Program-made: the position numbers and the translations under genes
Source of the DNA: Desulfotomaculaceae bacterium
Lineage (GTDB): Bacteria; Bacillota; Desulfotomaculia; Desulfotomaculales; Pelotomaculaceae
Assembly (NCBI GenBank): GCA_028696455.1
Contig: JAQVGZ010000002.1
Span: 1 to 64,000, forward strand
Direction of reading: 5' to 3'
Length of the DNA stretch: 64,000 nt
Notes under the pieces: model-generated
Databases searched by the model: none
What the model was told of the DNA's origin: nothing
What the model saw: the letters and a program-made list of their open reading frames with translations, nothing else
In this document: piece after piece, positions 1-64,000 of the stretch
How positions within the stretch are numbered: the first letter of the stretch is position 1
Layout: every line of letters begins with the position of its first letter

Positions 1-73
1 CCTCCCATTCCTTATATTATAACGTAGTACTCAAAAGTACTCAATATAAAAGTGGAGGATTTGACAAAAAAAT

Positions 74-89
74 AAGCCCTTTCAGGCTT
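74..89 (+). other. Small hairpin in the 5' intergenic region
   Basis: A 5-bp stem (74-78 with 85-89) is followed by a T-rich stretch at 97-105. It could be the terminator of a gene lying before the window. The rest of 1-400 is AT-rich, and I see no gene or confident promoter in it. Confidence 0.25.
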
Positions 90-401
90 CCCGAGGTTTT
101 TCTTCTATTCAACTGTCAAAGACCCGAGAAGGGGAATCAGGCTCCTTGCCGTAGTGACATTGTTATGAGTAGAGTTCCATTTTATATACATACCTATTAC
201 GAAATGTCAGGGATATGATATTTTAATAGCCGGGAATATTGAGAAAAGTTGTCGTTATTAGTGAAATTTATGAAAATACAGTTTATGAATTAATACTATA
301 CATTGTAATATTTATATGATAATGTATGTTAAATGGATATCTTGTCGAGGTTTTTGTAAGTTTTTAGCTGATTTAATTATTTAGAGTGTATATCTTCACA
401 A

Positions 402-457
402 GGGGCAATGAGGCCTACATGTACAGGTAAGCTTTTACTTGAGATGAGGCCTTTTTG
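402..457 (+). promoter_or_regulatory. Possible attenuator in the glnA leader
   Basis: Two copies of the self-complementary hexamer AGGCCT (411-416 and 447-452) can pair around an inner GGTAA/TTACT stem, and TTTTTG follows, which is terminator-like. The 5' arm also belongs to a competing small hairpin, GGGC-AATGAG-GCCT (403-416). Its hexaloop has A at position 1 and G at position 4, the signature described for RNAs bound by ANTAR antiterminators. A matching first ANTAR hairpin was not found, so ANTAR control is an inference. Confidence 0.4.
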
Positions 458-502
458 TAATTTATTCCCTGTGATAATCTTAGGGGGAAGGTGTGAATTA
501 GT

Positions 503-1834
503 GTGGCTAGGTTTACCAACGACGATTTGCGAAAACTTGCCAAGGATTTGGGAGTTAAATTTGTTCGACTCCAATTTACGGACATCTTCGGCATTTTGAA
601 AAACGTGGCAATCACTGTAGAACAACTGGACAAAGCATTGGACGGGGAGTTGATGTTTGACGGGTCTTCTATAGAAGGTTTTGTACGTATAGAGGAATCA
701 GATATGTATCTGCGCCCCGATCCTTCAACATTTGTTACCTTTCCCTGGAAGCCCCAGGAAGGTGCGGTAGCCCGTTTTATATGTGATATATATGACCATG
801 ACCGCAAACCTTTCGAGGGTGATCCACGCTATGTTTTGCGGAGAGCGATTCAAGAAGCTGCAGAAATGGGCTATACCATGAACGTAGGTCCGGAGGCTGA
901 ATTCTTTCTTTTCCATGTCGATAACGAAGGCAAGCCTACCACTATAACGCAAGATAATGCTGGTTACTTTGACCTTACCCCCGTTGATCGAGGAGAAAAC
1001 GCTCGGCGGGATATGGTATTAACTTTGGAACAAATGGGCTTTGAAATAGAGGCCTCTCACCATGAGGTAGCGCCTGGCCAGCATGAAATTGATTTTAAAT
1101 TTTCAGAAGCACTGGATATCGCAGATAAGGTAGTTACCTTCAAGTTTGTAGTGCGGACCATCGCTCAGCAGCATGGTCTGCACGCAACTTTTATGCCTAA
1201 ACCGATTTTTGGAATTAGTGGTTCAGGTATGCACATGAACATGTCTTTAATGAAAGACGGTAGTAATGCATTTTACGATAAAGGTGCCAACGACGGCCTT
1301 AGTAAGGATTGTCTTTATTTCGTGGGGGGATTAATGAAGCATGCAAAAGCAATATCGGCAATTGTCAATCCTACAGTAAACTCATACAAGCGTTTAGTTT
1401 CCGGCTACGAGGCGCCAGTATACATCGCCTGGTCAGCCCGCAACCGTAGCCCGCTAATCAGAATACCAGCCAAACGTGGGATGTCAACACGCATTGAATT
1501 ACGCAACCCAGACCCCGCCTGTAACCCCTATCTGGCAATGGCAGTTTGTCTTAAGGCCGGCCTGGAAGGTATTAAAAACAAAATATCTCCGCCGAATCCC
1601 TGCAACCGTAACATTTATGAGATGACCCCCGCTGAAAGAATAAAGCTGGGTATTGATAGTCTTCCCGGTAGTCTGCAAGAAGCTATTCAAGAATTAGAAA
1701 AAGATGAAGTGATTCAAAATGCACTGGGGGAACATATTCTAAACAGGTTCGTTGAGGCAAAGCGGATAGAATGGGACCGCTACAGGGTTCAGGTGCATCC
1801 CTGGGAGATTGAAGAATACCTGACCAAGTTTTAA
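503..1834 (+). CDS. glnA: Glutamine synthetase, type I
   Basis: Makes glutamine from glutamate, ammonia and ATP; a cytosolic dodecamer and the main entry of ammonium into biosynthesis. The 443 residues match the length of the Bacillus-type GSI-alpha. FDGSSIEGF lies at 52-60, the metal-binding GPEAEFF at 129-135, and the C-terminal NPYLAMA is present. Arg62 in FVRIEE matches the Arg62 needed for feedback inhibition in Bacillus subtilis. The GTG at 503 follows AGGGGGAAG at 482-490; the GTGs at 491 and 501 are in other frames. It is monocistronic, with no glnR or ANTAR gene alongside, and its leader may attenuate transcription. Confidence 0.97.
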
Positions 1835-2055
1835 TAATAGACGAGGATTAGCTGAATGAACTTTTAGTACCAGATCCTTGAATAAGATTATAAGCAATTG
1901 CCCTTCAGAAAAAATCGTACAAAGATAGGATTCATGGACAATTCCTGAGCATCTACTTTTGCTGAACCATATATAGCAGCACCAAGTTTCCACCAAATTA
2001 TGTTATAATTAATTAATTTCTCATAATTATTTATATGCAGGCTGGAGGTATTAAT

Positions 2056-2547
2056 ATGAAACACACACTAGCTGTTCTAGTGAGTAATAAGCCTGGTGTC
2101 TTGGCGCGGATATCCGGCTTGCTTAGCAGAAGAGTATTTAATATTGAAAGTATTGCTGCCGGTTATACAGAAGAACCGGGTATTACTCGCATCACCATAG
2201 TCGTCCAAGGGGACGATTATATTCTGGATCAGGTTATAAAGCAGTTAACAAAGCTGGTTGATATTATTAGAATTGCTAAGCTTGACCAAGAGGATTCCGT
2301 TGAACGAGAACTCGCCTTAATTAAGGTTAATGTTGAGGTTGACCGCAGATCAGATATAGTTAATATTGTAACAGTATTCCGGGCTAACATTATTGATGTC
2401 AGTAAAGAAACTATGATAATAGAAATACTTGGTGATGAGAAAAAAATAAATGCATTTTGCGCTGTGCTAAATGATTATGGTATAGTTGAAATGGTACGTA
2501 CAGGAAAAGTATCATTGCAACGTGGAACTGTTGCAGTAAAATATTAG
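2056..2547 (+). CDS. ilvN: Acetolactate synthase small (regulatory) subunit
   Basis: Regulatory subunit of acetohydroxyacid synthase, which starts valine, leucine and isoleucine synthesis and confers valine feedback. The 163 residues carry an N-terminal ACT domain (about 1-75, TLAVLVSNKPGVLARISGL) and the C-terminal small-subunit domain ending in a typical RTGKVSLQRG segment. The ATG at 2056 follows GGAGG at 2044-2048; an upstream in-frame ATG at 2035 lacks a ribosome site. No ilvB catalytic gene adjoins it, although the two are usually together, so the large subunit must be elsewhere. It may instead be a paralogue with another partner. Confidence 0.9.
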   Translation: MKHTLAVLVSNKPGVLARISGLLSRRVFNIESIAAGYTEEPGITRITIVVQGDDYILDQVIKQLTKLVDIIRIAKLDQEDSVERELALIKVNVEVDRRSDIVNIVTVFRANIIDVSKETMIIEILGDEKKINAFCAVLNDYGIVEMVRTGKVSLQRGTVAVKY

Positions 2548-2614
2548 TTGCAGCCTCTGGGCTTTGATATATAATAAGTAAGTCAAGATAATGCTTCATG
2601 GAAGGGGGATGGTT

Positions 2615-2890
2615 GTGTCCCAGGTTAAGAGGATTATGATCTCTCTACCTGATTCGCTTTTGGCCGAAGTGGATAGGATTGCAGCAGCTGAAAAGCTCAG
2701 CCGAAGTGAGTTTATCCGTGAAGGTATGAAAATGTATGTTGAAGATCGCAAGAGGCGAATTCTGATAGAGCAGATGAAAAATGGCTATCTTGAGATGGCA
2801 AAAATAAACCTTGCCCTGGCCATTGAACACTATCGTTTAGAATCAGAGGTTACCCAGAAATTTGACCTGCCCGTTACGGAGGTAAAATAG
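2615..2890 (+). CDS. ndoAI: Antitoxin EndoAI (ribbon-helix-helix, CopG/MazE-like)
   Basis: Antitoxin that neutralises the EndoA ribonuclease encoded next and probably represses the pair. The 91 residues start with an RHH fold (IMISLPDSLLAEVDRIA, then SRSEFIREGMKMYV). A C-terminal toxin-binding tail contains GYLEMAKINLAL, very like Bacillus subtilis EndoAI. GTG at 2615 is preferred because GGAAGGGGG (2600-2608) sits six bases upstream; ATG 2609 would abut that site. The stop is four bases before the toxin start. The alanine racemase gene that often precedes this pair is absent here. Confidence 0.92.
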   Translation: MSQVKRIMISLPDSLLAEVDRIAAAEKLSRSEFIREGMKMYVEDRKRRILIEQMKNGYLEMAKINLALAIEHYRLESEVTQKFDLPVTEVK

Positions 2891-2893
2891 ACC

Positions 2894-3244
2894 ATGTTAA
2901 TCCGCCGGGGTGATATATTTTATGCCGACCTGAGTCCGGTAATCGGTTCTGAGCAGGGAGGAACTAGGCCGGTGCTGATTATTCAAAATGATATTGGAAA
3001 CCAGTACAGCCCGACTACAATTGTTGCAGCAATTACTTCTCAAATCGCCAAAGCTAAGCTCCCAACACACGTTGAGATGCCCGCTAACCCGGGTGGGATG
3101 GGGAAAAATTCAGTAATACTCCTAGAGCAAATTAGAACTATTGATAAGAGTAGATTACTGGAGAAAATAACATCCCTTGATAACGAGATGATGACAAAGG
3201 TAAAGCAGGCCGTGGAAATTAGCCTCGGCTTGTTAGATTTATGA
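2894..3244 (+). CDS. ndoA: mRNA endoribonuclease EndoA (MazF family toxin)
   Basis: Sequence-specific single-strand RNase that cuts mRNA when free of EndoAI. The 116 residues have the full MazF/PemK barrel. [12 protein letters not shown] at the N-terminus, [11 protein letters not shown] near 25-35, [11 protein letters not shown] near 40-50 and [11 protein letters not shown] near 78-88 are the recognisable blocks. The length equals Bacillus subtilis EndoA. It is co-transcribed with the antitoxin, and a strong terminator follows at once, so this is a two-gene unit. The pair is typically chromosomal and conserved in Firmicutes rather than a mobile module. Confidence 0.95.
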
Positions 3245-3247
3245 GCA

Positions 3248-3274
3248 AAGAACATCCTGTGCGGATGTTCTTTT
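3248..3274 (+). terminator. Terminator after ndoAI-ndoA
   Basis: Perfect 10-bp stem (3248-3257 with 3263-3272), loop TGTGC, T-tract at 3271-3274. It lies four bases after the EndoA stop. Confidence 0.9.
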
Positions 3275-3302
3275 AAGAGGGGACCTGATTGGGGGGGAAT
3301 TA

Positions 3303-4466
3303 ATGCTAGCTATCACTGGTGGTAGAATAATAACTATGGCCGGGCGTATTATTGAAAACGGTACAGTTGTAGTACAGCATGGTAAGATTTGCGAAATAGG
3401 AGCTAATGTACAAATACCTAAAGATGCAGATATTATTGATGTAACGGGGAAGGTTATAATGCCGGGAATGATAGATGCACACAGTCACCTCGGTATTGTT
3501 GAGGAAGTTTACCGTGAGGAGGGAAATGATGGCAATGAATACACGGATCCAGTAACTCCGCATCTTCGTGCAATAGATGGAATCAATCCTGCGGATCTGG
3601 GATTCCGTGACGCTCTTGCCGGAGGAGTCACTACTGTAGTTACAGGGCCAGGCAGCGATAATGTCATTGGCGGTGAGATGGTGGCAATGAAAACAGCCGG
3701 AACGGTTATAGATGACATGATCGTACGCTTTCCAGTTGGTCTGAAAGCTGCTCTTGGCGAAAACCCAAAACGCTGCTACGGGCGGGATAGAAAGATGCCC
3801 GCTACCCGGATGGCCTCAGCAGCGATATTGAGAGAGGCACTGGTACGAGGACAGGAATATATTAAAAAGAATACTCCGAATAGCGGTGTTGGGGAAGTTC
3901 ATATACCAGAAAGAGACTTGAAGATGGAGGCGCTAGCTAGGGTGCTGAAACGTCAGGTTCCACTGCGGATACATGCCCACCGGGCAGACGATATCATGAC
4001 AGCAGTCCGTATCGCCAGGGAGTTTCAGGTAAATCTGGTTATTGAACATGGCACCGAGGGTCATATTGTGGCTAATCAACTGGCGAATCTAGGCATTTCC
4101 GTTGTCATTGGTCCAGTAATTACAAATCGGGCTAAGGTGGAAATGCAGAGGGTTACCTTGGAAACTGCCAGAGTGTTATCTGCAGCAGGCGTGAGGATTG
4201 CTATAATGACTGATCACCCTGTTGTACCTATTCAGTACTTGGCCTTATCAGCGGCGTTAACTGTTAAAGGTGGACTATCTGAGGATGCTGCACTCAGGGC
4301 AGTTACTATAGACGCAGCTAGAATTTTAGGTTTAGAAAACAACTTGGGTAGCCTGGAACAAGGAAAAGACGCGGATTTTATTGTTTTGGACAGGCACCCG
4401 TTAGATATTTTATGTCGGATTGAACAGGTTTTCATCAATGGTGTAAAAGTTTATTCGATTATCTAG
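3303..4466 (+). CDS. Amidohydrolase, imidazolonepropionase-like
   Basis: A metal-dependent hydrolase of the amidohydrolase superfamily (COG1228 type) of unknown substrate. Its 387 residues show the N-terminal beta-sandwich, the metal-binding DAHSH (His60 and His62) on the first barrel strand, later barrel-strand histidines in RIHAHRADD and IEHGTEGH, and the TDHP aspartate near 303. The C-terminus ends in the usual ADFIVLDRHPLD strand. The ATG has a GGGGGGG ribosome site seven bases upstream. Without hut genes nearby, a role in histidine breakdown is unlikely. It stands alone between two transcription units. Confidence 0.85.
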   Translation: MLAITGGRIITMAGRIIENGTVVVQHGKICEIGANVQIPKDADIIDVTGKVIMPGMIDAHSHLGIVEEVYREEGNDGNEYTDPVTPHLRAIDGINPADLGFRDALAGGVTTVVTGPGSDNVIGGEMVAMKTAGTVIDDMIVRFPVGLKAALGENPKRCYGRDRKMPATRMASAAILREALVRGQEYIKKNTPNSGVGEVHIPERDLKMEALARVLKRQVPLRIHAHRADDIMTAVRIAREFQVNLVIEHGTEGHIVANQLANLGISVVIGPVITNRAKVEMQRVTLETARVLSAAGVRIAIMTDHPVVPIQYLALSAALTVKGGLSEDAALRAVTIDAARILGLENNLGSLEQGKDADFIVLDRHPLDILCRIEQVFINGVKVYSII

Positions 4467-4538
4467 TCGAAGTAATTTCTAAACTGTAATAATAGGTCAA
4501 TATTTTGAAAAAATTGAAACAAATGTTTTTTAACAATA

Positions 4539-4567
4539 TTGCATTCTGCAGTCGAAATAGGTATAAT
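4539..4567 (+). promoter_or_regulatory. SigA-type promoter of the Spo0F-like gene, with a 0A-box-like site
   Basis: TTGCAT (4539-4544), a 17-base spacer and TATAAT (4562-4567). AGTCGAA at 4550-4556 inside the spacer matches six of seven bases of the Spo0A box TGTCGAA. A second AGTCGAA lies upstream at 4465-4471. Confidence 0.7.
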
Positions 4568-4615
4568 AAGGATAAGCTTATTTTCTATTAATGTTATTTT
4601 GTGGAAGGTGAAGAA

Positions 4616-5023
4616 ATGAGGAGAGGGCCATTAGACATATTAATCGTTGATGACCAGGCTGGAGTACGCCACTTGCTTGAAATCATTGTAAGAGAGTTAG
4701 GCCATAAAGCACATACCGCTCGCAATGGTCTGGAGGCAGTTAGTTTAACCTGTTCCATTCATCCCGACCTGGTCTTTATGGATATACGAATGCCTTTAAT
4801 GGGTGGGCTAGAGGCTCTAGATAGAATAAAGACCTTTGCCCCTGGGACAAATGTGGTAATAATGACTGCCTTAGGTTCTGAAGAGACGATCGCCCAAGCA
4901 ATGCAAGAAGGAGCATTAGGATGTATTGTAAAGCCGTTTGATATAGATGAAATAAAAGAATTTATGACAAAGTTTTATTTAGAGGAAAAACCTGATTTGG
5001 GAGCAACTGTAGCAAGTTGCTGA
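4616..5023 (+). CDS. spo0F: Single-domain response regulator, Spo0F-like
   Basis: A stand-alone receiver domain of 135 residues with no output domain, as in Spo0F, the phosphotransfer protein between sporulation kinases and Spo0A. The key residues are all present: Asp12/Asp13, phosphoacceptor Asp56 in LVFMDIRMP, Thr84 and Lys106. Spo0F has D54, T82 and K104 in the same spacing. ATG 4616 follows GGAAGGTG; an in-frame GTG at 4601 overlaps that site and is less likely. Its promoter carries a 0A-like box, which fits Spo0F. A CheY-like protein remains possible, since no Spo0B gene is in view. Confidence 0.75.
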   Translation: MRRGPLDILIVDDQAGVRHLLEIIVRELGHKAHTARNGLEAVSLTCSIHPDLVFMDIRMPLMGGLEALDRIKTFAPGTNVVIMTALGSEETIAQAMQEGALGCIVKPFDIDEIKEFMTKFYLEEKPDLGATVASC

Positions 5024-5039
5024 GTGTTATTGATAAAAA

Positions 5040-5068
5040 CCTTCCTAACTCTAAAGGAAGGTTTTTAT
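5040..5068 (+). terminator. Terminator after the Spo0F-like gene
   Basis: Stem CCTTCCT/AGGAAGG (5040-5046 with 5055-5061) followed by a T-tract. Confidence 0.88.
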
Positions 5069-5273
5069 TTATGGGGCACGCTTTTTGTTATAATAATATA
5101 AGTGGTTTTTATAAAATTAGGTGTATCCTTTTGTTTTTATAGCCCATGGAGAGGTTATAATATAAAAAGATCATTAACTTATCTTTATACCTATTGATTA
5201 GTTAACACTGTTTTTATAATAACGTGGTGATCTGTTTAACGTTGTAATGAGAAAACTGTCTGGGGTGATTATA

Positions 5274-5753
5274 TTGACATTGATTAAAACCTCGTCACCT
5301 GAAGAGACTGCTAGGATAGGAAAAATATTGGGTACGTTGCTGCGAGTGGGAGATGTAGTATGTTTAAGTGGAGGCTTAGGCGCTGGTAAGACCCGGTTTA
5401 CCCAGGGACTGGCATGCGGTATCGGCGTGTCGGGGCCGGTGACTAGCCCCACTTTTACCATTATTAATGAATATCAGGGGCGTCTTCCTCTTTACCACAT
5501 GGATGTATATCGTTTGAATGATCCCCTAGAAATGGAAGATCTGGGTTACGAAGATTATTTTTATAGCCACGGTGTAACAGTGGTTGAATGGGCAGAACGC
5601 GTAGCTAAATTACTGCCGGTGGAAAGACTGGATGTTATCATCAACAGAAGCCCGGAGGGAGAAGAATTTAGGACTATTACTTTTACTCCTTGTGGAGAAG
5701 GCCCGGCAGTCCTGGTTAAGGAGCTGATGAAGCTTGTATGTGCTAGGAATTGA
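5274..5753 (+). CDS. tsaE: tRNA threonylcarbamoyladenosine biosynthesis ATPase TsaE
   Basis: P-loop ATPase of the TsaBDE machinery that installs t6A at position 37 of ANN-decoding tRNAs. The 159 residues contain Walker A GGLGAGKT at 33-40, TSPTF about 25 residues later, and the HMDVYRL and EWAERV blocks typical of TsaE. TTG 5274 is favoured because GGGGTG lies eight bases before it and the family begins near TLIKTSSPEET; the in-frame ATG at 5247 would add nine atypical residues. It overlaps tsaB by 20 bases, suggesting translational coupling. Confidence 0.93.
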   Translation: MTLIKTSSPEETARIGKILGTLLRVGDVVCLSGGLGAGKTRFTQGLACGIGVSGPVTSPTFTIINEYQGRLPLYHMDVYRLNDPLEMEDLGYEDYFYSHGVTVVEWAERVAKLLPVERLDVIINRSPEGEEFRTITFTPCGEGPAVLVKELMKLVCARN

Positions 5754-6444
5754 GTCAGCTACTTCAGTAGCTGCAGCGGCAGTGGTCAGTATAGATGGAA
5801 TTCTGGCTGAGCGCATGGTTATGAATAAGAGGACTCATTCAGTAAATTTACTACCATTAATCAAGGCGGTCCTGGAGGATGCAGAAATAAACCACAGTCA
5901 TCTTAGCGGGATTGCAGTTTCTGGCGGGCCGGGATCATTTACAGGCCTGAGGATCGGTATGAGCACCGCCAAGGCCCTAGCGCAGATTTGGGATTTGCCA
6001 GTAGCTGGTATTTCTACTCTAGAAACGTTGGCATATCCACTGGCCGGGCATGGCAGGCTTGTTTGTCCGATTTTAAATGCAAGGAAAAAAGAGGTCTATA
6101 CTGCTGTTTTTTACCGTACCGGACGGGTCTTAAATCAACTAGTAAGCCCTATGGCAACCTCGATAGAGGTATTGATCAATATTTTAAAAGATTATAGCCA
6201 GCCGGTGACTTTTTTGGGGGACGGTGTTCCTGAATACATACTTCGCTTGAAGGAAAGCCTTGCCAATCTGGCATGGTTTGCTCCGAATTCAGCTGGATAT
6301 CCCAGAGGTGCAGTGGTAGCTGAGCTGGGTTTAAAAACTTTCCGGGATGGTCGGGGTATTAGCCCTCTACAACTAAAGCCGGAGTATGTCCGGCCTTCCG
6401 AGGCCGAGGTGGTTTGGTTGAAAAAAAATAGCACCAGGAGATAA
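5734..6444 (+). CDS. tsaB: t6A biosynthesis protein TsaB
   Basis: Inactive paralogue of TsaD that scaffolds the TsaD-TsaB-TsaE complex. The 236 residues begin with YVLGIESATS, have the GGPGSFTGLRIGMSTAK block near 70-86, and keep the ASKHA-type fold without the metal-binding histidines of TsaD. The start is TTG 5734, inside the 3' end of tsaE, with AAGGAG at 5718-5723. The neighbouring order tsaE-tsaB-rimI is standard, but tsaD, normally next, is missing from this cluster. Confidence 0.95.
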   Translation: MYVLGIESATSVAAAAVVSIDGILAERMVMNKRTHSVNLLPLIKAVLEDAEINHSHLSGIAVSGGPGSFTGLRIGMSTAKALAQIWDLPVAGISTLETLAYPLAGHGRLVCPILNARKKEVYTAVFYRTGRVLNQLVSPMATSIEVLINILKDYSQPVTFLGDGVPEYILRLKESLANLAWFAPNSAGYPRGAVVAELGLKTFRDGRGISPLQLKPEYVRPSEAEVVWLKKNSTRR

Positions 6445-6445
6445 T

Positions 6446-6928
6446 ATGTTAAAAGTTAAATTTTGCGAAATGAGTCCTAACCACCTTGACCAGGTTATTG
6501 AGATAGAGAGAGTTTCTTATACTACCCCTTGGTCCCGACAGGTATTCTTTTCTGAAATTCAGAATAAATTTGCACATTATATTGTGGCTTTGAGCGATGA
6601 GCAGGTAGTCGGTTACATTGGAATGTGGATTATCTTTGATGATGCACAAATTACTAACATAGCTGTGCATCCATGTTGCCGATCAAATAATGTAGGCAGG
6701 CAGCTGATGCAGGAAATGATCAAACGTGGTGTAAAAATGGGCATTACCAGGTTGACACTTGAAGTACGTCCCTCAAATCTGGTTGCCAGGCATCTTTACA
6801 CTACCCTGGGGTTTGTAGAAAAGGGTGTGCGTAAAAAATACTATACAGATAATAATGAAGATGCCATAATTATGTGGAAATATGTCCATGCTGATGGTAA
6901 CACGGTAACAGAGTCAGAACATATTTGA
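6446..6928 (+). CDS. rimI: Ribosomal protein S18 alanine N-acetyltransferase RimI
   Basis: GNAT acetyltransferase that acetylates the N-terminal alanine of ribosomal protein S18. The 160 residues carry the GNAT core: ITNIAVHPCCRSNNVGRQLM near 70-90 with the acetyl-CoA loop, EVRPSNLVARHLYTTLGF near 110-128, and the KYY segment shared by RimI proteins. The ATG follows AGGAGA and lies one base after the tsaB stop region, so it belongs to the tsaE operon. The CoA loop RSNNVG departs slightly from the usual R/QxxGxG pattern. Confidence 0.9.
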   Translation: MLKVKFCEMSPNHLDQVIEIERVSYTTPWSRQVFFSEIQNKFAHYIVALSDEQVVGYIGMWIIFDDAQITNIAVHPCCRSNNVGRQLMQEMIKRGVKMGITRLTLEVRPSNLVARHLYTTLGFVEKGVRKKYYTDNNEDAIIMWKYVHADGNTVTESEHI

Positions 6929-6947
6929 AGGAGGATCTAAAACCCTA

Positions 6948-7646
6948 ATGAAAAAGTATCCAATTACTATATTTTTCCCTTGTTATAATGAAGAGGCTAA
7001 TGTAGAAAGGGTTACAAGGGAGGCCATGTCTGTTCTTCCTAGTGTATCGGATGACTTCGAGATAATTATCGTAAACGATGGCAGTCATGACCGTACAGGT
7101 GAGATTGCTAACCGCCTGGCCGGGGAGCACACTGCATTAAGAGTGATTCATCATGAAAAAAATAAGGGCTACGGTGCTGCACTACAGTCCGGCTTTAATA
7201 ACGCAACTAAAGAGTTAGTTTTTTATACCGATGGGGACGGTCAGTTCAGAATTGAAGAAATTAAAAAATTGTTGCCGTTAATTGAAAAGTATGATATTGT
7301 CTCAGGTTATCGGATTAAACGTCAGGATCCTTTTATACGCAAAGTGAACGCCTTTTTATGGGGATGGCTGGTTAACATACTATTTAAGATCAAGGTCTCA
7401 GACGTTGATGCAGCTTTTAAACTTTACCGCAGGAAGATATTCGATGAGATCATTCTTGAGTCACAGGGGGCTCTTATAGACACAGAAATATTAGCAAAAG
7501 CAAAAGCGAAGGGATATACTATTACTGAGGTAGGCGTAAACCATTACTCGCGAGTTGCCGGTGAGCAAACGGGAGCTAAGTTATCGGTTATTTTGAAAGC
7601 TTTCAGGGAGCTTTTTAAACTTAAAAAGAGTTTCACCAAAGCATAA
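6948..7646 (+). CDS. Family 2 glycosyltransferase, dolichol-phosphate mannosyltransferase-like
   Basis: Transfers a sugar from a nucleotide donor, probably to a polyprenyl phosphate at the membrane. The 232 residues have a GT-A fold: FFPCYNEEANVERV near 9-22, IIIVNDGSHDRT near 38-49, the DGDGQF metal-binding motif near 94-99, and the C-terminal GYRIKRQDP and DVDAAFKLY blocks of DPM1-type enzymes. No C-terminal membrane helices are seen, so it would bind the membrane peripherally. It follows rimI by 19 bases with a GGAGG ribosome site, and tsaD would normally stand here. Acceptor unknown. Confidence 0.82.
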   Translation: MKKYPITIFFPCYNEEANVERVTREAMSVLPSVSDDFEIIIVNDGSHDRTGEIANRLAGEHTALRVIHHEKNKGYGAALQSGFNNATKELVFYTDGDGQFRIEEIKKLLPLIEKYDIVSGYRIKRQDPFIRKVNAFLWGWLVNILFKIKVSDVDAAFKLYRRKIFDEIILESQGALIDTEILAKAKAKGYTITEVGVNHYSRVAGEQTGAKLSVILKAFRELFKLKKSFTKA

Positions 7647-7652
7647 CTAATA

Positions 7653-7692
7653 AAAAATAAAACCCACTTAATGTATAGTAGGTTTTATTTTT
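7653..7692. terminator. Bidirectional terminator
   Basis: AAAAATAAAACC (7653-7664) pairs with GGTTTTATTTTT (7681-7692), giving A- and T-tracts on both sides. It separates the convergent glycosyltransferase and cold-shock genes. Confidence 0.75.
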
Positions 7693-7701
7693 ACATTACT
7701 G

Positions 7702-7899
7702 TTAAACTACTTGTACATTTGTAGCCTGGTTACCACGTGGTCCGGAGGTAACATCAAATTGTACACGTTGACCTTCATTTAAAGATTTAAAGCCGGATTT
7801 TTGTATGGCCGAAAAATGGACAAATAAGTCATAACCATCTTCTTGTTCAATAAACCCGTAACCTTTACTGTCATTAAACCACTTAACAGTCCCAAACAT
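7702..7899 (-). CDS. csp: Cold-shock protein, CspA family
   Basis: A 65-residue OB-fold RNA chaperone that binds single-stranded RNA and DNA. RNP1 (KGYGFI, 12-17) and RNP2 (LFVHF, 25-29) are intact, and the length and MFGTVKWFN start are standard. An AGGAGG site precedes the start on the minus strand, with a TATAAT-like -10 within about 60 bases. It is monocistronic, and the shared terminator closes it. Confidence 0.97.
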
Positions 7900-7990
7900 T
7901 TAATCATCCTCCTGGAAAATATATCTATTATTAGTATTTCCTTATTAAGATTGAATTATAGATCATTTAATGAAAATAAAAATAGAAAAA

Positions 7991-8022
7991 TTTAGGGAGT
8001 GTGCTTCAACACACTCCCTAAA
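7991..8022 (-). terminator. Terminator after the zinc-ribbon gene
   Basis: Perfect 13-bp stem (7991-8003 with 8010-8022) with a six-base loop; read on the minus strand it is followed by a T-rich run. Confidence 0.9.
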
Positions 8023-8025
8023 TCA

Positions 8026-8346
8026 CTATTGAGCGTAACGGCGGTTGTTACGGAAACAATCGCTACAATATACCGGCCTTGAGCCATCTGGCTGAAAAGG
8101 CACTCTAGCAATCTGTCCACAACCATCGCAGGTAACTTCGTATATTTGACGATTTTGCCGGTTTCCTGACACGCGATTCTGATCATAATTACGATTGTTT
8201 TTGCGCAAGGCACGGCATGTAGGACACCTGGAAGGTTCATTGGTGAACCCTTTTTCAGCAAAAAACTCTTGCTCACCAGCGGTAAATTCAAACTCATTAC
8301 CGCACTCTTTACATTGTAATATCTTACTTGTGAACAACAAAAACAT
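8026..8346 (-). CDS. Zinc-ribbon protein with a CxxC-x17-CxxC domain
   Basis: A small protein of unknown function with two zinc ribbons. The first (about 11-48) has LQCKECGNEFEF and RCPTCRALRK, with the GEQEFFAEKGF segment of the common bacterial zinc-ribbon family. The second (about 72-98) pairs CDGCG with YCSDC, 17 residues apart, around VPFQPDG. An Asn/Arg-rich linker joins them. The ribosome site AAGGAG abuts ATG 8346, so initiation could be at TTG 8340 or 8337. Its position beside a cold-shock gene may hint at RNA binding, but that is a guess. Confidence 0.75.
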   Translation of the reverse strand: MFLLFTSKILQCKECGNEFEFTAGEQEFFAEKGFTNEPSRCPTCRALRKNNRNYDQNRVSGNRQNRQIYEVTCDGCGQIARVPFQPDGSRPVYCSDCFRNNRRYAQ

Positions 8347-8443
8347 CTCCTTACTATAGCTATCATACTCTGCATGGACGAAGTAGCAACCCCAGTACGG
8401 AGATGTTTATCGATCTGTAGCAGGCAGTTTTATTATATCATTA

Positions 8444-8785
8444 TTAATTCTTTTTATCAAATATATTTTCCTTTTTATCACTTGTTCTGGCAAAAAGCTT
8501 TCTCCACCATGGTTCTTTTGGTTTATTCTGCTGCATAATCATTCGGGCTTGAATCCTACGCATTATTCTCATAATTTCTTGATCCCTTAGCTCAATATTT
8601 TTTTCTAAAATTGAAACTCGCCTGTCTACAGCCTCTTCAACCATTTTTTGTGTAATGTTAAAAAGAAACTTAGCGGTATAGATATCTATGGTTGGTACAA
8701 TGGCCTGTGTGGAAAGGTTCTCCTGAGCCTGGGTATCATCAGGTGTTGTTTCTTGTTTAACAATCTTTAATACTAAATCTCCCAT
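8444..8785 (-). CDS. Hypothetical coiled-coil protein
   Basis: I do not recognise this 113-residue protein. It begins with a short hydrophobic strand (LVLKIV), then a Thr/Gln-rich linker, then a long predicted helix (about 42-93) rich in Glu, Arg, Gln and Met (VEEAVDRRVSILEKNIELRDQ, then IMRRIQARM) likely to form a coiled coil. It ends in a Lys-rich tail with WWRKLFAR. The helical stretch resembles the C-terminal part of some MerR-like proteins but has no DNA-binding domain. AGGGAGGAG nine bases upstream supports the start. Confidence 0.6.
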   Translation of the reverse strand: MGDLVLKIVKQETTPDDTQAQENLSTQAIVPTIDIYTAKFLFNITQKMVEEAVDRRVSILEKNIELRDQEIMRIMRRIQARMIMQQNKPKEPWWRKLFARTSDKKENIFDKKN

Positions 8786-8870
8786 GTAAGTTACTCCTCC
8801 CTGTGTGGACCATTCTTTATGCTGATATTTAGTTCGCTATCTTTATGGAAATTCCTTCTAAAAATACTAT

Positions 8871-8900
8871 TTGATGAAAAAATTTTATTGTATGTATAAT
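8871..8900 (+). promoter_or_regulatory. Possible promoter of the frameshifted small gene
   Basis: TTGATG (8871-8876), 18 bases, TATAAT (8895-8900). A 7-base inverted repeat (ATTTGAT 8869-8875, ATCAAAT 8899-8905) brackets it and could be an operator. Confidence 0.45.
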
Positions 8901-8940
8901 CAAATGACCATAATATTAATAAACTACTCTTAAAAGAGGA

Positions 8941-9205
8941 GTGAAATATACGATTTTATCATTAACGGAGTATTTTCACGGAGTACAGAACCATCTGGAA
9001 GAAGCTGAAAGAGTAAAAAGACCTTGGAAGATACTGGTCCGATGAACAAGGAGGATTTAACGCTTATTGCTAAAAAGCCGTATTAGACCATGTTGTCATG
9101 CAACTTTACGCTCTCGGTTTAGTGGATGTTAATACAGAGGGAAAAAGCAAGATATGTAGTCTTACAAAGCTAGGATATGATTTTCTTAGTAAAAAGAATG
9201 CCTGA
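8941..9205 (+). pseudogene. Frameshifted small gene, winged-helix-like C-terminus
   Basis: Three coding stretches follow in different frames: 8941-9045 (34 residues with LTEYFHGVQNHLEEAERV), 9042-9086 (MNKEDLTLIAKK) and 9074-9205 (AVLDHVVMQLYALGLVD, then CSLTKLGYDFLSKK). Joined, they read as one protein of about 85 residues whose end looks like a winged helix. The second break falls at a run of five A's (9072-9076), a typical indel site; the first is an ATGA overlap. A promoter-like site precedes it and a terminator overlaps its stop, so it was or is transcribed. Alternatives are sequencing error or programmed frameshifting. Confidence 0.55.
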
Positions 9206-9224
9206 TACAAGCATTCTTTTTTTC
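9194..9224 (+). terminator. Terminator after the frameshifted gene
   Basis: AAGAATGC (9194-9201) pairs with GCATTCTT (9211-9218), and a T-tract follows. The 5' arm overlaps the last codons of the gene. Confidence 0.85.
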
Positions 9225-9306
9225 TTAGCTTCAAAGTAATTTTTTTTTTTTGAGCTATTTATATTAAAATATTGATAACAATAAAAATAAAGGTGAGTGT
9301 ATAAAT

Positions 9307-10299
9307 ATGGCTGAGCAAATCATGCATAATATTTATAGGATAGAAATACCGCTTCCCAATAATCCCCTCCAGACTATTAATTCATATATAATCAAAGATA
9401 AAGAGAGAACACTGGTCATAGATACAGGCATGAACATGGAAGAATGTAAGACAGCAATGCTGGCTGGTCTGGAGGATATCGGTGTAAATTTAGAAGAAGT
9501 AGATTTTTTTATTACACATATGCATGCTGATCACTGTGGTCTTGTAGCAAGTTTAATAAAAACCCGCCTACCGATTATTTACTGTAGTTTGTCAGCCGCA
9601 ACAGAAATTGCAGGTTTGAGCAAGCCAGAGTACTGGGATAAAGCAAAATCAATTGGGCATCTCATCGGATTCCCTGATGAGGAACTCCACTGTGCTATAA
9701 ACAAGCATCCCGGTCATAAATATAGCCCAAGAGGGCAGATGAGTTTTAGTATTTATAAAGATCGAGACACCTTTAGTGCCGGCGGGTATGATTTTACATG
9801 TATAGAAACACCAGGCCATACTGCGGGGCATATGTGCCTTTATGAGACGGAAAAAAAGCTGTTGTTTTCAGGAGATCATATTCTCGCTGACATTACCCCG
9901 AATATATCCCTCGGCCTGAGCTATGAAAAAGATCTCTTGGCTCAATACCTTAAAAATCTTGATAGAATTTCGATGTTCGACATCGATCTTGTGCTGCCCG
10001 GACACAGGAATCTGAGCACTGACTGTAAAACTAGGATACACGAAATTAAAAATCACCACCAACTCAGAGCTGATGAGGTGCTTTCAATTTTGGGTTACGG
10101 CAGTCAAAATGCTTATCAAATAGCTTCTCGAATGACCTGGGATATGAATTATGAATCCTGGGAGCAATTCCCTGCTGCACAAAAGTGGTTCGCTAGCGGT
10201 GAGGCCATCGCTCACCTAAAATATCTAGAAGAAAAAAAGTTGGTTTTTAAAGAAGTAAGAGAGGAAGTATATTATTATTCGCTGTCTCAAAGGAATTAA
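9307..10299 (+). CDS. Metallo-beta-lactamase-fold hydrolase
   Basis: A 330-residue zinc hydrolase of unknown substrate. The MBL signature HMHADH lies at 71-76, and ETPGHTAGHMC, FSGDH and the late LPGH histidine supply the other metal ligands. About 90 C-terminal residues beyond the core look like the winged-helix tail of LACTB2-like members. The ATG has an AAAGGTGAG ribosome site. It has no operon partner and is preceded by a poly-T stretch and an AT-rich promoter region. Confidence 0.85.
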   Translation: MAEQIMHNIYRIEIPLPNNPLQTINSYIIKDKERTLVIDTGMNMEECKTAMLAGLEDIGVNLEEVDFFITHMHADHCGLVASLIKTRLPIIYCSLSAATEIAGLSKPEYWDKAKSIGHLIGFPDEELHCAINKHPGHKYSPRGQMSFSIYKDRDTFSAGGYDFTCIETPGHTAGHMCLYETEKKLLFSGDHILADITPNISLGLSYEKDLLAQYLKNLDRISMFDIDLVLPGHRNLSTDCKTRIHEIKNHHQLRADEVLSILGYGSQNAYQIASRMTWDMNYESWEQFPAAQKWFASGEAIAHLKYLEEKKLVFKEVREEVYYYSLSQRN

Positions 10300-10504
10300 T
10301 TACGCCCGTTGTAGGTAAGCTATTCACTATAAATACCATTTCCTTAAAACGGATATAATTAGTTTTGTAATTTCCAAAAATGATTCGAATTGAAAATTTA
10401 TATTTAGGAATAATACCTTAAGCATTGAATCGATTTTATGGGTGGCTGATACCTCCAGTGGTGATATTGTAAGGTAAAAAAGGAACAATGAAGGGGTAAT
10501 GAGT

Positions 10505-10951
10505 ATGGGACTGGAAACTTTACCGCTGGTGATAGCGGTTTTATCAGGTGTCACTATGGCAATACAGGGATCTATTAATTCGGCCCTGGGAAAAGTAATT
10601 GGTCTTTGGGAAACTACCTTTATTGTTCACCTAGTCGGTCTTATACTGGTGTCAGCCTTACTATTTGTTTGCCGACTGGGAGATGGGTGCTTGGCCAATT
10701 ATTCACATGCGCCGTGGTATACTTATCTTGGTGGGATATTGGGAGTAGTGATTATATATGGTGTAGTTCTGACCATGCCGAAGGTCGGAGTGGCACCTGC
10801 TACTACAGCAATCATTCTGGGGCAGGTTTTTACGGCAGGTTTGGTTGATCACTTTGGGTTGTTCGGAATGCAAAAGATACCGTTCAGTCTGTGGAATATA
10901 CTTGGAACATTATTGATGGCCGGGGGTGCCTGGCTAATCCTCAAGCAATAA
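10505..10951 (+). CDS. DMT-superfamily membrane protein, YdcZ (DUF606) type
   Basis: An inner-membrane protein of 148 residues with five hydrophobic segments, half the size of classical EamA transporters; such halves are thought to dimerise. VLSGVTMAIQGSINSALGK near the N-terminus and the TPKVGV-like PKVGVAPATTAII block are typical of the DUF606/YdcZ family. The second ATG (10505) is chosen because AAGGGGT ends only one base before the first (10499). Substrate unknown. Its 3' end overlaps the convergent ZIP gene by 11 bases. About 200 bases upstream (10300-10498) hold no gene I can support. Confidence 0.8.
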   Translation: MGLETLPLVIAVLSGVTMAIQGSINSALGKVIGLWETTFIVHLVGLILVSALLFVCRLGDGCLANYSHAPWYTYLGGILGVVIIYGVVLTMPKVGVAPATTAIILGQVFTAGLVDHFGLFGMQKIPFSLWNILGTLLMAGGAWLILKQ

Positions 10952-11684
10952 AGCCAAAAGTGAGTATCAATGCCACTCCAAGCAGTATTCCCAAGTAGGC
11001 CAACAGTTTACTGTTGCGACATGATTCAGGGGCAAGCTCTCCGAGTACAATGTAAGTCATGGCGCCAGCGGCAAAAGCAAGAAGCAAACCAATGAAAGAC
11101 ATTGAATAATCTAACATGGCAATTCCAGCAAAAGTACCGAAAGGTGTAATCAAACTGATTAGAATGTTTAGCGCCAATATACGTCCTGAGCTTAACCCAC
11201 CCTGACGTAATGGAGCTGCAGTTGCCATGCCCTCAGGAATATTATGGAGACCGATAGCCAGTACTAAGAGCGGTCCAAGTTTATCAGCTGCGGCAAAGCC
11301 GGCTGCGATGGCAAGTCCTTCAGGAAAATCATGTAGGGCGATGCCAGTAGCAATTAAATAGCCCATTTTTAGATAGTCCCTGGCATGGAAGGTAAAAGTA
11401 GAGGGGAACAATAAGTTTAGGCTTTGACCTAAGGCTGCCATCAGGATGATTCCGGCCAGAAAGCCGGCTAAAGCTGACAGCGGGCTGCTGTAGCGAAGGG
11501 CGGATGGCAGCAGATCAAAGACAACCACGGCAGACATGATTCCAGAAGCAAGACCAAGTATGAATGAATGTGTGCCTGGGCGCATTCGACCGAAAATGAT
11601 CACGGCTATTGCTCCCAGGCATGTTCCAAGGCCGGCGATAAATCCTTGGAGAACGATGCCTCCCAAAATTACACCTGCCTTCAA
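10941..11684 (-). CDS. ZIP-family divalent metal transporter
   Basis: Membrane transporter for zinc or a related divalent cation. Its 247 residues form about eight helices. The ZIP metal site is clear: HDFPEG at 118-123 in one helix and HNIPEG at 147-152 in the next. Only a weak His-containing loop is present between the early helices. It resembles bacterial ZupT/GufA members. It is monocistronic and overlaps the convergent DMT gene, with no dedicated terminator visible. Confidence 0.92.
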   Translation of the reverse strand: MKAGVILGGIVLQGFIAGLGTCLGAIAVIIFGRMRPGTHSFILGLASGIMSAVVVFDLLPSALRYSSPLSALAGFLAGIILMAALGQSLNLLFPSTFTFHARDYLKMGYLIATGIALHDFPEGLAIAAGFAAADKLGPLLVLAIGLHNIPEGMATAAPLRQGGLSSGRILALNILISLITPFGTFAGIAMLDYSMSFIGLLLAFAAGAMTYIVLGELAPESCRNSKLLAYLGILLGVALILTFGFIA

Positions 11685-11779
11685 AATAATTCTACTATTC
11701 GATTATATTATTTAAGTAAATTTGTTATGCATGTATTTACATATTCTCCGGTGTTTATAGTAAATACTTGGCTGGACTG

Positions 11780-12334
11780 CTATTCTGGTATGATGATCTG
11801 CTGACCGGGGAAAATAATGTCAGGATTATTTATTTTATTGACAGAGAGTAATGAATCAAGGGTTTTACCATAGTGAGCGGCAATTTTCCATAGAGTATCG
11901 CCGGCCTGAACGATATGAGTACCAGCTTGGCTTTGACTGAGATTATTCCCGGATTTTTCACTAGCAGCACCCGATCTGATCTTAACCGGTGTACCGAGTT
12001 TAACTTTTGGGAAAAGTGCCTCAATATCTTGATTATACATACGGATACACCCGTTTGAAACGTAGCCACCGATGGAATTAGGGTTGTTTGTTCCATGTAT
12101 GCCGTAATTACCACTTGGTATGGAAAGACCCATCCAGCGGCTCCCCAGCGCTCCCCCGGGGTTTATTATTTTCACAACTACCGTAAAATCCCCGACTGGT
12201 GTTGGAGTTGAGGCTTTGCCAACGCCAACGGGGTAAGTTTTTATGAGCCGGTCACCTTCATAAAGGCGTAGCTGTCGCGTGGCTAAATCTATATAAATGT
12301 GACTGCCGTATGAACGTAATTGAGTGTCTAGCAT
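11780..12334 (-). CDS. L,D-transpeptidase (YkuD domain) with C-terminal LysM
   Basis: Peptidoglycan cross-linking enzyme. Residues about 10-120 form the YkuD domain with the catalytic signature: His80 in GIHGTN, then SIG, then SNGCIRM with Cys96 and Arg98. A LysM domain (about 140-183, HIVQAGDTLWKIAAHYG) follows after a Ser/Gln linker. The 184 residues have no signal peptide, as in Bacillus subtilis YkuD, a spore-wall enzyme, but the domain order is reversed relative to it. An AGGAGG-like site supports the start. A role in the spore coat or cortex is inferred. Confidence 0.9.
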   Translation of the reverse strand: MLDTQLRSYGSHIYIDLATRQLRLYEGDRLIKTYPVGVGKASTPTPVGDFTVVVKIINPGGALGSRWMGLSIPSGNYGIHGTNNPNSIGGYVSNGCIRMYNQDIEALFPKVKLGTPVKIRSGAASEKSGNNLSQSQAGTHIVQAGDTLWKIAAHYGKTLDSLLSVNKINNPDIIFPGQQIIIPE

Positions 12335-12527
12335 GTAAACCTCCTTTATAATTTTTAATCTATTTTATGCAGGGTTTTTACGGAAAGCATAAAATATAAA
12401 AAATTTGTTTGTTTGTGTTTCTGTATAAAGGATTTTTGGAAAACAATAACTAACTAATACTGCATAGCAAAAGGAACCACGCAATTTCTGAAGTTTTTGA
12501 TAATAATTGCTTAAAGTGGAGGCTATA

Positions 12528-13382
12528 ATGTTTAAGGCTTTTGCACGAGCTAAGATCAACCTGAGCCTTGATATACTAGGCAAGCGGCCAGACGGCTTCC
12601 ATCAGGTAGAAATGGTGATGCAGTCTGTTAGGTTATATGACCTGTTGGAATTTACGCCCCTTCCAGAGGATATTTCACTAATCGTCCCTGGTGGCGAGGT
12701 TTCCGCCGGCCCTGATAATTTAGCTTACCGGGCAGCTGACCTCCTACGCTCCCATGCCGGAATAAAATGTGGAGTACAGATCAAGCTAACCAAAAGCATC
12801 CCGGTGGAGGCTGGCCTTGGCGGAGGATCTGCTGATGCGGCTGTTACTCTGATCATGTTAAATGAAATATGGGGTACTCATATTCCTTTGTCGGGACTGA
12901 TGTTATTGGGTGAAAAGCTTGGTTCTGATATACCTTTTTGTTTGCTAGGCGGAACGGCACTGGCTAGGGGCCGGGGGGAGTTGCTTGAGGTGCTTCATCC
13001 ATGTCCCCACCTGGGACTGGTGCTGGTTAAGCCTCCCTTTGGTGTATCAACAGCTACGGTTTATCGTGCTTATAATCCTGAATTGGTCTTAAAAAAACCA
13101 GTAATCAGTGCCGTGATTGAAGCAATTAATAAAAATAATGTAACTGGCATTGCAGCGAATGTTTGTAATGTTCTGGAACCAGTTACTACAAAGATGTACC
13201 CGGTAATTGCTGATATAAAGGAACGTCTGCTGGAAGCCGGGGCTTTAGGAGCGCTAATGTCAGGTAGCGGACCAACAGTTATAGGAATAGCACCTAGTCT
13301 GGAGGAAGCCTATAAAATAGCTGGTCGTTATCATAATTGCGGTGAGAAGGTGCTAGTAACCGAAACATTAAATCCAGCTTAA
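12528..13382 (+). CDS. ispE: 4-diphosphocytidyl-2-C-methyl-D-erythritol kinase
   Basis: GHMP kinase of the non-mevalonate isoprenoid pathway; phosphorylates CDP-methylerythritol. The 284 residues have AFARAKINLSLDILGKRPDGFH at the N-terminus, the ATP-binding PVEAGLGGGSADAA near 91-104 and the GHMP C-terminal MSGSGPTV motif. ATG 12528 follows GTGGAGG; an in-frame ATG 21 bases upstream would put that site inside the gene. The order ispE, nucleotidyltransferase, spoVG, glmU, prs is typical of Firmicutes, although the purR gene of Bacillus is missing. Confidence 0.97.
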   Translation: MFKAFARAKINLSLDILGKRPDGFHQVEMVMQSVRLYDLLEFTPLPEDISLIVPGGEVSAGPDNLAYRAADLLRSHAGIKCGVQIKLTKSIPVEAGLGGGSADAAVTLIMLNEIWGTHIPLSGLMLLGEKLGSDIPFCLLGGTALARGRGELLEVLHPCPHLGLVLVKPPFGVSTATVYRAYNPELVLKKPVISAVIEAINKNNVTGIAANVCNVLEPVTTKMYPVIADIKERLLEAGALGALMSGSGPTVIGIAPSLEEAYKIAGRYHNCGEKVLVTETLNPA

Positions 13383-13471
13383 TACTGATTAAGACCTGAT
13401 ATGGCTGTTATTTGCGGTAACAGGTTGATAAGGTTAAAATAATGATAAACTTTCTAATTACAGGGGTATAT

Positions 13472-13555
13472 ATGACCGTAGTAATGGTAGCCCCAGAAAG
13501 CATATCGAAAACACCGATAAAGTCTTTAATTGCCATTAGAAAGGAAGACAACTGA
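13472..13555 (+). CDS. Possible 27-residue peptide coupled to the next gene
   Basis: A short frame (MTVVMVAPESISK, ending RKEDN) whose TGA overlaps the ATG of the nucleotidyltransferase as TGATG. AGGGG lies about seven bases before its ATG. I do not recognise it. The overlap suggests translational coupling, either a leader peptide or the tail of an eroded gene. Confidence 0.3.
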   Translation: MTVVMVAPESISKTPIKSLIAIRKEDN

Positions 13556-14310
13556 TGGTTGATGCTGTTGTCCTGGCCGGAAGTTTAAATAATGGCCCTT
13601 TGAGGGAGTGTAGCCCTGCCCGTTATGAGGCGTTGATCCAAATTGGTTCCAAAGCCATGGTGGAATATGTGGTTGAGGCATTATTAAAAACTCAGCAGGT
13701 CAGGCGGGTTCTGGTTGTTGGCCCTGTTGAGGAACTTTCCCCTATCTTAACTAATGCAAGGATTCAGTTAATTAGCGCGGCCGGAGGCATTATAGAAAAT
13801 ATCGAAGTTGGCCTGAGTCAGCTGTCGGGGGAGAAGAGAGTGCTTTTAGTCACATCGGACATACCTATGTTAACTACCCGATCAGTGGATAATTTTATCG
13901 AACTTTGCGGGGATATGTCCGGCGACCTTTATTATCCCATTATTCCAAAACATATTGTTGAGGGTCGCTTTACTTCCACCAGGCGAACCTACGTTACCTT
14001 GAGAGATGGAATATACACTGGAGGTAACCTGTTCCTGTTTAACCCATCAGTTCTTAAACAGTGTATTCAAAAGGGGAAACTGATCATTGAACAACGAAAA
14101 AGTCCTCTAGGACTCTGCCGTTTGATTGGGCTGTCTTTTTTAGCTAAATATTTATTGCATTTACTTACTATAAAAGATGTACAAAAAAAAGCTTCGGAAT
14201 TGCTGGGTATTAGAGGGGAGGTGATTATTTCGTATTGTCCGGAAGTAGGTGTAGATGTTGATAAACCTAGCGACCTGGAAATCGCCAGCCAATACATAGT
14301 CACAACCTGA
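13555..14310 (+). CDS. MobA-like nucleotidyltransferase family protein
   Basis: A 251-residue GT-A-type NTP transferase of unknown substrate. MVDAVVLAGS at the N-terminus matches the nucleotide-binding loop of the MobA/IspD group but lacks the GGxSxRMG core, and the loop is instead NNGPLRE. LLVTSDIPMLT near 102-112 carries the metal-binding Asp, and VGVDVDKPSDL near the C-terminus is a second typical block. It follows ispE in related organisms as well. Function unknown; a role in envelope precursor synthesis would fit the neighbours but is not shown. Confidence 0.75.
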   Translation: MVDAVVLAGSLNNGPLRECSPARYEALIQIGSKAMVEYVVEALLKTQQVRRVLVVGPVEELSPILTNARIQLISAAGGIIENIEVGLSQLSGEKRVLLVTSDIPMLTTRSVDNFIELCGDMSGDLYYPIIPKHIVEGRFTSTRRTYVTLRDGIYTGGNLFLFNPSVLKQCIQKGKLIIEQRKSPLGLCRLIGLSFLAKYLLHLLTIKDVQKKASELLGIRGEVIISYCPEVGVDVDKPSDLEIASQYIVTT

Positions 14311-14327
14311 GAAGGAGTTGTTCTTCC

Positions 14328-15548
14328 ATGACGGTAGATCAACTTACCCATAATAAAGTATGTAAAGCAAGGGAGCTCCTTTACGGGGTTGCCAGGCATA
14401 CACCGCTGGATTACTCTACAACTTTCAGTGAAATGACCGGTCATGAAGTCTACCTAAAGCTAGAAAATATGCAGAAAACTGGCTCCTTTAAAATCCGCGG
14501 GGCCTATAACAAGGTTATGAACTTGAGTGATAGGCAGCGATCCCGTGGTGTGATCGCTGCATCTGCAGGGAATCATGCTCAGGGCGTAGCTTATGCAGCG
14601 TCCTTGGCGGGTGCCCGCTGTACTGTTGTCATGCCTAGCGCAGCTCCTCTTTCCAAGTTTATGGCTACGCAAAGTTACGGGGCGGAGGTGATCTTGGCCG
14701 GAAGCGGGTATGACGAGGCCTACCAATTGGCCTGCGCATTGCAAAGAGAGAATGGGGCGACCTTTATTCATAGTTTTGATGATCTCGATGTTATCGCAGG
14801 GCAGGGTACTATTGCTTTAGAACTGCTAGATGATTTACCGGACGTTGACGCTGTACTGGTTCCCGTTGGTGGTGGTGGGTTGCTTGCTGGCATTTCCTTT
14901 GTGTTGAAGAAAATCAAACCTGCGGTACGGGTAATCGGAGTACAGGCTGAAGGTGCTCCGGCCATGTTTTTATCTTACCAGAAAGGTTGTCTGCATGAAA
15001 TTAAAGGTACTGGTACTTTTGCAGATGGGATAGCTGTGTCTAAACCAGGTGAGATTACTTTTACCTTGCTTAGTAATTATGTTGATGACATTGTGACTGT
15101 AGACGATGAAGAAACTGCCGGCGCCATCCTAATGTTGCTGGAAAGGGCAAAGATTGTCGTAGAGGGTGCTGGAGCAGTTGGTCTAGCCGCTTTGATATAC
15201 AATAAAATTTCACTTAAAAATTCGAAAGTAGCAGTTGTTTTAAGTGGTGGCAATATTGATGCTAATACTCTTTCAATCATTATTGAGCGCGGTTTAGTCA
15301 AAAGCGGCCGCTATATTCGGTTGCGTATCATTGTAATTGACCGTCCGGGCAGTTTATCAAAGCTAATTTCTGCGGTAGCTCAGGCCGGGGCAAATGTTAT
15401 TTCAGTTTCCCACGACAGGATTAAACAAAGCGTTCCATTAAAACAGGTTGAGGTGCTACTTTCTTTGGAAACAAGAAACAAAGAGCATGTTGAACAAATA
15501 ATTACCAACTTATGCAGAACTGGATATTTCCCGGAAATAACTTCATAA
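14328..15548 (+). CDS. ilvA: Threonine dehydratase (ammonia-lyase) with ACT domain
   Basis: PLP enzyme that converts threonine to 2-oxobutanoate and ammonia, the first step to isoleucine. The 406 residues place the PLP lysine in TGSFKIRGA (Lys55), ASAGNHAQGVA near 83, the phosphate-binding GGGGLLAG near 181-188, and one ACT domain at the C-terminus (about 328-403, RIIVIDRPGSLSKLI). A single short ACT domain is the layout of short biosynthetic or TdcB-like forms in Firmicutes. The ATG has a GAAGGAG site and lies 17 bases after the previous stop. Confidence 0.93.
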   Translation: MTVDQLTHNKVCKARELLYGVARHTPLDYSTTFSEMTGHEVYLKLENMQKTGSFKIRGAYNKVMNLSDRQRSRGVIAASAGNHAQGVAYAASLAGARCTVVMPSAAPLSKFMATQSYGAEVILAGSGYDEAYQLACALQRENGATFIHSFDDLDVIAGQGTIALELLDDLPDVDAVLVPVGGGGLLAGISFVLKKIKPAVRVIGVQAEGAPAMFLSYQKGCLHEIKGTGTFADGIAVSKPGEITFTLLSNYVDDIVTVDDEETAGAILMLLERAKIVVEGAGAVGLAALIYNKISLKNSKVAVVLSGGNIDANTLSIIIERGLVKSGRYIRLRIIVIDRPGSLSKLISAVAQAGANVISVSHDRIKQSVPLKQVEVLLSLETRNKEHVEQIITNLCRTGYFPEITS

Positions 15549-15582
15549 ATAAGTAATATTTTCATTTGTACAGGAAAGGGCG

Positions 15583-15611
15583 GGAGGAATTTATCTTGTT
15601 ACTGTAGAAGT
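15583..15611 (+). promoter_or_regulatory. Possible SigH promoter of spoVG
   Basis: AGGAATT (15585-15591) and GAAG (15607-15610) resemble the SigH pattern AGGAWWW with GAAT about 14 bases later; the gap here is 15. Bacillus subtilis spoVG is a classic SigH gene. The -10 match is imperfect. Confidence 0.35.
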
Positions 15612-15653
15612 ATTATTTGGAAGCGGTAACAGGTTTAGAGAGGTGGTGATACC

Positions 15654-15908
15654 ATGGAGGTTACAGATGTAAGAGTGCGTAAAGTTTTGATGGAAGGAAG
15701 AATGAAAGCGATAGTGTCGGTTACTTTGGATGATTCATTTGTCATACATGATGTCAAAGTTGTGGAGGGTCACAATGGGTTGTTTGTGGCCATGCCAAGC
15801 CGGAAAACTCCGGACGGTGAGTTTCGTGATATTGCACACCCAATCAATTCTTCAGTTCGTGAACAAATCCAGTCCGCAGTACTCTGTGCCTACAGCGAAG
15901 TAGTTTAG
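15654..15908 (+). CDS. spoVG: Septation regulator / RNA-binding protein SpoVG
   Basis: Small dimeric nucleic-acid-binding protein that affects asymmetric septation and cortex formation in sporulation. The 84 residues show the family pattern throughout: VTDVRVRKV at the start, [20 protein letters not shown] near 19-38, and the signature [20 protein letters not shown] near 46-65. AGAGGTGGTG precedes the ATG. It sits just before glmU as in Bacillus, and a terminator follows. Confidence 0.98.
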
Positions 15909-15955
15909 TAAGAAGTTGTTCAGAATATCTTGAATTTTTTAACTTTATTAGACTA

Positions 15956-15978
15956 GAGGGTGAAAACTCTCTTTTTTT
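15956..15978 (+). terminator. Terminator after spoVG
   Basis: GAGGGT (15956-15961) pairs with ACTCTC (15966-15971) around GAAA, then seven T's. Confidence 0.85.
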
Positions 15979-16098
15979 CTTTCGATTAAAGGAAATAATA
16001 CTTTTTTGTAGAATGGTTTTTTATATATGTCCAGTGTTAGTCTCGAATAAGTTCTTGGTGGATGCTGAACATAATATTTTAGTAAAGGATGTCGGCGG

Positions 16099-17472
16099 AT
16101 GGATCTGGCGGCGGTTATATTAGCGGCTGGTAAAGGCACTCGGATGAATTCAAAAATGCCAAAAGTGTTACATCCAGTGTGCGGCAGCCCAATGTTGTCG
16201 TACGTCATTGATGCGGTAACAGGGGCTGGAGTGAGTAAAATAGTTGTTGTTGCCGGTTATGGTGCTGAATTGGTTTCCAGAGTGGTTGAGGGCAAGGCAG
16301 AATTGGTTATCCAGGAGGAACAGTTGGGAACAGCGCATGCTCTTCTACAGGCTGGACCTTGTCTGAAGGATTTTAATGGCTCTTTACTGGTCCTGTGTGG
16401 CGACACACCTTTAATTGAGGCCGAAACTTTGGTTAGATTGGTTGAGAAACACAGAAGTGCGGAAGTGGCTGCTACCGTGCTGACTGCCGAAATTGAGGAC
16501 CCAACTGGCTATGGACGGATAATTCGGGACGAGCAAGGTAAGATATTTAAAATTGTTGAACAAAAAGATGCCTCTCTGGCTGAAGAATTAGTTCAGGAAG
16601 TAAATACTGGCATATACTGTTTCAATGTTAATGGACTTTTTGATGTTCTAAAACAAATTACCGACGCCAACGCACAAGGGGAGTACTATTTAACAGATGC
16701 CATTAGTATATACGCCCGGTGCGGGCAGCGAGTGGGATCTGTAGCTATTAAAGATCCTAGGGAATTTACAGGAATTAATGACCGGGTTCAGATGGCTGAT
16801 GCGGAACAATATTTACGTGGGCGGGTGCTAGAAGGTTTAATGAGAGCTGGAGTGACTATAGTAGACCCAAGATCAACTTTTGTCGATCGGGAAGCTTTGG
16901 TGGGGCGGGATACAGTACTCAGGCCTTTTACTATCGTTGAAGGGAATACTGTTATTGGCGAAGACTGTATTATTGGACCGGGTTCACGCCTAGCTGACGC
17001 TATCGTAGGGAACGGTGTCGTTATTCAGAGTTCATTAGTTATTGATAGCTTTATCGGAGATAATAGTGTAGTTGGTCCCTTTGCCTATCTGCGCCCGGGA
17101 ACAAAGTTGGGACAGGGCGTCAAGGTAGGTGATTTTGTTGAAATAAAAAAATCTTATATTGGGGACGGGAGTAAGGTTCCTCATTTAAGTTATGTCGGGG
17201 ACGCAACTGTCGGTAAAAAAGTCAATATAGGAGCAGGGACCATAACCTGCAATTACGATGGGGAGAATAAATGGCCAACTATAATCGGTGACGGGGCTTT
17301 TATAGGGAGCAATACAAACCTGGTAGCCCCTGTTGAAGTAGGGAATGAGGCGGTAACAGGAGCGGGCTCAACGATCACTAAGAATATTCCTTCAGGTGCA
17401 CTGGGTATAGAAAGGTCGAAGCAAGTAATGGTGAAGCACTGGTCAATCAGGAAGAGGAAAAGTAAGGATTAA
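16099..17472 (+). CDS. glmU: Bifunctional UDP-N-acetylglucosamine pyrophosphorylase / glucosamine-1-phosphate acetyltransferase
   Basis: Makes UDP-GlcNAc for peptidoglycan: the C-terminal half acetylates glucosamine-1-phosphate and the N-terminal half adds UMP. The 457 residues start with [20 protein letters not shown] (nucleotide-binding loop, 6-25). A left-handed beta-helix begins near 250 with many hexapeptide repeats and contains the acetyl-CoA region [11 protein letters not shown]. The length is standard. The ribosome site is weak (AAGGA then GGCGG). The next gene, prs, follows by 40 bases. Confidence 0.97.
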
Positions 17473-17512
17473 AAATAAGTTTTCTGGGTAAAAGATTTGG
17501 AGGTAGGCAGGA

Positions 17513-18460
17513 ATGTCATCGCGTTATAAAAACCTGAAAATTTTTACTGGTAACGCTAACACTGAACTGGCTGGAGAGATCGCAGCTTACCTGGGTGTAC
17601 CTGTTGGGGCTTCAAATGTCACACACTTCAGTGACGGGGAGGTGCAGGTAAGGATTGATGAGAGTGTCAGAGGGGCGGATGTTTTTGTTATTCAACCTAC
17701 CAGCGCTCCAGTTAATGAAAACCTAATGGAGCTCCTAATCATGATAGATGCCTTGCGGCGAGCCTCAGCCCGGCGGATTACAGCTGTGCTACCCTATTAC
17801 GGATATGCGCGGCAGGACCGGAAAACAAGGGCCCGTGACCCAATTACAGCTAAGCTGGTTGCGAATATACTTTCTGCCAGCGGTGCCAGGCGGGTAGTCA
17901 CTATGGATTTACATGCCGGGCAAATCCAGGGCTTTTTTGATATACCGGTTGATCACTTGCCGGGAGTACCGATTCTGGCCGAATATTTTTTGCAGCGCAG
18001 GTTGGAGAATGTTGTTGTAGTTTCCCCAGACCTGGGTGGTGTTACCCGTGCCAGAGATTTAGCAGAACGTATTGGCGCCCCAATTGCAATCATTGACAAA
18101 CGCCGGCCCGAACCCAATGTAGTGGAGGTAACTAACATTATCGGAGCTATTCGAGATAAAACAGTAATTATGGTCGATGATATTATAGACACCGCTGGGA
18201 CGATTACCAAAGGTGCGGTGGCTTTAAAACAATGGGGTGTTAATGATATCTATGCCTGCTGCACACACGGCGTTCTATCCGGACCTGCACTTAAGCGTTT
18301 GTCTGAGGCGCCAATCAATGAAGTGGTGATAACCAATACTATTCCGGTGCCTAAGGAGAAGTTGATTGACAAAATTAAAATACTATCAGTAGCTCCTCTT
18401 TTAGGTGAAGCAATCATTAGAATTCATGAGGACCTTTCCGTAAGTAAATTATTTGATTAA
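17513..18460 (+). CDS. prs: Ribose-phosphate pyrophosphokinase
   Basis: Makes PRPP from ribose-5-phosphate and ATP for purine, pyrimidine, histidine, tryptophan and NAD synthesis. The 315 residues match class I enzymes: [10 protein letters not shown] near 41-50, the [10 protein letters not shown] flexible loop near 100-109, the metal-binding [19 protein letters not shown] near 132-150, and the PRPP loop [13 protein letters not shown] near 222-234. GGAGG lies 11 bases before the ATG. A long hairpin follows the stop directly. Confidence 0.98.
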
Positions 18461-18464
18461 CAAC

Positions 18465-18494
18465 ATTGAGGCGGGCCACATGGCCCGTTTCAAT
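18465..18494 (+). other. Perfect 13-bp hairpin between prs and the DUF951 gene
   Basis: ATTGAGGCGGGCC (18465-18477) pairs fully with GGCCCGTTTCAAT (18482-18494), two pairs being G-T, around the loop ACAT. There is no T-tract, so it is more likely an RNA-stability or processing element than an efficient terminator. Confidence 0.6.
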
Positions 18495-18548
18495 ATTGAA
18501 GCTCTTGCAATGTCTTTAAACTCTCAATTAACTTGGAGGATTGGAAAA

Positions 18549-18746
18549 TTGCAGAAGTTTTCAGTTGGTGATGTGATCAGGACCAGGAAAAACCACCCAT
18601 GTGGTGGTAACTTGTGGGAGGTTTTGCGTACGGGCGTAGATTTTAGGATTAAATGTAAAAAGTGCGGCAGAGTGCTACTGTTACCCAGGCCTAAATTTGA
18701 AAAGTCAGTTAAGGAAGTTTTGAAGCAAGTACAGAAACCTGATTAA
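18549..18746 (+). CDS. DUF951 family zinc-binding-like protein
   Basis: A 65-residue protein of unknown function, conserved in Firmicutes near rpsF-ssb-rpsR. The family signature is complete: FSVGDVIRTRKNHPCGG at 4-20, WEVLRTGVDFRIKCKKCGR near 22-40, and LPRPKFEK. Three Cys (HPCGG and CKKCG) could bind metal. TTG 18549 is chosen because GGAGGA (18535-18540) lies eight bases upstream and family members begin here. A longer in-frame start at 18453 would overlap prs and translate through the hairpin. Confidence 0.88.
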   Translation: MQKFSVGDVIRTRKNHPCGGNLWEVLRTGVDFRIKCKKCGRVLLLPRPKFEKSVKEVLKQVQKPD

Positions 18747-18766
18747 TTATGGTCCAATAAATAAAG

Positions 18767-18795
18767 TTGTCAATTACAGAGCATCATGCTATAAT
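18767..18795 (+). promoter_or_regulatory. SigA promoter of the rpsF operon
   Basis: TTGTCA (18767-18772), 17 bases, TATAAT (18790-18795). The leader between it and rpsF can form hairpins GTCAAAA/TTTTGAC (18803-18822) and CTACT/AGTAG (about 18835-18850), the latter where an S6-S18 autoregulatory site would be expected; no CCG loop typical of that motif was seen. Confidence 0.85.
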
Positions 18796-18881
18796 TTACA
18801 TGTCAAAATATACGTTTTGACGATCCACCCTGCTCTACTAGCAAAAGTAGGGCCAAAGTCCATGGGGAGGAGGTGAATGGT

Positions 18882-19169
18882 TTGCGAAGGTATGAGGTAG
18901 TCTTTATCCTTCGTCCTGATTTGGATGAAGAGAAGAACACGGCGGTCATTGACAAATTCAGTGACTTGATTGTAAATCAAGGTGGCGAGATTACCAAGTT
19001 GGATAGATGGGGGAAACGCAGGCTGGCCTACGAGGTGAAGGATTACAGGGAAGGCTTTTACGTAGTACTCCATATCAACGCGGAATCTAAAGTATCGTCT
19101 GAGCTTGATCGTGTATTTAAGATTACGGATGAAGTGCTTCGACATATTATTATACGCGAAGAAGAATAA
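18882..19169 (+). CDS. rpsF: 30S ribosomal protein S6
   Basis: Binds the central domain of 16S rRNA together with S18. The 95 residues have [16 protein letters not shown] at the N-terminus, the central [22 protein letters not shown] (about 38-59), and a short acidic tail IREEE. TTG 18882 is preferred because the ribosome site GGGGAGGAGG ends nine bases before it; the GTG at 18873 overlaps that site. It is first in an rpsF-ssb-rpsR operon. Confidence 0.96.
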
Positions 19170-19213
19170 ACCTGCTCTAAATTCGGGGCTAGAAAGACCG
19201 GGGCGGTGGAAAG

Positions 19214-19633
19214 ATGCTCAATAGAATAATTTTAATTGGTCGGCTTACCAGAGATCCTGAATTACGTTATACCCCAAGTGGGGTTGCTGTAGCCAGATTT
19301 ACCCTGGCAGTAGACAGGCGCCAGTCAAAAGATCGAGAAAAAGAAACTGACTTTATTGACATTGTCGTATTTCAGAAAACAGCCGAAACCTGTGCCAATT
19401 ATCTAGGAAAAGGTAGGTTAGTCGCGGTTGAGGGCCGGCTTCAGATTCGTTCTTATGATGACAACCAGGGAATTCGTAGAAAGTCTGCAGAAGTGATAGC
19501 AGATAATGTGCGATTTCTCGACCGTGCCAAAGAGGGCGGTGCCGCTTCCGGCAATAATGCTTATAGTATTGAAAATTCAGGAACAGGGTACGGTAGTGAG
19601 ATTGGTTTTAATGATAATGATATTCCGTTTTGA
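19214..19633 (+). CDS. ssb: Single-stranded DNA-binding protein
   Basis: Protects single-stranded DNA in replication and repair and recruits partners by its C-terminal tip. The 139 residues have an OB fold (about 1-105: MLNRIILIGRLTRDPELRYT, then FIDIVVF and YLGKGRLVAVEGRL), a flexible Gly/Asn/Ser linker, and the acidic tip NDNDIPF. GGGGCGG precedes the ATG. It lies between rpsF and rpsR, the universal Firmicute order. Confidence 0.98.
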   Translation: MLNRIILIGRLTRDPELRYTPSGVAVARFTLAVDRRQSKDREKETDFIDIVVFQKTAETCANYLGKGRLVAVEGRLQIRSYDDNQGIRRKSAEVIADNVRFLDRAKEGGAASGNNAYSIENSGTGYGSEIGFNDNDIPF

Positions 19634-19677
19634 AAAAAGGTGCCGTTTATAGACACTTGGTGTAAGGGGGAATTCGA

Positions 19678-19908
19678 TTGAAAAGGGAGAGGGGCCGCAG
19701 GGGCAAAAAGCGGATTTGCAGCTTTTGTGTGGATAAGATGGCGGCCATCGACTATAAAGACATACCACGACTTAAAAAGTATATTACTGAGCGAGGTAAA
19801 ATTTTACCGCGTCGAATATCTGGAAATTGTGCCAGACATCAACGAATGGTGACAACTGCAATTAAAAGAGCGCGTTATATAGCACTTTTACCTTATATTG
19901 CAGAATAA
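19678..19908 (+). CDS. rpsR: 30S ribosomal protein S18
   Basis: Partner of S6 in the platform of the small subunit and substrate of RimI. The 76 residues contain RICSFCVDK near 18-26, [22 protein letters not shown] near 31-52, and the [20 protein letters not shown] block. CSFC, and a later CARH, suggest a zinc-binding form. It starts at TTG 19678, eight bases after AAGGGGG, and is followed by a stable hairpin. Confidence 0.97.
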
Positions 19909-19934
19909 TTAAGGGGAGCTTAAGCTCCTCTTAA
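19909..19934 (+). terminator. Hairpin after rpsR
   Basis: An 11-bp stem (19909-19919 with 19924-19934) with loop TTAA. The T-tract is broken (TTAATTATTG), so termination may be partial. Two smaller hairpins (GGTTAG/CTAACC near 19952-19966, and CCTAAT/ATTAGG near 20033-20056) lie in the otherwise empty stretch up to 20094. Confidence 0.6.
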
Positions 19935-20094
19935 TTATTGAATATCAAAACGGGTTAGTTGCTAACCAAACGCTTTTGGGGGAATAAATAACAGGTGTTT
20001 CGTTTACCTCTGGTGCAGGAAAAAAAACAGGCCTAATAGAATATTAAAGCATTAGGTTGAAAGGTTCTTTTTTTGCTCTTAAGGAGTGAATGAA

Positions 20095-20412
20095 ATGTTT
20101 TCCGACAGGCAGGAAAGCGGTATTGTTAAAAATATCAAGGTTGTTGAGTGGCTGAAAGCTGATCTGCTTACTTCCTTGTCGGTACTATTTAAGTCTATGC
20201 TCAGAGGCAGTGAGGATCTAATCCTCGATGCACTGGCTAGTTTGGTGGTTACTTGTTATATTTTGGGGCGACGGCTTGGCATTACTTTTACCCGATTGGA
20301 TCTAAGAATTGAGGAAAAACTGCTCCGGAGCATCGAAGAAGATCATGAAATGGAGAAGTGGTACGGAGACATATCTAATCTATTAAATTACCTTGTTGAC
20401 AAAAAGAGGTGA
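20095..20412 (+). CDS. MazG-like family protein
   Basis: A 105-residue, largely helical protein of the MazG-like family (PF12643 type), common in Firmicutes next to the YybS gene. The helices around WLKADLLTSLSVLFKSML and ILDALASLVVTCYILGRRLG match the family. The metal-binding EExxE pattern of true MazG pyrophosphatases is not obvious, so catalysis is uncertain. ATG 20095 has AAGGAGT eight bases upstream. The stop lies four bases before the likely start of the next gene. Confidence 0.75.
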   Translation: MFSDRQESGIVKNIKVVEWLKADLLTSLSVLFKSMLRGSEDLILDALASLVVTCYILGRRLGITFTRLDLRIEEKLLRSIEEDHEMEKWYGDISNLLNYLVDKKR

Positions 20413-20416
20413 TTTC

Positions 20417-21373
20417 TTGATATCCGGCAAAACCGGAGGTCTGTTTGAAGGCGTTTTCCATACTATCCTTATTGCTTTTATCGCCCTGGTTGCTGTTTTT
20501 TTTCCAAGCCTTTACTATCTGTCGGCTATCTTGATACCGCTTCCGGTGTGCTTACTAGTACTGCGACTTGATGCCAGGTATAGTATCATAGGTATAGTTT
20601 TAATCTGGTTTGTTATGTTGGTTACCGGGCAGGAGCTAATGTTACTAATAATGATTTTGCAGTATGGTTTTTTGGGAATGATATTGGGACTGCTTATTAA
20701 AAATCGAGTTTCTTCAGGTAAGAGCCTGGTTGTGATAATATCAGTTTCAGCGATACTAGCCTTGACTTCAGTGGCGGTGCTTTATGCCTTGACAGGAGAG
20801 AATCCCTTTGTTCTGAGTCAGGGGTCTCGTCAGTTCCTTGAACAGATGGCGACAATTAACCAACAAGCTTTTGATGGCTTGATGTCTGAAGAACAGACAA
20901 GTTTTATAAAAGTTCTTGTTGGTTTCTTTGAGATGTTACTACCTGGTCAACTAATTGTATCAGAAGCAATTTCTGGTATAGTTATTTATTTCCTGGTTAG
21001 GGTATTATTGGAGTACTTGCTTAAATATGAATTGCCTAAATTACCTGCATTTTCCGAAATTTATTTGCCTTGGTATAGTATATGGGGGCTGATTATCGGT
21101 CTAGTCCTGATCTTGCTGGGCGACCAAGCTACCTTGCCGTTTGCAGCTTGGGCAGGTAAGAATATTTTGTTTGTGCTTTTCAATGCATATCTGTTCTTAG
21201 GGCTTTCCGTAGTAGTGTATTATTACAGAAAAATTAACTGGGGCATGCTTTTAAAGTTAATATTTGTATTCCTTGTTTTTTCTTACCTTCCTTTTAGCAT
21301 TACTGTTCTGTTGTTGCTGGGAGCAACTGATCCCCTGATAAACTTTCGGCGCTTACCGGCGCTAAAAGAGTAA
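20417..21373 (+). CDS. YybS-like membrane protein (DUF2232)
   Basis: A polytopic membrane protein of 318 residues with about eight hydrophobic helices and no recognisable catalytic motif. It belongs to the DUF2232/YybS family by its position directly before rplI and by its helix pattern. Between helices 4 and 5 it has a soluble loop (about 110-150, PFVLSQGSRQFLEQMATINQQ). TTG 20417 follows AGAGGTGA; upstream TTGs at 20393 and 20396 lie inside the MazG-like gene. Function unknown. Confidence 0.8.
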   Translation: MISGKTGGLFEGVFHTILIAFIALVAVFFPSLYYLSAILIPLPVCLLVLRLDARYSIIGIVLIWFVMLVTGQELMLLIMILQYGFLGMILGLLIKNRVSSGKSLVVIISVSAILALTSVAVLYALTGENPFVLSQGSRQFLEQMATINQQAFDGLMSEEQTSFIKVLVGFFEMLLPGQLIVSEAISGIVIYFLVRVLLEYLLKYELPKLPAFSEIYLPWYSIWGLIIGLVLILLGDQATLPFAAWAGKNILFVLFNAYLFLGLSVVVYYYRKINWGMLLKLIFVFLVFSYLPFSITVLLLLGATDPLINFRRLPALKE

Positions 21374-21422
21374 TACTGCTACCTACTGCTAGCACAAAAG
21401 ATTATAACCGAGGAGATGTAAC

Positions 21423-21869
21423 ATGAAAGTAATTTTGCTAAAAGATGTACTTGGTCAGGGTAGACAAGGTGATGTAGTTAATGTGGCTGAGGGTTACGCG
21501 AGAAATTACTTGTTACCCCGCGGACTGGCTAGTAAAGCTTCTCAGGGAAAACTGAGGGAAATAGACGATCGTCGAAAATCCGCGATGCTTAAAAAGGAAA
21601 AGATTGAGCATGCGGCCAGAGAACTGGCTGCCAGTTTAAATGGTCTCACTGTCACTGTCAGGGCTAAGACTGGTGAGGCTGGCAAGCTATTTGGTTCGGT
21701 AAACAATAAGGATATTGCTGAAGCCCTGGCAGAGCAACATAAGATAACACTGGATAAAAAGAAACTGGTAGTACGGGAGCCCATTAAGCAGTTAGGTAGT
21801 TATTCCATAACAGCCAAGCTGCACCCTGCGGTCCAGGCGAAAATATTTTTAGAAGTAGTTGAGGAGTAA
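21423..21869 (+). CDS. rplI: 50S ribosomal protein L9
   Basis: Binds domain V of 23S rRNA at the base of the L1 stalk. The 148 residues have the N-terminal RNA-binding domain (MKVILLKDVLGQGRQGDVVN, then GYARNYLLPRGLA near 28-40), a long connecting helix rich in Lys and Glu (about 41-75), and the C-terminal domain with GKLFGSVNNKDIAEAL. GAGGAG sits before the ATG. Confidence 0.98.
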   Translation: MKVILLKDVLGQGRQGDVVNVAEGYARNYLLPRGLASKASQGKLREIDDRRKSAMLKKEKIEHAARELAASLNGLTVTVRAKTGEAGKLFGSVNNKDIAEALAEQHKITLDKKKLVVREPIKQLGSYSITAKLHPAVQAKIFLEVVEE

Positions 21870-21903
21870 GACATTTCAGGCTGACATCAGGAAGGAGCAG
21901 AAA

Positions 21904-23856
21904 ATGAAAGCATTCCTCGAAAAGTGTATCGGAAGTTCGAAAAATGAATTTTCGAATAAACTTAAAGGTAAAATGAAAGGCCAGGCCCAAATAAAACGTC
22001 AGATAGCCGTACTGTATGAGCTGCTGGCCAACTTGTACGGTTCTGACAAGCTGGTCTTGCGTGCAGGTAAACTGGAGGTATTGCAATTAATGCGCTCCGA
22101 AAATTTGGAGGAAAGAGTGCTTGCCCTGCAAAAATTGGTTTTTGAGGATCCCACTTATGATCGTGTACCTGCTCTTGCAGATATTCCTGGCATCTTGGAC
22201 GAAATAGAAGAGGAAATTGCCGACAGCATTGCCCGCCGTACTGTAGAAGACCAGCTAGAAAGAAAAATTAGTGAAAAACTCCAGCAGCGGCATGAAGATT
22301 ATATCAAAGATATAAAAATGCAGGTAATCAAGGAAAGTGCCGGACCCGAAAACGCCCAGACTTTAAAAAAGCTTGCTGTGCTGGAAAAACTGGAGCAGAA
22401 AAGACTCTCGGTATCGGCAAAAGATATTTTACGACCAGCTTCATTTGAGGAAGTTATCGGCCAGGACAGAGCGGTTAAGGCGCTAATAGCTAAACTGGCG
22501 TCCCCGTATCCGCAGCATGTCATTCTCTATGGACCACCTGGTGTTGGCAAGACAACAGCGGCTCGCCTAGCTCTGGAAGTTGCCAAACGTGCGAAAAGAA
22601 CTCCTTTTACGGAGGATGCGGCCTTTATTGAGGTAAATGGAACAACGCTGCGCTGGGATCCACGTGAGGTGACTAATCCGCTGTTGGGTTCAGTACACGA
22701 TCCCATTTACCAGGGGGCTAGGCGCGATCTAGCTGAGACTGGTGTTCCCGAGCCAAAGTTGGGACTGGTTACAGATGCTCATGGTGGTGTGCTTTTTATT
22801 GATGAGATTGGTGAGATGGATCCCATCCTGCAAAATAAATTGTTAAAGGTCCTTGAGGATAAGCGGGTTTATTATGAATCTTCTTACTACGATGAACATG
22901 AAGCTAATATACCTCAATATATTAAAAAGATTTTTGAAAAGGGTGCACCGGCTGATTTTATCTTAATCGGTGCTACTACCCGGGAGCCACTGGATATTAA
23001 CCCTGCCATCAGGTCCCGCTGTGCGGAGATCTTTTTTGAGCCGCTTACACCAAATGACATCCAAGAAATTTTGAGACAGTCAGCAGTTAAGTTAAATGTA
23101 GAAATGGACGGTCAAGTTCCGGAAATCATCAGCGAGTATACTATTGAGGGTCGTAAAGCGATTAATATTTTGGCGGACGCCTACGGTCTAGCTTGCTATC
23201 GTAATGAGCGGGAGGACAGTCAACTGGTGATTACCCTCGAAGATGTCTTGGAGGTTGTGCAAGTCAGCCGGATGAGCCCACATGTTACCCATAAGGCATC
23301 ATCCCGGCGGGAATTTGGTAAAATTTTTGGTTTGGGTGTGCTGGGGTTTCTGGGTTCAGTATTGGAAATAGAAGCAGTGGTTTTCCCAGCCCGTAATCAA
23401 GGCCAAGGGGTTACACGTTTTAATGATACCGCCGGAAGTATGACAAAAGACTCAGTATTTAATGCTACTTCAGTGATCCGTAAGCTAACTGGTGAGGATA
23501 TAACAAATTATGATGTTCACGTAAATGTGGTGGGAGGGGGCCGGATTGACGGACCCTCGGCGGGAGTTGCTATATTCCTGGCAATTCTTAGCGCAATGCA
23601 GTGTCGCTCTATTCCACAAGATGTGGCTGTAACTGGTGAAGTATCCATTCAAGGCAGAATCCGTGCCGTTGGTGGTGTATTTGAGAAAATTTACGGTGCC
23701 AGGCAGGCAGGTATCAAGACCGTGTTGATTCCGTCTGAGAATGAAAAGGATATCCCGGCGGATATAAAAGGTATCCAAGTAATTCCGGTAAGTACGGTGG
23801 AAGAGATTATGAGTTATATTTTTTTGCCTCCCGGAATAGAAGAACTGGTCAGTTGA
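21904..23856 (+). CDS. lonC: ATP-dependent protease LonC
   Basis: Lon-family protease of the spore-former LonC subfamily. The 650 residues have a helical N-terminal region without the usual Lon substrate domain, an AAA+ module (Walker A GPPGVGKT at 210-217, Walker B FIDEIGEM) and a C-terminal protease domain with the Ser-Lys dyad: Ser552 in DGPSAG and Lys595 in FEKI, the 43-residue spacing of E. coli Lon. ATG 21904 follows GGAAGGAG; a start at 21859 would overlap rplI. It lies between rplI and dnaB, an operon of replication and translation genes. Confidence 0.92.
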   Translation: MKAFLEKCIGSSKNEFSNKLKGKMKGQAQIKRQIAVLYELLANLYGSDKLVLRAGKLEVLQLMRSENLEERVLALQKLVFEDPTYDRVPALADIPGILDEIEEEIADSIARRTVEDQLERKISEKLQQRHEDYIKDIKMQVIKESAGPENAQTLKKLAVLEKLEQKRLSVSAKDILRPASFEEVIGQDRAVKALIAKLASPYPQHVILYGPPGVGKTTAARLALEVAKRAKRTPFTEDAAFIEVNGTTLRWDPREVTNPLLGSVHDPIYQGARRDLAETGVPEPKLGLVTDAHGGVLFIDEIGEMDPILQNKLLKVLEDKRVYYESSYYDEHEANIPQYIKKIFEKGAPADFILIGATTREPLDINPAIRSRCAEIFFEPLTPNDIQEILRQSAVKLNVEMDGQVPEIISEYTIEGRKAINILADAYGLACYRNEREDSQLVITLEDVLEVVQVSRMSPHVTHKASSRREFGKIFGLGVLGFLGSVLEIEAVVFPARNQGQGVTRFNDTAGSMTKDSVFNATSVIRKLTGEDITNYDVHVNVVGGGRIDGPSAGVAIFLAILSAMQCRSIPQDVAVTGEVSIQGRIRAVGGVFEKIYGARQAGIKTVLIPSENEKDIPADIKGIQVIPVSTVEEIMSYIFLPPGIEELVS

Positions 23857-23887
23857 AATACTTTTATCCGACTTCTTTTTCGAGTAG

Positions 23888-25243
23888 GTGGTGCTATTGT
23901 TAGAAAAGATACCTCCACAGAATATTGATGCTGAGCAGTCTGTGCTGGGTGCTATCCTTCTTGATCGGGATGCTGTCGTTAAGTCTATGAAAATAATTCG
24001 TTCTGAGGATTTTTACCGGGAAGACCATCGAATTATTTATGAAGCTATTCTCTTGTTAAGCGAGAGTGGCAGGCCGGTAGATTTGATTACCGTATCAGAA
24101 CAGCTGCGCCAACAGGGAACTCTGGAAAAAGCCGGTGGTGTTGCATATTTAGCCTCACTGGCGGAGATGGCTCCAATAGCTGCAAATGTTGAGTATTATG
24201 CGCGTATTGTTGAAGAAAAGTCACTGTTACGTAACTTGATCCAGCTCTCCACACGGATTGCCGGTATGGGTTATGAGGAAAGTGATGAACCGGAAAAGCT
24301 TATTGCTGAAGCAGAGCGAATGATAATTGAATTGGGCAGTAGGCGGGTGACCGGGGCCTTTCATGCGATCAAAGACATCATATTGGATGCCCTAACCCAT
24401 ATGGAGTTCCTTTATAACAATCGCGACAGTATTACAGGTGTGCCTACATCTTATGGGGATCTGGACCGGATTTGTCATGGGTTACAACCAAGCGACTTAA
24501 TTATTTTAGCAGGTCGTCCCAGTATGGGCAAAACGAGTCTGGGCATGTGTATTGGCTATAATGCTGCTTTGAAACATGCTATACCGGTGGCTATATTCAG
24601 CCTGGAGATGTCAAAGGAACAACTTGTTCAGCGTATTCTCTGTGCTGAGGCTAAAATTGACCAGCAGCGACTGCGCAATGGCTCACTTGGCGAAGTTGAC
24701 TGGCAGGAACTGCATGATGCTGCTGGTAAGCTGGCCAAGGCCCCAATTTATATTGATGATACACCAGCTATTACTGTCCGCCAGGTTCGTGCCAAGGCGC
24801 GTCAATTACAGGTGGAAAAGGGACTTGGTTTAATCATCATTGATTACCTTCAGTTAATGCAGGGGTCACGTCGTTCAGAAAATCGGCAACAAGAAATATC
24901 TGAAATATCGCGATCCTTGAAAGGCCTTGCGAAAGAGTTAAACGTACCAGTGATGGCACTGGCTCAGCTCAGCCGTGCTGTAGAGCAAAGACAAGACAAG
25001 CGTCCAATCATGTCCGATCTGAGAGAGTCAGGGGCACTTGAACAAGATGCTGATTTGATTATGTTTATTTACCGGGATGAATATTATCATACTGATTCTG
25101 AAAAAAAAGGAATAGCGGAAATCATTATATCAAAGCACCGTAATGGTCCGGTGGGAACAGTCGAGTTGGGCTTTTTAAAAGAGCTTACCAAGTTTGTGCC
25201 CTTGATGAAAAACTCTGATGAATACCACCCGGAAACATATTGA
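23888..25243 (+). CDS. dnaB: Replicative DNA helicase
   Basis: Hexameric helicase of the replication fork. The 451 residues have the N-terminal DnaG-binding domain (PPQNIDAEQSVLGAILLD) and the RecA-like domain with Walker A GRPSMGKT near 211-218, Walker B LIIIDYLQLM near 316-325, and the C-terminal DLRESGALEQDAD motif. The start is unclear: tandem GTGs at 23888 and 23891, or TTG 23897 using GTAGGTGG. No terminator is certain, but a T-rich imperfect hairpin lies near 25334-25369. Confidence 0.97.
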   Translation: MVLLLEKIPPQNIDAEQSVLGAILLDRDAVVKSMKIIRSEDFYREDHRIIYEAILLLSESGRPVDLITVSEQLRQQGTLEKAGGVAYLASLAEMAPIAANVEYYARIVEEKSLLRNLIQLSTRIAGMGYEESDEPEKLIAEAERMIIELGSRRVTGAFHAIKDIILDALTHMEFLYNNRDSITGVPTSYGDLDRICHGLQPSDLIILAGRPSMGKTSLGMCIGYNAALKHAIPVAIFSLEMSKEQLVQRILCAEAKIDQQRLRNGSLGEVDWQELHDAAGKLAKAPIYIDDTPAITVRQVRAKARQLQVEKGLGLIIIDYLQLMQGSRRSENRQQEISEISRSLKGLAKELNVPVMALAQLSRAVEQRQDKRPIMSDLRESGALEQDADLIMFIYRDEYYHTDSEKKGIAEIIISKHRNGPVGTVELGFLKELTKFVPLMKNSDEYHPETY

Positions 25244-25423
25244 CAATGTGGATGTTTCTCATTAAAATAATGGTGTTGCGTGAGCATTTATGTCTGTCAA
25301 TCTTCCTAGATGTAAAAATAAGCTGACTCAAATAGCAACTCGTACGTGTTTGTTGTTTGGGTTATTTTTATGCCAGCAGGAGAATGTACTGAAATTATTT
25401 TTATGGATACCTGGGGAAACTAT

Positions 25424-26997
<1,574 letters not shown>

Positions 26998-27016
26998 TAC
27001 GAATATATTTTGGATG

Positions 27017-27045
27017 TTGACACTCCACGTTTGTTATAGTAATAT
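27017..27045 (+). promoter_or_regulatory. Promoter of the tRNA-Lys/tRNA-Glu unit
   Basis: TTGACA (27017-27022), 17 bases, TAATAT (27040-27045), about 20 bases before the first tRNA. Confidence 0.8.
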
Positions 27046-27065
27046 ATCTAAATGTAAGGTTTGTT

Positions 27066-27141
27066 GGGCCATTAGCTCAGTCGGCAGAGCACCTGACTTT
27101 TAATCAGGGTGTCGGTGGTTCGAGTCCACCATGGCTCACCA
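27066..27141 (+). tRNA. tRNA-Lys (anticodon TTT)
   Basis: A 76-base cloverleaf with encoded CCA: acceptor GGGCCAT/ATGGCTC, anticodon stem CCTGA/TCAGG around CTTTTAA, T-loop TTCGAGT. Confidence 0.98.
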
Positions 27142-27146
27142 ATTAA

Positions 27147-27222
27147 GGCCCCATGGTCAAGCGGCCTAAGACACCGCCCTTTCACGGCGGTAACCCGGGT
27201 TCGAATCCCGGTGGGGTCACCA
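27147..27222 (+). tRNA. tRNA-Glu (anticodon TTC)
   Basis: A 76-base cloverleaf with encoded CCA: acceptor GGCCCCA/TGGGGTC, anticodon stem CCGCC/GGCGG around CTTTCAC. Five bases after tRNA-Lys. Confidence 0.98.
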
Positions 27223-27231
27223 AAAAATGCA

Positions 27232-27258
27232 GGGCAGTTTTGGATAAGCTGCCCCTTT
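27232..27258 (+). terminator. Terminator after tRNA-Glu
   Basis: GGGCAG (27232-27237) pairs with CTGCCC (27249-27254), followed by a short CTTT run. Confidence 0.7.
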
Positions 27259-27284
27259 AGTTTGATTGAAAATCTATGTTTATC

Positions 27285-27313
27285 TTGAATATTACTTATG
27301 CAAGGACTATAAT
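27285..27313 (+). promoter_or_regulatory. Promoter of tRNA-Gly
   Basis: TTGAAT (27285-27290), 17 bases, TATAAT (27308-27313), 12 bases before the tRNA. Confidence 0.8.
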
Positions 27314-27324
27314 AATATTAATAA

Positions 27325-27399
27325 GCGGGTGTAGCTCAATGGTAGAGCATCAGCTTCCCAAGCTGAGGGTTGAGGGTTCGATCCCCTTCACCCGCTCCA
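27325..27399 (+). tRNA. tRNA-Gly (anticodon CCC)
   Basis: A 75-base cloverleaf with encoded CCA: acceptor GCGGGTG/CACCCGC, anticodon stem TCAGC/GCTGA around TTCCCAA. It reads GGG codons only. Confidence 0.96.
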
Positions 27400-27409
27400 A
27401 GGATATAAA

Positions 27410-27438
27410 GCCCTCCGGGCACTCGGAGGGCATTTTTT
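27410..27438 (+). terminator. Terminator after tRNA-Gly
   Basis: GCCCTCCG (27410-27417) pairs with CGGAGGGC (27424-27431), then ATTTTTTA. Confidence 0.92.
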
Positions 27439-27492
27439 ATTACAAGGATTTTTTAGGCCGGAACAAGCTGTAAATAGTAACTAAGAATAATT

Positions 27493-27519
27493 GAGACTCA
27501 GCCTTTCAGGCCAAGTCTC
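27493..27519 (-). terminator. Hairpin downstream of the DUF1540 gene
   Basis: GAGACT pairs with AGTCTC, and GCCT with AGGC inside it around TTC; the CA/CA internal loop is symmetric. On the minus strand the tail is AATTATT, so it may be a weak terminator. Confidence 0.5.
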
Positions 27520-27525
27520 GTGAGA

Positions 27526-27774
27526 CTATGACATTCTTTTAACCTTATCCTCATTAATTTTATCAGAATTTCTATTTGCATAAGTTTTGCATGCAGTGGA
27601 AGTGCATTTTCCTGCTGAATCGGGGGTAATTTGACTTGCCATTTGCGCATCTACTTGATCTGGTTGACTTTCTGCAAAGCCATTAGTAGCTACAAGTATC
27701 TCGTTGGCATCACACCTGTTCCCCTGGGCCCAGTAGTGGCAGTCGTTAACGATACAATGGATATGTTGTTGCAC
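27526..27774 (-). CDS. DUF1540 domain protein
   Basis: An 82-residue Cys-rich protein of unknown function. The DUF1540 pattern is present: IHCIVNDCHYWAQGNRCDANEILVA near 5-29, then CTSTACKTYA near 57-66, giving five or more spaced Cys that probably bind metal. Such proteins are common in spore-forming Clostridia. The start has a GAAAGGAATG context on the minus strand. It is monocistronic. Confidence 0.82.
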   Translation of the reverse strand: MQQHIHCIVNDCHYWAQGNRCDANEILVATNGFAESQPDQVDAQMASQITPDSAGKCTSTACKTYANRNSDKINEDKVKRMS

Positions 27775-27876
27775 TACAATTCATTCCTTTCTTTTTATTT
27801 ATTATATCTATAATATTTTTTCTCTTAATAATAAATTTTATGTATATACCTAAACAAGTCTTTATTTAAGATTAAG

Positions 27877-27966
27877 TCTAGTCCAGCTTATTCGCTGGCA
27901 CTAATAACCTCCTTGGACGCGGATTGCCACACCGAGTCCGCTATAAAACGAGCGGGGTGGGCTAGA
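27877..27966. other. Structured stretch without a gene
   Basis: TCTAGTCCA (27877-27885) pairs perfectly (one G-T) with TGGGCTAGA (27958-27966), closing a 90-base domain with inner hairpins such as GCGGA/TCCGC. AATAAC and CCTT at 27903-27914 can also pair with AAGG and GTTATT near 28010-28020. I cannot match it to a known RNA. On the minus strand an AAGGAGG site precedes only a seven-codon frame. Confidence 0.35.
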
Positions 27967-28057
27967 TTAGCTATTAGAGACATGGGAAAAACAACGAGAA
28001 ACCTCTGGAAGGTGTTATTATACTAAGCTAACTTGCCAATTAAACTTATTTTCGTAC

Positions 28058-28086
28058 TTGAAGTTTGTTTTTTTAATTGATAAAAT
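28058..28086 (+). promoter_or_regulatory. Promoter of the aroF T-box leader
   Basis: TTGAAG (28058-28063), 17 bases, TAAAAT (28081-28086), about 30 bases before T-box Stem I. Confidence 0.6.
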
Positions 28087-28119
28087 TAAGTTAATAGATA
28101 AAATGAAAAAGTCAATGAA

Positions 28120-28531
28120 AGAGAAAAGTAAACTGGAATCAGTCCTTCAGGGAGGGAGTGCCACCGATTGTAAGCATTCCCAGGATATGCCCAATTGAAG
28201 TTCTCTCTGGAGATGCCGGTTGAAACCGTAATACGGTAAGTAGGCTTGGACGTACTCTTCCAACGTTATATGGAAGTGGGTATCGGAATGATATTCCCGT
28301 ACTCTTTCAGAGTGGTATCATGTATTATTTTTTCATGGGCCAACAAGGGTGGTTACGCGAAAGTGCAAGCTTCTCGTCCCTATGGGCGGGGGGATTTTGT
28401 TTTTGAAAGGCAATTTTTCCTTGCCAGGTGATTTTGTTTAGTTAACATTCCGATAGAGCGACCTAGTAGGGTGGTACAGCGGAGGTCTGTTGCTTTCGTC
28501 CTTATTAAGAAAGCAGCAGGCTTTTTATTTT
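28120..28531 (+). promoter_or_regulatory. T-box riboswitch leader with two antiterminator/terminator modules
   Basis: A tRNA-sensing leader upstream of DAHP synthase. Stem I spans about 28120-28206: base AGAGAA/TTCTCT, the AGTA motif at 28127-28130 and a distal GGGAGTGC/GCATTCCC helix. A T-box sequence AGGGTGGTTACGCG (28346-28359) and a terminator-like TCGTCCC/GGGCGGGGGG hairpin with a T-rich tail to 28405 follow. A second T-box sequence AGGGTGGTACAGCG (28468-28481) sits in a GACCT/AGGTC antiterminator, followed by a strong 11-bp terminator (28487-28497 with 28509-28519). Only one Stem I is visible. The specifier codon could not be assigned; an aromatic amino acid is expected from the gene. 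Confidence 0.82.
28487..28530 (+). terminator. Second T-box terminator before aroF
   Basis: CTGTTGCTTTC pairs with GAAAGCAGCAG (one G-T pair), then CTTTTTATTTT. The 5' arm overlaps the second antiterminator. Confidence 0.88.
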
Positions 28532-28564
28532 AATTTTACTAATGTTTAAAGGGAGGCCAAAATA

Positions 28565-29587
28565 ATGGTAGTCGTCATGAATTTGTCAGCTGGTCCGGAA
28601 CAAATTAACGCTGTTCAACAAAGGCTAGAACAATTTGGTTTTGACATTCATATTATCCGCGGGGTAAACCGTCTGGTTATAGGTGCGGTAGGGGATCGCC
28701 GGATAATCAGTTCTTTAGGTTTAGAAAACATGCCTGGGGTTGAAAGTATTATACCCATTATGAAGCCCTATAAATTGGTTAGCCGGGAGTCTAAAGGGAA
28801 AAGCAGTGTGATTAAGGTTAAAGACCTGGTTATCGGTGGTGATGAAGTAACCGTTATAGCGGGTCCTTGTGCGGTTGAAAGCAGAGAACAGTTGCTCACC
28901 GCTGCACGCCAAGTGCGTCGGGCAGGAGCCGTTATTCTCCGGGGTGGCGCCTTTAAGCCTAGAACTTCTCCATACAGCTTTCAGGGTTTGGAAGAGGAAG
29001 GTTTAAAATTACTGGCTGAAGCATCTGTTGAAACTGGTTTGGTTACGGTAACAGAAGTTATTGATGAAGTCAGCTTAGAACTAGCGATAAAATATGTTGA
29101 CATTGTTCAGATTGGGGCGCGGAATATGCAAAACTTTCACCTTTTAAGATCGGTGGGGCGCTCGGGTAAGCCAGTTTTGTTAAAGCGTGGCCTTTCGGCT
29201 ACCATTGAAGAATGGTTGATGGCAGCAGAATATATTTTTTCTGAAGGAAATGAATCAGTAATTCTTTGCGAGCGAGGTATTCGCACTTTTGAACGTGCTA
29301 CCCGTAATACGCTGGACCTAAGTGCTGTTCCTGTAGTTAAAAGGCTGAGCCATCTTCCAGTAATAGTGGATCCTAGTCACGCGACCGGAGACCTGCGACT
29401 TGTGGCGCCAATGGCTAGGGCGGCAGTTGCAGCCGGTGCTGACGGTCTACTTGTAGAAGCCCATCCTGAACCTCAGAAGGCACTTTGTGACGGTCCTCAA
29501 TCCTTGACTCCGGAAGAGTTTTACAATTTAATGGCATCATTGAGATTAGTGGCTGCCGTGGTTGGTCGGTATATTAGAGAAGTATAA
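28565..29587 (+). CDS. aroF: 3-deoxy-7-phosphoheptulonate (DAHP) synthase
   Basis: Condenses PEP and erythrose-4-phosphate, the first step to aromatic amino acids. The 340 residues have an N-terminal ferredoxin-like regulatory domain (about 1-75) and a KDO8P-synthase-like barrel, the type I-beta layout. The barrel shows VTVIAGPCAVESREQL near 99-114, LRGGAFKPRTSPYSFQG near 128-144, LLKRGLSATIEEWL and VDPSHATG. GGGAGG precedes the ATG. No other aromatic gene follows. The hairpin after it (29593-29613) lacks a T-tract on the plus strand. Confidence 0.96.
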   Translation: MVVVMNLSAGPEQINAVQQRLEQFGFDIHIIRGVNRLVIGAVGDRRIISSLGLENMPGVESIIPIMKPYKLVSRESKGKSSVIKVKDLVIGGDEVTVIAGPCAVESREQLLTAARQVRRAGAVILRGGAFKPRTSPYSFQGLEEEGLKLLAEASVETGLVTVTEVIDEVSLELAIKYVDIVQIGARNMQNFHLLRSVGRSGKPVLLKRGLSATIEEWLMAAEYIFSEGNESVILCERGIRTFERATRNTLDLSAVPVVKRLSHLPVIVDPSHATGDLRLVAPMARAAVAAGADGLLVEAHPEPQKALCDGPQSLTPEEFYNLMASLRLVAAVVGRYIREV

Positions 29588-29774
29588 AAAAATACCCGGT
29601 TTGTTCCCGGGTAGTGAGAAAAGGAGAGGGATATGGGTTGTTAAGGAGTTTCAATAATATCAAAAATTAAGAATATTATGAATCTTTATTTAATTATATT
29701 AATATATTATAAAATGTCAATAATTCCTTGAGGGTTTTAAAGCCTTTATGACAGATACATTGATTATTTCTTTC

Positions 29775-29803
29775 TTGCACCTTTTTTTCTGATCAGTTAT
29801 AAT
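29775..29803 (+). promoter_or_regulatory. Promoter of the SCIFF gene
   Basis: TTGCAC (29775-29780), 17 bases, TATAAT (29798-29803). The stretch 29614-29774 before it is AT-rich with an ATAATAT/ATATTAT inverted repeat and no gene. Confidence 0.8.
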
Positions 29804-29818
29804 GTGGTTGGAAAGAAG

Positions 29819-29980
29819 GTGAGAGTTATTAGTAAGCATGTTAAAACATTAGGTAGCATCAGTCTTCCGGGTAATATTAAGGGTCGTGGCTGCGGAGAGT
29901 GCCAAAACTCATGCCAGTCTGCCTGTAAGACATCATGCACAGTAGGAAATCAGGTTTGTACAAAAGACGCTTTAAAGTAA
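29819..29980 (+). CDS. SCIFF peptide (six cysteines in forty-five residues), RiPP precursor
   Basis: A 53-residue peptide whose core GCGECQNSCQSACKTSCTVGN (25-45 without the first Gly) is the near-invariant SCIFF signature; a sixth Cys follows in QVC. SCIFF peptides are thioether-modified by a dedicated radical SAM maturase, normally the next gene. Here the gene stands alone with its own promoter and a strong terminator 6 bases after the stop. The start is doubtful: GTG 29819 is only 16 bases from the -10 box and abuts GAAAGAAG, whereas an ATT at 29828 has AAGGTGAG at a good distance. The peptide's role is unknown. Confidence 0.88.
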   Translation: MRVISKHVKTLGSISLPGNIKGRGCGECQNSCQSACKTSCTVGNQVCTKDALK

Positions 29981-29985
29981 AACAG

Positions 29986-30014
29986 ACCTTGTCCTTAGGG
30001 ATAAGGTTTTTTTT
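29986..30014 (+). terminator. Terminator after the SCIFF gene
   Basis: ACCTTGTCC (29986-29994) pairs with GGATAAGGT (29999-30007), one G-T pair, then eight T's. Confidence 0.92.
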
Positions 30015-30167
30015 CGCCTGACAGCCCTATCAGTTTGATATCTGTTAAGTTTCTTAATATGATAATCTTATTTGTTTTTATTGGTTATTAAGGCCGGTTT
30101 ACCAGTGCTTATAAAACATGATATACTTATTTGGCTTTAAAAAGAATTAACATTTTTTAGAGAGGAG

Positions 30168-31574
30168 ATGAACCCATTGCCGCAATTTGATGGAGGAATG
30201 CGGCGCCTCCCGGGGTTTGCCAAGTTGATAACGAGTTTTGACCAATGGTTTTCCAGACAGTCTACGTCCAGGCAAATTGGAATTGGTGTAGCTATATATC
30301 TGATTATATCAGTTATAGCGTATACTTTTTATGGAGATAACGCATGTGCAGTCGTAGTAGATGACAAGGTGATTGCTGTTGTAGACAATGAAAAAAACGC
30401 AAAAAGAACCCTGGGTGAGCTAGTTAAGTTCAAATCAGATCAGGTGGGTATGAATTTATTTATTAGTCAAAAAGTGTCCTATAAAAGTGTCCGGGTAGAA
30501 GAGGATGAAATCTTGGACCTAGAGTCTTTTAGAAGAATTTTGGGCGAAGCATTATCCCTCAATACTGAAGTCACTTCAATTGTAGTTAACGGGGAAAAGA
30601 AAATCTTTCTAAAAAATAATGATGCGGAAGAATTGCTTGAGTGGCTGGGGTCTATTTATTTGGGTGAGCCTGGTGAGCAAGTGGAATTTAAGGAAAAAGT
30701 TGAATTGGTCACTTGCTCTGCCAATATAGATGAACTAATTGATCTTGAGGGTGCAAAAAAACTGGTGCTGCACGGAACTGGCAAAAGCCAGCAGTATACG
30801 GTGAGAGAAGGAGATACAGCCTGGGATATTGCCGAGGTGTTTAAGATGAATCTTGAGCAGTTAAAGTCAGTTAATCCGGAATTGGATCTCGAACGGCTGA
30901 ATGCGGGACAGATATTAACAATATGTCAAGGTGTGCCACTAATTAACGTTATAGCAACCCGTCAGGAAACTGTAGTTGAAGAAATACCGTTTAAGGTTGA
31001 GGTAAAAGATGATGATAGCTTGTTTTCTGGTGAAAAAAAAGTAATTCGCGAGGGGGTTCCGGGACAAAGAATTGTAACCTATCAGATTACTAAAGAAAAC
31101 GGGCTGGAGATCAGTAGACAAGTGTGTGAGCAAAGCATAATTAGAGAACCTTTGGATGAAATAATATTTAAAGGCTCGCAGACAATGCTCGCTTCCCGTG
31201 GCGGGTCAACGCGAATGAACTGGCCATGTGCGGGCAGTGTAAGCTCGGCATTTGGTATGCGCGGGGGGAGAATGCACCAGGGGATCGATTTGAGCGCTGT
31301 CTACGGTAGCCCAGTTACTTCTTCTGCGGCAGGAAGGATAGCATTTGCGGGTTGGGAGGGCGGCTATGGGAAGATGGTGGAGGTCTCCCATGGCGGTGGT
31401 TTTGTAACGAGATATGCCCATCTCTCGTCTATTAGTGTAAGCACTGGCCAGCAGGTTGACCGGGGACAGTTAATCGGATTGGTTGGCGCAACCGGGCATG
31501 CAACCGGACCGCATTTGCATTTTGAGGTGTTAATAAATGGACGGCAGCACAACCCTATTAATTATTTGCCTTGA
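30168..31574 (+). CDS. M23 family metallopeptidase with LysM and G5 domains
   Basis: A membrane-anchored peptidoglycan endopeptidase of 468 residues. One helix near 38-55 (IGVAIYLIISVIAYTF) anchors it. A LysM domain (about 209-252, YTVREGDTAWDIAEVF), a G5 domain (about 258-335, with EEIPFKVEVKDD and VIREGVPGQR) and a C-terminal LytM/M23 domain follow. The zinc site is complete: MHQGIDLSAVYG and the late PHLHFEV. The family includes SpoIIQ-like and cell-separation enzymes; which role applies cannot be told. ATG 30168 follows GAGGAG. A terminator follows. Confidence 0.9.
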   Translation: MNPLPQFDGGMRRLPGFAKLITSFDQWFSRQSTSRQIGIGVAIYLIISVIAYTFYGDNACAVVVDDKVIAVVDNEKNAKRTLGELVKFKSDQVGMNLFISQKVSYKSVRVEEDEILDLESFRRILGEALSLNTEVTSIVVNGEKKIFLKNNDAEELLEWLGSIYLGEPGEQVEFKEKVELVTCSANIDELIDLEGAKKLVLHGTGKSQQYTVREGDTAWDIAEVFKMNLEQLKSVNPELDLERLNAGQILTICQGVPLINVIATRQETVVEEIPFKVEVKDDDSLFSGEKKVIREGVPGQRIVTYQITKENGLEISRQVCEQSIIREPLDEIIFKGSQTMLASRGGSTRMNWPCAGSVSSAFGMRGGRMHQGIDLSAVYGSPVTSSAAGRIAFAGWEGGYGKMVEVSHGGGFVTRYAHLSSISVSTGQQVDRGQLIGLVGATGHATGPHLHFEVLINGRQHNPINYLP

Positions 31575-31579
31575 AAACC

Positions 31580-31623
31580 AAACGGTCGCGCGAATAAGTA
31601 TTTGGGCGGCCGTTTTGTTTTTT
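31580..31623 (+). terminator. Terminator after the M23 peptidase
   Basis: AAACGGTCG (31580-31588) pairs with CGGCCGTTT (31607-31615), one G-T pair, followed by a T-rich run. Confidence 0.85.
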
Positions 31624-31644
31624 AGTATAAAGGATATAAGTAAT

Positions 31645-31673
31645 TTGACAGTCCATTAAATATATAGTATATT
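31645..31673 (+). promoter_or_regulatory. SigA promoter of the DEAD-box helicase gene
   Basis: Consensus TTGACA (31645-31650), 17 bases, TATATT (31668-31673). It leaves a leader of about 90 bases, as is usual for cold-inducible helicase mRNAs. Confidence 0.8.
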
Positions 31674-31771
31674 TGTTGCTCATGATATGTTAAAATCTGT
31701 CGGCAGTTTTTGCTTATCAAGAGCGATTGAAATTTTGAGAGATCCAGATTTTAAGGAGAATACGATAAGTA

Positions 31772-33229
31772 ATGCAAACATTTAATGAATTGACTTTGAG
31801 CACACCTGTGTCTAAAGCAATTAGCTCCATGGGCTTTGAAGAAATGACTCTTATACAGGCTCATACTATCCCCCTCGCCATGAATGGTAGGGATTTGATT
31901 GGACAAGCCCATACCGGCACAGGAAAAACTGCTGCATTTGGTATCCCTCTAGTTGAAATGTTATCTGTAAATTTTGAACAAATCCAGGGAATAGTGATTA
32001 CGCCCACCAGGGAATTAGCGGTCCAGGTGGCCGAGGAACTAAACCTGATCGGGCAGTTTAAAGGAATCTGTACCTTGCCGATCTACGGCGGTCAGGACAT
32101 TATCAGGCAAATAAAAGCGCTCAAAAAAAGACCTCACATTATTGTTGGAACACCAGGTCGATTACTGGATCATATTAGGCGCAGGACAATCCGCCTGCAA
32201 CAGATTAAAATAGTTATTCTGGACGAGGCCGATGAGATGCTTAATATGGGCTTTATTGAAGATGTTGAAGCCATACTGCAGGAAACTACAAAAGAGCGAC
32301 AGACCCTGCTTTTTTCCGCCACGATCCCAAGACAGATCCAAAACCTGGCCCAACAGTTTATGAAGGATCCGGAAATTATCAGGATCAACACTAAAGAAAT
32401 GACTGTAGCCAATACCGAGCAATATTACCTTGAAGTCCAGGAAAAACAGAAATTTGATGTTCTCTGCCGCCTCCTGGATATTCAGTCGCCTGCACTAGCA
32501 ATAGTTTTCGGCCGGACCAAGCGCCGGGTCGATGAACTTTATGAAGCCTTAAATAAGCGGGGATATTCTGCCGAAGGGATCCACGGCGATTTGACCCAGG
32601 CCAAGCGTGACAGTGTGTTAAGGCAGTTTAAGGAGGGCGCTATTGAAGTCCTGGTCGCTACTGATGTAGCGGCTAGAGGTCTAGATATCAGCGGGGTGAC
32701 TCATGTATATAACTTTGATATTCCACAGGATCCGGAAAGTTACGTTCACCGTATTGGCCGTACCGGGCGACTGGGTAAGTCGGGTCAAGCTATTACCTTT
32801 GTCACGCCGCGGGAAATTGGCTTGCTTAAAATAATTGAAAGCATGTCCAGACGAAAAATCATGCGCAAGCCCATCCCTACTATTAATGAAGCTATTAAAG
32901 GACAACAACGCCTGGCTATAGAAAAGCTACTGCGGGTGATTGAAGAGGATGATATCAGGCAATACAAGGGATTGGCTGAGGATTTGCTTGAGAAAACTGA
33001 TTCCGTTACTCTGTTGTCAGCTGCGCTGAAGATGATTACGAAAGAACCTGATCTGACCCCGGTAAATTTGACAGAGGTAACGCCACTCAGTGTGAAGCAA
33101 AGTCGCAATTCAAAGTATGATCAGAGAAGTTCCCGCATGGAAAATGGCTACCAAAGGAGCGGGAACAACCGACGGAGGGACCGAGACAGGGGCCAGCGGG
33201 GAAATGGTTACAATAAAGGTAACAGGTAG
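31772..33229 (+). CDS. cshA: DEAD-box ATP-dependent RNA helicase, CshA-like
   Basis: Unwinds RNA in ribosome assembly and mRNA turnover, especially in the cold. The 485 residues have all motifs: Q motif near 14-29, Walker A AHTGTGKT at 46-53, [16 protein letters not shown] at 151-154, SAT, then [12 protein letters not shown] and HRIGRTGR in the second RecA domain. The C-terminal tail is rich in Arg, Gly and Asn, an RNA-binding extension. AAGGAG precedes the ATG. The gene is monocistronic, and the name cshA is by similarity only. Confidence 0.92.
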
Positions 33230-33310
33230 ATAAAGTAAAAAATTTATTTTTTCTCCACCTAGTGTAAAAGGGGGCTTTATACCATTAAGAAAAGGGCAGG
33301 TGCATGAGTA

Positions 33311-34456
33311 ATGGGCAGCATTGAATTAATTGCAACCGCCACTTTTGGTTTGGAGGCCGTGGTAGCGCGGGAAATCCTTAAATTGGGCTACAAAGATGTA
33401 CGCATGGAAAACGGTAAGGTCACCTTTAAGGCAGATGCGGGCGCTATTTGCCGGACTAACTTATGGCTGCGCAGCGCTGACCGGGTACTCGTCAAAATGG
33501 GAGAATACCTGGCCTGTACTTACGAAGAGCTTTTCGAAAAAACCTGGTCTTTGCCCTGGGCAGACTGGCTTCCTGAAAACGCTAACTTTCCAGTACAGGG
33601 CAAATCAGTCAAATCGAGATTATTTAGTATTTCTGACTGTCAGGCTATTGTAAAAAAGGCGATTGTCGAAAAAATGAAACAGCGATACCATCGGCAGTGG
33701 TTTGAAGAAACTGGTCCCCGTTATGTAATCGAGGTAGCCTTACTAAAAGACGTGGCAACATTAACCATAGACACCAGTGGCGCTGGCCTGCACAAACGTG
33801 GCTACCGTAAACTGGCCAGCGCTGCTCCCCTTAAAGAAACCCTGGCTGCTGCCATGATCAACCTGAGTCGCTGGCATCCTGAACGAGTACTGATTGACCC
33901 ATTATGTGGTTCGGGTACGATTCCCATTGAAGCAGCATTAATTGGTTTAAACCTTGCACCAGGTCTTGGAAGGGGATTCGCTGCTGAAGCCTGGCCGATT
34001 ATTCCAGCTAGGCTTTGGCAGGAGGCTCGACAGGAGGCTAAAGAAGCAGCTTGCTGCCAACATAAGCTTCACATCCAGGGAACCGATATTGATCGAGATG
34101 TCCTTAGTTTAGCTAGGTACCATGCCCGGCTGGCAGGCGTTGAACAACAGATTCATTGGCAGGAATTACCATTATCCAGGTTGCGCTCACGTCATAATTA
34201 TGGGTATATTATTTGTAATCCACCCTACGGTCAGCGATTGGAGGACTTATCTTCCGTCGAGCGGCTATACAGGGAAATGGGAGAGGTTTTTAAAGCACTG
34301 GATACCTGGTCCTATTATATATTGACCTCCCATCATAATTTTGAAAAATTGTTTGGAAGACGGGCGGATAAAAAACGCAAGCTCTATAACGGTCGGATCC
34401 AATGTAATTACTACCAGTTTTTTGGCCCACGCCCTCCCAGGCGAAACTCTCTTTAG
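33311..34456 (+). CDS. THUMP-domain class I RNA methyltransferase (RlmL N-terminal/YpsC-like)
   Basis: Probable 23S rRNA guanine-N2 methyltransferase. The 381 residues start with IELIATATFGLEAVVAREI and a THUMP domain (about 45-160), then a Rossmann SAM-binding domain with the DPLCGSGTIPIEAAL motif near 198-212 and the catalytic NPPYG near 300. These features match YpsC and the N-terminal half of E. coli RlmL. The ATG lies just after GGGCAGGTGCATGAGTA. It is followed by a radical SAM gene after about 50 bases. Confidence 0.9.
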   Translation: MGSIELIATATFGLEAVVAREILKLGYKDVRMENGKVTFKADAGAICRTNLWLRSADRVLVKMGEYLACTYEELFEKTWSLPWADWLPENANFPVQGKSVKSRLFSISDCQAIVKKAIVEKMKQRYHRQWFEETGPRYVIEVALLKDVATLTIDTSGAGLHKRGYRKLASAAPLKETLAAAMINLSRWHPERVLIDPLCGSGTIPIEAALIGLNLAPGLGRGFAAEAWPIIPARLWQEARQEAKEAACCQHKLHIQGTDIDRDVLSLARYHARLAGVEQQIHWQELPLSRLRSRHNYGYIICNPPYGQRLEDLSSVERLYREMGEVFKALDTWSYYILTSHHNFEKLFGRRADKKRKLYNGRIQCNYYQFFGPRPPRRNSL

Positions 34457-34510
34457 CACCCTTGAGGTGAGAATGTAACTGATTTATCAACATATAAAGG
34501 GGGCGTGCTA

Positions 34511-35446
34511 GTGACCAGTAGAAGCAACAAGACTATTGCTTCGGAGTTAGCAATATTAAAAAAATGTCGGCTCTGCCCGCGTAATTGTGGAGTGGACCGG
34601 CTGCATGGTGAAACCGGCTTTTGTGGGGCCAGGGCTTATGCTACAGTAGCCCTGGCCTCAAAGCATTATTGGGAGGAGCCATGTATTAGCGGTACAAAAG
34701 GGTCAGGGACCGTGTTCTTTTCGCGCTGCAACATGCGGTGTGTTTTTTGCCAGAATCACCAGATTAGCTGGGGGGGAATAGGTACAGAGCTGAAATATGA
34801 AGAACTGGCAGAGGTGTTCCTGCGCCAACAAGCCAGTGATACGCACAATATCAACCTCATCTCTCCAACGCCTTATATCCCGGTCATAGCTGCTGCACTG
34901 CGCCTAGCCAGAAAAGGCGGGCTAACCATTCCAGTTGTATTTAATTCTAATGCATTTGAAAGTGTGGATGGACTACGCATACTTGAAGGTCTGGTAGATA
35001 TTTACCTGCCTGATTTTAAATATGCTCAGGATGAACCAGCAATCCGCTATAGTGGGTCGAAGGGATATTTTAAGGCGGCTACTGCAGCTATATTAGAGAT
35101 GCACCGCCAGGTAGGAGCTCTGGTCATTAACAGGCAAGGTCTGGCCGAGCGTGGATTGCTTATTCGGCACTTGGTCCTGCCTGGCCAGAGTAATGCCGCA
35201 TGTCAAATATTACAATGGGTTCAATCAAACTTACCATCTGAGACTTACGTCAGCATTATGGGCCAGTTTGTGCCCCTTTGGCGAACTAGTCGGTATCCTG
35301 AAATAAATCGTCGTCTCGCCTTGGTTGAATACAAAGCAGTACTGGACTTTTTTGAAAAAACAGGTCTTATAAACGGTTACCTTCAAGATCTGTCATCAGC
35401 AGACGAAAACTACGTACCGCAGTTTGATCTTAGAGGTCTGGAATAA
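34511..35446 (+). CDS. Radical SAM protein, PflA-like (COG1313)
   Basis: A radical SAM enzyme of unknown substrate, 311 residues. The cluster-binding motif CNMRCVFCQNH (Cys spacing CxxxCxxC) lies near 76-86. Before it, a Cys-rich region (KKCRLCPRNCGVDR, then TGFCGA) may bind a second cluster. Later blocks such as NSNAFE and YLPDFKYA are typical of this PflX-like group. GTG 34511 follows AAAGGGGG by eight bases; GTG 34505 is too close. It is not next to the SCIFF gene (4.5 kb away) and lacks a SPASM domain, so it is unlikely to be its maturase. Confidence 0.85.
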   Translation: MTSRSNKTIASELAILKKCRLCPRNCGVDRLHGETGFCGARAYATVALASKHYWEEPCISGTKGSGTVFFSRCNMRCVFCQNHQISWGGIGTELKYEELAEVFLRQQASDTHNINLISPTPYIPVIAAALRLARKGGLTIPVVFNSNAFESVDGLRILEGLVDIYLPDFKYAQDEPAIRYSGSKGYFKAATAAILEMHRQVGALVINRQGLAERGLLIRHLVLPGQSNAACQILQWVQSNLPSETYVSIMGQFVPLWRTSRYPEINRRLALVEYKAVLDFFEKTGLINGYLQDLSSADENYVPQFDLRGLE

Positions 35447-35571
35447 AGATAGATCAGACTGATCAAATATTCAGGACTGGAAATATTGTCGTTAAAAGAA
35501 TATTTATTAACCAAACAGAAAAAAATAATATTGTCTATATAACAAAATACATCTTAAAGGGGGTACTATTA

Positions 35572-35757
35572 GTGTCACAATTAAACCAGCAAGAATTGCA
35601 GAACATTAGACATTTAATTGGATCCCACGAAACAGCATTTAAGAAATTGCAAACATATTCTCAACAAGCTAATGACCCACAGATCAAGCAAATGTTTGAA
35701 AATTCTGCTCAGAATGCTAGAAATACAAAGCAAAAGCTAATGACATTCTTAAGCTAA
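35572..35757 (+). CDS. Small CotF-like spore protein
   Basis: A 61-residue helical protein rich in Gln and Asn (LNQQELQNIRHLIGSHETAFKKLQTYSQQ), which resembles the first half of a CotF-type ferritin-like helical bundle. GTG 35572 follows AAAGGGGG. It precedes a clearer CotF homologue by 14 bases and is probably co-transcribed with it in the mother cell during sporulation. Function inferred from the pair; a SigE or SigK promoter could not be identified confidently in 35447-35571. Confidence 0.65.
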   Translation: MSQLNQQELQNIRHLIGSHETAFKKLQTYSQQANDPQIKQMFENSAQNARNTKQKLMTFLS

Positions 35758-35771
35758 AGGAGGTAAAGAAC

Positions 35772-36107
35772 GTGCAGGATAAAGATATGGTAAATGATAT
35801 CCTATCAATGGTAAATAGTAGCTTGATAGGATATGCTAGCGTTATTTCCCAAACATCCAATCAACAATTAAGACAAACAATTCAGCAAATTAGAGATAAC
35901 GATGAAAAATTCCAGTTTGAACTTCATAAATTTGCTGAACAAAAAGGTTATTACCAACCCGCTCAAAAAGCCGACTTAGAGGATATTCGACTAGTAAAAT
36001 CTCAATTAAGCGGGATCAATATAGGAGGTAGCGAGGAAGTAGGCACTGCAATGGATAATAGAAGGGACATTGGTAGTGGGCTTAGCAGCAGCAGAATAGA
36101 CTGGTAA
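35772..36107 (+). CDS. Spore coat protein, CotF family
   Basis: A 111-residue helical protein with the Coat_F pattern: DMVNDILSMVNSSLIGYASVISQTSN near 4-30, then LRQTIQQIRDNDEKFQFELHKFAEQKGYYQPA near 33-66. A disordered Gly/Ser tail follows. CotF proteins sit in the spore coat. Start codon GTG with AAAGGAGG upstream. Paired with the small gene before it, it forms a two-gene unit closed by a hairpin. Confidence 0.85.
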   Translation: MQDKDMVNDILSMVNSSLIGYASVISQTSNQQLRQTIQQIRDNDEKFQFELHKFAEQKGYYQPAQKADLEDIRLVKSQLSGINIGGSEEVGTAMDNRRDIGSGLSSSRIDW

Positions 36108-36171
36108 AAGATAATTACCAACACTAAATAGCATTTAATAAGTGTTGTTAATAAAAATAATAAAAGCATTT

Positions 36172-36206
36172 AGTTTGGGGTAGATAATAGGTATCTGCCC
36201 CAAACT
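36172..36206. terminator. Strong hairpin between convergent coat and rlmH genes
   Basis: A 15-bp stem (36172-36186 with 36192-36206), one G-T pair, loop ATAGG. On the minus strand it is followed by a T-rich run, so it suits rlmH; a smaller CAACACT/AGTGTTG hairpin near 36119-36148 may serve the coat genes. Confidence 0.75.
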
Positions 36207-36287
36207 TGCTTGTCATTCCCAAATATAATATTTTTTAATTCACACGATGGCTGCTCTTTGGTTCTCCACTGTTCCATATGTAAATGT

Positions 36288-36770
36288 TTAGTGATGGTAA
36301 GGTTCACCCCGGTTAATTTTAAACCAGCGATATAGCTGCTCCATTAAGATTAAACGAAACAGCTGGTGAGGAAACGTGAGCCTCGAAAAAGAAATGATCA
36401 AGTCGGCACGCTCCATGATTTTTTTGGACAGACCGAGAGAACCTCCAATAGCAATAGTGATATCACTATTGCCTGTCAGGGCTAGCTTATTTAAAAGGTA
36501 TGCCATTTCTTCAGAAGAACGCATTTCCCCTTTTTCGTCCAAAGCCACAAAAAAAGAATTTGGCCTCAGACGATTCAGCAGGCGCATGCCTTCTTTTTCC
36601 TTGACCTTTTGCAGCCCGACAACAGAAAGGTTTTCCGCGAAGCTCTCATCCTCCACTTCAAACATCTCAACTTTAGCGTAAGCAGACAACCTTTTCAGAT
36701 ACTCTCTTACACCCTCAGATAAATACTTCTCCTTCAGCCGGCCAACTGCAAGAATTGTTATATGAAACAT
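36288..36770 (-). CDS. rlmH: 23S rRNA pseudouridine-1915 N3-methyltransferase
   Basis: SPOUT methyltransferase that methylates pseudouridine 1915 in 23S rRNA of the assembled ribosome. The 160 residues match the family in length and pattern: HITILAVGRLKEKYL at the start, FVALDEKGEMRSSEE near 74-88, the knot loop IAIGGSLGL near 104-112, and the invariant C-terminal LILMEQLYRWFKINRGEPYHH region. ATG 36770 is chosen; the TTG at 36776 adds two residues. It follows murA in the same direction. Confidence 0.97.
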   Translation of the reverse strand: MFHITILAVGRLKEKYLSEGVREYLKRLSAYAKVEMFEVEDESFAENLSVVGLQKVKEKEGMRLLNRLRPNSFFVALDEKGEMRSSEEMAYLLNKLALTGNSDITIAIGGSLGLSKKIMERADLIISFSRLTFPHQLFRLILMEQLYRWFKINRGEPYHH

Positions 36771-36821
36771 TACCAATCCAACCCACCATGCCCTGTTGGG
36801 CTATGCCTTACAGTGTAGTCG

Positions 36822-38078
36822 TTACTTTCTCCATATTGTTGCACCAAGTGAACTTAGCTTTTCCTCCAAACTATGGTATCCCCTATCAATATACATGGCG
36901 TTAAATATTTCTGTTTCCCCGGTAGCCATTAGCCCTGCCACAATCAAAGCAGCCCCTGAGCGTAAGTCAGTGGCCTTGACCTGGGCGCCGTGTAAGGCCG
37001 ACACTCCTTCTATTACCGCCATCCTGCCCTCCACCTTGATCTTAGCCCCCATACGTTTTAATTCATTTGCTACCATGAACCGGTTTTCAAAAATGTTTTC
37101 AATGATCATACTGGTACCATGCACAGTCGAAAGCATAGCCATTAGTTGTGACTGCATGTCAGTAGGAAAACCAGGATAAGGCATAGTTTTGATGTCTATA
37201 GGTCGGAGAGTTCCTTCGGCCTTCACCCTCAGAGTATCCTCCTCCTCGAACACATCGACATTTGCCTCACGTAATTTAGCGCTTAAAGGCTCAAGGTGGA
37301 CTGGAATCAGGTTCTCCAGGGTGACATCGCCCCCTGTAGCGGCAGCTGCTACCATAAAGGTCCCTGCCTCGATCCGATCAGGTATAATAGAATAGCGGCA
37401 GCCAACTTCCAGGTTGGGCACTCCATCAATTTTTATTACATCTGTACCGGCGCCTCGCACCCTGGCACCGATAGCATTTAAAAAATTTGCAAGGTCAACA
37501 ATCTCAGGCTCCTTGGCTGCATTCTCGATCAATGTTTGTCCCACCGCGAGGCATGCCGCCATCATAATGTTTTCAGTTGCGCCTACACTTGGGAAATCTA
37601 AATAAATTTTGGCGCCTTTTAGCCTTCCAGGGACTCTGCCGCTTACATAACCACGTTCTGTGGAAAGATCAGTGCCCAACCCGGCAAGACCTTTAAAGTG
37701 CAGATCCATAGGACGAACTCCGATGTTACAACCACCGGGCATGGCTACCTGCGCCCGCCCGAACCTGGCCAGCATCGGCCCGAGGAGGAGATTGGATGCC
37801 CGCAACTTTTTTACCAGGTGGTAGGGAGCCTCAACATCTACCAACTCGGATGGTATGATCTTGAGCGTGTCAGTATTTTCCCAGCTCGCTTTGGCGCCCA
37901 TACTATTTATGATTTCGATCATCACCCGTACATCACTGATGTTCGGAATATTATCCAGTATTATTGTTTCACGTGAAAGAATCGTAGCACATAAAACCGC
38001 CAGAGAAGCGTTTTTAGCGCCGCTTATTTTTACACGCCCCCGTAAAGGCTTGCCTCCTTTAATGACGATTCTATTCAT
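36822..38078 (-). CDS. murA: UDP-N-acetylglucosamine 1-carboxyvinyltransferase
   Basis: Transfers enolpyruvate from PEP to UDP-GlcNAc, the first committed step of peptidoglycan synthesis. The 418 residues have the typical KISGAKNASLAVL start with Lys/Asn at 22-23, the catalytic Cys117 in MPGGCNIGVRP, and the late FPTDMQSQLMA and MYIDRGYHSLEEKLSSLGA blocks. ATG 38078 follows AGGAGG; the in-frame ATG at 38114 has no site. It is upstream of rlmH. Firmicutes often have two murA copies; which this is cannot be told. Confidence 0.97.
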   Translation of the reverse strand: MNRIVIKGGKPLRGRVKISGAKNASLAVLCATILSRETIILDNIPNISDVRVMIEIINSMGAKASWENTDTLKIIPSELVDVEAPYHLVKKLRASNLLLGPMLARFGRAQVAMPGGCNIGVRPMDLHFKGLAGLGTDLSTERGYVSGRVPGRLKGAKIYLDFPSVGATENIMMAACLAVGQTLIENAAKEPEIVDLANFLNAIGARVRGAGTDVIKIDGVPNLEVGCRYSIIPDRIEAGTFMVAAAATGGDVTLENLIPVHLEPLSAKLREANVDVFEEEDTLRVKAEGTLRPIDIKTMPYPGFPTDMQSQLMAMLSTVHGTSMIIENIFENRFMVANELKRMGAKIKVEGRMAVIEGVSALHGAQVKATDLRSGAALIVAGLMATGETEIFNAMYIDRGYHSLEEKLSSLGATIWRK

Positions 38079-38169
38079 TAAAAATCCTCCTGAAAATAAA
38101 CCGTGAAAAAACAATATATTGTCTAAAATATTCGCCTACAAAAAAGATAATCCTGCTTTTATCTTAATA

Positions 38170-39027
38170 TTATCCATCTAATACTGGAGATAGACGCCAC
38201 TCTTGCCATCCTTTCTCAAATTCTTGGATATTGAGCCCCGTTATTTTTTCCATTGCATAGCTTAAGCTGTTCCCTTTGCCTAGCTCAAAAATCAATTCGA
38301 GCAAGGTGACCTCACCAAAGTTTTGCACAATATATTGGACCGCTGCAAATGATTCCGCGTATGCAAGCGTCTGATCAGACAGTTTATCAAAGTTAACTGT
38401 TAGTTCATCTACTGAGTAATGCTGCTGTTGAAGTGAACCCTCGGCACTTTTAATAACATAACCTGTCAGTTTATATTCCTCATGCAGGGCAATCCCTTCG
38501 GTAAACCAGCGGGGGTAGTTTCCCCTGGTCAAGTAATCCACAACCAGGTGAGTAAGTTCGTGTGCCATAGGTCCGGAGGAAAAAAATGTTTCTTTTAACT
38601 TGCCAGTGTCATTGTCCCCTGCCCATATACCCGGGGAGAGCACCCTGATTGTACCAGCCCAATATACCCCCATAGCGTTTTCTTTTGCATCCCATCCAAA
38701 GCTTTTGTTTAATGTCTCCCGGGATGGATATAAAATTATAGGTATCTTATTACGGAGAGAAAAACCAAAATCCGCTGTTACCGGTAAATAAAAATATTCT
38801 GCCGTTTCCAGGATCAATTCTGCTTCGGCCCGGTTGCCAGGCATAAATTTTACCCGAAAATGTTCCGATGTAATCTCCTCTAACCTCCATACCTTTAACA
38901 TAGTGTAAAGTATCATGAACTCTCTTATTGTTCCATAGCCGTATTGTTTTGTATAGGCCGGAAGCCTCCCAAGTAGGGTAATTATTAAAATTAAGATGAA
39001 AGTAAAAATTTTAATTGCCCTCTTCAT
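38170..39027 (-). CDS. Membrane-anchored gluzincin peptidase (peptidase MA-like)
   Basis: A 285-residue protein with an N-terminal membrane anchor or signal peptide (about 5-24, IKIFTFILILIITLLGRL). The outward domain has the zinc signature HELTH near 166-170 and the third-ligand region WFTEGIALHEEY near 186-197, as in peptidase MA-like proteins. IPIILYPSRETLNKSFG is another block seen in this group. Substrate unknown. It is convergent with nothing; murA lies about 90 bases downstream on the same strand. Confidence 0.82.
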   Translation of the reverse strand: MKRAIKIFTFILILIITLLGRLPAYTKQYGYGTIREFMILYTMLKVWRLEEITSEHFRVKFMPGNRAEAELILETAEYFYLPVTADFGFSLRNKIPIILYPSRETLNKSFGWDAKENAMGVYWAGTIRVLSPGIWAGDNDTGKLKETFFSSGPMAHELTHLVVDYLTRGNYPRWFTEGIALHEEYKLTGYVIKSAEGSLQQQHYSVDELTVNFDKLSDQTLAYAESFAAVQYIVQNFGEVTLLELIFELGKGNSLSYAMEKITGLNIQEFEKGWQEWRLSPVLDG

Positions 39028-39123
39028 ATCAATACCTCATTTAATTTATTATCTAGTCATTTAACTAATTAATTATAAGATAGGGAGAGGGTTCTTTACA
39101 GTGGGAAATAATTCATAAAAAAT

Positions 39124-39159
39124 GGGAATGCACAACGCTGGATACAGCGATGCATTCCC
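39124..39159 (-). terminator. Terminator after the TPR gene
   Basis: A nested stem: 39124-39132 with 39151-39159 (9 bp) and CGCTG/CAGCG inside around GATA. On the minus strand it is followed by ATTTTTTATG. Confidence 0.88.
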
Positions 39160-39176
39160 GTAGCTTATGTCAAAAT

Positions 39177-39773
39177 CTATTTTTGTTCTAATAGCGCTTG
39201 CCATTCTTCAATCTTCTGCCTGGCTTTCTCAGCATCTATACCCTCTTTTGCTAGGTTAATAAACGTTTCTAGTTCTTGAATGCCTGCGGCATAATCATTT
39301 TTACTATTACCGAGGATAATACCATATAGATAATGACCTTCCTTATGATTTGGGTCAATCCTAATTATTTCCTTAAGTTGCGTGATAGCCTGGTCAGAAT
39401 TATTGGAGAGATAATGAACATAAGCCATTTCATAACGGCCCTGGGTATTGTCCGGATTAACGGTTAGCACTTGTTCGTAGGTTTTGACTGCTTGCTCCGG
39501 TTTTCCCTGCATGATATAAGCCCTGGCTAACTCCATTAAAATATCCACATTCCCGGGGTTATCTAATGCGCGAGCCTCAAGGTCTGAAATTTGTTCTTCA
39601 ATTGATTTTATGTTCTGTGCTGTATCTTGGGGGTCGCTGCTAACCGGCTGTTTTTGAAACAAGCCAGCTATGGGGATAACTAGGCCAACAGCAATTAATA
39701 CGGTTATAGTAATAAACAAAAACCTTTGAAATTTATTTCTCTTAACAGACTTTTTTATAAACAATGCTCTCAC
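39177..39773 (-). CDS. TPR-repeat membrane protein
   Basis: A 198-residue protein with an N-terminal helix (about 18-38, FLFITITVLIAVGLVIPIAG) that anchors it, a short coiled linker, then three to four tetratricopeptide repeats (about 62-180), clearest in MELARAYIMQGKPEQAVKTYE and ALYG-like HYLYGIILGNSKND. TPR domains bind protein partners, and the partner here is unknown. A GAGGTGAG site precedes the start on the minus strand, with a TATAAT -10 about 25 bases before it. Confidence 0.8.
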   Translation of the reverse strand: MRALFIKKSVKRNKFQRFLFITITVLIAVGLVIPIAGLFQKQPVSSDPQDTAQNIKSIEEQISDLEARALDNPGNVDILMELARAYIMQGKPEQAVKTYEQVLTVNPDNTQGRYEMAYVHYLSNNSDQAITQLKEIIRIDPNHKEGHYLYGIILGNSKNDYAAGIQELETFINLAKEGIDAEKARQKIEEWQALLEQK

Positions 39774-40097
39774 CTCTATGTATATTATAGCATTACATTA
39801 AAAAGTGACAAGTATTTTCAATTCAAAAGCTATTAAGTAGCCTCTATTAATATAGTCTTGAAAATAAATACAAGTCTAGAAAAACTAGTAGTAAAAATTA
39901 TTTCAGCGGAATTACAATATCTCGGGCGAATTAATTTACACTAAGAATACCGTATTCCGTGAGTAATACTATTTAAAAAATTTTTTGTTGTTGTTAAAAA
40001 TATATGATACGATATTTTAATATGGCTAATATGCTTATTTTATTTTGCAAACCTTGATAGGATTTTGGCTGACATTATTTACATAGTAAAAGGAGTG

Positions 40098-40286
40098 ATG
40101 AAAAAGCTAATGTCTGAATGGTTAGTAGTCTTGGTTATAACTAGAAATGGTCAGCGTATCGCAATATCCACGGAGCCGGATGGTCCGGTGCTAGGGGAGG
40201 CGACAACTCAAGAGGAGGCGCTAAAGTTTGCTAATGATATATCTGTCATGACCGGCATACCATTGTTTAGTCAGGAATATGATTAA
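40098..40286 (+). CDS. Hypothetical 62-residue protein
   Basis: I do not recognise this protein. After MKKLMSE it has a hydrophobic strand WLVVLVITRNG, an ISTEPDGPVLGEA turn, and a helix TTQEEALKFANDISVMTG, suggesting a small alpha/beta domain. ATG 40098 follows AAAAGGAG closely; ATG 40110 is an alternative. About 290 bases before it (39774-40064) are AT-rich with no gene; the TPR promoter lies at their left edge. Confidence 0.5.
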   Translation: MKKLMSEWLVVLVITRNGQRIAISTEPDGPVLGEATTQEEALKFANDISVMTGIPLFSQEYD

Positions 40287-40425
40287 TATTCAAAATTCAG
40301 CGGGTGTTACATAATGGTCTGGTATGGTTATAATACCTTTTGGTTAAAAGATGTTTGCTCACCGTATAGTGTTTCGTGGTAATAATATGCTATAATTGTA
40401 AATATAGGGTAAAGGAGGTTAGTGA

Positions 40426-41808
40426 ATGGCAGTAATAAATCCACAAATTTTTCGCCAATATGATATCCGGGGTGTTTCCGAGCGAGATTTAACGGACGAG
40501 ACTGTTGAGTTATTAGGGAAAGCGTTCGGCACTTATGTCAGGAGAGCCGGGTCCTCGAGAGTTCTGGTCGGTAGGGACAACCGGCTTAGTTCTGAGCGAC
40601 TGAGAAATGCCATTATTAAAGGCTTGTTGTCCACAGGCAGCGATGTTGTAGACATTGGCCTGGTAGTCACTCCCATGCTGTATTATGCCAGGGTTTACTA
40701 TGCTATCGACGCTGGCGTAATGATTACCGGGAGTCACAACCCGGCTGATGAAAACGGGTTTAAGCTTGCTCACGGTAGCGGTACGATATATGGAGCAGAA
40801 ATTCAAAAACTCAAAACTTTAATGGATAATGGGGACTTTTGTTCGGGTGCCGGCAACCTTGAGATGCGGGATTCAGTGTTACCCTATTATACTATGTTGA
40901 AGGAAAAAATTAAACTGGGTCCGCGGAAGTTAAAGGTAGCTGTCGATTGTGGTAATGGGACGGCAGCCCTTTTCGCTAGGCAGGTTTTGGTTGATTGGGG
41001 CTGTGAGGTAATTCCATTGTATTGTGAATCTGACGGTGCTTTCCCGAACCACCAGCCGGATCCGGTGAAGACTGCAAACCTTACCGAGCTGCGGAAAGCG
41101 GTTGTGGAAAAAAGTGCCGACCTGGGTATTGCCCTTGATGGTGATGCGGATAGAATTGGGGTTGTCGATGAGTCCGGAGGGATTATTTGGGGAGATATGT
41201 TGATGGGTCTTTATTGGCGAGAAGTTATGGCCAGGTATCCCGGGGCGCCGGCTATCATTGAGGTAAAATGTTCCCAAGCTCTGGTGGATGAAGTGCTCCG
41301 GCTAGGGGGTAAGCCTTTCTTTTATAAAACAGGTCACTCGCTAATTAAAGCAAAAATGAAGGAAATCGGGGCTGTTTTTACTGGAGAAATGTCCGGTCAC
41401 ATGTTCTTTGCTGACGAATTCTTCGGCTTTGATGATGCGTTTTATGCTGCGGGTCGCCTACTTAGGATACTGTCTTACTCAAGTGAAAAGTTGTCGCAAA
41501 TGTTTGCTGCTATGCCTAAATACTACTCCACGGCAGAAACCAGGATACCGTGCCCCGATCAGGATAAGTTTTTGGTTGTAGACGGACTGGTAGAGCGCTT
41601 CAAGCGTGATTTTGAGGTTATCGATGTTGATGGGATGAGAGTGCTCTTTGGCGACGGGTGGGGGCTGGTTCGGGCATCCAATACCCAGCCGGTGCTAGTG
41701 GCCCGGTGTGAAGCAAAAACCCGGGAGGGTTTGCAGCATATCTGTAAAATCGTACAGAAAGCATTAGAAGGATTCCCTCAGGTTGAACGATTTGAATGGG
41801 AATATTAA
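40426..41808 (+). CDS. Phosphomannomutase/phosphoglucomutase
   Basis: Alpha-D-phosphohexomutase that interconverts hexose 1- and 6-phosphates for envelope sugars. The 460 residues have four domains. FRQYDIRG opens the protein, the phosphoserine is Ser103 in TGSHNP, the metal loop is DGDADR at 238-243, GEMSGH contacts sugar near 323, and RASNTQP binds phosphate near 422. The resemblance is to the AlgC/ManB group. AAAGGAGG precedes the ATG, with a TATAAT-like -10 near 40391. It is monocistronic with its own terminator. Confidence 0.92.
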   Translation: MAVINPQIFRQYDIRGVSERDLTDETVELLGKAFGTYVRRAGSSRVLVGRDNRLSSERLRNAIIKGLLSTGSDVVDIGLVVTPMLYYARVYYAIDAGVMITGSHNPADENGFKLAHGSGTIYGAEIQKLKTLMDNGDFCSGAGNLEMRDSVLPYYTMLKEKIKLGPRKLKVAVDCGNGTAALFARQVLVDWGCEVIPLYCESDGAFPNHQPDPVKTANLTELRKAVVEKSADLGIALDGDADRIGVVDESGGIIWGDMLMGLYWREVMARYPGAPAIIEVKCSQALVDEVLRLGGKPFFYKTGHSLIKAKMKEIGAVFTGEMSGHMFFADEFFGFDDAFYAAGRLLRILSYSSEKLSQMFAAMPKYYSTAETRIPCPDQDKFLVVDGLVERFKRDFEVIDVDGMRVLFGDGWGLVRASNTQPVLVARCEAKTREGLQHICKIVQKALEGFPQVERFEWEY

Positions 41809-41847
41809 ATAATAAACACATTAATATATATTTGAGTTAAATCTAAA

Positions 41848-41884
41848 AAGAAAGCTAATCTGAACAGGATTGCTTTCTTTTTTG
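41848..41884 (+). terminator. Terminator after the phosphohexomutase
   Basis: AAGAAAGC (41848-41855) pairs with GCTTTCTT (41872-41879), and AATC with GATT inside; a T-tract follows. Confidence 0.9.
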
Positions 41885-41922
41885 TTATAAGCAGGATTTT
41901 ACAAATAAGGATGAGTTAATTC

Positions 41923-41950
41923 TTGACAACGGTGAGAAGCCAGATATACT
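41923..41950 (+). promoter_or_regulatory. Promoter of the MarR-type gene, with downstream inverted repeat
   Basis: TTGACA (41923-41928), 16 bases, TATACT (41945-41950). TGATTAA (41963-41969) and TTAATCA (41982-41988) form an inverted repeat between promoter and gene that could be an autoregulatory operator. Confidence 0.65.
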
Positions 41951-42001
41951 TAAATCTATAAATGATTAAAAATATAAACCATTAATCACGAGGTAGAAAT
42001 T

Positions 42002-42442
42002 ATGAACTCGAATAAGCTTAGCTTATATCTGGAATGCTTGGATGAAGCCTTTCGGCGATTGGCCAGGCGACTACATGCGGAATTTGCTCAAAACATGGTT
42101 GGTGGCATCACTATGAGCCAATTTATTGTGTTGAAGATACTTAAAACAAAGGGAAAGGTGACTGTATCGGAAGTCGCTGATGAGTTATATGTTTCCTTGA
42201 GCTCTGTTACGGCGCTGGCTGACCGCTTGTATAAAGTTGGCTTCGTGCAGAGGCTGCGTGATGAACAGGATCGGCGGTTAGTGTGGCTAAAGCTTACCGA
42301 GGAAGGGGAAAATATAGTGTTGCTTTGCCAGGAAGCACGCAGACAGGTGATTGAAAAGTATTTTAGCTGCCTTTCTGAGGAAGACATTAAACAATTAATT
42401 AAGCTATGTGAAAAAGTAAATGATAATTTGAAGCAACAGTAG
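42002..42442 (+). CDS. MarR-family transcriptional regulator
   Basis: A 146-residue winged-helix dimer. The recognition region is clear: TVSEVADELYVSLSSVTALADRLYKVGFVQRLRDEQDRRLVWLKLTEEG lies at about 54-102 (given here as the block TVSEVADELY through LTEEG), with the Asp-Arg pair DRR in the wing. N- and C-terminal helices form the dimer interface. It stands alone, and autoregulation through the inverted repeat upstream is plausible. Ligand and targets unknown. The following 230 bases (42443-42672) hold no gene I can support. Confidence 0.88.
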   Translation: MNSNKLSLYLECLDEAFRRLARRLHAEFAQNMVGGITMSQFIVLKILKTKGKVTVSEVADELYVSLSSVTALADRLYKVGFVQRLRDEQDRRLVWLKLTEEGENIVLLCQEARRQVIEKYFSCLSEEDIKQLIKLCEKVNDNLKQQ

Positions 42443-42672
42443 CTGGAAGTGACAATCGCATAGTTTCCGTGGACGTCTATTTAATTAATTGGCAGCAGGT
42501 TCATATATAGCAAGGAAAACTACTTAATTACATAGACACTTATAATGCCTATCTTCTAGCCTGGAGTTAAGTCGATATAAATATGTTCCGACTAGCGGGT
42601 TAGTCAGTCCAATTTGCTACATAAATAAGCTTCTTTCGCTAAAGAATAAAAGAAAAAGCGGGAGGGGTTATT

Positions 42673-43623
42673 TTGTTCTTGAAAAAGATTGTAAAATTGA
42701 CTTTACTTTTACTTGCAGCTTTTATTTTGTTCTCGGGCTGTCAAAACCAACCGGCTCCCAAGCTGGTTTCACCGGAGACACGAGGGGAAGAGCCGACTAT
42801 TTCTCTTTATATTAACAAGACAGGCGAGCGGAAAAATATCAAAATGGAGGAATATATTCAGGGAGTGGTAGCAGCTGAGATGGACACCAGTTGGCCGGTT
42901 AACGCACTGGCTGCACAGGCTATTCTTGCTAGAACTTTTACCATGGAAAACATCGAGTCGGGCCGGATAAAGCAATTACATGGTACTGATGCCTCTACTA
43001 GTGTTGAAGAATTTCAGGCCTACGATCCATCAAAAATTAATGACAATGTCCGCCTGGCGGTTGAGCGAACCAGGGGTGAAGTGATTACCTGCAATGGAGA
43101 CTATATCCATGCATGGTTTTCGGCCTGTGATGGTGGGATTTCGGCTAATGCGGATGAGGGGCTGGCTTTTACCAGGGAACCTACTCCTTATGTGAAAGGA
43201 GGGGTTCAGGATGGTTGTTTATCCATAACTGAGCCAAAAAACAAGTCTTGGGTGGCCAGAATACCAGTCGGCCAGGTCAGAACAGCGGTACAGAAAGTAA
43301 CCGGCAAGGATCCCGGGCCGATTGCCGCAGCTTCTATTTTTAAAAAGGGTCCTTCCGGACGAACGGAGCAGATCAAGATAGGTACAGTAAACGTGGGGGG
43401 GCCTGCTTTGCGTCTGGCATTGGGCAGTGAAAAAGTACGGTCAATGCTCCTCACCGACATTCGGGTGGAAGGTGGCGAACTTGTCCTGTTGGGGAAAGGC
43501 TTTGGTCACGGAGTCGGCATGTGCCAGTGGGGAGCCAGGCTGATGGCTGAACAGGGTAAGTCTCCTGAGGACATAATTAACAGTTATTTTAAGGAAATAG
43601 AAATTAAAAAGCAATGGGAATAG
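42673..43623 (+). CDS. SpoIID/LytB-domain lipoprotein
   Basis: A secreted lipoprotein of 316 residues; the lipobox FSGC gives the lipidated Cys near 23. The SpoIID domain follows, with the catalytic region VVAAEMDTSWPVNALAAQAI near 66-85 (Glu near 70) and the C-terminal GFGHGVGMCQWGA near 275-287. SpoIID is the lytic transglycosylase of engulfment, but true SpoIID has a plain membrane anchor, so this may be a paralogue. TTG 42673 has GGGAGGGG upstream. Its neighbours yabP and yabQ favour a sporulation role. Confidence 0.85.
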   Translation: MFLKKIVKLTLLLLAAFILFSGCQNQPAPKLVSPETRGEEPTISLYINKTGERKNIKMEEYIQGVVAAEMDTSWPVNALAAQAILARTFTMENIESGRIKQLHGTDASTSVEEFQAYDPSKINDNVRLAVERTRGEVITCNGDYIHAWFSACDGGISANADEGLAFTREPTPYVKGGVQDGCLSITEPKNKSWVARIPVGQVRTAVQKVTGKDPGPIAAASIFKKGPSGRTEQIKIGTVNVGGPALRLALGSEKVRSMLLTDIRVEGGELVLLGKGFGHGVGMCQWGARLMAEQGKSPEDIINSYFKEIEIKKQWE

Positions 43624-43624
43624 A

Positions 43625-43649
43625 AGAAGGCCTAGAGGCCTTCTTTTTT
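43625..43649 (+). terminator. Terminator after the SpoIID-like gene
   Basis: AGAAGGCC (43625-43632) pairs with GGCCTTCT (43637-43644) around TAGA, then T's. Confidence 0.92.
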
Positions 43650-43794
43650 ATGACATAAAATAAACTACGCGGCATAAGATGAATTAGGTTAGTCCATTAC
43701 TCATATGTACTTTTAACTGTGCCGGACACTTTTAAGTTGAAAATAAGCTCCTGCGGTTGAGACGCTTGCATCAAAATTGTAAGGAGAGATGGAA

Positions 43795-44067
43795 ATGAAT
43801 GAACAGGCCAGTCATAATCTGAGCATGCGTAGCCGCAAGCAATTAGCATTGGAAGGAGTTCGGCATGTTAGCAGCTTTACCGACAATGAAATCATACTGG
43901 AAACCAGTATGGGTATGCTGATACTCAAAGGCGAAGGATTGCATATTACCCAACTGAGCTTGGATACGGGCACCATTGAGGTGGAGGGGTTTTTTACCGC
44001 GCTCAATTATACAGAATCTAAAGGTAAGGGGAAGGGTAAAGGCTTATTGGGCAGGATTCTAAAATAG
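43795..44067 (+). CDS. yabP: Sporulation protein YabP
   Basis: A 90-residue forespore-engulfment-associated protein of unknown mechanism, expressed in the mother cell in Bacillus. The central RSRKQLALEGVRHVSSFTDNEI and ETSMGMLILKGEGLHITQLSL pattern, followed by GTIEVEG, is the YabP signature. A Lys/Gly tail ends in LLGRILK. ATG 43795 is chosen because AAGGAG ends eight bases before it and only two before ATG 43789. It is followed by yabQ as in all spore formers. Confidence 0.93.
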   Translation: MNEQASHNLSMRSRKQLALEGVRHVSSFTDNEIILETSMGMLILKGEGLHITQLSLDTGTIEVEGFFTALNYTESKGKGKGKGLLGRILK

Positions 44068-44124
44068 TCTTTGTAATCGGGGTCTATGAACAATGGTAGC
44101 TGATTGACAGTTATCCTAGTGATT

Positions 44125-44143
44125 AAAGCGCCAGGGCGCTTTT
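44125..44143 (+). terminator. Hairpin between yabP and yabQ
   Basis: AAAGCGCC (44125-44132) pairs with GGCGCTTT (44135-44142), then TTTATTG. The loop is tight and the tail short, so it may only attenuate. Confidence 0.6.
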
Positions 44144-44162
44144 ATTGCAAAGAGGTGCTACT

Positions 44163-44723
44163 TTGGAATCACTAACAGACCAGATCTGCGCATTTTTATC
44201 TACATTTGCGATTGGGGTGGTAGGCGGCTTCTGTTACGATTATTACAGGGCAGTGAGAAGAACTTTTAGATTGAAGAAAGTGGGTACCTTTATAGGAGAT
44301 ATAATATTCTGGCTGGTGACCACTGCACTGGTGTTTTTTTTGCTGCTTGTTGGAAACGGTGGGGTTGTACGCTATTATGTACTTATCGGGCTTGGCTTGG
44401 GGGCGTGTATCTACTTTCAATCTTTAAGTAGGACTATGAGCAAGTTAGTCTGGTTCAAGTTTTTTTTACTAAAAAAGATTTGGAACATAATAGTTATTAT
44501 AACTATTATGTTTTTGTTTAACACTGTCCTTTTGCCCTTTCGCTTGATGTTATTAGTTTTATCCTATCCAATTAAATTCCTAAGAGTATTATTTAACAAG
44601 GCCAGTCGCAGGCTAATACTTTATTATAATAATCTAGTTATGAAGTATTTGAGACGGTATTTAGTTAGACTAAAGTCCATAATGTCGTGTCTAGTTTTTT
44701 GGAAGGGAAAAGATCAAAAATGA
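44163..44723 (+). CDS. yabQ: Spore cortex biosynthesis protein YabQ
   Basis: An integral membrane protein needed for cortex formation in Bacillus. The 186 residues have about four hydrophobic helices (near 9-25, 48-67, 71-85 and 105-135) and the family motif GGFCYDYYRAVRR near 22-34. TTG 44163 follows AGAGGTG; an earlier in-frame start at 44145 lies inside the preceding hairpin. The basic C-terminus is longer than needed for the fold. A perfect palindromic terminator follows. Confidence 0.9.
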   Translation: MESLTDQICAFLSTFAIGVVGGFCYDYYRAVRRTFRLKKVGTFIGDIIFWLVTTALVFFLLLVGNGGVVRYYVLIGLGLGACIYFQSLSRTMSKLVWFKFFLLKKIWNIIVIITIMFLFNTVLLPFRLMLLVLSYPIKFLRVLFNKASRRLILYYNNLVMKYLRRYLVRLKSIMSCLVFWKGKDQK

Positions 44724-44749
44724 ATAACTCATTAAAGAGTACTTTTATT

Positions 44750-44780
44750 AAAACCGGGGGTTAATTAACCCCCGGTTTTT
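44750..44780. terminator. Bidirectional terminator, 30-base perfect palindrome
   Basis: AAAACCGGGGGTTAA and its exact complement meet at 44764/44765, with T-tracts on both sides. It serves convergent yabQ and spoIIR. Confidence 0.93.
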
Positions 44781-45505
44781 GATTGCCCTGTACTAATTAA
44801 ATATTTCAAAAAATCAATAATTCTAAGACGGAATTCTACTTTAGTTGTCCCTGGTGCTTCAGTGCTGCTGGACTGAGCTGGATTGTTTGATATTTGCGGA
44901 CCTGTTACTCCTGATGCTTGAACAACTACGGAAGTAATTTTATTCTCAGTAGTATAATAATTTTCATTGTCAACTGACGCTTTATCAGCAGCGTTAGCAT
45001 CGTCTATTGGAGATATTAATACTTCTTTGGACATATCTATAAAACAAAGGGGTGGGAATAGCACACACCACCAGTTAGCCCCACTGCCAGAGCCAATAAC
45101 CACTTGCACTGACTCATAATCACCGGCAGGGAGCACGAATGAGCCATAGTGTTTGGTTGGAAAGGAATATTTGCCGAAATTAACCTCAACAGGATAGTCC
45201 TTTCCTTCCATTGTTATTGCGCGCCTGGTGATTTCTCTGATCGTATCTAATCTGCTTAAAGCGATAACCCTGGCTGTATCAATATTTTCTGCTTCTCGAA
45301 AATCTGCAGTGATACCACGAATAATTTCATCGCGCACCTTTCTTTTTAATTCCTGATCAATCTCACGGTCGCTGTTTGCCACTATGTGCAGCCGAATTAA
45401 CTGTCCGGAAGGAAAAATTGTTACTGAGTCTTTGTGAAAAAATTCAAATACACACAGTGTTAGCACTAGTAAAAATAGTCCTGATAATATTATTTTTAGT
45501 TTCAT
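44765..45505 (-). CDS. spoIIR: Stage II sporulation protein R
   Basis: Forespore-secreted signal that activates SpoIIGA to process pro-SigE in the mother cell. The 246 residues start with a signal/anchor helix (about 5-22), then LIRLHIVANSDREIDQELKRKVRDEI near 36-61, the SpoIIR hallmark. HYGSFVLPAGDYESVQVVIGSGSGANWWCVLFPPLCF near 119-155 (named here by its ends HYGSF and PPLCF) is the other conserved block. The 90-residue C-terminal tail is Ser/Asn-rich and variable. SigF control is expected, but no clear SigF site was seen. Confidence 0.95.
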   Translation of the reverse strand: MKLKIILSGLFLLVLTLCVFEFFHKDSVTIFPSGQLIRLHIVANSDREIDQELKRKVRDEIIRGITADFREAENIDTARVIALSRLDTIREITRRAITMEGKDYPVEVNFGKYSFPTKHYGSFVLPAGDYESVQVVIGSGSGANWWCVLFPPLCFIDMSKEVLISPIDDANAADKASVDNENYYTTENKITSVVVQASGVTGPQISNNPAQSSSTEAPGTTKVEFRLRIIDFLKYLISTGQSKTGG

Positions 45506-45715
45506 ATCAAAATAGTTACCTTATAGAAATTTATTTTTTAGTAAATAATGCTAATTTTTACTCATAGATATAGCATTTCCATCTAACGGAGATACCAATC
45601 TATTTTATAAAAGTTTTCCTGAAAAAAAGGAATTGATAAACATATGTAGAAGATATGTAATTAATTTGTACACAATTTGTGGATATCTTAGTGGATAAAA
45701 TTCGGGGCTGTTTTT

Positions 45716-45964
45716 ATGAAGATAGAAATTAGGGGAGTAGAGCGGCTCAGCTTTCGCGAAAGACAGGTTGTTACCTTAAAGGAAATGGGTTACTCTACCA
45801 ATAAGATAGCTAAACAACTAAACCTAAGCGCTAGTACTATTACTACCCTGTTCAGCCGAGCCAGGAGTAAGGGCTACGAAGTGGTAATCGTTGTTCCCGG
45901 CCACAACCTGTCTTTATTTGATGTTGATGATAATAGCGACGAGGAAGGAGAGGAACAAGCTTAA
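45716..45964 (+). CDS. Small helix-turn-helix protein, sigma-70 region 4-like
   Basis: An 82-residue protein made almost only of a helix-turn-helix: LSFRERQVVTLKEMGYSTNK, then IAKQLNLSASTITTLFSRAR (about 11-50), as in sigma-70 region 4 or LuxR-type domains. A hydrophobic strand VVIVVPG and an acidic tail rich in Asp and Glu follow. The ribosome site is weak. Its TAA overlaps the ATG of divIC, which points to translational coupling with a division gene. Function unknown; a regulator of septum genes is conceivable. Confidence 0.75.
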   Translation: MKIEIRGVERLSFRERQVVTLKEMGYSTNKIAKQLNLSASTITTLFSRARSKGYEVVIVVPGHNLSLFDVDDNSDEEGEEQA

Positions 45965-46371
45965 TGCAACTGGCTAGAAAACAGCAGGAAATCTATGAAA
46001 CCGTATCTGAGAAACGTGGGATAACTGAAAAGAGAAAAACTTTCAATTTTTCTAGGAGTAAGCTTCCTGTATTAATTTTTATGTCTTTACTGGCCTACCT
46101 GGCATTTTCTTTGAGTAGTCAATTTAGCAGTCTCACGGCAATGCAAAGGGATATTCAAAGTATTAAGCAAGAAGTGACTACTTTAAAGCAAAAAAATGAA
46201 AACTTGCGTATAGAATTGCAGCAGTTTCAAGATGATGCTTACGTTGAAAAAGCAGCTCGTGAGAAGCTCGGGCTGGTTAGGCCTGGCGAGACTAGAATAG
46301 TATCTGTGCCTGAGGGCACCAAGTTAAAAGAAATTCAACCTCCAGCAAATAATATCGTGCTCGGCGATTAG
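45964..46371 (+). CDS. divIC: Septum formation initiator DivIC (FtsB/FtsL-like)
   Basis: Bitopic divisome protein. The 135 residues have a basic cytoplasmic N-terminus, one membrane helix (about 35-54, PVLIFMSLLAYLAFSLSS), an extracellular coiled coil (about 62-90, MQRDIQSIKQEVTTLKQKN) and the FtsB/DivIC box YVEKAAREKLGLVRPGETRI near 96-115. It lies between yabQ and the S1-domain gene as in Bacillus. GGAGAGG is upstream of the ATG, which shares a base with the stop of the HTH gene. Confidence 0.92.
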   Translation: MQLARKQQEIYETVSEKRGITEKRKTFNFSRSKLPVLIFMSLLAYLAFSLSSQFSSLTAMQRDIQSIKQEVTTLKQKNENLRIELQQFQDDAYVEKAAREKLGLVRPGETRIVSVPEGTKLKEIQPPANNIVLGD

Positions 46372-46405
46372 GACTATTTATAATGTGTTAAATTTAAGGT
46401 ATTTC

Positions 46406-46435
46406 TTGACACCCTACTTTTTAATCGCATATAAT
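46406..46435 (+). promoter_or_regulatory. Promoter of the S1-domain gene
   Basis: TTGACA (46406-46411), 18 bases, TATAAT (46430-46435). Confidence 0.8.
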
Positions 46436-46488
46436 TACATTAAGTTGTTGTATTGTTTTTTTGCTATTAAGGAGGAGTATTTTTAGCT

Positions 46489-46869
46489 ATGCCGATTGAA
46501 CTGGGGAGCGTCGTAGAGGGCGTGGTAACTGGAATAACCAATTTCGGCGCTTTTGTAGAGTTACCTGGTAGGGGGACCGGATTAGTGCATATTTCTGAAA
46601 TAGCTGAGGTGTATGTAAAAGATGTCCACGATTTTCTAAAAGTAAATGATAAGGTTTCGGTTAAAGTAATTTCAGTGGATCCAAAGGGCAAGGTTGGGCT
46701 TTCTATTAAACAGGCAAATCCTACCTCCATGCACCATCCCCATAAGAAGAAAGTACAGGTTTCTTTTGAAGATAAGTTGTCCAAGTTTCTAAAGGAAAGT
46801 GAAGAGCACCAGCAGTTTTTAAAACGGAGTACTGATGTTAAAAGAGGTGGACGGGGATCCGGGCGTTAA
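46489..46869 (+). CDS. yabR: S1-domain RNA-binding protein, YabR-like
   Basis: A 126-residue protein with an N-terminal S1 domain (about 4-72: GSVVEGVVTGITNFGAFVEL, GLVHISEIA, VKVISVDPKGKVGLSIKQ) and a basic C-terminal tail with SFEDKLSKFLKESEEHQQFL and a Gly/Arg end. That tail motif is shared by YabR-type general stress proteins. AAGGAGG precedes the ATG. Its own promoter and terminator make it monocistronic. Confidence 0.93.
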   Translation: MPIELGSVVEGVVTGITNFGAFVELPGRGTGLVHISEIAEVYVKDVHDFLKVNDKVSVKVISVDPKGKVGLSIKQANPTSMHHPHKKKVQVSFEDKLSKFLKESEEHQQFLKRSTDVKRGGRGSGR

Positions 46870-46903
46870 AAAGGAATACTAATTTAGCTAGTAGTTTACA
46901 AAT

Positions 46904-46925
46904 ATGCCTTAATAGGCATTTTTTA
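46904..46925 (+). terminator. Terminator after the S1-domain gene
   Basis: ATGCCT (46904-46909) pairs with AGGCAT (46914-46919), then ATTTTTTATT-like tail. Confidence 0.85.
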
Positions 46926-46999
46926 TTTTGCATCAAGTATTCCTCTGTTATACCAGTAGTGAATGAAATTTAATTATCATAGCAAGGAGTGTTGCATAT

Positions 47000-47884
47000 A
47001 TGGACCGGATTGCAGCTATTGATATAGGTACAAACTCCACCAGACTGCTGGTTGCTGATGTATCCGGGGGAAATATAAAAACTCTGGGGACCAGGCTGAG
47101 TCATACTCGTTTGGGAGAAGGAATAAGTGGTGGCGTACTGCTGCCTGTTGCTATGGAAAGGACGTTGGAGGCAATTGGTTCTTTTTTAAAAACAGCTTTG
47201 TTGATGGGGGTGAAACGGGTAGTCGCTGCTGCAACCAGTGCGGTACGTGATGCAGAAAACCGGGACATTTTCTTGGGATTGGCCAGAGAGCGGTTCGGCC
47301 TGGACGTAAAGGTCCTGAGCTGTGAGGAAGAGGCTTCTCTAAGTTACCGGGGTGTATTATCAGGACTTCCTTTAGATCCGTTAACAACTGTTGTAGTCGA
47401 TGTGGGAGGTGGTAGTACTGAGCTGATCTGGAATAACAGAGGGCGCCTGGAGTGCCTCAGTGTCAGCGCCGGGGCATTGAGGACGACCGAGTCTGGAGTT
47501 GGCGAGTGTCAAATTGCAGCTATATTTGAGCCTGCCCTGAGCATAGTCCGGGAAGGCCAAGTCGGTTACCTGGCTGGGGTTGGCGGCACCATCACTACTC
47601 TGGCGGCTGTGGATCAGGGACTTACTGTTTATGACCCGGTACGCATCCATGGTTACCGTTTAACTGCTTCGGCTGTCCAGCGTGTTTTAACAAAATTGAA
47701 ACATCTAAGTATTGAGGACCGCAAAAAATTACCTGGGCTTCAACCTGAAAGGGCAGATATTATTGTTGCCGGTAGTGATATTGTAAAAACAGTACTGGAT
47801 GGGCTTAGGCTGAAGCATATGCTGGTGAGCGAGTGCGATATTTTAAGCGGGTTGATCCTGGAAAAGTCGAAAGAAGATTATTGA
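47000..47884 (+). CDS. ppx: Ppx/GppA family phosphatase
   Basis: Exopolyphosphatase or pppGpp phosphatase of the ASKHA fold. The 294 residues cover only the two N-terminal domains, as in short Firmicute members. AAIDIGTNSTRLLVAD (phosphate loop) is at 4-19, AATSAVRDAEN near 75-85, VVVDVGGGSTELIW near 131-144, and AGVGGTITTLA near 194-204. CAAGGAG precedes the ATG. It lies just before spoIIE, a common Clostridial arrangement. Confidence 0.92.
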   Translation: MDRIAAIDIGTNSTRLLVADVSGGNIKTLGTRLSHTRLGEGISGGVLLPVAMERTLEAIGSFLKTALLMGVKRVVAAATSAVRDAENRDIFLGLARERFGLDVKVLSCEEEASLSYRGVLSGLPLDPLTTVVVDVGGGSTELIWNNRGRLECLSVSAGALRTTESGVGECQIAAIFEPALSIVREGQVGYLAGVGGTITTLAAVDQGLTVYDPVRIHGYRLTASAVQRVLTKLKHLSIEDRKKLPGLQPERADIIVAGSDIVKTVLDGLRLKHMLVSECDILSGLILEKSKEDY

Positions 47885-47970
47885 CTATCTGCCTTAAGTG
47901 ACAAATATTTCCCAACCATTGTACTATAATATTCCTATTGATGAAATAATTGGTACAAGGGGTTGGCTTG

Positions 47971-50466
47971 ATGACTGATACTATCGATGTCTATCCATAT
48001 CACAGGGTAGACCGCCGGGCTAGTAAAGGTGAGTCTAAGCAAAAAACTGCCTTAGGGAAGAGATTGGATCCTGCAAAACATTCCCCTCATCAGGTAAAAT
48101 CCCCCCGTAAATTTTTAACACCTATAGTGATATCTATCTGTATAGGGGGTTTTTTTCTGGGGCGGGGAGTTGTGCTGGGAGATCTGGTGCCTTTTGGTGT
48201 TGCCTTTGTGGTAGCTTCAATATGGGTTTTTGCCCGGTCAGGGCTAGTATCGGTTCCAGCTGTTATAGCCGGTCTGGCGTCTATTAGTGGGGGAATGTTA
48301 CTGTTAGGTTCCACCTTGACCGTTATTTGCACCTTATTCCTGATAAGGACGATGCCTGTTGGTATAAAGAGACAGTGGTTGGTCTTGCCCGGTCTGGTTT
48401 TGGCTGTGACTGTTATAGTTAAAACGTCATTATTAGCTATTGCTAATCCATCCTCTTATAGTTACTTTAGTGTGCTGTTTGAAGCTGTTTTTGCAGCTTT
48501 GTTAACACCAGTAATGATGCGTGGACTCAGTGCGCTAAAAAAAAGAATGCGAGGTACATATACATTAAACAGTGAGGAAATTTTTTGTATTCTACTTATT
48601 TTAGGAGGACTAATTGCCGGAACCGGGGACCTGAGATATGAGATCATCAGTCTTAAGGGCACCTTAAGCCGATTGGCGATATTACTGGGTGCCCTGGTCG
48701 GAGGAGCAGGCACTGGCGCGGCTTCCGGTGCGGTACTCGGGGTTGTTCCAGGCCTTGCTTATACTGTGTTACCTGCACTAGCGCCTGCTTACTCCTTTGC
48801 CGGGTTTCTTGCCGGCTTTTGTCGGAGTTTCGGTAAGGCTGGCGTAGCTACTGGTTTTTTGCTTGGTAACATTGTGCTGTCGGTTTATCTCACAGATAAT
48901 AATAACTTGATTGCCATTCTAGCCGAAACCGGGCTGGCAACAGTGCTTTTTTTAATGATACCGTCATTTTTGATTGAAGGTATTAGAGCATCCATAGGAC
49001 TGGATAATGAGGTTAAAACGCAAGTCTCAGAAGAGGGTTCAAATTTAAAAGATCTGTTCGAGAAAAAAATGAAAAACTGGGCGCTGATCTTTCGTGAGCT
49101 ATCTCTGACTTTTGAACAAGTATCTTCTACTGCAGGTCAGAGCGGAGAGGAGCAAGGTATCCAAAAGTTGTTAAGTCAGATTAGTAAAAAAGTATGCGGT
49201 AGTTGTGCCTCTTACCGTACTTGCTGGGAGAGGGAATTTTATAAAACCTACCAGCATCTAATTGACCTTTTGGCACTGGTGGAAATTAACGGCAGTGTTT
49301 CTCAGGAAAATATCAACATTGAGTTTAGAAAGCGTTGTACCAGGACAAAAGAACTAGCCAGCACAATCAGTTGTCTTTATGAAATCTTACGTATTAACCG
49401 CTACTGGTCTGGTCGATTATTGGAGAGTCGTGGTATCGTCTCAGAGCAGTTGAGGGGTATAGGTGAAGTTATTGCCAGTCTGCCCGCGGAATTGGTATAT
49501 GATGCGGAGTCTGAGGGTACGGGATATGACTTGCGTAAAAAGTTAAAAGAAGCTGGTGCCAGAGTTGAATATCTCTCGATAAGCCGCCTGGGAGGGAACA
49601 AGATAGAAGTTTCCCTAACGCATGCTCCATGCGGTGGAAGAATGCAGTGCAGAGATGTTATAGCTCCGCTTTTATCGTCGGAACTAAAGCGATCTTTTTG
49701 TCCTGCGGTGGCAGATTGCTTGGTTAAAGAGGGTGAGCAGGCCTGTCAGTTAAGATTTTATTCTGATCTAAAATATCGCTTGGTTATCGGCTTTTGCGGT
49801 ATTGGTAAGGCTGGCAGTGTAGTATCAGGTGACAGTAACGCATTTTTTTACCTAAAAGGTGGAATATTGGGGTTGGCTATTAGTGATGGAATGGGTGTGG
49901 GGCCAAAGGCAGCAATGGAAAGTAGCACAACAATTTCACTTCTGCGACATCTTCTTGAACTCGGCTTTAGGCAGGAACTGGCGATCAAAACGGTGAACTC
50001 AATCCTTGTTTTGCGCTCACCGGATGAGAGCTTTGCCACATTAGACCTTGCTAAGATTGACCTTTATGGTGGGCATGTTAATTTTATAAAAATTGGCGCT
50101 CCAACCACATATATTTTGCATGACGGGCACGTAATTCAAATCCGGGCTAGCTCTCTACCGGTTGGAATCATTGAAAATATAGAAGTAGCTTCACAGAACA
50201 GACTGTTGGAGTCGGGGGATAAGTTGATCATGATCACTGATGGTGTTCTCGAAGCGTTTAATGGCGCCAATGACAAAGAGGATTGGTTAGTAAAGGTTCT
50301 TGAGGACGCAAATAAACTACCGCCCCGGGAAATTGCCGAACTCTTGCTTAAACTGGCACAGACGCGGTCGGGTGGTGTAGCCAAAATTCCGGACGATATG
50401 ACTGTCGTGGTGGCCGGTCTGGAAAAACAACAGGAATCGGCAGAAAGTCAAGCCGGATTTAATTAA
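47971..50466 (+). CDS. spoIIE: Stage II sporulation protein E (PP2C phosphatase)
   Basis: Dephosphorylates SpoIIAA to release SigF in the forespore and helps build the polar septum. The 831 residues have an N-terminal region of about ten membrane helices (about 45-330), a central regulatory domain with CGSCASYRTCW near 415, and a PP2C domain with SDGMGVGPKAAMESSTTISLL (quoted in part) near 635 and the terminal PDDMTVVV metal motif. ATG 47971 follows AAGGGG. A TATAAT at 47925-47930 is the likely -10; Spo0A control is expected. Confidence 0.96.
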   Translation: MTDTIDVYPYHRVDRRASKGESKQKTALGKRLDPAKHSPHQVKSPRKFLTPIVISICIGGFFLGRGVVLGDLVPFGVAFVVASIWVFARSGLVSVPAVIAGLASISGGMLLLGSTLTVICTLFLIRTMPVGIKRQWLVLPGLVLAVTVIVKTSLLAIANPSSYSYFSVLFEAVFAALLTPVMMRGLSALKKRMRGTYTLNSEEIFCILLILGGLIAGTGDLRYEIISLKGTLSRLAILLGALVGGAGTGAASGAVLGVVPGLAYTVLPALAPAYSFAGFLAGFCRSFGKAGVATGFLLGNIVLSVYLTDNNNLIAILAETGLATVLFLMIPSFLIEGIRASIGLDNEVKTQVSEEGSNLKDLFEKKMKNWALIFRELSLTFEQVSSTAGQSGEEQGIQKLLSQISKKVCGSCASYRTCWEREFYKTYQHLIDLLALVEINGSVSQENINIEFRKRCTRTKELASTISCLYEILRINRYWSGRLLESRGIVSEQLRGIGEVIASLPAELVYDAESEGTGYDLRKKLKEAGARVEYLSISRLGGNKIEVSLTHAPCGGRMQCRDVIAPLLSSELKRSFCPAVADCLVKEGEQACQLRFYSDLKYRLVIGFCGIGKAGSVVSGDSNAFFYLKGGILGLAISDGMGVGPKAAMESSTTISLLRHLLELGFRQELAIKTVNSILVLRSPDESFATLDLAKIDLYGGHVNFIKIGAPTTYILHDGHVIQIRASSLPVGIIENIEVASQNRLLESGDKLIMITDGVLEAFNGANDKEDWLVKVLEDANKLPPREIAELLLKLAQTRSGGVAKIPDDMTVVVAGLEKQQESAESQAGFN

Positions 50467-50484
50467 AACGGCTTGTTTTATTTT
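50450..50484 (+). terminator. Terminator at the end of spoIIE
   Basis: AAGCCG (50450-50455) pairs with CGGCTT (50469-50474), followed by a long T-rich run. The hairpin spans the spoIIE stop codon. Confidence 0.85.
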
Positions 50485-50585
50485 TTTTATCTTTTTTCGC
50501 CTAATTACTAGGTGTAGCAGGAAAATCTTTTACATTTGTGGAATATCAAAACTGCTATTTACTAACATTAGCCAGGTGAGTGAGA

Positions 50586-51992
50586 ATGGACCTGAGCAAA
50601 AGGGTACGGGAATATATTGAGCGGAACAGGATGGTGGAACGGGGAAATAATGTTGTGGTGGCAGTTTCCGGTGGAACCGACTCAGTGGCTTTGTTGCACT
50701 TATTATATTACTTAAGACATAAACTTGGGATATCCCTGCACGTAGCTCATCTTAATCATATGTTTCGCGGTTCCGAATCGGAGGCAGACGCTTGTTTTGT
50801 AGCTGATCTAGCTAAGCGTTACCATTTGCCAGCTACAATTGAAGCGTTTGATGTACCGGCCTACCGGGAGGAAATGCGTATGTCTGCCCAGGCAGCTGCC
50901 CGCGAAGTGCGCTATCGTTTTCTACACAAGGTAGCTAAAAGCACCGGAGCGGCAAAAGTCGCCCTAGCCCATCAAGCTGATGACCAGGCTGAGACAGTAA
51001 TGATTAATTTTTTGCGTGGTTCAGGGCTCCCGGGACTCAAGGGCATTCTACCAGTGCGGAATGATTATCTAATTAGACCATTATTGATGGTGCGGAGGTA
51101 TGAAATTGAGCGCTATTGTGCCGACTTGCAGCTACCCTTTCGTCAGGATTCTTCTAACTTAAAGAAGCATTATCTTCGCAACCGCGTCAGAATGAATCTG
51201 TTGCCAATGCTGGAAAACGAATACAATCCTGCTATGGTTTCTAACTTGATCAGGCTGGGTGGGATTTGCCGTGAGGAAGATGAATATATGGAAAACCAGG
51301 CACTGAGGGCATACCGGAAGGCTATGGTTGCTTCCACTGGTAAGATCAGCCTTTCATTGGACCACATGCTGAAGATGCCCCTGGCTATCCGGCGTAGGGT
51401 ACTAAGACTGGCCTGGCAGGCTTTTACAGGTACAAAGCGGGATCTGTCTTATCAACATACTGAAGATGCGTTAAACCTACTGAACAATAATGTAATTGGT
51501 TCGGTAGCATCTCTTCCAATTGGAGTTGTGGCAACTCGCGCTCAGCGGTCACTGGACCTATCAGTCTGCCTAGATAGGCAGTATCCCAGCTATTATATTT
51601 ATCCGCTGAAAGTGCCAGGGGCGACTTATATTCCAGAAATAGATCGTACTATCAGCGGGTCCTTGCTGGCTGGTAAGGTTTTGCCTGAACCGCGTTCCCT
51701 GCCGTTAAATGAAGCGGTTCTGGATTTTGATAAATTGCCCTCGAAGCTTTTTGTCCGGCGACGCCAAAAGGGAGATGTCTTTTGTCCATACGGTCAAAAT
51801 TCTAATGTAAAGCTCAAAGACTTTTTGATTAAGCAAAGGATTCTTAGAGAAGAAAGAGATTTTTTGCCCCTTGTCTGCACACCCGAAGAAATAGTCTGGG
51901 TAGGGGGGGTACGTATTGGTGACAAATGGAAGATTGGTAGTGGAACTAAGAAAGTACTCCACTTAAAATTAACTAATGGTGCTAGCTGTTAA
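50586..51992 (+). CDS. tilS: tRNA(Ile)-lysidine synthase
   Basis: Converts cytidine 34 of tRNA-Ile(CAU) to lysidine so that it reads AUA. The 468 residues start with an N-type ATP pyrophosphatase domain (PP-loop AVSGGTDSVALLHLL near 26-40, HLNHMFRG, AHQADDQAETVMINFLRGSG near 131) and end with the TilS C-terminal domain (VRRRQKGDVFCPYG and KLKDFLIKQRI). ATG 50586 is better placed relative to AGGTGAG than GTG 50580. In Bacillus hpt lies between tilS and ftsH; here it is absent. Confidence 0.96.
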   Translation: MDLSKRVREYIERNRMVERGNNVVVAVSGGTDSVALLHLLYYLRHKLGISLHVAHLNHMFRGSESEADACFVADLAKRYHLPATIEAFDVPAYREEMRMSAQAAAREVRYRFLHKVAKSTGAAKVALAHQADDQAETVMINFLRGSGLPGLKGILPVRNDYLIRPLLMVRRYEIERYCADLQLPFRQDSSNLKKHYLRNRVRMNLLPMLENEYNPAMVSNLIRLGGICREEDEYMENQALRAYRKAMVASTGKISLSLDHMLKMPLAIRRRVLRLAWQAFTGTKRDLSYQHTEDALNLLNNNVIGSVASLPIGVVATRAQRSLDLSVCLDRQYPSYYIYPLKVPGATYIPEIDRTISGSLLAGKVLPEPRSLPLNEAVLDFDKLPSKLFVRRRQKGDVFCPYGQNSNVKLKDFLIKQRILREERDFLPLVCTPEEIVWVGGVRIGDKWKIGSGTKKVLHLKLTNGASC

Positions 51993-52088
51993 CCAAATAA
52001 TTTTAAAATACCTTTTATATTTTTGCTTCCGTGGTATAATTATAATTATGGGTTTCTGTCGTTTTATTATTGGAGAGGAGTGGAATGA

Positions 52089-53918
52089 TTGAATAAGGTT
52101 GTAAAAAACCTTAGTATCTATTTGTTGATTGTTCTCGCAATTATCTTTCTGTTGAGATATGCGACGCCCAATAAAGATGTTGCCCTACTGTTATCTTACG
52201 ATAAATTTTATGAGGATATAAACCAGGGCCAGGTTAAAAGTGTTTTGATCCAAACGGAGAGCCAGACTTTTATTATTACCGGCGAGAAAATTGACGGAAC
52301 CAAGTTTGAGACCAAGGGCCCAGCATCCGACACAGCCTTGTTGCAGTTGCTTAAAGAAAAAAATATCGAGCAAAAATTTGACTTGCCGACACAACCCGGG
52401 TGGTGGGCCAGCTTACTTACAACTCTTCTGCCAATTCTGTTGTTTGTTGTCTTATTCTTCTTTCTAATGCAGCAAACCCAGGGTGGTGGTAACCGGGTTA
52501 TGTCTTTTGGCAAAAGCCGGGCGAGGCTTCAGACCGACGAGAAAAAAAAAGTTACTTTCAGTGATGTGGCCGGGGCTGATGAGGTGAAAGAAGAGCTGGA
52601 AGAAATAGTTGGGTTTCTAAAGAGTCCGAAAAAGTATCAGGAACTTGGCGCTAAAATACCTAAAGGTGTCCTCCTGTTCGGGCCACCTGGTACCGGTAAG
52701 ACTCTATTAGCCCGCGCGGTGGCAGGTGAAGCGGGAGTACCTTTCTTCAGTATCAGCGGCTCAGATTTTGTGGAAATGTTTGTTGGGGTTGGGGCTTCCC
52801 GTGTGCGGGATCTTTTTGAACAGGCCAAAAAAAACGCCCCATGCATTGTTTTCGTAGATGAGATTGATGCGGTAGGACGCCAGAGGGGCGCCGGTTTAGG
52901 TGGTGGTCATGATGAGCGAGAGCAAACGCTGAACCAGCTTCTAGTGGAAATGGACGGATTTTCCCCCAATGATGGTATAATTATCCTGGCCGCAACCAAC
53001 CGCCCTGATATCCTTGATCCAGCACTTTTAAGGCCTGGACGTTTTGACCGTCAGGTAGTAGTAGACGCGCCGGATGTTAACGGGCGCAAGGAAATATTGA
53101 AGTTGCATATCCGCGGTAAGCCGATTGAACAGGAGGTAAACTTAGAAATAATAGCGCGGCGAACACCAGGTTTTACAGGGGCCGATCTGGCTAACCTAAC
53201 CAATGAGGCAGCACTCCTGGCGGCGCGGCAAAACCGCAAGAAAGTAACAATGGCTGATTTAGAAAACTCTATTGAAAGAGTGATCGCTGGCCCAGAAAAG
53301 AAATCTAAGGTGATTAGTGAAAAGGAAAAGTGGCTGGTTTCCTATCACGAAGCTGGTCATGCTGTACTGGGCTACCTGCTCCCCAATACTGATCCAGTGC
53401 ACAAAGTATCTATTATACCAAGAGGCCGGGCTGGTGGCTATACCTTGCTTTTACCTAAAGAGGATCGCTATTATGCAACTAAGTCCCAGTTGCTTGATCA
53501 GGTAACCATGCTTTTAGGAGGGCGTGTAGCTGAGGCGGTTGTGCTAAAGGAGATTAGTACTGGAGCTCAGAACGATCTGGAGCGCTCCACCGAAATAGTC
53601 AGAAAAATGGTTATGGAGTTCGGAATGAGTGATCTTGGCCCGACGACATTCGGGCACAGGCAGGATACACCATTTCTTGGTCGTGACTTGGCCAGGGACC
53701 GCAATTACAGTGAAGAAGTAGCCAATGCTATTGATATTCAGGTCAGGAGTACTATTGATAATTCATATAACAAAGCTAAACAGATACTGGAAGAACATCT
53801 GGATACTCTCCACCTGGTAGCAAAAACACTTTTTGAAAAAGAGACTGTGGAAGCTGAAGACTTTGCGGAATTGATGAAACAGGCCGGTGAGGCAGAACGG
53901 TTAGACCGGGTTAAATGA
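52089..53918 (+). CDS. ftsH: ATP-dependent zinc metalloprotease FtsH
   Basis: Hexameric membrane AAA+ protease for protein quality control and sporulation. The 609 residues have two membrane helices (about 8-24 and 107-126) around an extracellular domain, Walker A GPPGTGKT at 198-205, Walker [12 protein letters not shown], the second region of homology with RPGRFD, and the zinc site HEAGH at 420-424. The C-terminus is short. It starts at TTG 52089, ten bases after GAGGAG. A TATAAT lies near 52036. Confidence 0.97.
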
Positions 53919-53984
53919 GGATAACAATATTTGGAACATAGGCCATACTAGTTTTTGGCATAAAAACAGGGGGGGTAATTTAAT

Positions 53985-54434
53985 ATGGAACGCACATATC
54001 TTATGGTTAAGCCTGATGGTGTTCAGCGTAACCTTACTGGTGAAATTATCAGCAGGTTTGAGAAGAAAGGGTTCAAAATAATCGGACTGAAAATGTTTAA
54101 AATCACCAGGGAGTTAGCGGAAAAACATTATGGAGAGCACATTGGCAAGCCATTTTTTACTTCTTTAGTCGACTATATTACTTCCGGTCCTGTTGTTGGT
54201 ATAGTAGTGGAAGGTAAAAATGTAGTTAGTGCCGCCAGGGAAATGATGGGGGCAACCGATCCATTAAAAGCTGCACCTGGCACTATCAGAAGTAGTTATG
54301 GAATTGATATCGGGCGCAATGTTATTCATGGTTCCGACTCAGTTACCAGCTCTGCGAGGGAGATTGCGATTTTCTTTAAAGAGGGAGAATTAGTGGAGTA
54401 TAGTCGTGATTTAGACCGGTGGATTTACGAGTGA
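53985..54434 (+). CDS. ndk: Nucleoside diphosphate kinase
   Basis: Balances NTP pools through a phosphohistidine. The 149 residues start with [15 protein letters not shown] (Lys at 9), contain the catalytic His115 in NVIHGSDS, and have the [14 protein letters not shown] loop near 89-102. The C-terminal WIYE is usual. GGGGGG precedes the ATG. It sits between ftsH and fhs in the same direction. Confidence 0.98.
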
Positions 54435-54464
54435 ATAATACAAAAACGATAAGAGGAGCGTTAT

Positions 54465-56225
54465 ATGGCTTATGATGCAACCAGGATGGCGGATTGGCAA
54501 ATCGCCGAGGAGTCCGAAAAAAACTTGCTTGCTCCTGATGAGTGGCGGGACAGGCTAGGCCTGGAAAAAGATGAAATAATTCCGTATGGGAGAGTATGCA
54601 AGTTTGATTTTTTAAAAATTATGAATCGCCTTAAAGGTAGGCGGGATGGCAAATATATTGAGGTTACCGCCATAACTCCCACTCCGCTTGGTGAAGGAAA
54701 GACTACCACCACTATAGGACTTCTGGAGGGATTGGGCAAAAGAGGTAAAAATGTAGGTGGTTGTATCCGTCAGCCGTCCGGCGGGCCTACTATGAATATC
54801 AAGGGTACTGCTGCTGGTGGGGGCAATGCTTTACTAATTCCGATGACCGAGTTTTCCCTGGGGCTTACCGGTGATATCAATGACATTATGAATGCCCATA
54901 ACCTGGCAATGGTAGCTCTAAACGCCAGGTTGCAGCATGAGGCAAACTATAATGATCACGAATTGGCTGAGCGAAACCTGTGTCGCCTGGATATTGATCC
55001 AAAACATGTTGAAATGGGCTGGATTATTGACTTTTGTGCTCAGGGGTTGCGTAATATTGTCATGGGAATCGGCGGCAGGATGGACGGTTTCATGATGTCT
55101 TCAAAATTCAGTATTGCGGGCAGTTCTGAAATCATGGCTATCCTTGCTATTGTCCGTGACTTGAGGGACTTGAGAGAAAGACTGGGAAAAATAATTGTGG
55201 CTTATGATCGGAAGGGTGATCCAGTTACTACTGCAGATCTGGAAGTAGCGGGTGCTATGTGTGCATGGATGAGAAACGCTATTAACCCGACTCTGATGAG
55301 TACAGTGGAGCAACAGCCCTGCATGGTGCACGCCGGACCTTTTGCGAATATTGCCGTTGGACAGTCTTCGATCATAGCCGACCGCATAGGATTAAAGATG
55401 TTTGACTATCATGTTACTGAAAGCGGATTTGGAGCTGATATCGGTTTTGAAAAGTTCTGGAATGTAAAATGCAGACTAAGCGGGCTTGTTCCTAGTGTAT
55501 CAGTTATTACGGCTACTATCCGGGCTTTGAAGATGCATGGCGGGGGGCCTAGAGTTGTACCAGGTCGGCCTCTGGCTGAAGAATATCGAAAAGAAAACCT
55601 GCAACTTCTGGAAGGTGGCATTCCAAATTTGTTGCACCATATTGGCACTGTCAAGAAGGCAGGGATTACCCCGGTTGTCTGTATTAATGCCTTTGACACA
55701 GATACCAAAGATGAGCTCTTAATGGTACGGCGTTATGTCGAGCAAGCCGGGGTTCGTTGTGCGCTTTCCAGACAGTGGTTAGAAGGCGGAGATGGTGCTC
55801 TCGAATTAGCTGATGCGGTTATTGATGCCACTAAGGACATTGTTAATTTTGATTTCCTTTATCCATTAGAAATGCCTTTAAGGCAGAGAGTTGAGGTAAT
55901 AGCTAAAGTAGTGTATGGGGCTGACGGTGTGGCCTGGACTCCTGAGGCTGAAGCCAAAGCCAGGAAATTTGAATCCGACCCAACGATGAGGAATTATGCT
56001 ACTATGATGGTTAAAACTCATTTAAGTTTAACCCACAATCCCGAAATGAAGGGAGTCCCCAGGGGTTGGGTTCTGCCGATTAATGATGTCCTTGTTTTTG
56101 CTGGGGCTGAATTTCTTTGCCCTGTTACTGGTGCAATAAACTTGATGCCAGGGACCAGCTCAAACCCGGCTTTTAGGAAAATTGATGTTGATGTAGATAC
56201 TGGGAAGGTTACCGGTCTTTTTTAA
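54465..56225 (+). CDS. fhs: Formate-tetrahydrofolate ligase
   Basis: ATP-dependent synthesis of 10-formyl-THF; in acetogenic and many sulfate-reducing or syntrophic Clostridia it serves the methyl branch of the Wood-Ljungdahl pathway. The 586-residue protein has [21 protein letters not shown] near 66-86 (quoted in part, P-loop GEGKTTT), the [10 protein letters not shown] block and the C-terminal [11 protein letters not shown]. It is slightly longer than the usual 557 or so, the extra residues being at the N-terminus and in loops. It is followed by folate-synthesis genes, matching its cofactor. Confidence 0.97.
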
Positions 56226-56310
56226 TCATCCTGGATAAACCATGTACTCCAGCCTCAAGAAAGGCCGTCAAGGATAAATAGCTACTGACGATAATGCGGA
56301 GGCAAGTGAA

Positions 56311-56754
56311 ATGTACAAAAAGATACTGGTGCCTTTTGATAATTCCAGCCAATCTTTTTCGGCTGCCCAGCATGCCTTAAAACTAGCTACGGTCCGTAGG
56401 GCGACAGTTACACTTTTCCATGTGATTCAGGATATAATTAATGATCCAGAAGAGAGAGCCCGGGTCCGTATCGGGATCGACCGGGAAACTATTTTAAACG
56501 AGCTAAAAGTTAAAGCACAGACCATGCTAGAGCAGTTGAGAGAACAGCTTGCCGGGAATGATATTAAGATTGATACTGCTGTAGTAGTCGGTAACCCGGC
56601 TAAGGAAATCCTGAAAAAGGCAAAAATCGAGGGTTATGACGTTATTATTATCGGTAGCAGAGGACTGGGAAAAATACCTGGCATCCTGATGGGAAGTGTA
56701 AGTAATAAGGTGTGTTCTGGTGCCACTTGCCCGGTAATAGTCATTCACATATAG
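56311..56754 (+). CDS. Universal stress protein, UspA family
   Basis: A 147-residue single-domain USP. It starts with YKKILVPFDNSSQS, and has the ATP-binding pattern GSRGLGKIPGILMGSVSNKV (G-2x-G-9x-GS) near 120-139, so it is probably an ATP-binding member. A helix-rich middle (ERARVRIGIDRETILNELK) is longer than average. The start has GGAGGC nearby. Function unknown, lying between fhs and folP. Confidence 0.92.
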   Translation: MYKKILVPFDNSSQSFSAAQHALKLATVRRATVTLFHVIQDIINDPEERARVRIGIDRETILNELKVKAQTMLEQLREQLAGNDIKIDTAVVVGNPAKEILKKAKIEGYDVIIIGSRGLGKIPGILMGSVSNKVCSGATCPVIVIHI

Positions 56755-56797
56755 AAGTTGCGAAACTATTTTAACAAAAAAACGTTGGAGAATGCAA

Positions 56798-57985
56798 TTG
56801 ACGATCCGGGCTTATGTCATTGAAGTAAGAAATAAGGAGCATGCCTTGAGTGTACTTGCATCTGTTGGTGCTGATCAGGCTGGGTGTCGGTGGATGGCGC
56901 CAAAAGCTATACACAGGCTGGTAATGTTAGAAGGATTACTGCCAAAGCAGGCCAATATAATCAAACAGGAAATGCTCGGCAAGGGTGGGGAGGCTGCTGT
57001 CTCTAGAGGCGTGATTGACGGCTCTGTTCGGGAGTCTAAAGTTCTCTTAATGGGCACCTTAAAGCAATATGGTGCATTTCTAGACAAACTCATGCTGCAA
57101 CCCTTTGGCCTGGCAGATCTTGCTGTCCGGATCAGGAGCCTGTTAAATGGACTTGAAGAACGGCCTTCCTTTAATTTGGTCTGCCGCGATAAAATTATCC
57201 GGCTAGGTGAAAGGACGTTGGTTGTGGGGATCCTGAATGTGACTCCGGATTCTTTCTCAGACGGGGGGATCTACCGTGACTGTGGTTCAGCCTTGATACG
57301 GGCTAAGCAAATGGTTGCCGATGGTGCTGATATTATTGACCTGGGTGGGGAATCTACTCGGCCGGGATACAAACCGGTGGATGTAGGAGATGAATTATCT
57401 CGCGTTATTCCCGTTTTGAGAAAATTGATTAAAGAAGTGTCGGTTCCAATTTCGGTTGATACGACCAAGATAGATGTAGCCCGCCAGGCGCTTGAAGCCG
57501 GCGCCCATATAATTAACAACCAGCGGCCTTTGGACGTTGAGCCTGCCATGTACGACTTAGTTGCGGAATACGGAGCGCCCCTGGTGCTAATGCACAACCA
57601 GCAGAGCACTGAGTACCGCGATTTAATCGGTGATTTAATCGAGTATTTCCTGGATAGCATCAAGGTGGCTATGTCTGCGGGAGTAGCTCGAGATAAACTA
57701 ATTATAGACCCGGGTTTTGGCTTCGGAAAGTCTACAGGCCAGAACCTGGAGGTATTGCGGCGGTTAAGAGAATTGCGCTGTCTCGGGTTACCGATATTAA
57801 TTGGAACCTCACGTAAATCGACTATCGGAAAAGTGCTTGGGTTGCCGGTAGACCAGCGAGTGGAAGGTACTGCGGCCACTGTTGCGGTAGGTATTGCTAA
57901 CGGTGCTGACATTGTACGGGTACATGATGTGAAAAAAATGGTTCGTGTGGCCAGAATGACTGACGCTATAGTCCGGGGGAAATGA
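56798..57985 (+). CDS. folP: Dihydropteroate synthase with N-terminal extension
   Basis: Joins the pterin and p-aminobenzoate in folate synthesis. The 395 residues exceed the usual 270-280: about 125 N-terminal residues (TIRAYVIEVRNKEHALSVLAS, then ARVMLEGL-like parts) precede the barrel. The barrel has VVGILNVTPDSFSDGG near 147, DLGGESTRPG near 183, SVDTTK near 221 and GTSRKSTIG near 332. The usual INDxxG is IINNQRP, so the Asp after the conserved Asn is replaced. TTG 56798 suits the GGAG site better than ATG 56792. It overlaps nothing and leads folB. Confidence 0.92.
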   Translation: MTIRAYVIEVRNKEHALSVLASVGADQAGCRWMAPKAIHRLVMLEGLLPKQANIIKQEMLGKGGEAAVSRGVIDGSVRESKVLLMGTLKQYGAFLDKLMLQPFGLADLAVRIRSLLNGLEERPSFNLVCRDKIIRLGERTLVVGILNVTPDSFSDGGIYRDCGSALIRAKQMVADGADIIDLGGESTRPGYKPVDVGDELSRVIPVLRKLIKEVSVPISVDTTKIDVARQALEAGAHIINNQRPLDVEPAMYDLVAEYGAPLVLMHNQQSTEYRDLIGDLIEYFLDSIKVAMSAGVARDKLIIDPGFGFGKSTGQNLEVLRRLRELRCLGLPILIGTSRKSTIGKVLGLPVDQRVEGTAATVAVGIANGADIVRVHDVKKMVRVARMTDAIVRGK

Positions 57986-57991
57986 GTGGAA

Positions 57992-58354
57992 ATGGATAAA
58001 ATAATCTTGGCTGGAATGGAGTTCTACGGTTATCATGGTATATTACCTCAGGAACAATTCCTGGGGCAGAAGTTTACTGTTGATGTCGAATTGTCCCTGG
58101 AACTTGAACAAGCAGGTTATTCCGATACCCCGGAGCAAGCGGTGGATTATGCCAGCGTTTTCGATATGGTCAGGACGATTATTGAAGGCAGGCCTCGCAA
58201 GTTGCTTGAGTCTGTGGCTGAGGCTATAGCAGAAAGTGTATTAAAACGTTTTCCAGCAGTAAAGGAAATACTGGTTCGGGTTAAGAAACCCCATGCACCT
58301 CTGCCGGGGAAATTTGACTGGGTGGCCGTAGAAATTAATAGAAAAAATGAATAG
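57992..58354 (+). CDS. folB: Dihydroneopterin aldolase
   Basis: Cleaves dihydroneopterin to hydroxymethyl-dihydropterin and glycolaldehyde. The 120 residues show the family pattern IILAGMEFYGYHGILPQEQ near 4-22, with Glu/Tyr for pterin, VDYASVFDMV near 52 and the catalytic Lys in VRVKKPHAPLPG near 98-109. ATG 57992 is used; GTG 57986 abuts the folP stop. Its 3' end overlaps folK by eight bases, so the three genes form one operon. Confidence 0.95.
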   Translation: MDKIILAGMEFYGYHGILPQEQFLGQKFTVDVELSLELEQAGYSDTPEQAVDYASVFDMVRTIIEGRPRKLLESVAEAIAESVLKRFPAVKEILVRVKKPHAPLPGKFDWVAVEINRKNE

Positions 58355-58859
58355 CATTACAGATATTATTGCTTATATTGGTCTCGGCAGCAATATGGGT
58401 GATAAGGTAGCCAATATTAGAAAGGCACTGGCGGTGCTGGATATTAGTAAGGGGGTTTGGGTGAAACGGGTGGCGCCTTACTATTATACGGCACCCATTG
58501 GTTATACCGGACAGGATTGGTTTGTTAATACAGTAGCAGAATTGGAAACAAAATTATCACCTTACGACCTGCTCTACTTGTTGCTTGATGTGGAGAACAG
58601 GCTTGGGCGGGTACGGACAATACCTTGGGGACCGCGGACGATCGACTTGGACTTGCTCATTTATGGTCATGAAGAAATAAATACCTCAGGGTTAATGCTC
58701 CCCCACCCTAATATGCATGAGCGTGCCTTTGTTATGGTGCCGCTAGCAGTATTGGCGCCTGAGGTGGAATTACCGGGCAGGGGTAAGGTAGTCGAACTAG
58801 CGTCGTTGCTGGCCAGAGACCAGTTAATTATGAAAATGGAATCTTTAAATGATCACTGA
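58347..58859 (+). CDS. folK: HPPK, 2-amino-4-hydroxy-6-hydroxymethyldihydropteridine diphosphokinase
   Basis: Pyrophosphorylates hydroxymethyl-dihydropterin to give the substrate of FolP. The 170 residues have IAYIGLGSNMGDK near 8-20, TAPIGYTGQDWFVNTV near 48-63, ENRLGRVR near 87, and the metal-binding GPRTIDLDLLIYG near 98-110. It is the last gene of folP-folB-folK; pabA/B and folE are not in view. Confidence 0.96.
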   Translation: MNSITDIIAYIGLGSNMGDKVANIRKALAVLDISKGVWVKRVAPYYYTAPIGYTGQDWFVNTVAELETKLSPYDLLYLLLDVENRLGRVRTIPWGPRTIDLDLLIYGHEEINTSGLMLPHPNMHERAFVMVPLAVLAPEVELPGRGKVVELASLLARDQLIMKMESLNDH

Positions 58860-58879
58860 ATGTATTTGTTAAAAAATTA

Positions 58880-58908
58880 TTGCCTGGTTGATTTGGCTGT
58901 GTTAAAAT
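58880..58908 (+). promoter_or_regulatory. Promoter of the pan leader
   Basis: TTGCCT (58880-58885), 17 bases, TAAAAT (58903-58908). Confidence 0.6.
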
Positions 58909-58982
58909 GTAACGGCAAGGGTGGCATCTTTAGGAGCTATACCTAAATGATTATATAAAAAACAATTTACGATTAAGAACTT

Positions 58983-59074
58983 CTGATAAATTAAAACTTA
59001 TCGCTTGGAGCCAGAGGGACCGAGACGGGAGGTTGGAGTTCACATAGCCTTTCGGGTAATCCGGGAGGCTTTTT
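58983..59074 (+). promoter_or_regulatory. Leader RNA of the pan operon with terminator; possible pan motif
   Basis: A GATAA/TTATC hairpin, then a purine-rich segment with GGGACCGAGACGGGAGG (59016-59032), then a terminator: AGCCT (59046-59050) with AGGCT (59066-59070), inner CGG/CCG, and a T-tract. An RNA element called the pan motif has been described before panBCD in Firmicutes, and position and purine content fit, but I cannot confirm the consensus from memory. Confidence 0.5.
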
Positions 59075-59145
59075 ATTATAAATAGTGTTAAAAACAGCTG
59101 ATACCAGTAGTTTAAGAATAGCTCCTTAGTGATTCAGACGAGGGG

Positions 59146-60042
59146 GTGTCATCAATCAGCAAGCCATCTATAGCAGTAGTTGGGGCAGGGAAAGTTGGAT
59201 CGGCGATAGCCCTGCTACTGAGTCGCCAGGGCTATCCGTTGGTTGGAGTATCCGATAAGCGCCTATCATCAGCTATGCGTGTGGCAGAAGAATTAATGGT
59301 AATTGCCACTACTAAACCCGAGGAGATTACTGTCAGTGCCGATGTGGTTTTTATCACGACACCTGATCGTATAATTGCACAGGTTGCTGGTGAGATTAAT
59401 GAACGAAAAGGTTTTAAGTACGGTCAAATAGTATTCCATACCAGTGGGTTTCACCCTGCGGAAGAAGTTGGAATTGCCCGGTATTCCGGGGCGATGGTTG
59501 CATCGTTACACCCGCTTCAGTCTTTTGCCGATGTTAGTATGGCTATGAAAAACTTGCCTGGATCATATTTTGCGCTTGAAGGTGACACTGGCGCGTTACC
59601 AGTGGCAGAACAGATTGTAAAGGACCTTGGTGGCAAGAGCTTTTTTATTGCCACTCGTGATAAGCCACTGTATCATGCGGCTGCCTGTATCGCATCCAAC
59701 TACCTTGTTTCTTTAATGCACATCGCAACTGGCCTTTATAGCCGTTTCGGACTTTCCAGGCCAGAGGCTTTTCAAGCGTTGCTCCCTTTGATACAGGGTA
59801 CTATAAAGAATATCAGCGAGATCGGCCCAGCCCAGGCATTAACAGGTCCGGTGGCGCGTGGTGATGGTGTGACGCTTGAAGGTCACCTGTTTTCTCTAAG
59901 TGAGGCGGGAGAGCTTGAATTTGAGCTTTACAAAAAGCTCGGTCTTTACTCTATAATGGTAGCCCTGGAAAAAGAAAGTATCACCATTGAACAGGCTGAC
60001 AAGCTTAAAGAGATCTTGGAGGGGGCAAAAGAACATGAATAG
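59146..60042 (+). CDS. Rossmann-like and DUF2520 domain protein
   Basis: A 298-residue oxidoreductase-like protein. The N-terminal Rossmann domain has IAVVGAGKVGSAIALLLSRQG near 9-29 (quoted in part, GAGKVG dinucleotide loop), VSDKR, and VFITTPD near 68. The DUF2520 helical domain follows, with SLHPLQSFAD near 121-130 and AACIASNYLVSLM near 182. Heading panBCD, where panE is missing, it is a candidate for ketopantoate reduction. The start is uncertain: GTG 59146 overlaps the GAGGGGG ribosome site. Confidence 0.85.
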   Translation: MSSISKPSIAVVGAGKVGSAIALLLSRQGYPLVGVSDKRLSSAMRVAEELMVIATTKPEEITVSADVVFITTPDRIIAQVAGEINERKGFKYGQIVFHTSGFHPAEEVGIARYSGAMVASLHPLQSFADVSMAMKNLPGSYFALEGDTGALPVAEQIVKDLGGKSFFIATRDKPLYHAAACIASNYLVSLMHIATGLYSRFGLSRPEAFQALLPLIQGTIKNISEIGPAQALTGPVARGDGVTLEGHLFSLSEAGELEFELYKKLGLYSIMVALEKESITIEQADKLKEILEGAKEHE

Positions 60043-60871
60043 TGGTAAGGTAACAACCACAACCATCAAGCAAAAAAAGATCGATGGCCAGCCGATTACC
60101 ATGCTGACCGCTTATGATTATCCGATGGCTAAAATTGTGGACGAATCAGGAATAGACATGATTTTAGTTGGTGACTCTCTGGGCAATGTGGTACTGGGGT
60201 ATGAATCTACCATTCCGGTAACTATGGAGGATATGATTCATCATACGAAAGCAGTATGTAGGGGTGTTAACCGGGCGATGGTAGTGGCGGACATGCCTTT
60301 TCTTTCGTGCCATATTTCTAAGAAAGAAGCTGTCCGTAACGCCGGGCGTTTACTTCAGGAGGCAGGCGCTCAGGCAGTGAAGTTGGAAGGTGGCCGGGAG
60401 GTGGCCAAGGCGGTTCGAAAGATTGTTCAGGCAGGAATCCCGGTGATGGGTCACCTTGGACTCACGCCGCAGTCTATCCACCAGCTCGGTGGTTTTAAAG
60501 TGCAGGGTAAGGACGAGCGGGTGGCCAAAAAATTGATTGATGATGCAAGGGCACTTGAGGAAGCAGGAGTTTTCTCAATAACTCTGGAGTTGGTACCTAC
60601 CCCATTGGCCAAACTAATTACAGAATCGTCCTCAGTGCCGATTATTGGTATTGGTGCAGGGCCTTATTGCGACGGGCAGGTGCTGGTGCTTCACGATATA
60701 TTAGGACTCTACCCGCGGTTTATACCCAGATTTGTTAAACAGTATGCTAACCTACACGATCAAATAGCCGTGGCTCTGAAAAAGTATAAGGAAGAGGTGG
60801 AAGCACGTTCATTTCCTGCCGAAGAGCACTGTTTTGGAATGTCCGAGGAAGTGCTGGAAAAATTATATTAG
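60035..60871 (+). CDS. panB: 3-methyl-2-oxobutanoate hydroxymethyltransferase
   Basis: Makes ketopantoate from 2-oxoisovalerate and methylene-THF. The 278 residues include MLTAYDYPMAKIVDESGIDMILVGDS (quoted in part), HHTKAVCRG near 68, VMGHLGLTPQSIHQLGGFKVQG near 135 and GIGAGPYCDGQVLVLHD near 206. ATG 60035 follows GGAGGGGG and lies inside the end of the DUF2520 gene by eight bases, so translation is probably coupled. Confidence 0.97.
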   Translation: MNSGKVTTTTIKQKKIDGQPITMLTAYDYPMAKIVDESGIDMILVGDSLGNVVLGYESTIPVTMEDMIHHTKAVCRGVNRAMVVADMPFLSCHISKKEAVRNAGRLLQEAGAQAVKLEGGREVAKAVRKIVQAGIPVMGHLGLTPQSIHQLGGFKVQGKDERVAKKLIDDARALEEAGVFSITLELVPTPLAKLITESSSVPIIGIGAGPYCDGQVLVLHDILGLYPRFIPRFVKQYANLHDQIAVALKKYKEEVEARSFPAEEHCFGMSEEVLEKLY

Positions 60872-60903
60872 CTACAACAATACACGATTAAAGGAAGTTT
60901 AAT

Positions 60904-61764
60904 ATGTTTATATTTAACACTGTTGACGAGATAAGGGAATTTGTTCGCAGTGTCAGGGCTTCAGGTCAGAAAATTGGGTTTGTACCTACTATGGGCTATC
61001 TTCATGAAGGTCACCTTGAACTGATGCGGTGGGCTAAAAGGCACTGCGACATTGTAGTGATCAGCATTTTCGTAAATCCTACCCAGTTTGGTCCACAAGA
61101 GGATTTTGACAAGTACCCCAGGGACTTAGAACGTGATGCGCAAATGGCAGAAAGTGTGGGTGTGGATGCCATATTCAAACCATCTGTTGCTGAAATGTAT
61201 CCCTCAGGTTACTGTACTTATGTCGATGTGGAACGAATCACGGAAAAACTTTGTGGACAATCCCGTCCTGGTCATTTCCGTGGAGTGGCTACAGTGGTAA
61301 CTAAACTATTCAATATCATTAACCCTGACCAGGCCTTTTTTGGGCAAAAAGACGCTCAGCAGGCATTAGTAATCAGGCGGATGGTTGCCGATCTAAACAT
61401 GAGTATGGAAGTAGTAACCGTGCCAACTGTGCGGGAACCAGATGGACTGGCCATGAGTTCACGCAATGTTTATCTTACCCCGGAACAACGCCAGGCTGCT
61501 TTAGTACTTCGCAAAGGCTTGAGAATTGCAGAGGATGCAGTTGCGGCAGGGCAGAGGGACACGTTTGCTATTCGTCAACTAGTCGTCGATACTATCGTCG
61601 CCGAACCACTGGCAGAGATTGACTATGTTGATATATATAGTTACCCGGAATTGGAGCCTGTTACTAAAATGTCGGGACCGGTACTCCTGGCGCTAGCTGT
61701 AAAAATAGGCCGGACGCGGCTGATTGACAACATAATTTTGGGGGTAGGGGATAAATGCTCATAA
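60904..61764 (+). CDS. panC: Pantothenate synthetase
   Basis: ATP-dependent ligation of pantoate and beta-alanine. The 286 residues have the HIGH-type motif [14 protein letters not shown] near 29-42, [18 protein letters not shown] near 58-75, [14 protein letters not shown] near 148 and the KMSKS-like AMSSRNVYL near 186-194. AAAGGAAG precedes the ATG. It overlaps panD by ten bases. Confidence 0.97.
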
Positions 61765-62138
61765 CTATGTTTAAATCAAAGATTCACCGCGCTATCGTGA
61801 CAGAGGCGAACCTCAACTATATGGGCAGCATCACTATAGATGAGACGCTGATGGAAGCGGCTGACATTATGACAAATGAAAAAGTGCAGGTTGTTAATAA
61901 TAATAATGGCGCCCGGTTTGAGACATACGTCATCAAGGGACCCCGCGACTCCGGTGTAATATGTCTGAATGGGGCAGCCGCACGTCTGGTACAGCCTGGC
62001 GATAATGTAATCATCATTTCTTATGCCATGCTGGATCATAATGAGGCACGTGCTTTTAAGCCTACAATAATAATGGTTGATGAGAATAATCATATTACTG
62101 GGAGCAAATATGGTGAGGCTCATAGTGAAGTGGGTTAA
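61755..62138 (+). CDS. panD: Aspartate 1-decarboxylase proenzyme
   Basis: Makes beta-alanine for PanC and matures by self-cleavage to a pyruvoyl enzyme. The 127 residues place the cleavage site Gly24-Ser25 in YMGSITID exactly where E. coli has it when translation begins at ATG 61755, which supports that start over ATG 61767. [20 protein letters not shown] and the catalytic Tyr in ISYA are present. GGGGATAA precedes the ATG. It ends the pan operon. Confidence 0.97.
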
Positions 62139-62151
62139 TAGCCTCTTATTC

Positions 62152-62181
62152 TTGACAAATTAGAAGGGAGCAAGTTAGAAT
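62152..62181 (+). promoter_or_regulatory. Promoter of nadA-nadB
   Basis: TTGACA (62152-62157), 18 bases, TAGAAT (62176-62181), leaving a leader of about 225 bases. Confidence 0.7.
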
Positions 62182-62280
62182 TAACTACAAGGTTTATAGT
62201 AAGACGAATTTTAGATACATAGAGACATCTTTAATAACCCGTAATGCCGGGCGCTAGTTTGTTTTTGTGTAGTCTCCTAC

Positions 62281-62357
62281 AACAAAAGATCTTTGTTAGA
62301 TGTCAAATTTATCTAAGCGTTGTCAAAAACGGTACCCAGTTTTTACAGCGTTTTTTT
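62281..62357 (+). promoter_or_regulatory. Possible attenuator in the nadA leader
   Basis: An AACAAA/TTTGTT hairpin (62281-62297) is followed by AAAAACG (62325-62331), which pairs with CGTTTTT (62349-62355) and runs into seven T's. TGTCAAA occurs twice (62301 and 62321). No known riboswitch was recognised. Confidence 0.4.
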
Positions 62358-62414
62358 ATAAGTTTTATTACTCATTTGTTGACCTTTATGTTTAAGGAAA
62401 GGGCTGAGAGCTTC

Positions 62415-63335
62415 ATGGTATCGAATAATAAGATACAACAGCTGACCGAGGAAATTGTCAGACTAAAGAAGGAACGTAATGCCGTAATTTTAAGCCATGT
62501 GTACCAGCAGCCGGAGGTCCAAGATATAGCTGACTTTGTGGGTGATTCCCTGGGACTGGCCCAGCAGGCAGCTAGAACTGACGCCTCAGTAATTGTTTTT
62601 TGTGGGGTTCATTTTATGGCTGAAAGCGCATCAATTCTTTGTCCAGATAAAACCGTGGTGTTACCGGATGAAAATGCTGGCTGCCCGATGGCAGATATGG
62701 TCAACGAAGTGGAACTACAGGGGAAAAAGAAGGAGATACCAGACGCCATTGTAGTGTGTTACATTAACACATCTGCAGCAGTGAAAGCGGAGTGTGATAT
62801 TGCTTGTACTTCTGCAAATGCTGTAAATGTAATATCCTCCCTGCCTAAGAACAGGCCGATCTTGTTTGTCCCCGATAAAAATCTAGGTCATTATATTGCA
62901 TCCAAAACTGGGCGGGACTTGATTATATGGGACGGCTTCTGCAATACCCATAATTGTCTTACAGCAGATGATATTTTGATTGCTAAAGGTGCGCACCCGG
63001 GAGCCCCTGTTCTGGTTCATCCTGAGTGTAGACCGGAAGTTGTTGCTCTAGCTGATGTTGTGACTAGCACTACGGGCATGATCCGATATGCCCGGGAGAG
63101 CAATGCCAGTGAGTTTATTGTCGGTACTGAGATGGGTATTTTACATGCGCTGAATAAGCAATGTCCGGATAAGCAATATTACCTGGCCTCAGACAAGTTA
63201 GTTTGCCCCAACATGAAAAAGATAACCATGGAAAAAGTCCATCGGGCGCTATTAAATCTTGAGCCGCGGGTAGATGTACCGCGGGAGATTAGGGATCGGG
63301 CAGTCCGCTGTCTGGATAGAATGCTAGCGATTTAA
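62415..63335 (+). CDS. nadA: Quinolinate synthase
   Basis: 4Fe-4S enzyme that condenses iminoaspartate and dihydroxyacetone phosphate to quinolinate for NAD. The 306 residues have ILSHVYQQPEVQDIADFVGDSLGLA (quoted in part) near 25, the cluster cysteines in FCGVHFMAE near 80, in GFCNTHNC and in LVCPNMKK near 277, and STTGMIRYA near 217. ATG 62415 matches the family N-terminus; the frame is open upstream to 62244 but that part is AT-rich and non-homologous. nadB follows after about 30 bases. Confidence 0.95.
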   Translation: MVSNNKIQQLTEEIVRLKKERNAVILSHVYQQPEVQDIADFVGDSLGLAQQAARTDASVIVFCGVHFMAESASILCPDKTVVLPDENAGCPMADMVNEVELQGKKKEIPDAIVVCYINTSAAVKAECDIACTSANAVNVISSLPKNRPILFVPDKNLGHYIASKTGRDLIIWDGFCNTHNCLTADDILIAKGAHPGAPVLVHPECRPEVVALADVVTSTTGMIRYARESNASEFIVGTEMGILHALNKQCPDKQYYLASDKLVCPNMKKITMEKVHRALLNLEPRVDVPREIRDRAVRCLDRMLAI

Positions 63336-63365
63336 GTGCCTATCGCCAGATGAGGAGGCGTAAAC

Positions 63366-64000
63366 TTGCCTGGTAATTATATGTCAAACTTCGATTCCCG
63401 GGAACTGCCCCAGGAAGAGGATGAATATATCATCCTGGGGAGTGGAATTGCCGGATTGTATACGGCCCTGGCTGCTTCCAGGGCAGGTGGTTCAGTAACC
63501 GTGCTTACTAAGTGCAGTATGATGAACACCAGTACTGACAAAGCCCAGGGGGGGATAGCTGCCGCCCTGGGGGATAGTGATTCTCCCGCTTTGCACCGTG
63601 AAGATACCATTGTTGCTGGTGCAGGTCTGTGTGATGATGAAGCAGTGTCAGCACTTGTTAATGAAGGACCTCAACGGGTCAAGGAATTAATCGATTTGGG
63701 TGCTATTTTTGACTATGATGGCCATGGACTGGCTATGACACGGGAAGGTGCACACAGTCAGAGACGTATCCTGCATGCCAGCGGTGATGCTACGGGTGCT
63801 GAAATACAGCGTATATTAACCGAGCGTGTTAGGGAGAAAAGAATACAGGTGCAAGAAAACCATTTTGTGGTTGACTTGCTGGTATGGAATAATACTTGCT
63901 ATGGTGTGCTGGCATTTGACAGGGATTTGAATTGTTTCAAGGTGTATCGCGGTAAAGTAATGGTCCTGGCCACCGGGGGGCTTGGCCGCTTATTTGAGTT
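63366..64000 (+). CDS. nadB: L-aspartate oxidase, 5' part
   Basis: Flavoenzyme that oxidises aspartate to iminoaspartate for NadA. The frame runs off the window after 211 codons, of about 530 expected. The FAD loop ILGSGIAGLYTALAASRAG begins near residue 24, then KAQGGIAAALGDSDS near 60, the active-site TREGAHSQRRILHASGDATG near 121 (quoted in part), and VLATGGLGRLFE at the edge. TTG 63366 lies seven bases after GAGGAGG; ATG 63381 is an alternative. Confidence 0.95.
   Translation, partial: MPGNYMSNFDSRELPQEEDEYIILGSGIAGLYTALAASRAGGSVTVLTKCSMMNTSTDKAQGGIAAALGDSDSPALHREDTIVAGAGLCDDEAVSALVNEGPQRVKELIDLGAIFDYDGHGLAMTREGAHSQRRILHASGDATGAEIQRILTERVREKRIQVQENHFVVDLLVWNNTCYGVLAFDRDLNCFKVYRGKVMVLATGGLGRLFE

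What the first reader, a model, noticed from the sequence alone, without database searches (positions are those of the whole stretch)
29819..29980. Orphan SCIFF peptide gene with its own promoter and terminator
The near-invariant SCIFF core with six Cys is present, but the radical SAM maturase normally beside it is not. The gene lies between aroF and an M23 peptidase. It has a TTGCAC-17-TATAAT promoter and an eight-T terminator, so it should be abundantly and independently expressed. The start codon is odd: the best-spaced start is ATT, and GTG 29819 is almost at the predicted transcript 5' end.
Basis: partly seen in the sequence, partly recalled or inferred. Interest (0 to 1): 0.6.

Follow-up and report, generated by a model that had tools for sequence, protein, structure and literature searches.

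The report
SCIFF peptide with unlinked maturase gene
A small six-cysteine peptide gene that looked like an orphan does have its modifying enzyme, but that enzyme sits elsewhere in the genome and belongs to a separate stand-alone branch of the family that has repeatedly replaced the usual neighbouring enzyme; the peptide gene also seems to start at a rare AUU codon.

Summary
The SCIFF gene is real: TIGR03973, 74.5 bits, the only copy in the genome. Its promoter, SD site and eight-T terminator are all there. It is not an orphan. A full-length SCIFF maturase (TIGR03974, 608 bits; CteB match E 1e-152; all cluster cysteines kept) lies on another contig (C68).

In related genomes of the same family the order is SCIFF–maturase–M23 peptidase. 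In the window's genus (3 of 3 species) and three other genera, SCIFF has stayed beside the M23 gene, the old maturase is gone, and the remaining maturase is elsewhere. These unlinked enzymes are only about 45% identical to the linked ones. They belong to a 34-member stand-alone clade (100/100 support in a reduced tree) across many Bacillota, none of it next to SCIFF. In 25 genomes the stand-alone enzyme is the only SCIFF maturase; 5 keep both.

The separate promoter and terminator are ancestral, also present where the maturase is adjacent, so they do not mark an orphan. The odd start is supported: all three species of the genus have ATT or ATA where relatives have TTG or ATG; infC of the same genome also starts at ATT. 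Chemistry and expression are inferred. New variant of a known kind.

The parts
29775..29803 (+). Promoter: -35 TTGCAC (29775-29780), 17-nt spacer, -10 TATAAT (29798-29803); predicted 5' end about 29810
   Evidence: TTGC-N17/18-TATAAT at the same place in all 24 genomes compared
29816..29822 (+). Shine-Dalgarno AAGGTGA, 5 nt before the ATT
   Evidence: Read from sequence; similar leader in relatives
29828..29980 (+). scfA (SCIFF precursor), 50 aa, MSKHVKTLGSISLPGNIKGRGCGECQNSCQSACKTSCTVGNQVCTKDALK, six Cys; start codon ATT (29828-29830), stop TAA (29978-29980)
   Evidence: TIGR03973 74.5 bits; start aligned with TTG/ATG of relatives; purifying selection
29984..30014 (+). Intrinsic terminator: stem 29984-30009 (CCTTGTCC..GGATAAGG core), T-run 30007-30014
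   Evidence: conserved in relatives
29981..30167 (+). Site where relatives carry the linked maturase; here only 187 bp including the terminator
   Evidence: Gene order in f1 genomes; gap length
30168..31574 (+). LysM-G5-M23 peptidase gene, the conserved downstream neighbour (context, not part of the system)
28565..29587 (+). DAHP synthase ('aroF'), upstream neighbour seen in this genus only (context)

Best explanation
This is a functional SCIFF (ranthipeptide) precursor gene whose maturase acts in trans. The ancestral layout of the bacterial family was scfA - maturase - M23 peptidase, with scfA already a separate transcription unit ending at its own terminator. A divergent stand-alone SCIFF maturase, related to enzymes of other Clostridia, entered the family. 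The linked copy was then lost from several genera, including the window's, while scfA stayed where it was. The peptide is transcribed alone from 29775-29803, ends at 29984-30014, and is most likely translated from AUU 29828 after an 18-nt leader. It is then modified by the C68 enzyme, presumably with a thioether from the fourth Cys (Cys33) to a nearby Thr, as in CteA. Shown by sequence: gene identity, unlinked maturase, displaced position, stand-alone clade, conserved promoter and terminator, absence of a canonical start at the conserved position. Inferred: that this enzyme modifies this peptide, the bond formed, the direction of transfer, and initiation at AUU.
For: One SCIFF and one maturase over cut-off in the genome. 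Full-length CteB match, E 1e-152; rSAM and SPASM cysteines invariant across linked and unlinked enzymes. In f1 the maturase is missing from the SCIFF-M23 interval in G000, G091, G092, G093, G101, G102, G104 and G105, and beside SCIFF in 13 other genomes of the family. Unlinked f1 enzymes form one clade, 100/100, apart from the f1 linked ones. The wider clade has 34 members, none adjacent to SCIFF (the 26 sampled: 100/100). In 25 genomes it is the only TIGR03974 enzyme, with a SCIFF elsewhere; in G425 they are 166 kb apart on one contig. SCIFF stays under purifying selection (NG86 dN 0.053, dS 0.534 for G000/G092). Start: of 159 SCIFF genes with a recognisable leader anchor, only the three of this genus and G088 lack a canonical start there (two further flagged rows are a start one codon earlier and a tandem precursor). 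infC of this genome has ATT as its only plausible start.
Against: No direct evidence links this enzyme to this peptide. Four stand-alone-maturase genomes have no detected SCIFF (G106, G107, G356, G461) and five keep a linked enzyme too, so the clade may have another or additional substrate. The genomes are mostly drafts (G000 96% complete). GTG 29819 is in frame at the same relative position in the three congeners, so an upstream GTG start is not strictly excluded.
Confidence: 0.8

Rival explanations
1. The stand-alone enzyme mainly modifies some other peptide or protein, and SCIFF in these genomes is unmodified or modified only as a side activity.
For: Four genomes have the stand-alone enzyme but no detected SCIFF; five keep a linked maturase as well. 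In G100, G101 and Fusibacter (G115) the enzyme sits among Nitro_FeMo-Co, ParA/ferredoxin and DUF134 genes.
Against: No conserved alternative small ORF was found beside the stand-alone enzymes. SCIFF is kept, with its core intact, in 25 genomes where this is the only family member, and is under purifying selection.
Confidence: 0.12
2. True orphan: the SCIFF gene lost its maturase and is a relic or works unmodified.
For: No maturase on the transcript or at this locus.
Against: Full-length maturase on C68, at a similar locus (between the lspA-like/rluD-like pair and a DUF896 gene) in the two other congeners; intact conserved core.
Confidence: 0.03
3. Translation starts at GTG 29819 (53 aa) rather than ATT 29828.
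For: GTG is a canonical start and is in frame at the same relative position in all three congeners.
Against: The GTG is part of the SD stretch in G000 and G092 and has 1-nt SD spacing in G091; it is about 10 nt from the predicted 5' end. In relatives with a TTG start read by eye (e.g. G105, G109) the matching GTG is out of frame with a stop between.
Confidence: 0.12
4. The unlinked maturase is a binning or assembly artefact.
For: The genome is a 167-contig draft with 2.8% contamination.
Against: The two congeners have orthologues at a similar locus, 78-83% identical; SCIFF lies 29.8 kb and the maturase 20 kb inside their contigs; G425 shows both genes on one contig.
Confidence: 0.02

Closest known systems
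SCIFF / ScfA (TIGR03973), e.g. CteA and Tte1186a
   Same: Leader K-H-[IV]-K-T, six Cys, CQxSCQSACKTSCTVxNQxC core; over the curated cut-off
   Different: Maturase unlinked; near-cognate AUU/AUA start in this genus; N in place of the usual T or A in CGECQNSC
SCIFF maturase ScfB (TIGR03974), CteB structure 5wgg/5why
   Same: Full-length match including the N-terminal region, rSAM and SPASM motifs, all cluster Cys
   Different: Separate clade never found next to scfA; A instead of G just before the Cys at position 342 (A in 92% of stand-alone, G in 100% of linked rows) and two other clade-marking positions, 129 and 208
Noncanonical starts of infC (ATT in E. coli) and sigR (GTC in Streptomyces)
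   Same: Near-cognate start behind a good SD; IF3 discriminates against such starts (PMC5472188); infC of this genome also appears to start at ATT
   Different: Here on a RiPP precursor gene; no regulation by IF3 has been shown

Membership tests
SCIFF precursor (TIGR03973) | Match over the curated cut-off of the family model | tested here: met
   74.5 bits against 50
SCIFF precursor (TIGR03973) | Six cysteines within 45 residues | tested here: met
   C22, C25, C29, C33, C37, C44 of the 50-aa product
SCIFF precursor (TIGR03973) | Maturase (TIGR03974) present in the same genome | tested here: met
   C68:20057-21388, 607.7 bits
SCIFF precursor (TIGR03973) | Maturase gene within about 500 bp (usual, used as a marker in PMC5300114, not strictly defining) | tested here: not met
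   On another contig; 187 bp to the M23 gene
SCIFF maturase (TIGR03974) | Match over the curated cut-off (425 bits) | tested here: met
   607.7 bits
SCIFF maturase (TIGR03974) | rSAM CxxxCxxC and SPASM-region cysteines | tested here: met
   C103, C107, C110 and C334, C342, C360, C398, C401, C407, C411, C430 invariant, aligned to CteB
Ranthipeptide | Thioether to a non-alpha carbon in the product | not testable with these tools
   Needs mass spectrometry/NMR; donor Cys and both candidate Thr are conserved
IF3-sensitive near-cognate start genes | Initiation at AUU/AUA in vivo, repressed by IF3 | not testable with these tools
   Only comparative support

The most novel reading that the evidence does not exclude
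The stand-alone maturases are a mobile, bifunctional lineage: they evolved for a second, still unknown substrate (perhaps tied to the Fe-S/FeMo-Co-like gene cluster they sit in in three genomes) and, wherever they arrive, also serve SCIFF well enough that the linked maturase is lost. In the window's genus, SCIFF dosage is in addition held down through an IF3-sensitive AUU/AUA start.
Probability: 0.15. Interest if true: 0.65.

Novelty: new variant of a known kind. Interest (0 to 1): 0.45.

Why it matters
SCIFF and its maturase are treated as an inseparable neighbouring pair, and maturase families have been built on that rule (PMC5300114). Here is a coherent stand-alone maturase clade that has displaced the linked enzyme in several lineages. 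Genome mining by adjacency misses these pairs, and the system offers a natural test of how a RiPP enzyme can be swapped while its substrate stays the same. The AUU/AUA start would also be missed or mis-set by gene finders. The function of SCIFF remains open; effects on sporulation genes and the agr quorum-sensing locus are reported for Clostridium beijerinckii (Chen et al. 2020, as reviewed in PMC8102284).

Tried and rejected
Orphan reading: rejected. Contig-break artefact: unlikely given the congeners' similar locus and G425. Alternative precursor beside the stand-alone maturases: small-ORF clustering gave mostly frames overlapping or antisense to the maturase or its neighbours, plus the genus-specific DUF896 gene. 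Leader differences between SCIFFs served by linked and unlinked enzymes: none obvious by eye. Rfam at the locus: nothing at the gathering score. The sigma-70 scan does not list the scfA promoter because TTGCAC matches only 3 of 6 -35 positions; comparison between species was used instead. No paper on unlinked SCIFF maturases turned up in the open library, but subscription papers, including the founding Haft and Basu 2011 study, could not be read. Structure prediction was not used, as CteB already covers residues 1-445.

Full report
WHAT IS THERE. The frame that runs through 29834-29962 matches the whole TIGR03973 model at 74.5 bits (cut-off 50), and it is the only SCIFF in the 2.69-Mb, 167-contig genome. 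It is flanked by a DAHP synthase (28565-29587) and a LysM-G5-M23 protein (30168-31574). The product from ATT 29828 is 50 residues with six cysteines.

NOT AN ORPHAN. The genome holds one maturase over the TIGR03974 cut-off, at C68:20057-21388, 607.7 bits. It aligns end to end with CteB (5wgg, E 1e-152). The three radical-SAM cysteines and the SPASM-region cysteines are invariant between it, its close relatives and linked maturases. The SCIFF gene is 29.8 kb from the contig start and at least 34 kb from the contig end, and the maturase lies 20 kb inside a 34.9-kb contig, so an assembly break between neighbours is not the explanation.

HOW THE PAIR CAME APART. 113 genomes of the order were searched with both models. 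Most have the two genes within a few hundred bases. In the window's family (f1) the common order is SCIFF > maturase > M23 > TPR > peptidase-MA-like > murA-like gene (TPR and peptidase-MA by Pfam, murA by reading the sequence). In all three species of the window's genus (G000, G091, G092) and in G093, G101, G102, G104 and G105, SCIFF still directly precedes the M23 gene and the maturase between them is missing. In the window the space left is 187 bp (29981-30167). Among f1 genomes with SCIFF located, 8 have the unlinked enzyme and no linked one, 1 (G100) has both, 12 have only the linked one, and 1 (G090, 84% complete) has neither. Species are related, so this is a pattern, not a set of independent events. 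In another family, G070 shows the reverse: the maturase stayed beside M23 and SCIFF moved.

A STAND-ALONE CLADE. The unlinked f1 enzymes are 67-83% identical to the window genome's enzyme, and the linked f1 enzymes only about 43-48%. The tree puts the eleven unlinked f1 enzymes in one clade (100/100) and the linked f1 enzymes in another (95/95). Wider scans found further members outside the family. In the 81-row tree 34 enzymes form one clade (SH-aLRT 99), and none has a SCIFF within the stretch examined (1.5 kb, or to the contig end, for most loci; longer for others). A careful tree with 26 of them gives 100/100; it places the clade among enzymes of other Clostridia, not with the order's own, which points to horizontal transfer into the window's family (direction inferred). 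A second, smaller group (L266, L268, L269, L275, with L279) is also not adjacent to SCIFF.

Five (G100, G115, G216, G548, G630) also keep a maturase beside SCIFF. Four (G106, G107, G356, G461) show no SCIFF. In G425 the two genes are on one contig about 166 kb apart. SCIFF in the unlinked genomes keeps its core: G000 and G092 differ by 9 synonymous and 5 non-synonymous codons over 41 codons, dN 0.053, dS 0.534.

PROMOTER AND TERMINATOR. TTGC-N17/18-TATAAT lies at the same place in all 24 genomes compared. A hairpin with a T-run follows the stop within about 70 nt in most of the order (57 of 78 distinct SCIFF genes) and in 69 of 92 genes outside it. Both are present where the maturase is adjacent. 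So scfA was already its own transcription unit before the split. That may have made the loss of the linked maturase easy, but it does not mark an orphan.

START CODON. GTG 29804 lies upstream of the predicted 5' end, and GTG 29819 lies about 10 nt from it and inside the SD stretch. ATT 29828 has AAGGTGA ending 5 nt before it. Of 161 SCIFF genes collected, 159 have a recognisable leader anchor; of these 153 have ATG (108), TTG (39) or GTG (6) within three codons upstream of it. Six do not: the three species of this genus (ATT, ATT, ATA at the aligned position), G088 (ATA; three congeners have ATG), one with ATG a codon further out, and one tandem precursor (start identities read). In infC of the window's genome ATT is likewise the only plausible start after the upstream stop, as in E. 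coli (PMC5472188). This is good comparative support for near-cognate initiation, not proof. For G088 an upstream GTG with 5-nt SD spacing is a fair alternative.

MECHANISM. Most likely the peptide is made from its own short mRNA and bound through its leader by the N-terminal part of the C68 enzyme, which then forms a Cys-Thr thioether of the CteA kind. For CteA/Tte1186a the donor is the fourth Cys and the acceptor Thr34 or Thr37 (PMC8326336, PMC8172795); both Thr and the Cys are present here (Cys33, Thr35, Thr38). What SCIFF does for the cell is not known here; in C. beijerinckii loss of the system lowered sporulation genes and raised agr (Chen et al. 2020, as reviewed in PMC8102284).

TAXON. 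No name is given by the tools. From memory, the contig lengths 3,025,375 (G094) and 4,545,624 (G034) equal the genome sizes of Pelotomaculum thermopropionicum and Desulfofarcimen acetoxidans, which would make f1 the Pelotomaculaceae; this is a lead, not a test.

VERDICT. Observation confirmed; orphan interpretation replaced by trans maturation by a stand-alone maturase clade; odd start supported.

Noticed in passing
window 29720-29588 (- strand): Perfect promoter TTGACA-16-TATAAT (29720-29693) followed about 80-100 nt later by a terminator hairpin (29613-29593): a candidate small RNA between scfA and the DAHP synthase gene. Promoter, a CU-rich stretch (CCTCTCCTT) and terminator look conserved in G091 and G092; no Rfam family.
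   Followed up: partly
window 29984-30014 and relatives: The scfA terminator keeps recognisable stem sequences across the order (CCTTRTCC..GGRYRAGG; CCTGATCCC..GGGATGAGG; CCCGATCC..GGATTGGG), more conserved than a plain terminator should need. The f1 pattern occurs at one place only in the 64-kb window.
   Followed up: partly
L072, L071, L247: In G100, G101 and Fusibacter (G115) the stand-alone maturase lies among Nitro_FeMo-Co, ParA/ferredoxin ATPase and DUF134 genes (DUF5320 by Pfam in G115 only), resembling an orange-protein type cluster (the cluster name is from memory).
   Followed up: partly
L067:7374-9028, L073-L077: In the window's genus a DUF896 gene with a Cys-containing tail (CDCENC/CGCETC) directly follows the unlinked maturase; a SpoIIP gene is near it in G000 and next to it in genus g9.
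   Followed up: partly
L147: A precursor with two SCIFF cores in one frame upstream of the maturase.
   Followed up: no
L242, L246: Diverged SCIFF cores in stand-alone-maturase genomes: CGECKNSC (G113) and CGNCANSC (G117).
   Followed up: no
G106, G107, G356, G461: Stand-alone maturase present but no SCIFF found at E 0.1; loss, assembly gap or another substrate.
   Followed up: partly
L054, L079 (G070): In G070 SCIFF has moved away while the maturase stayed beside the M23 gene, the reverse of the window's case.
   Followed up: no
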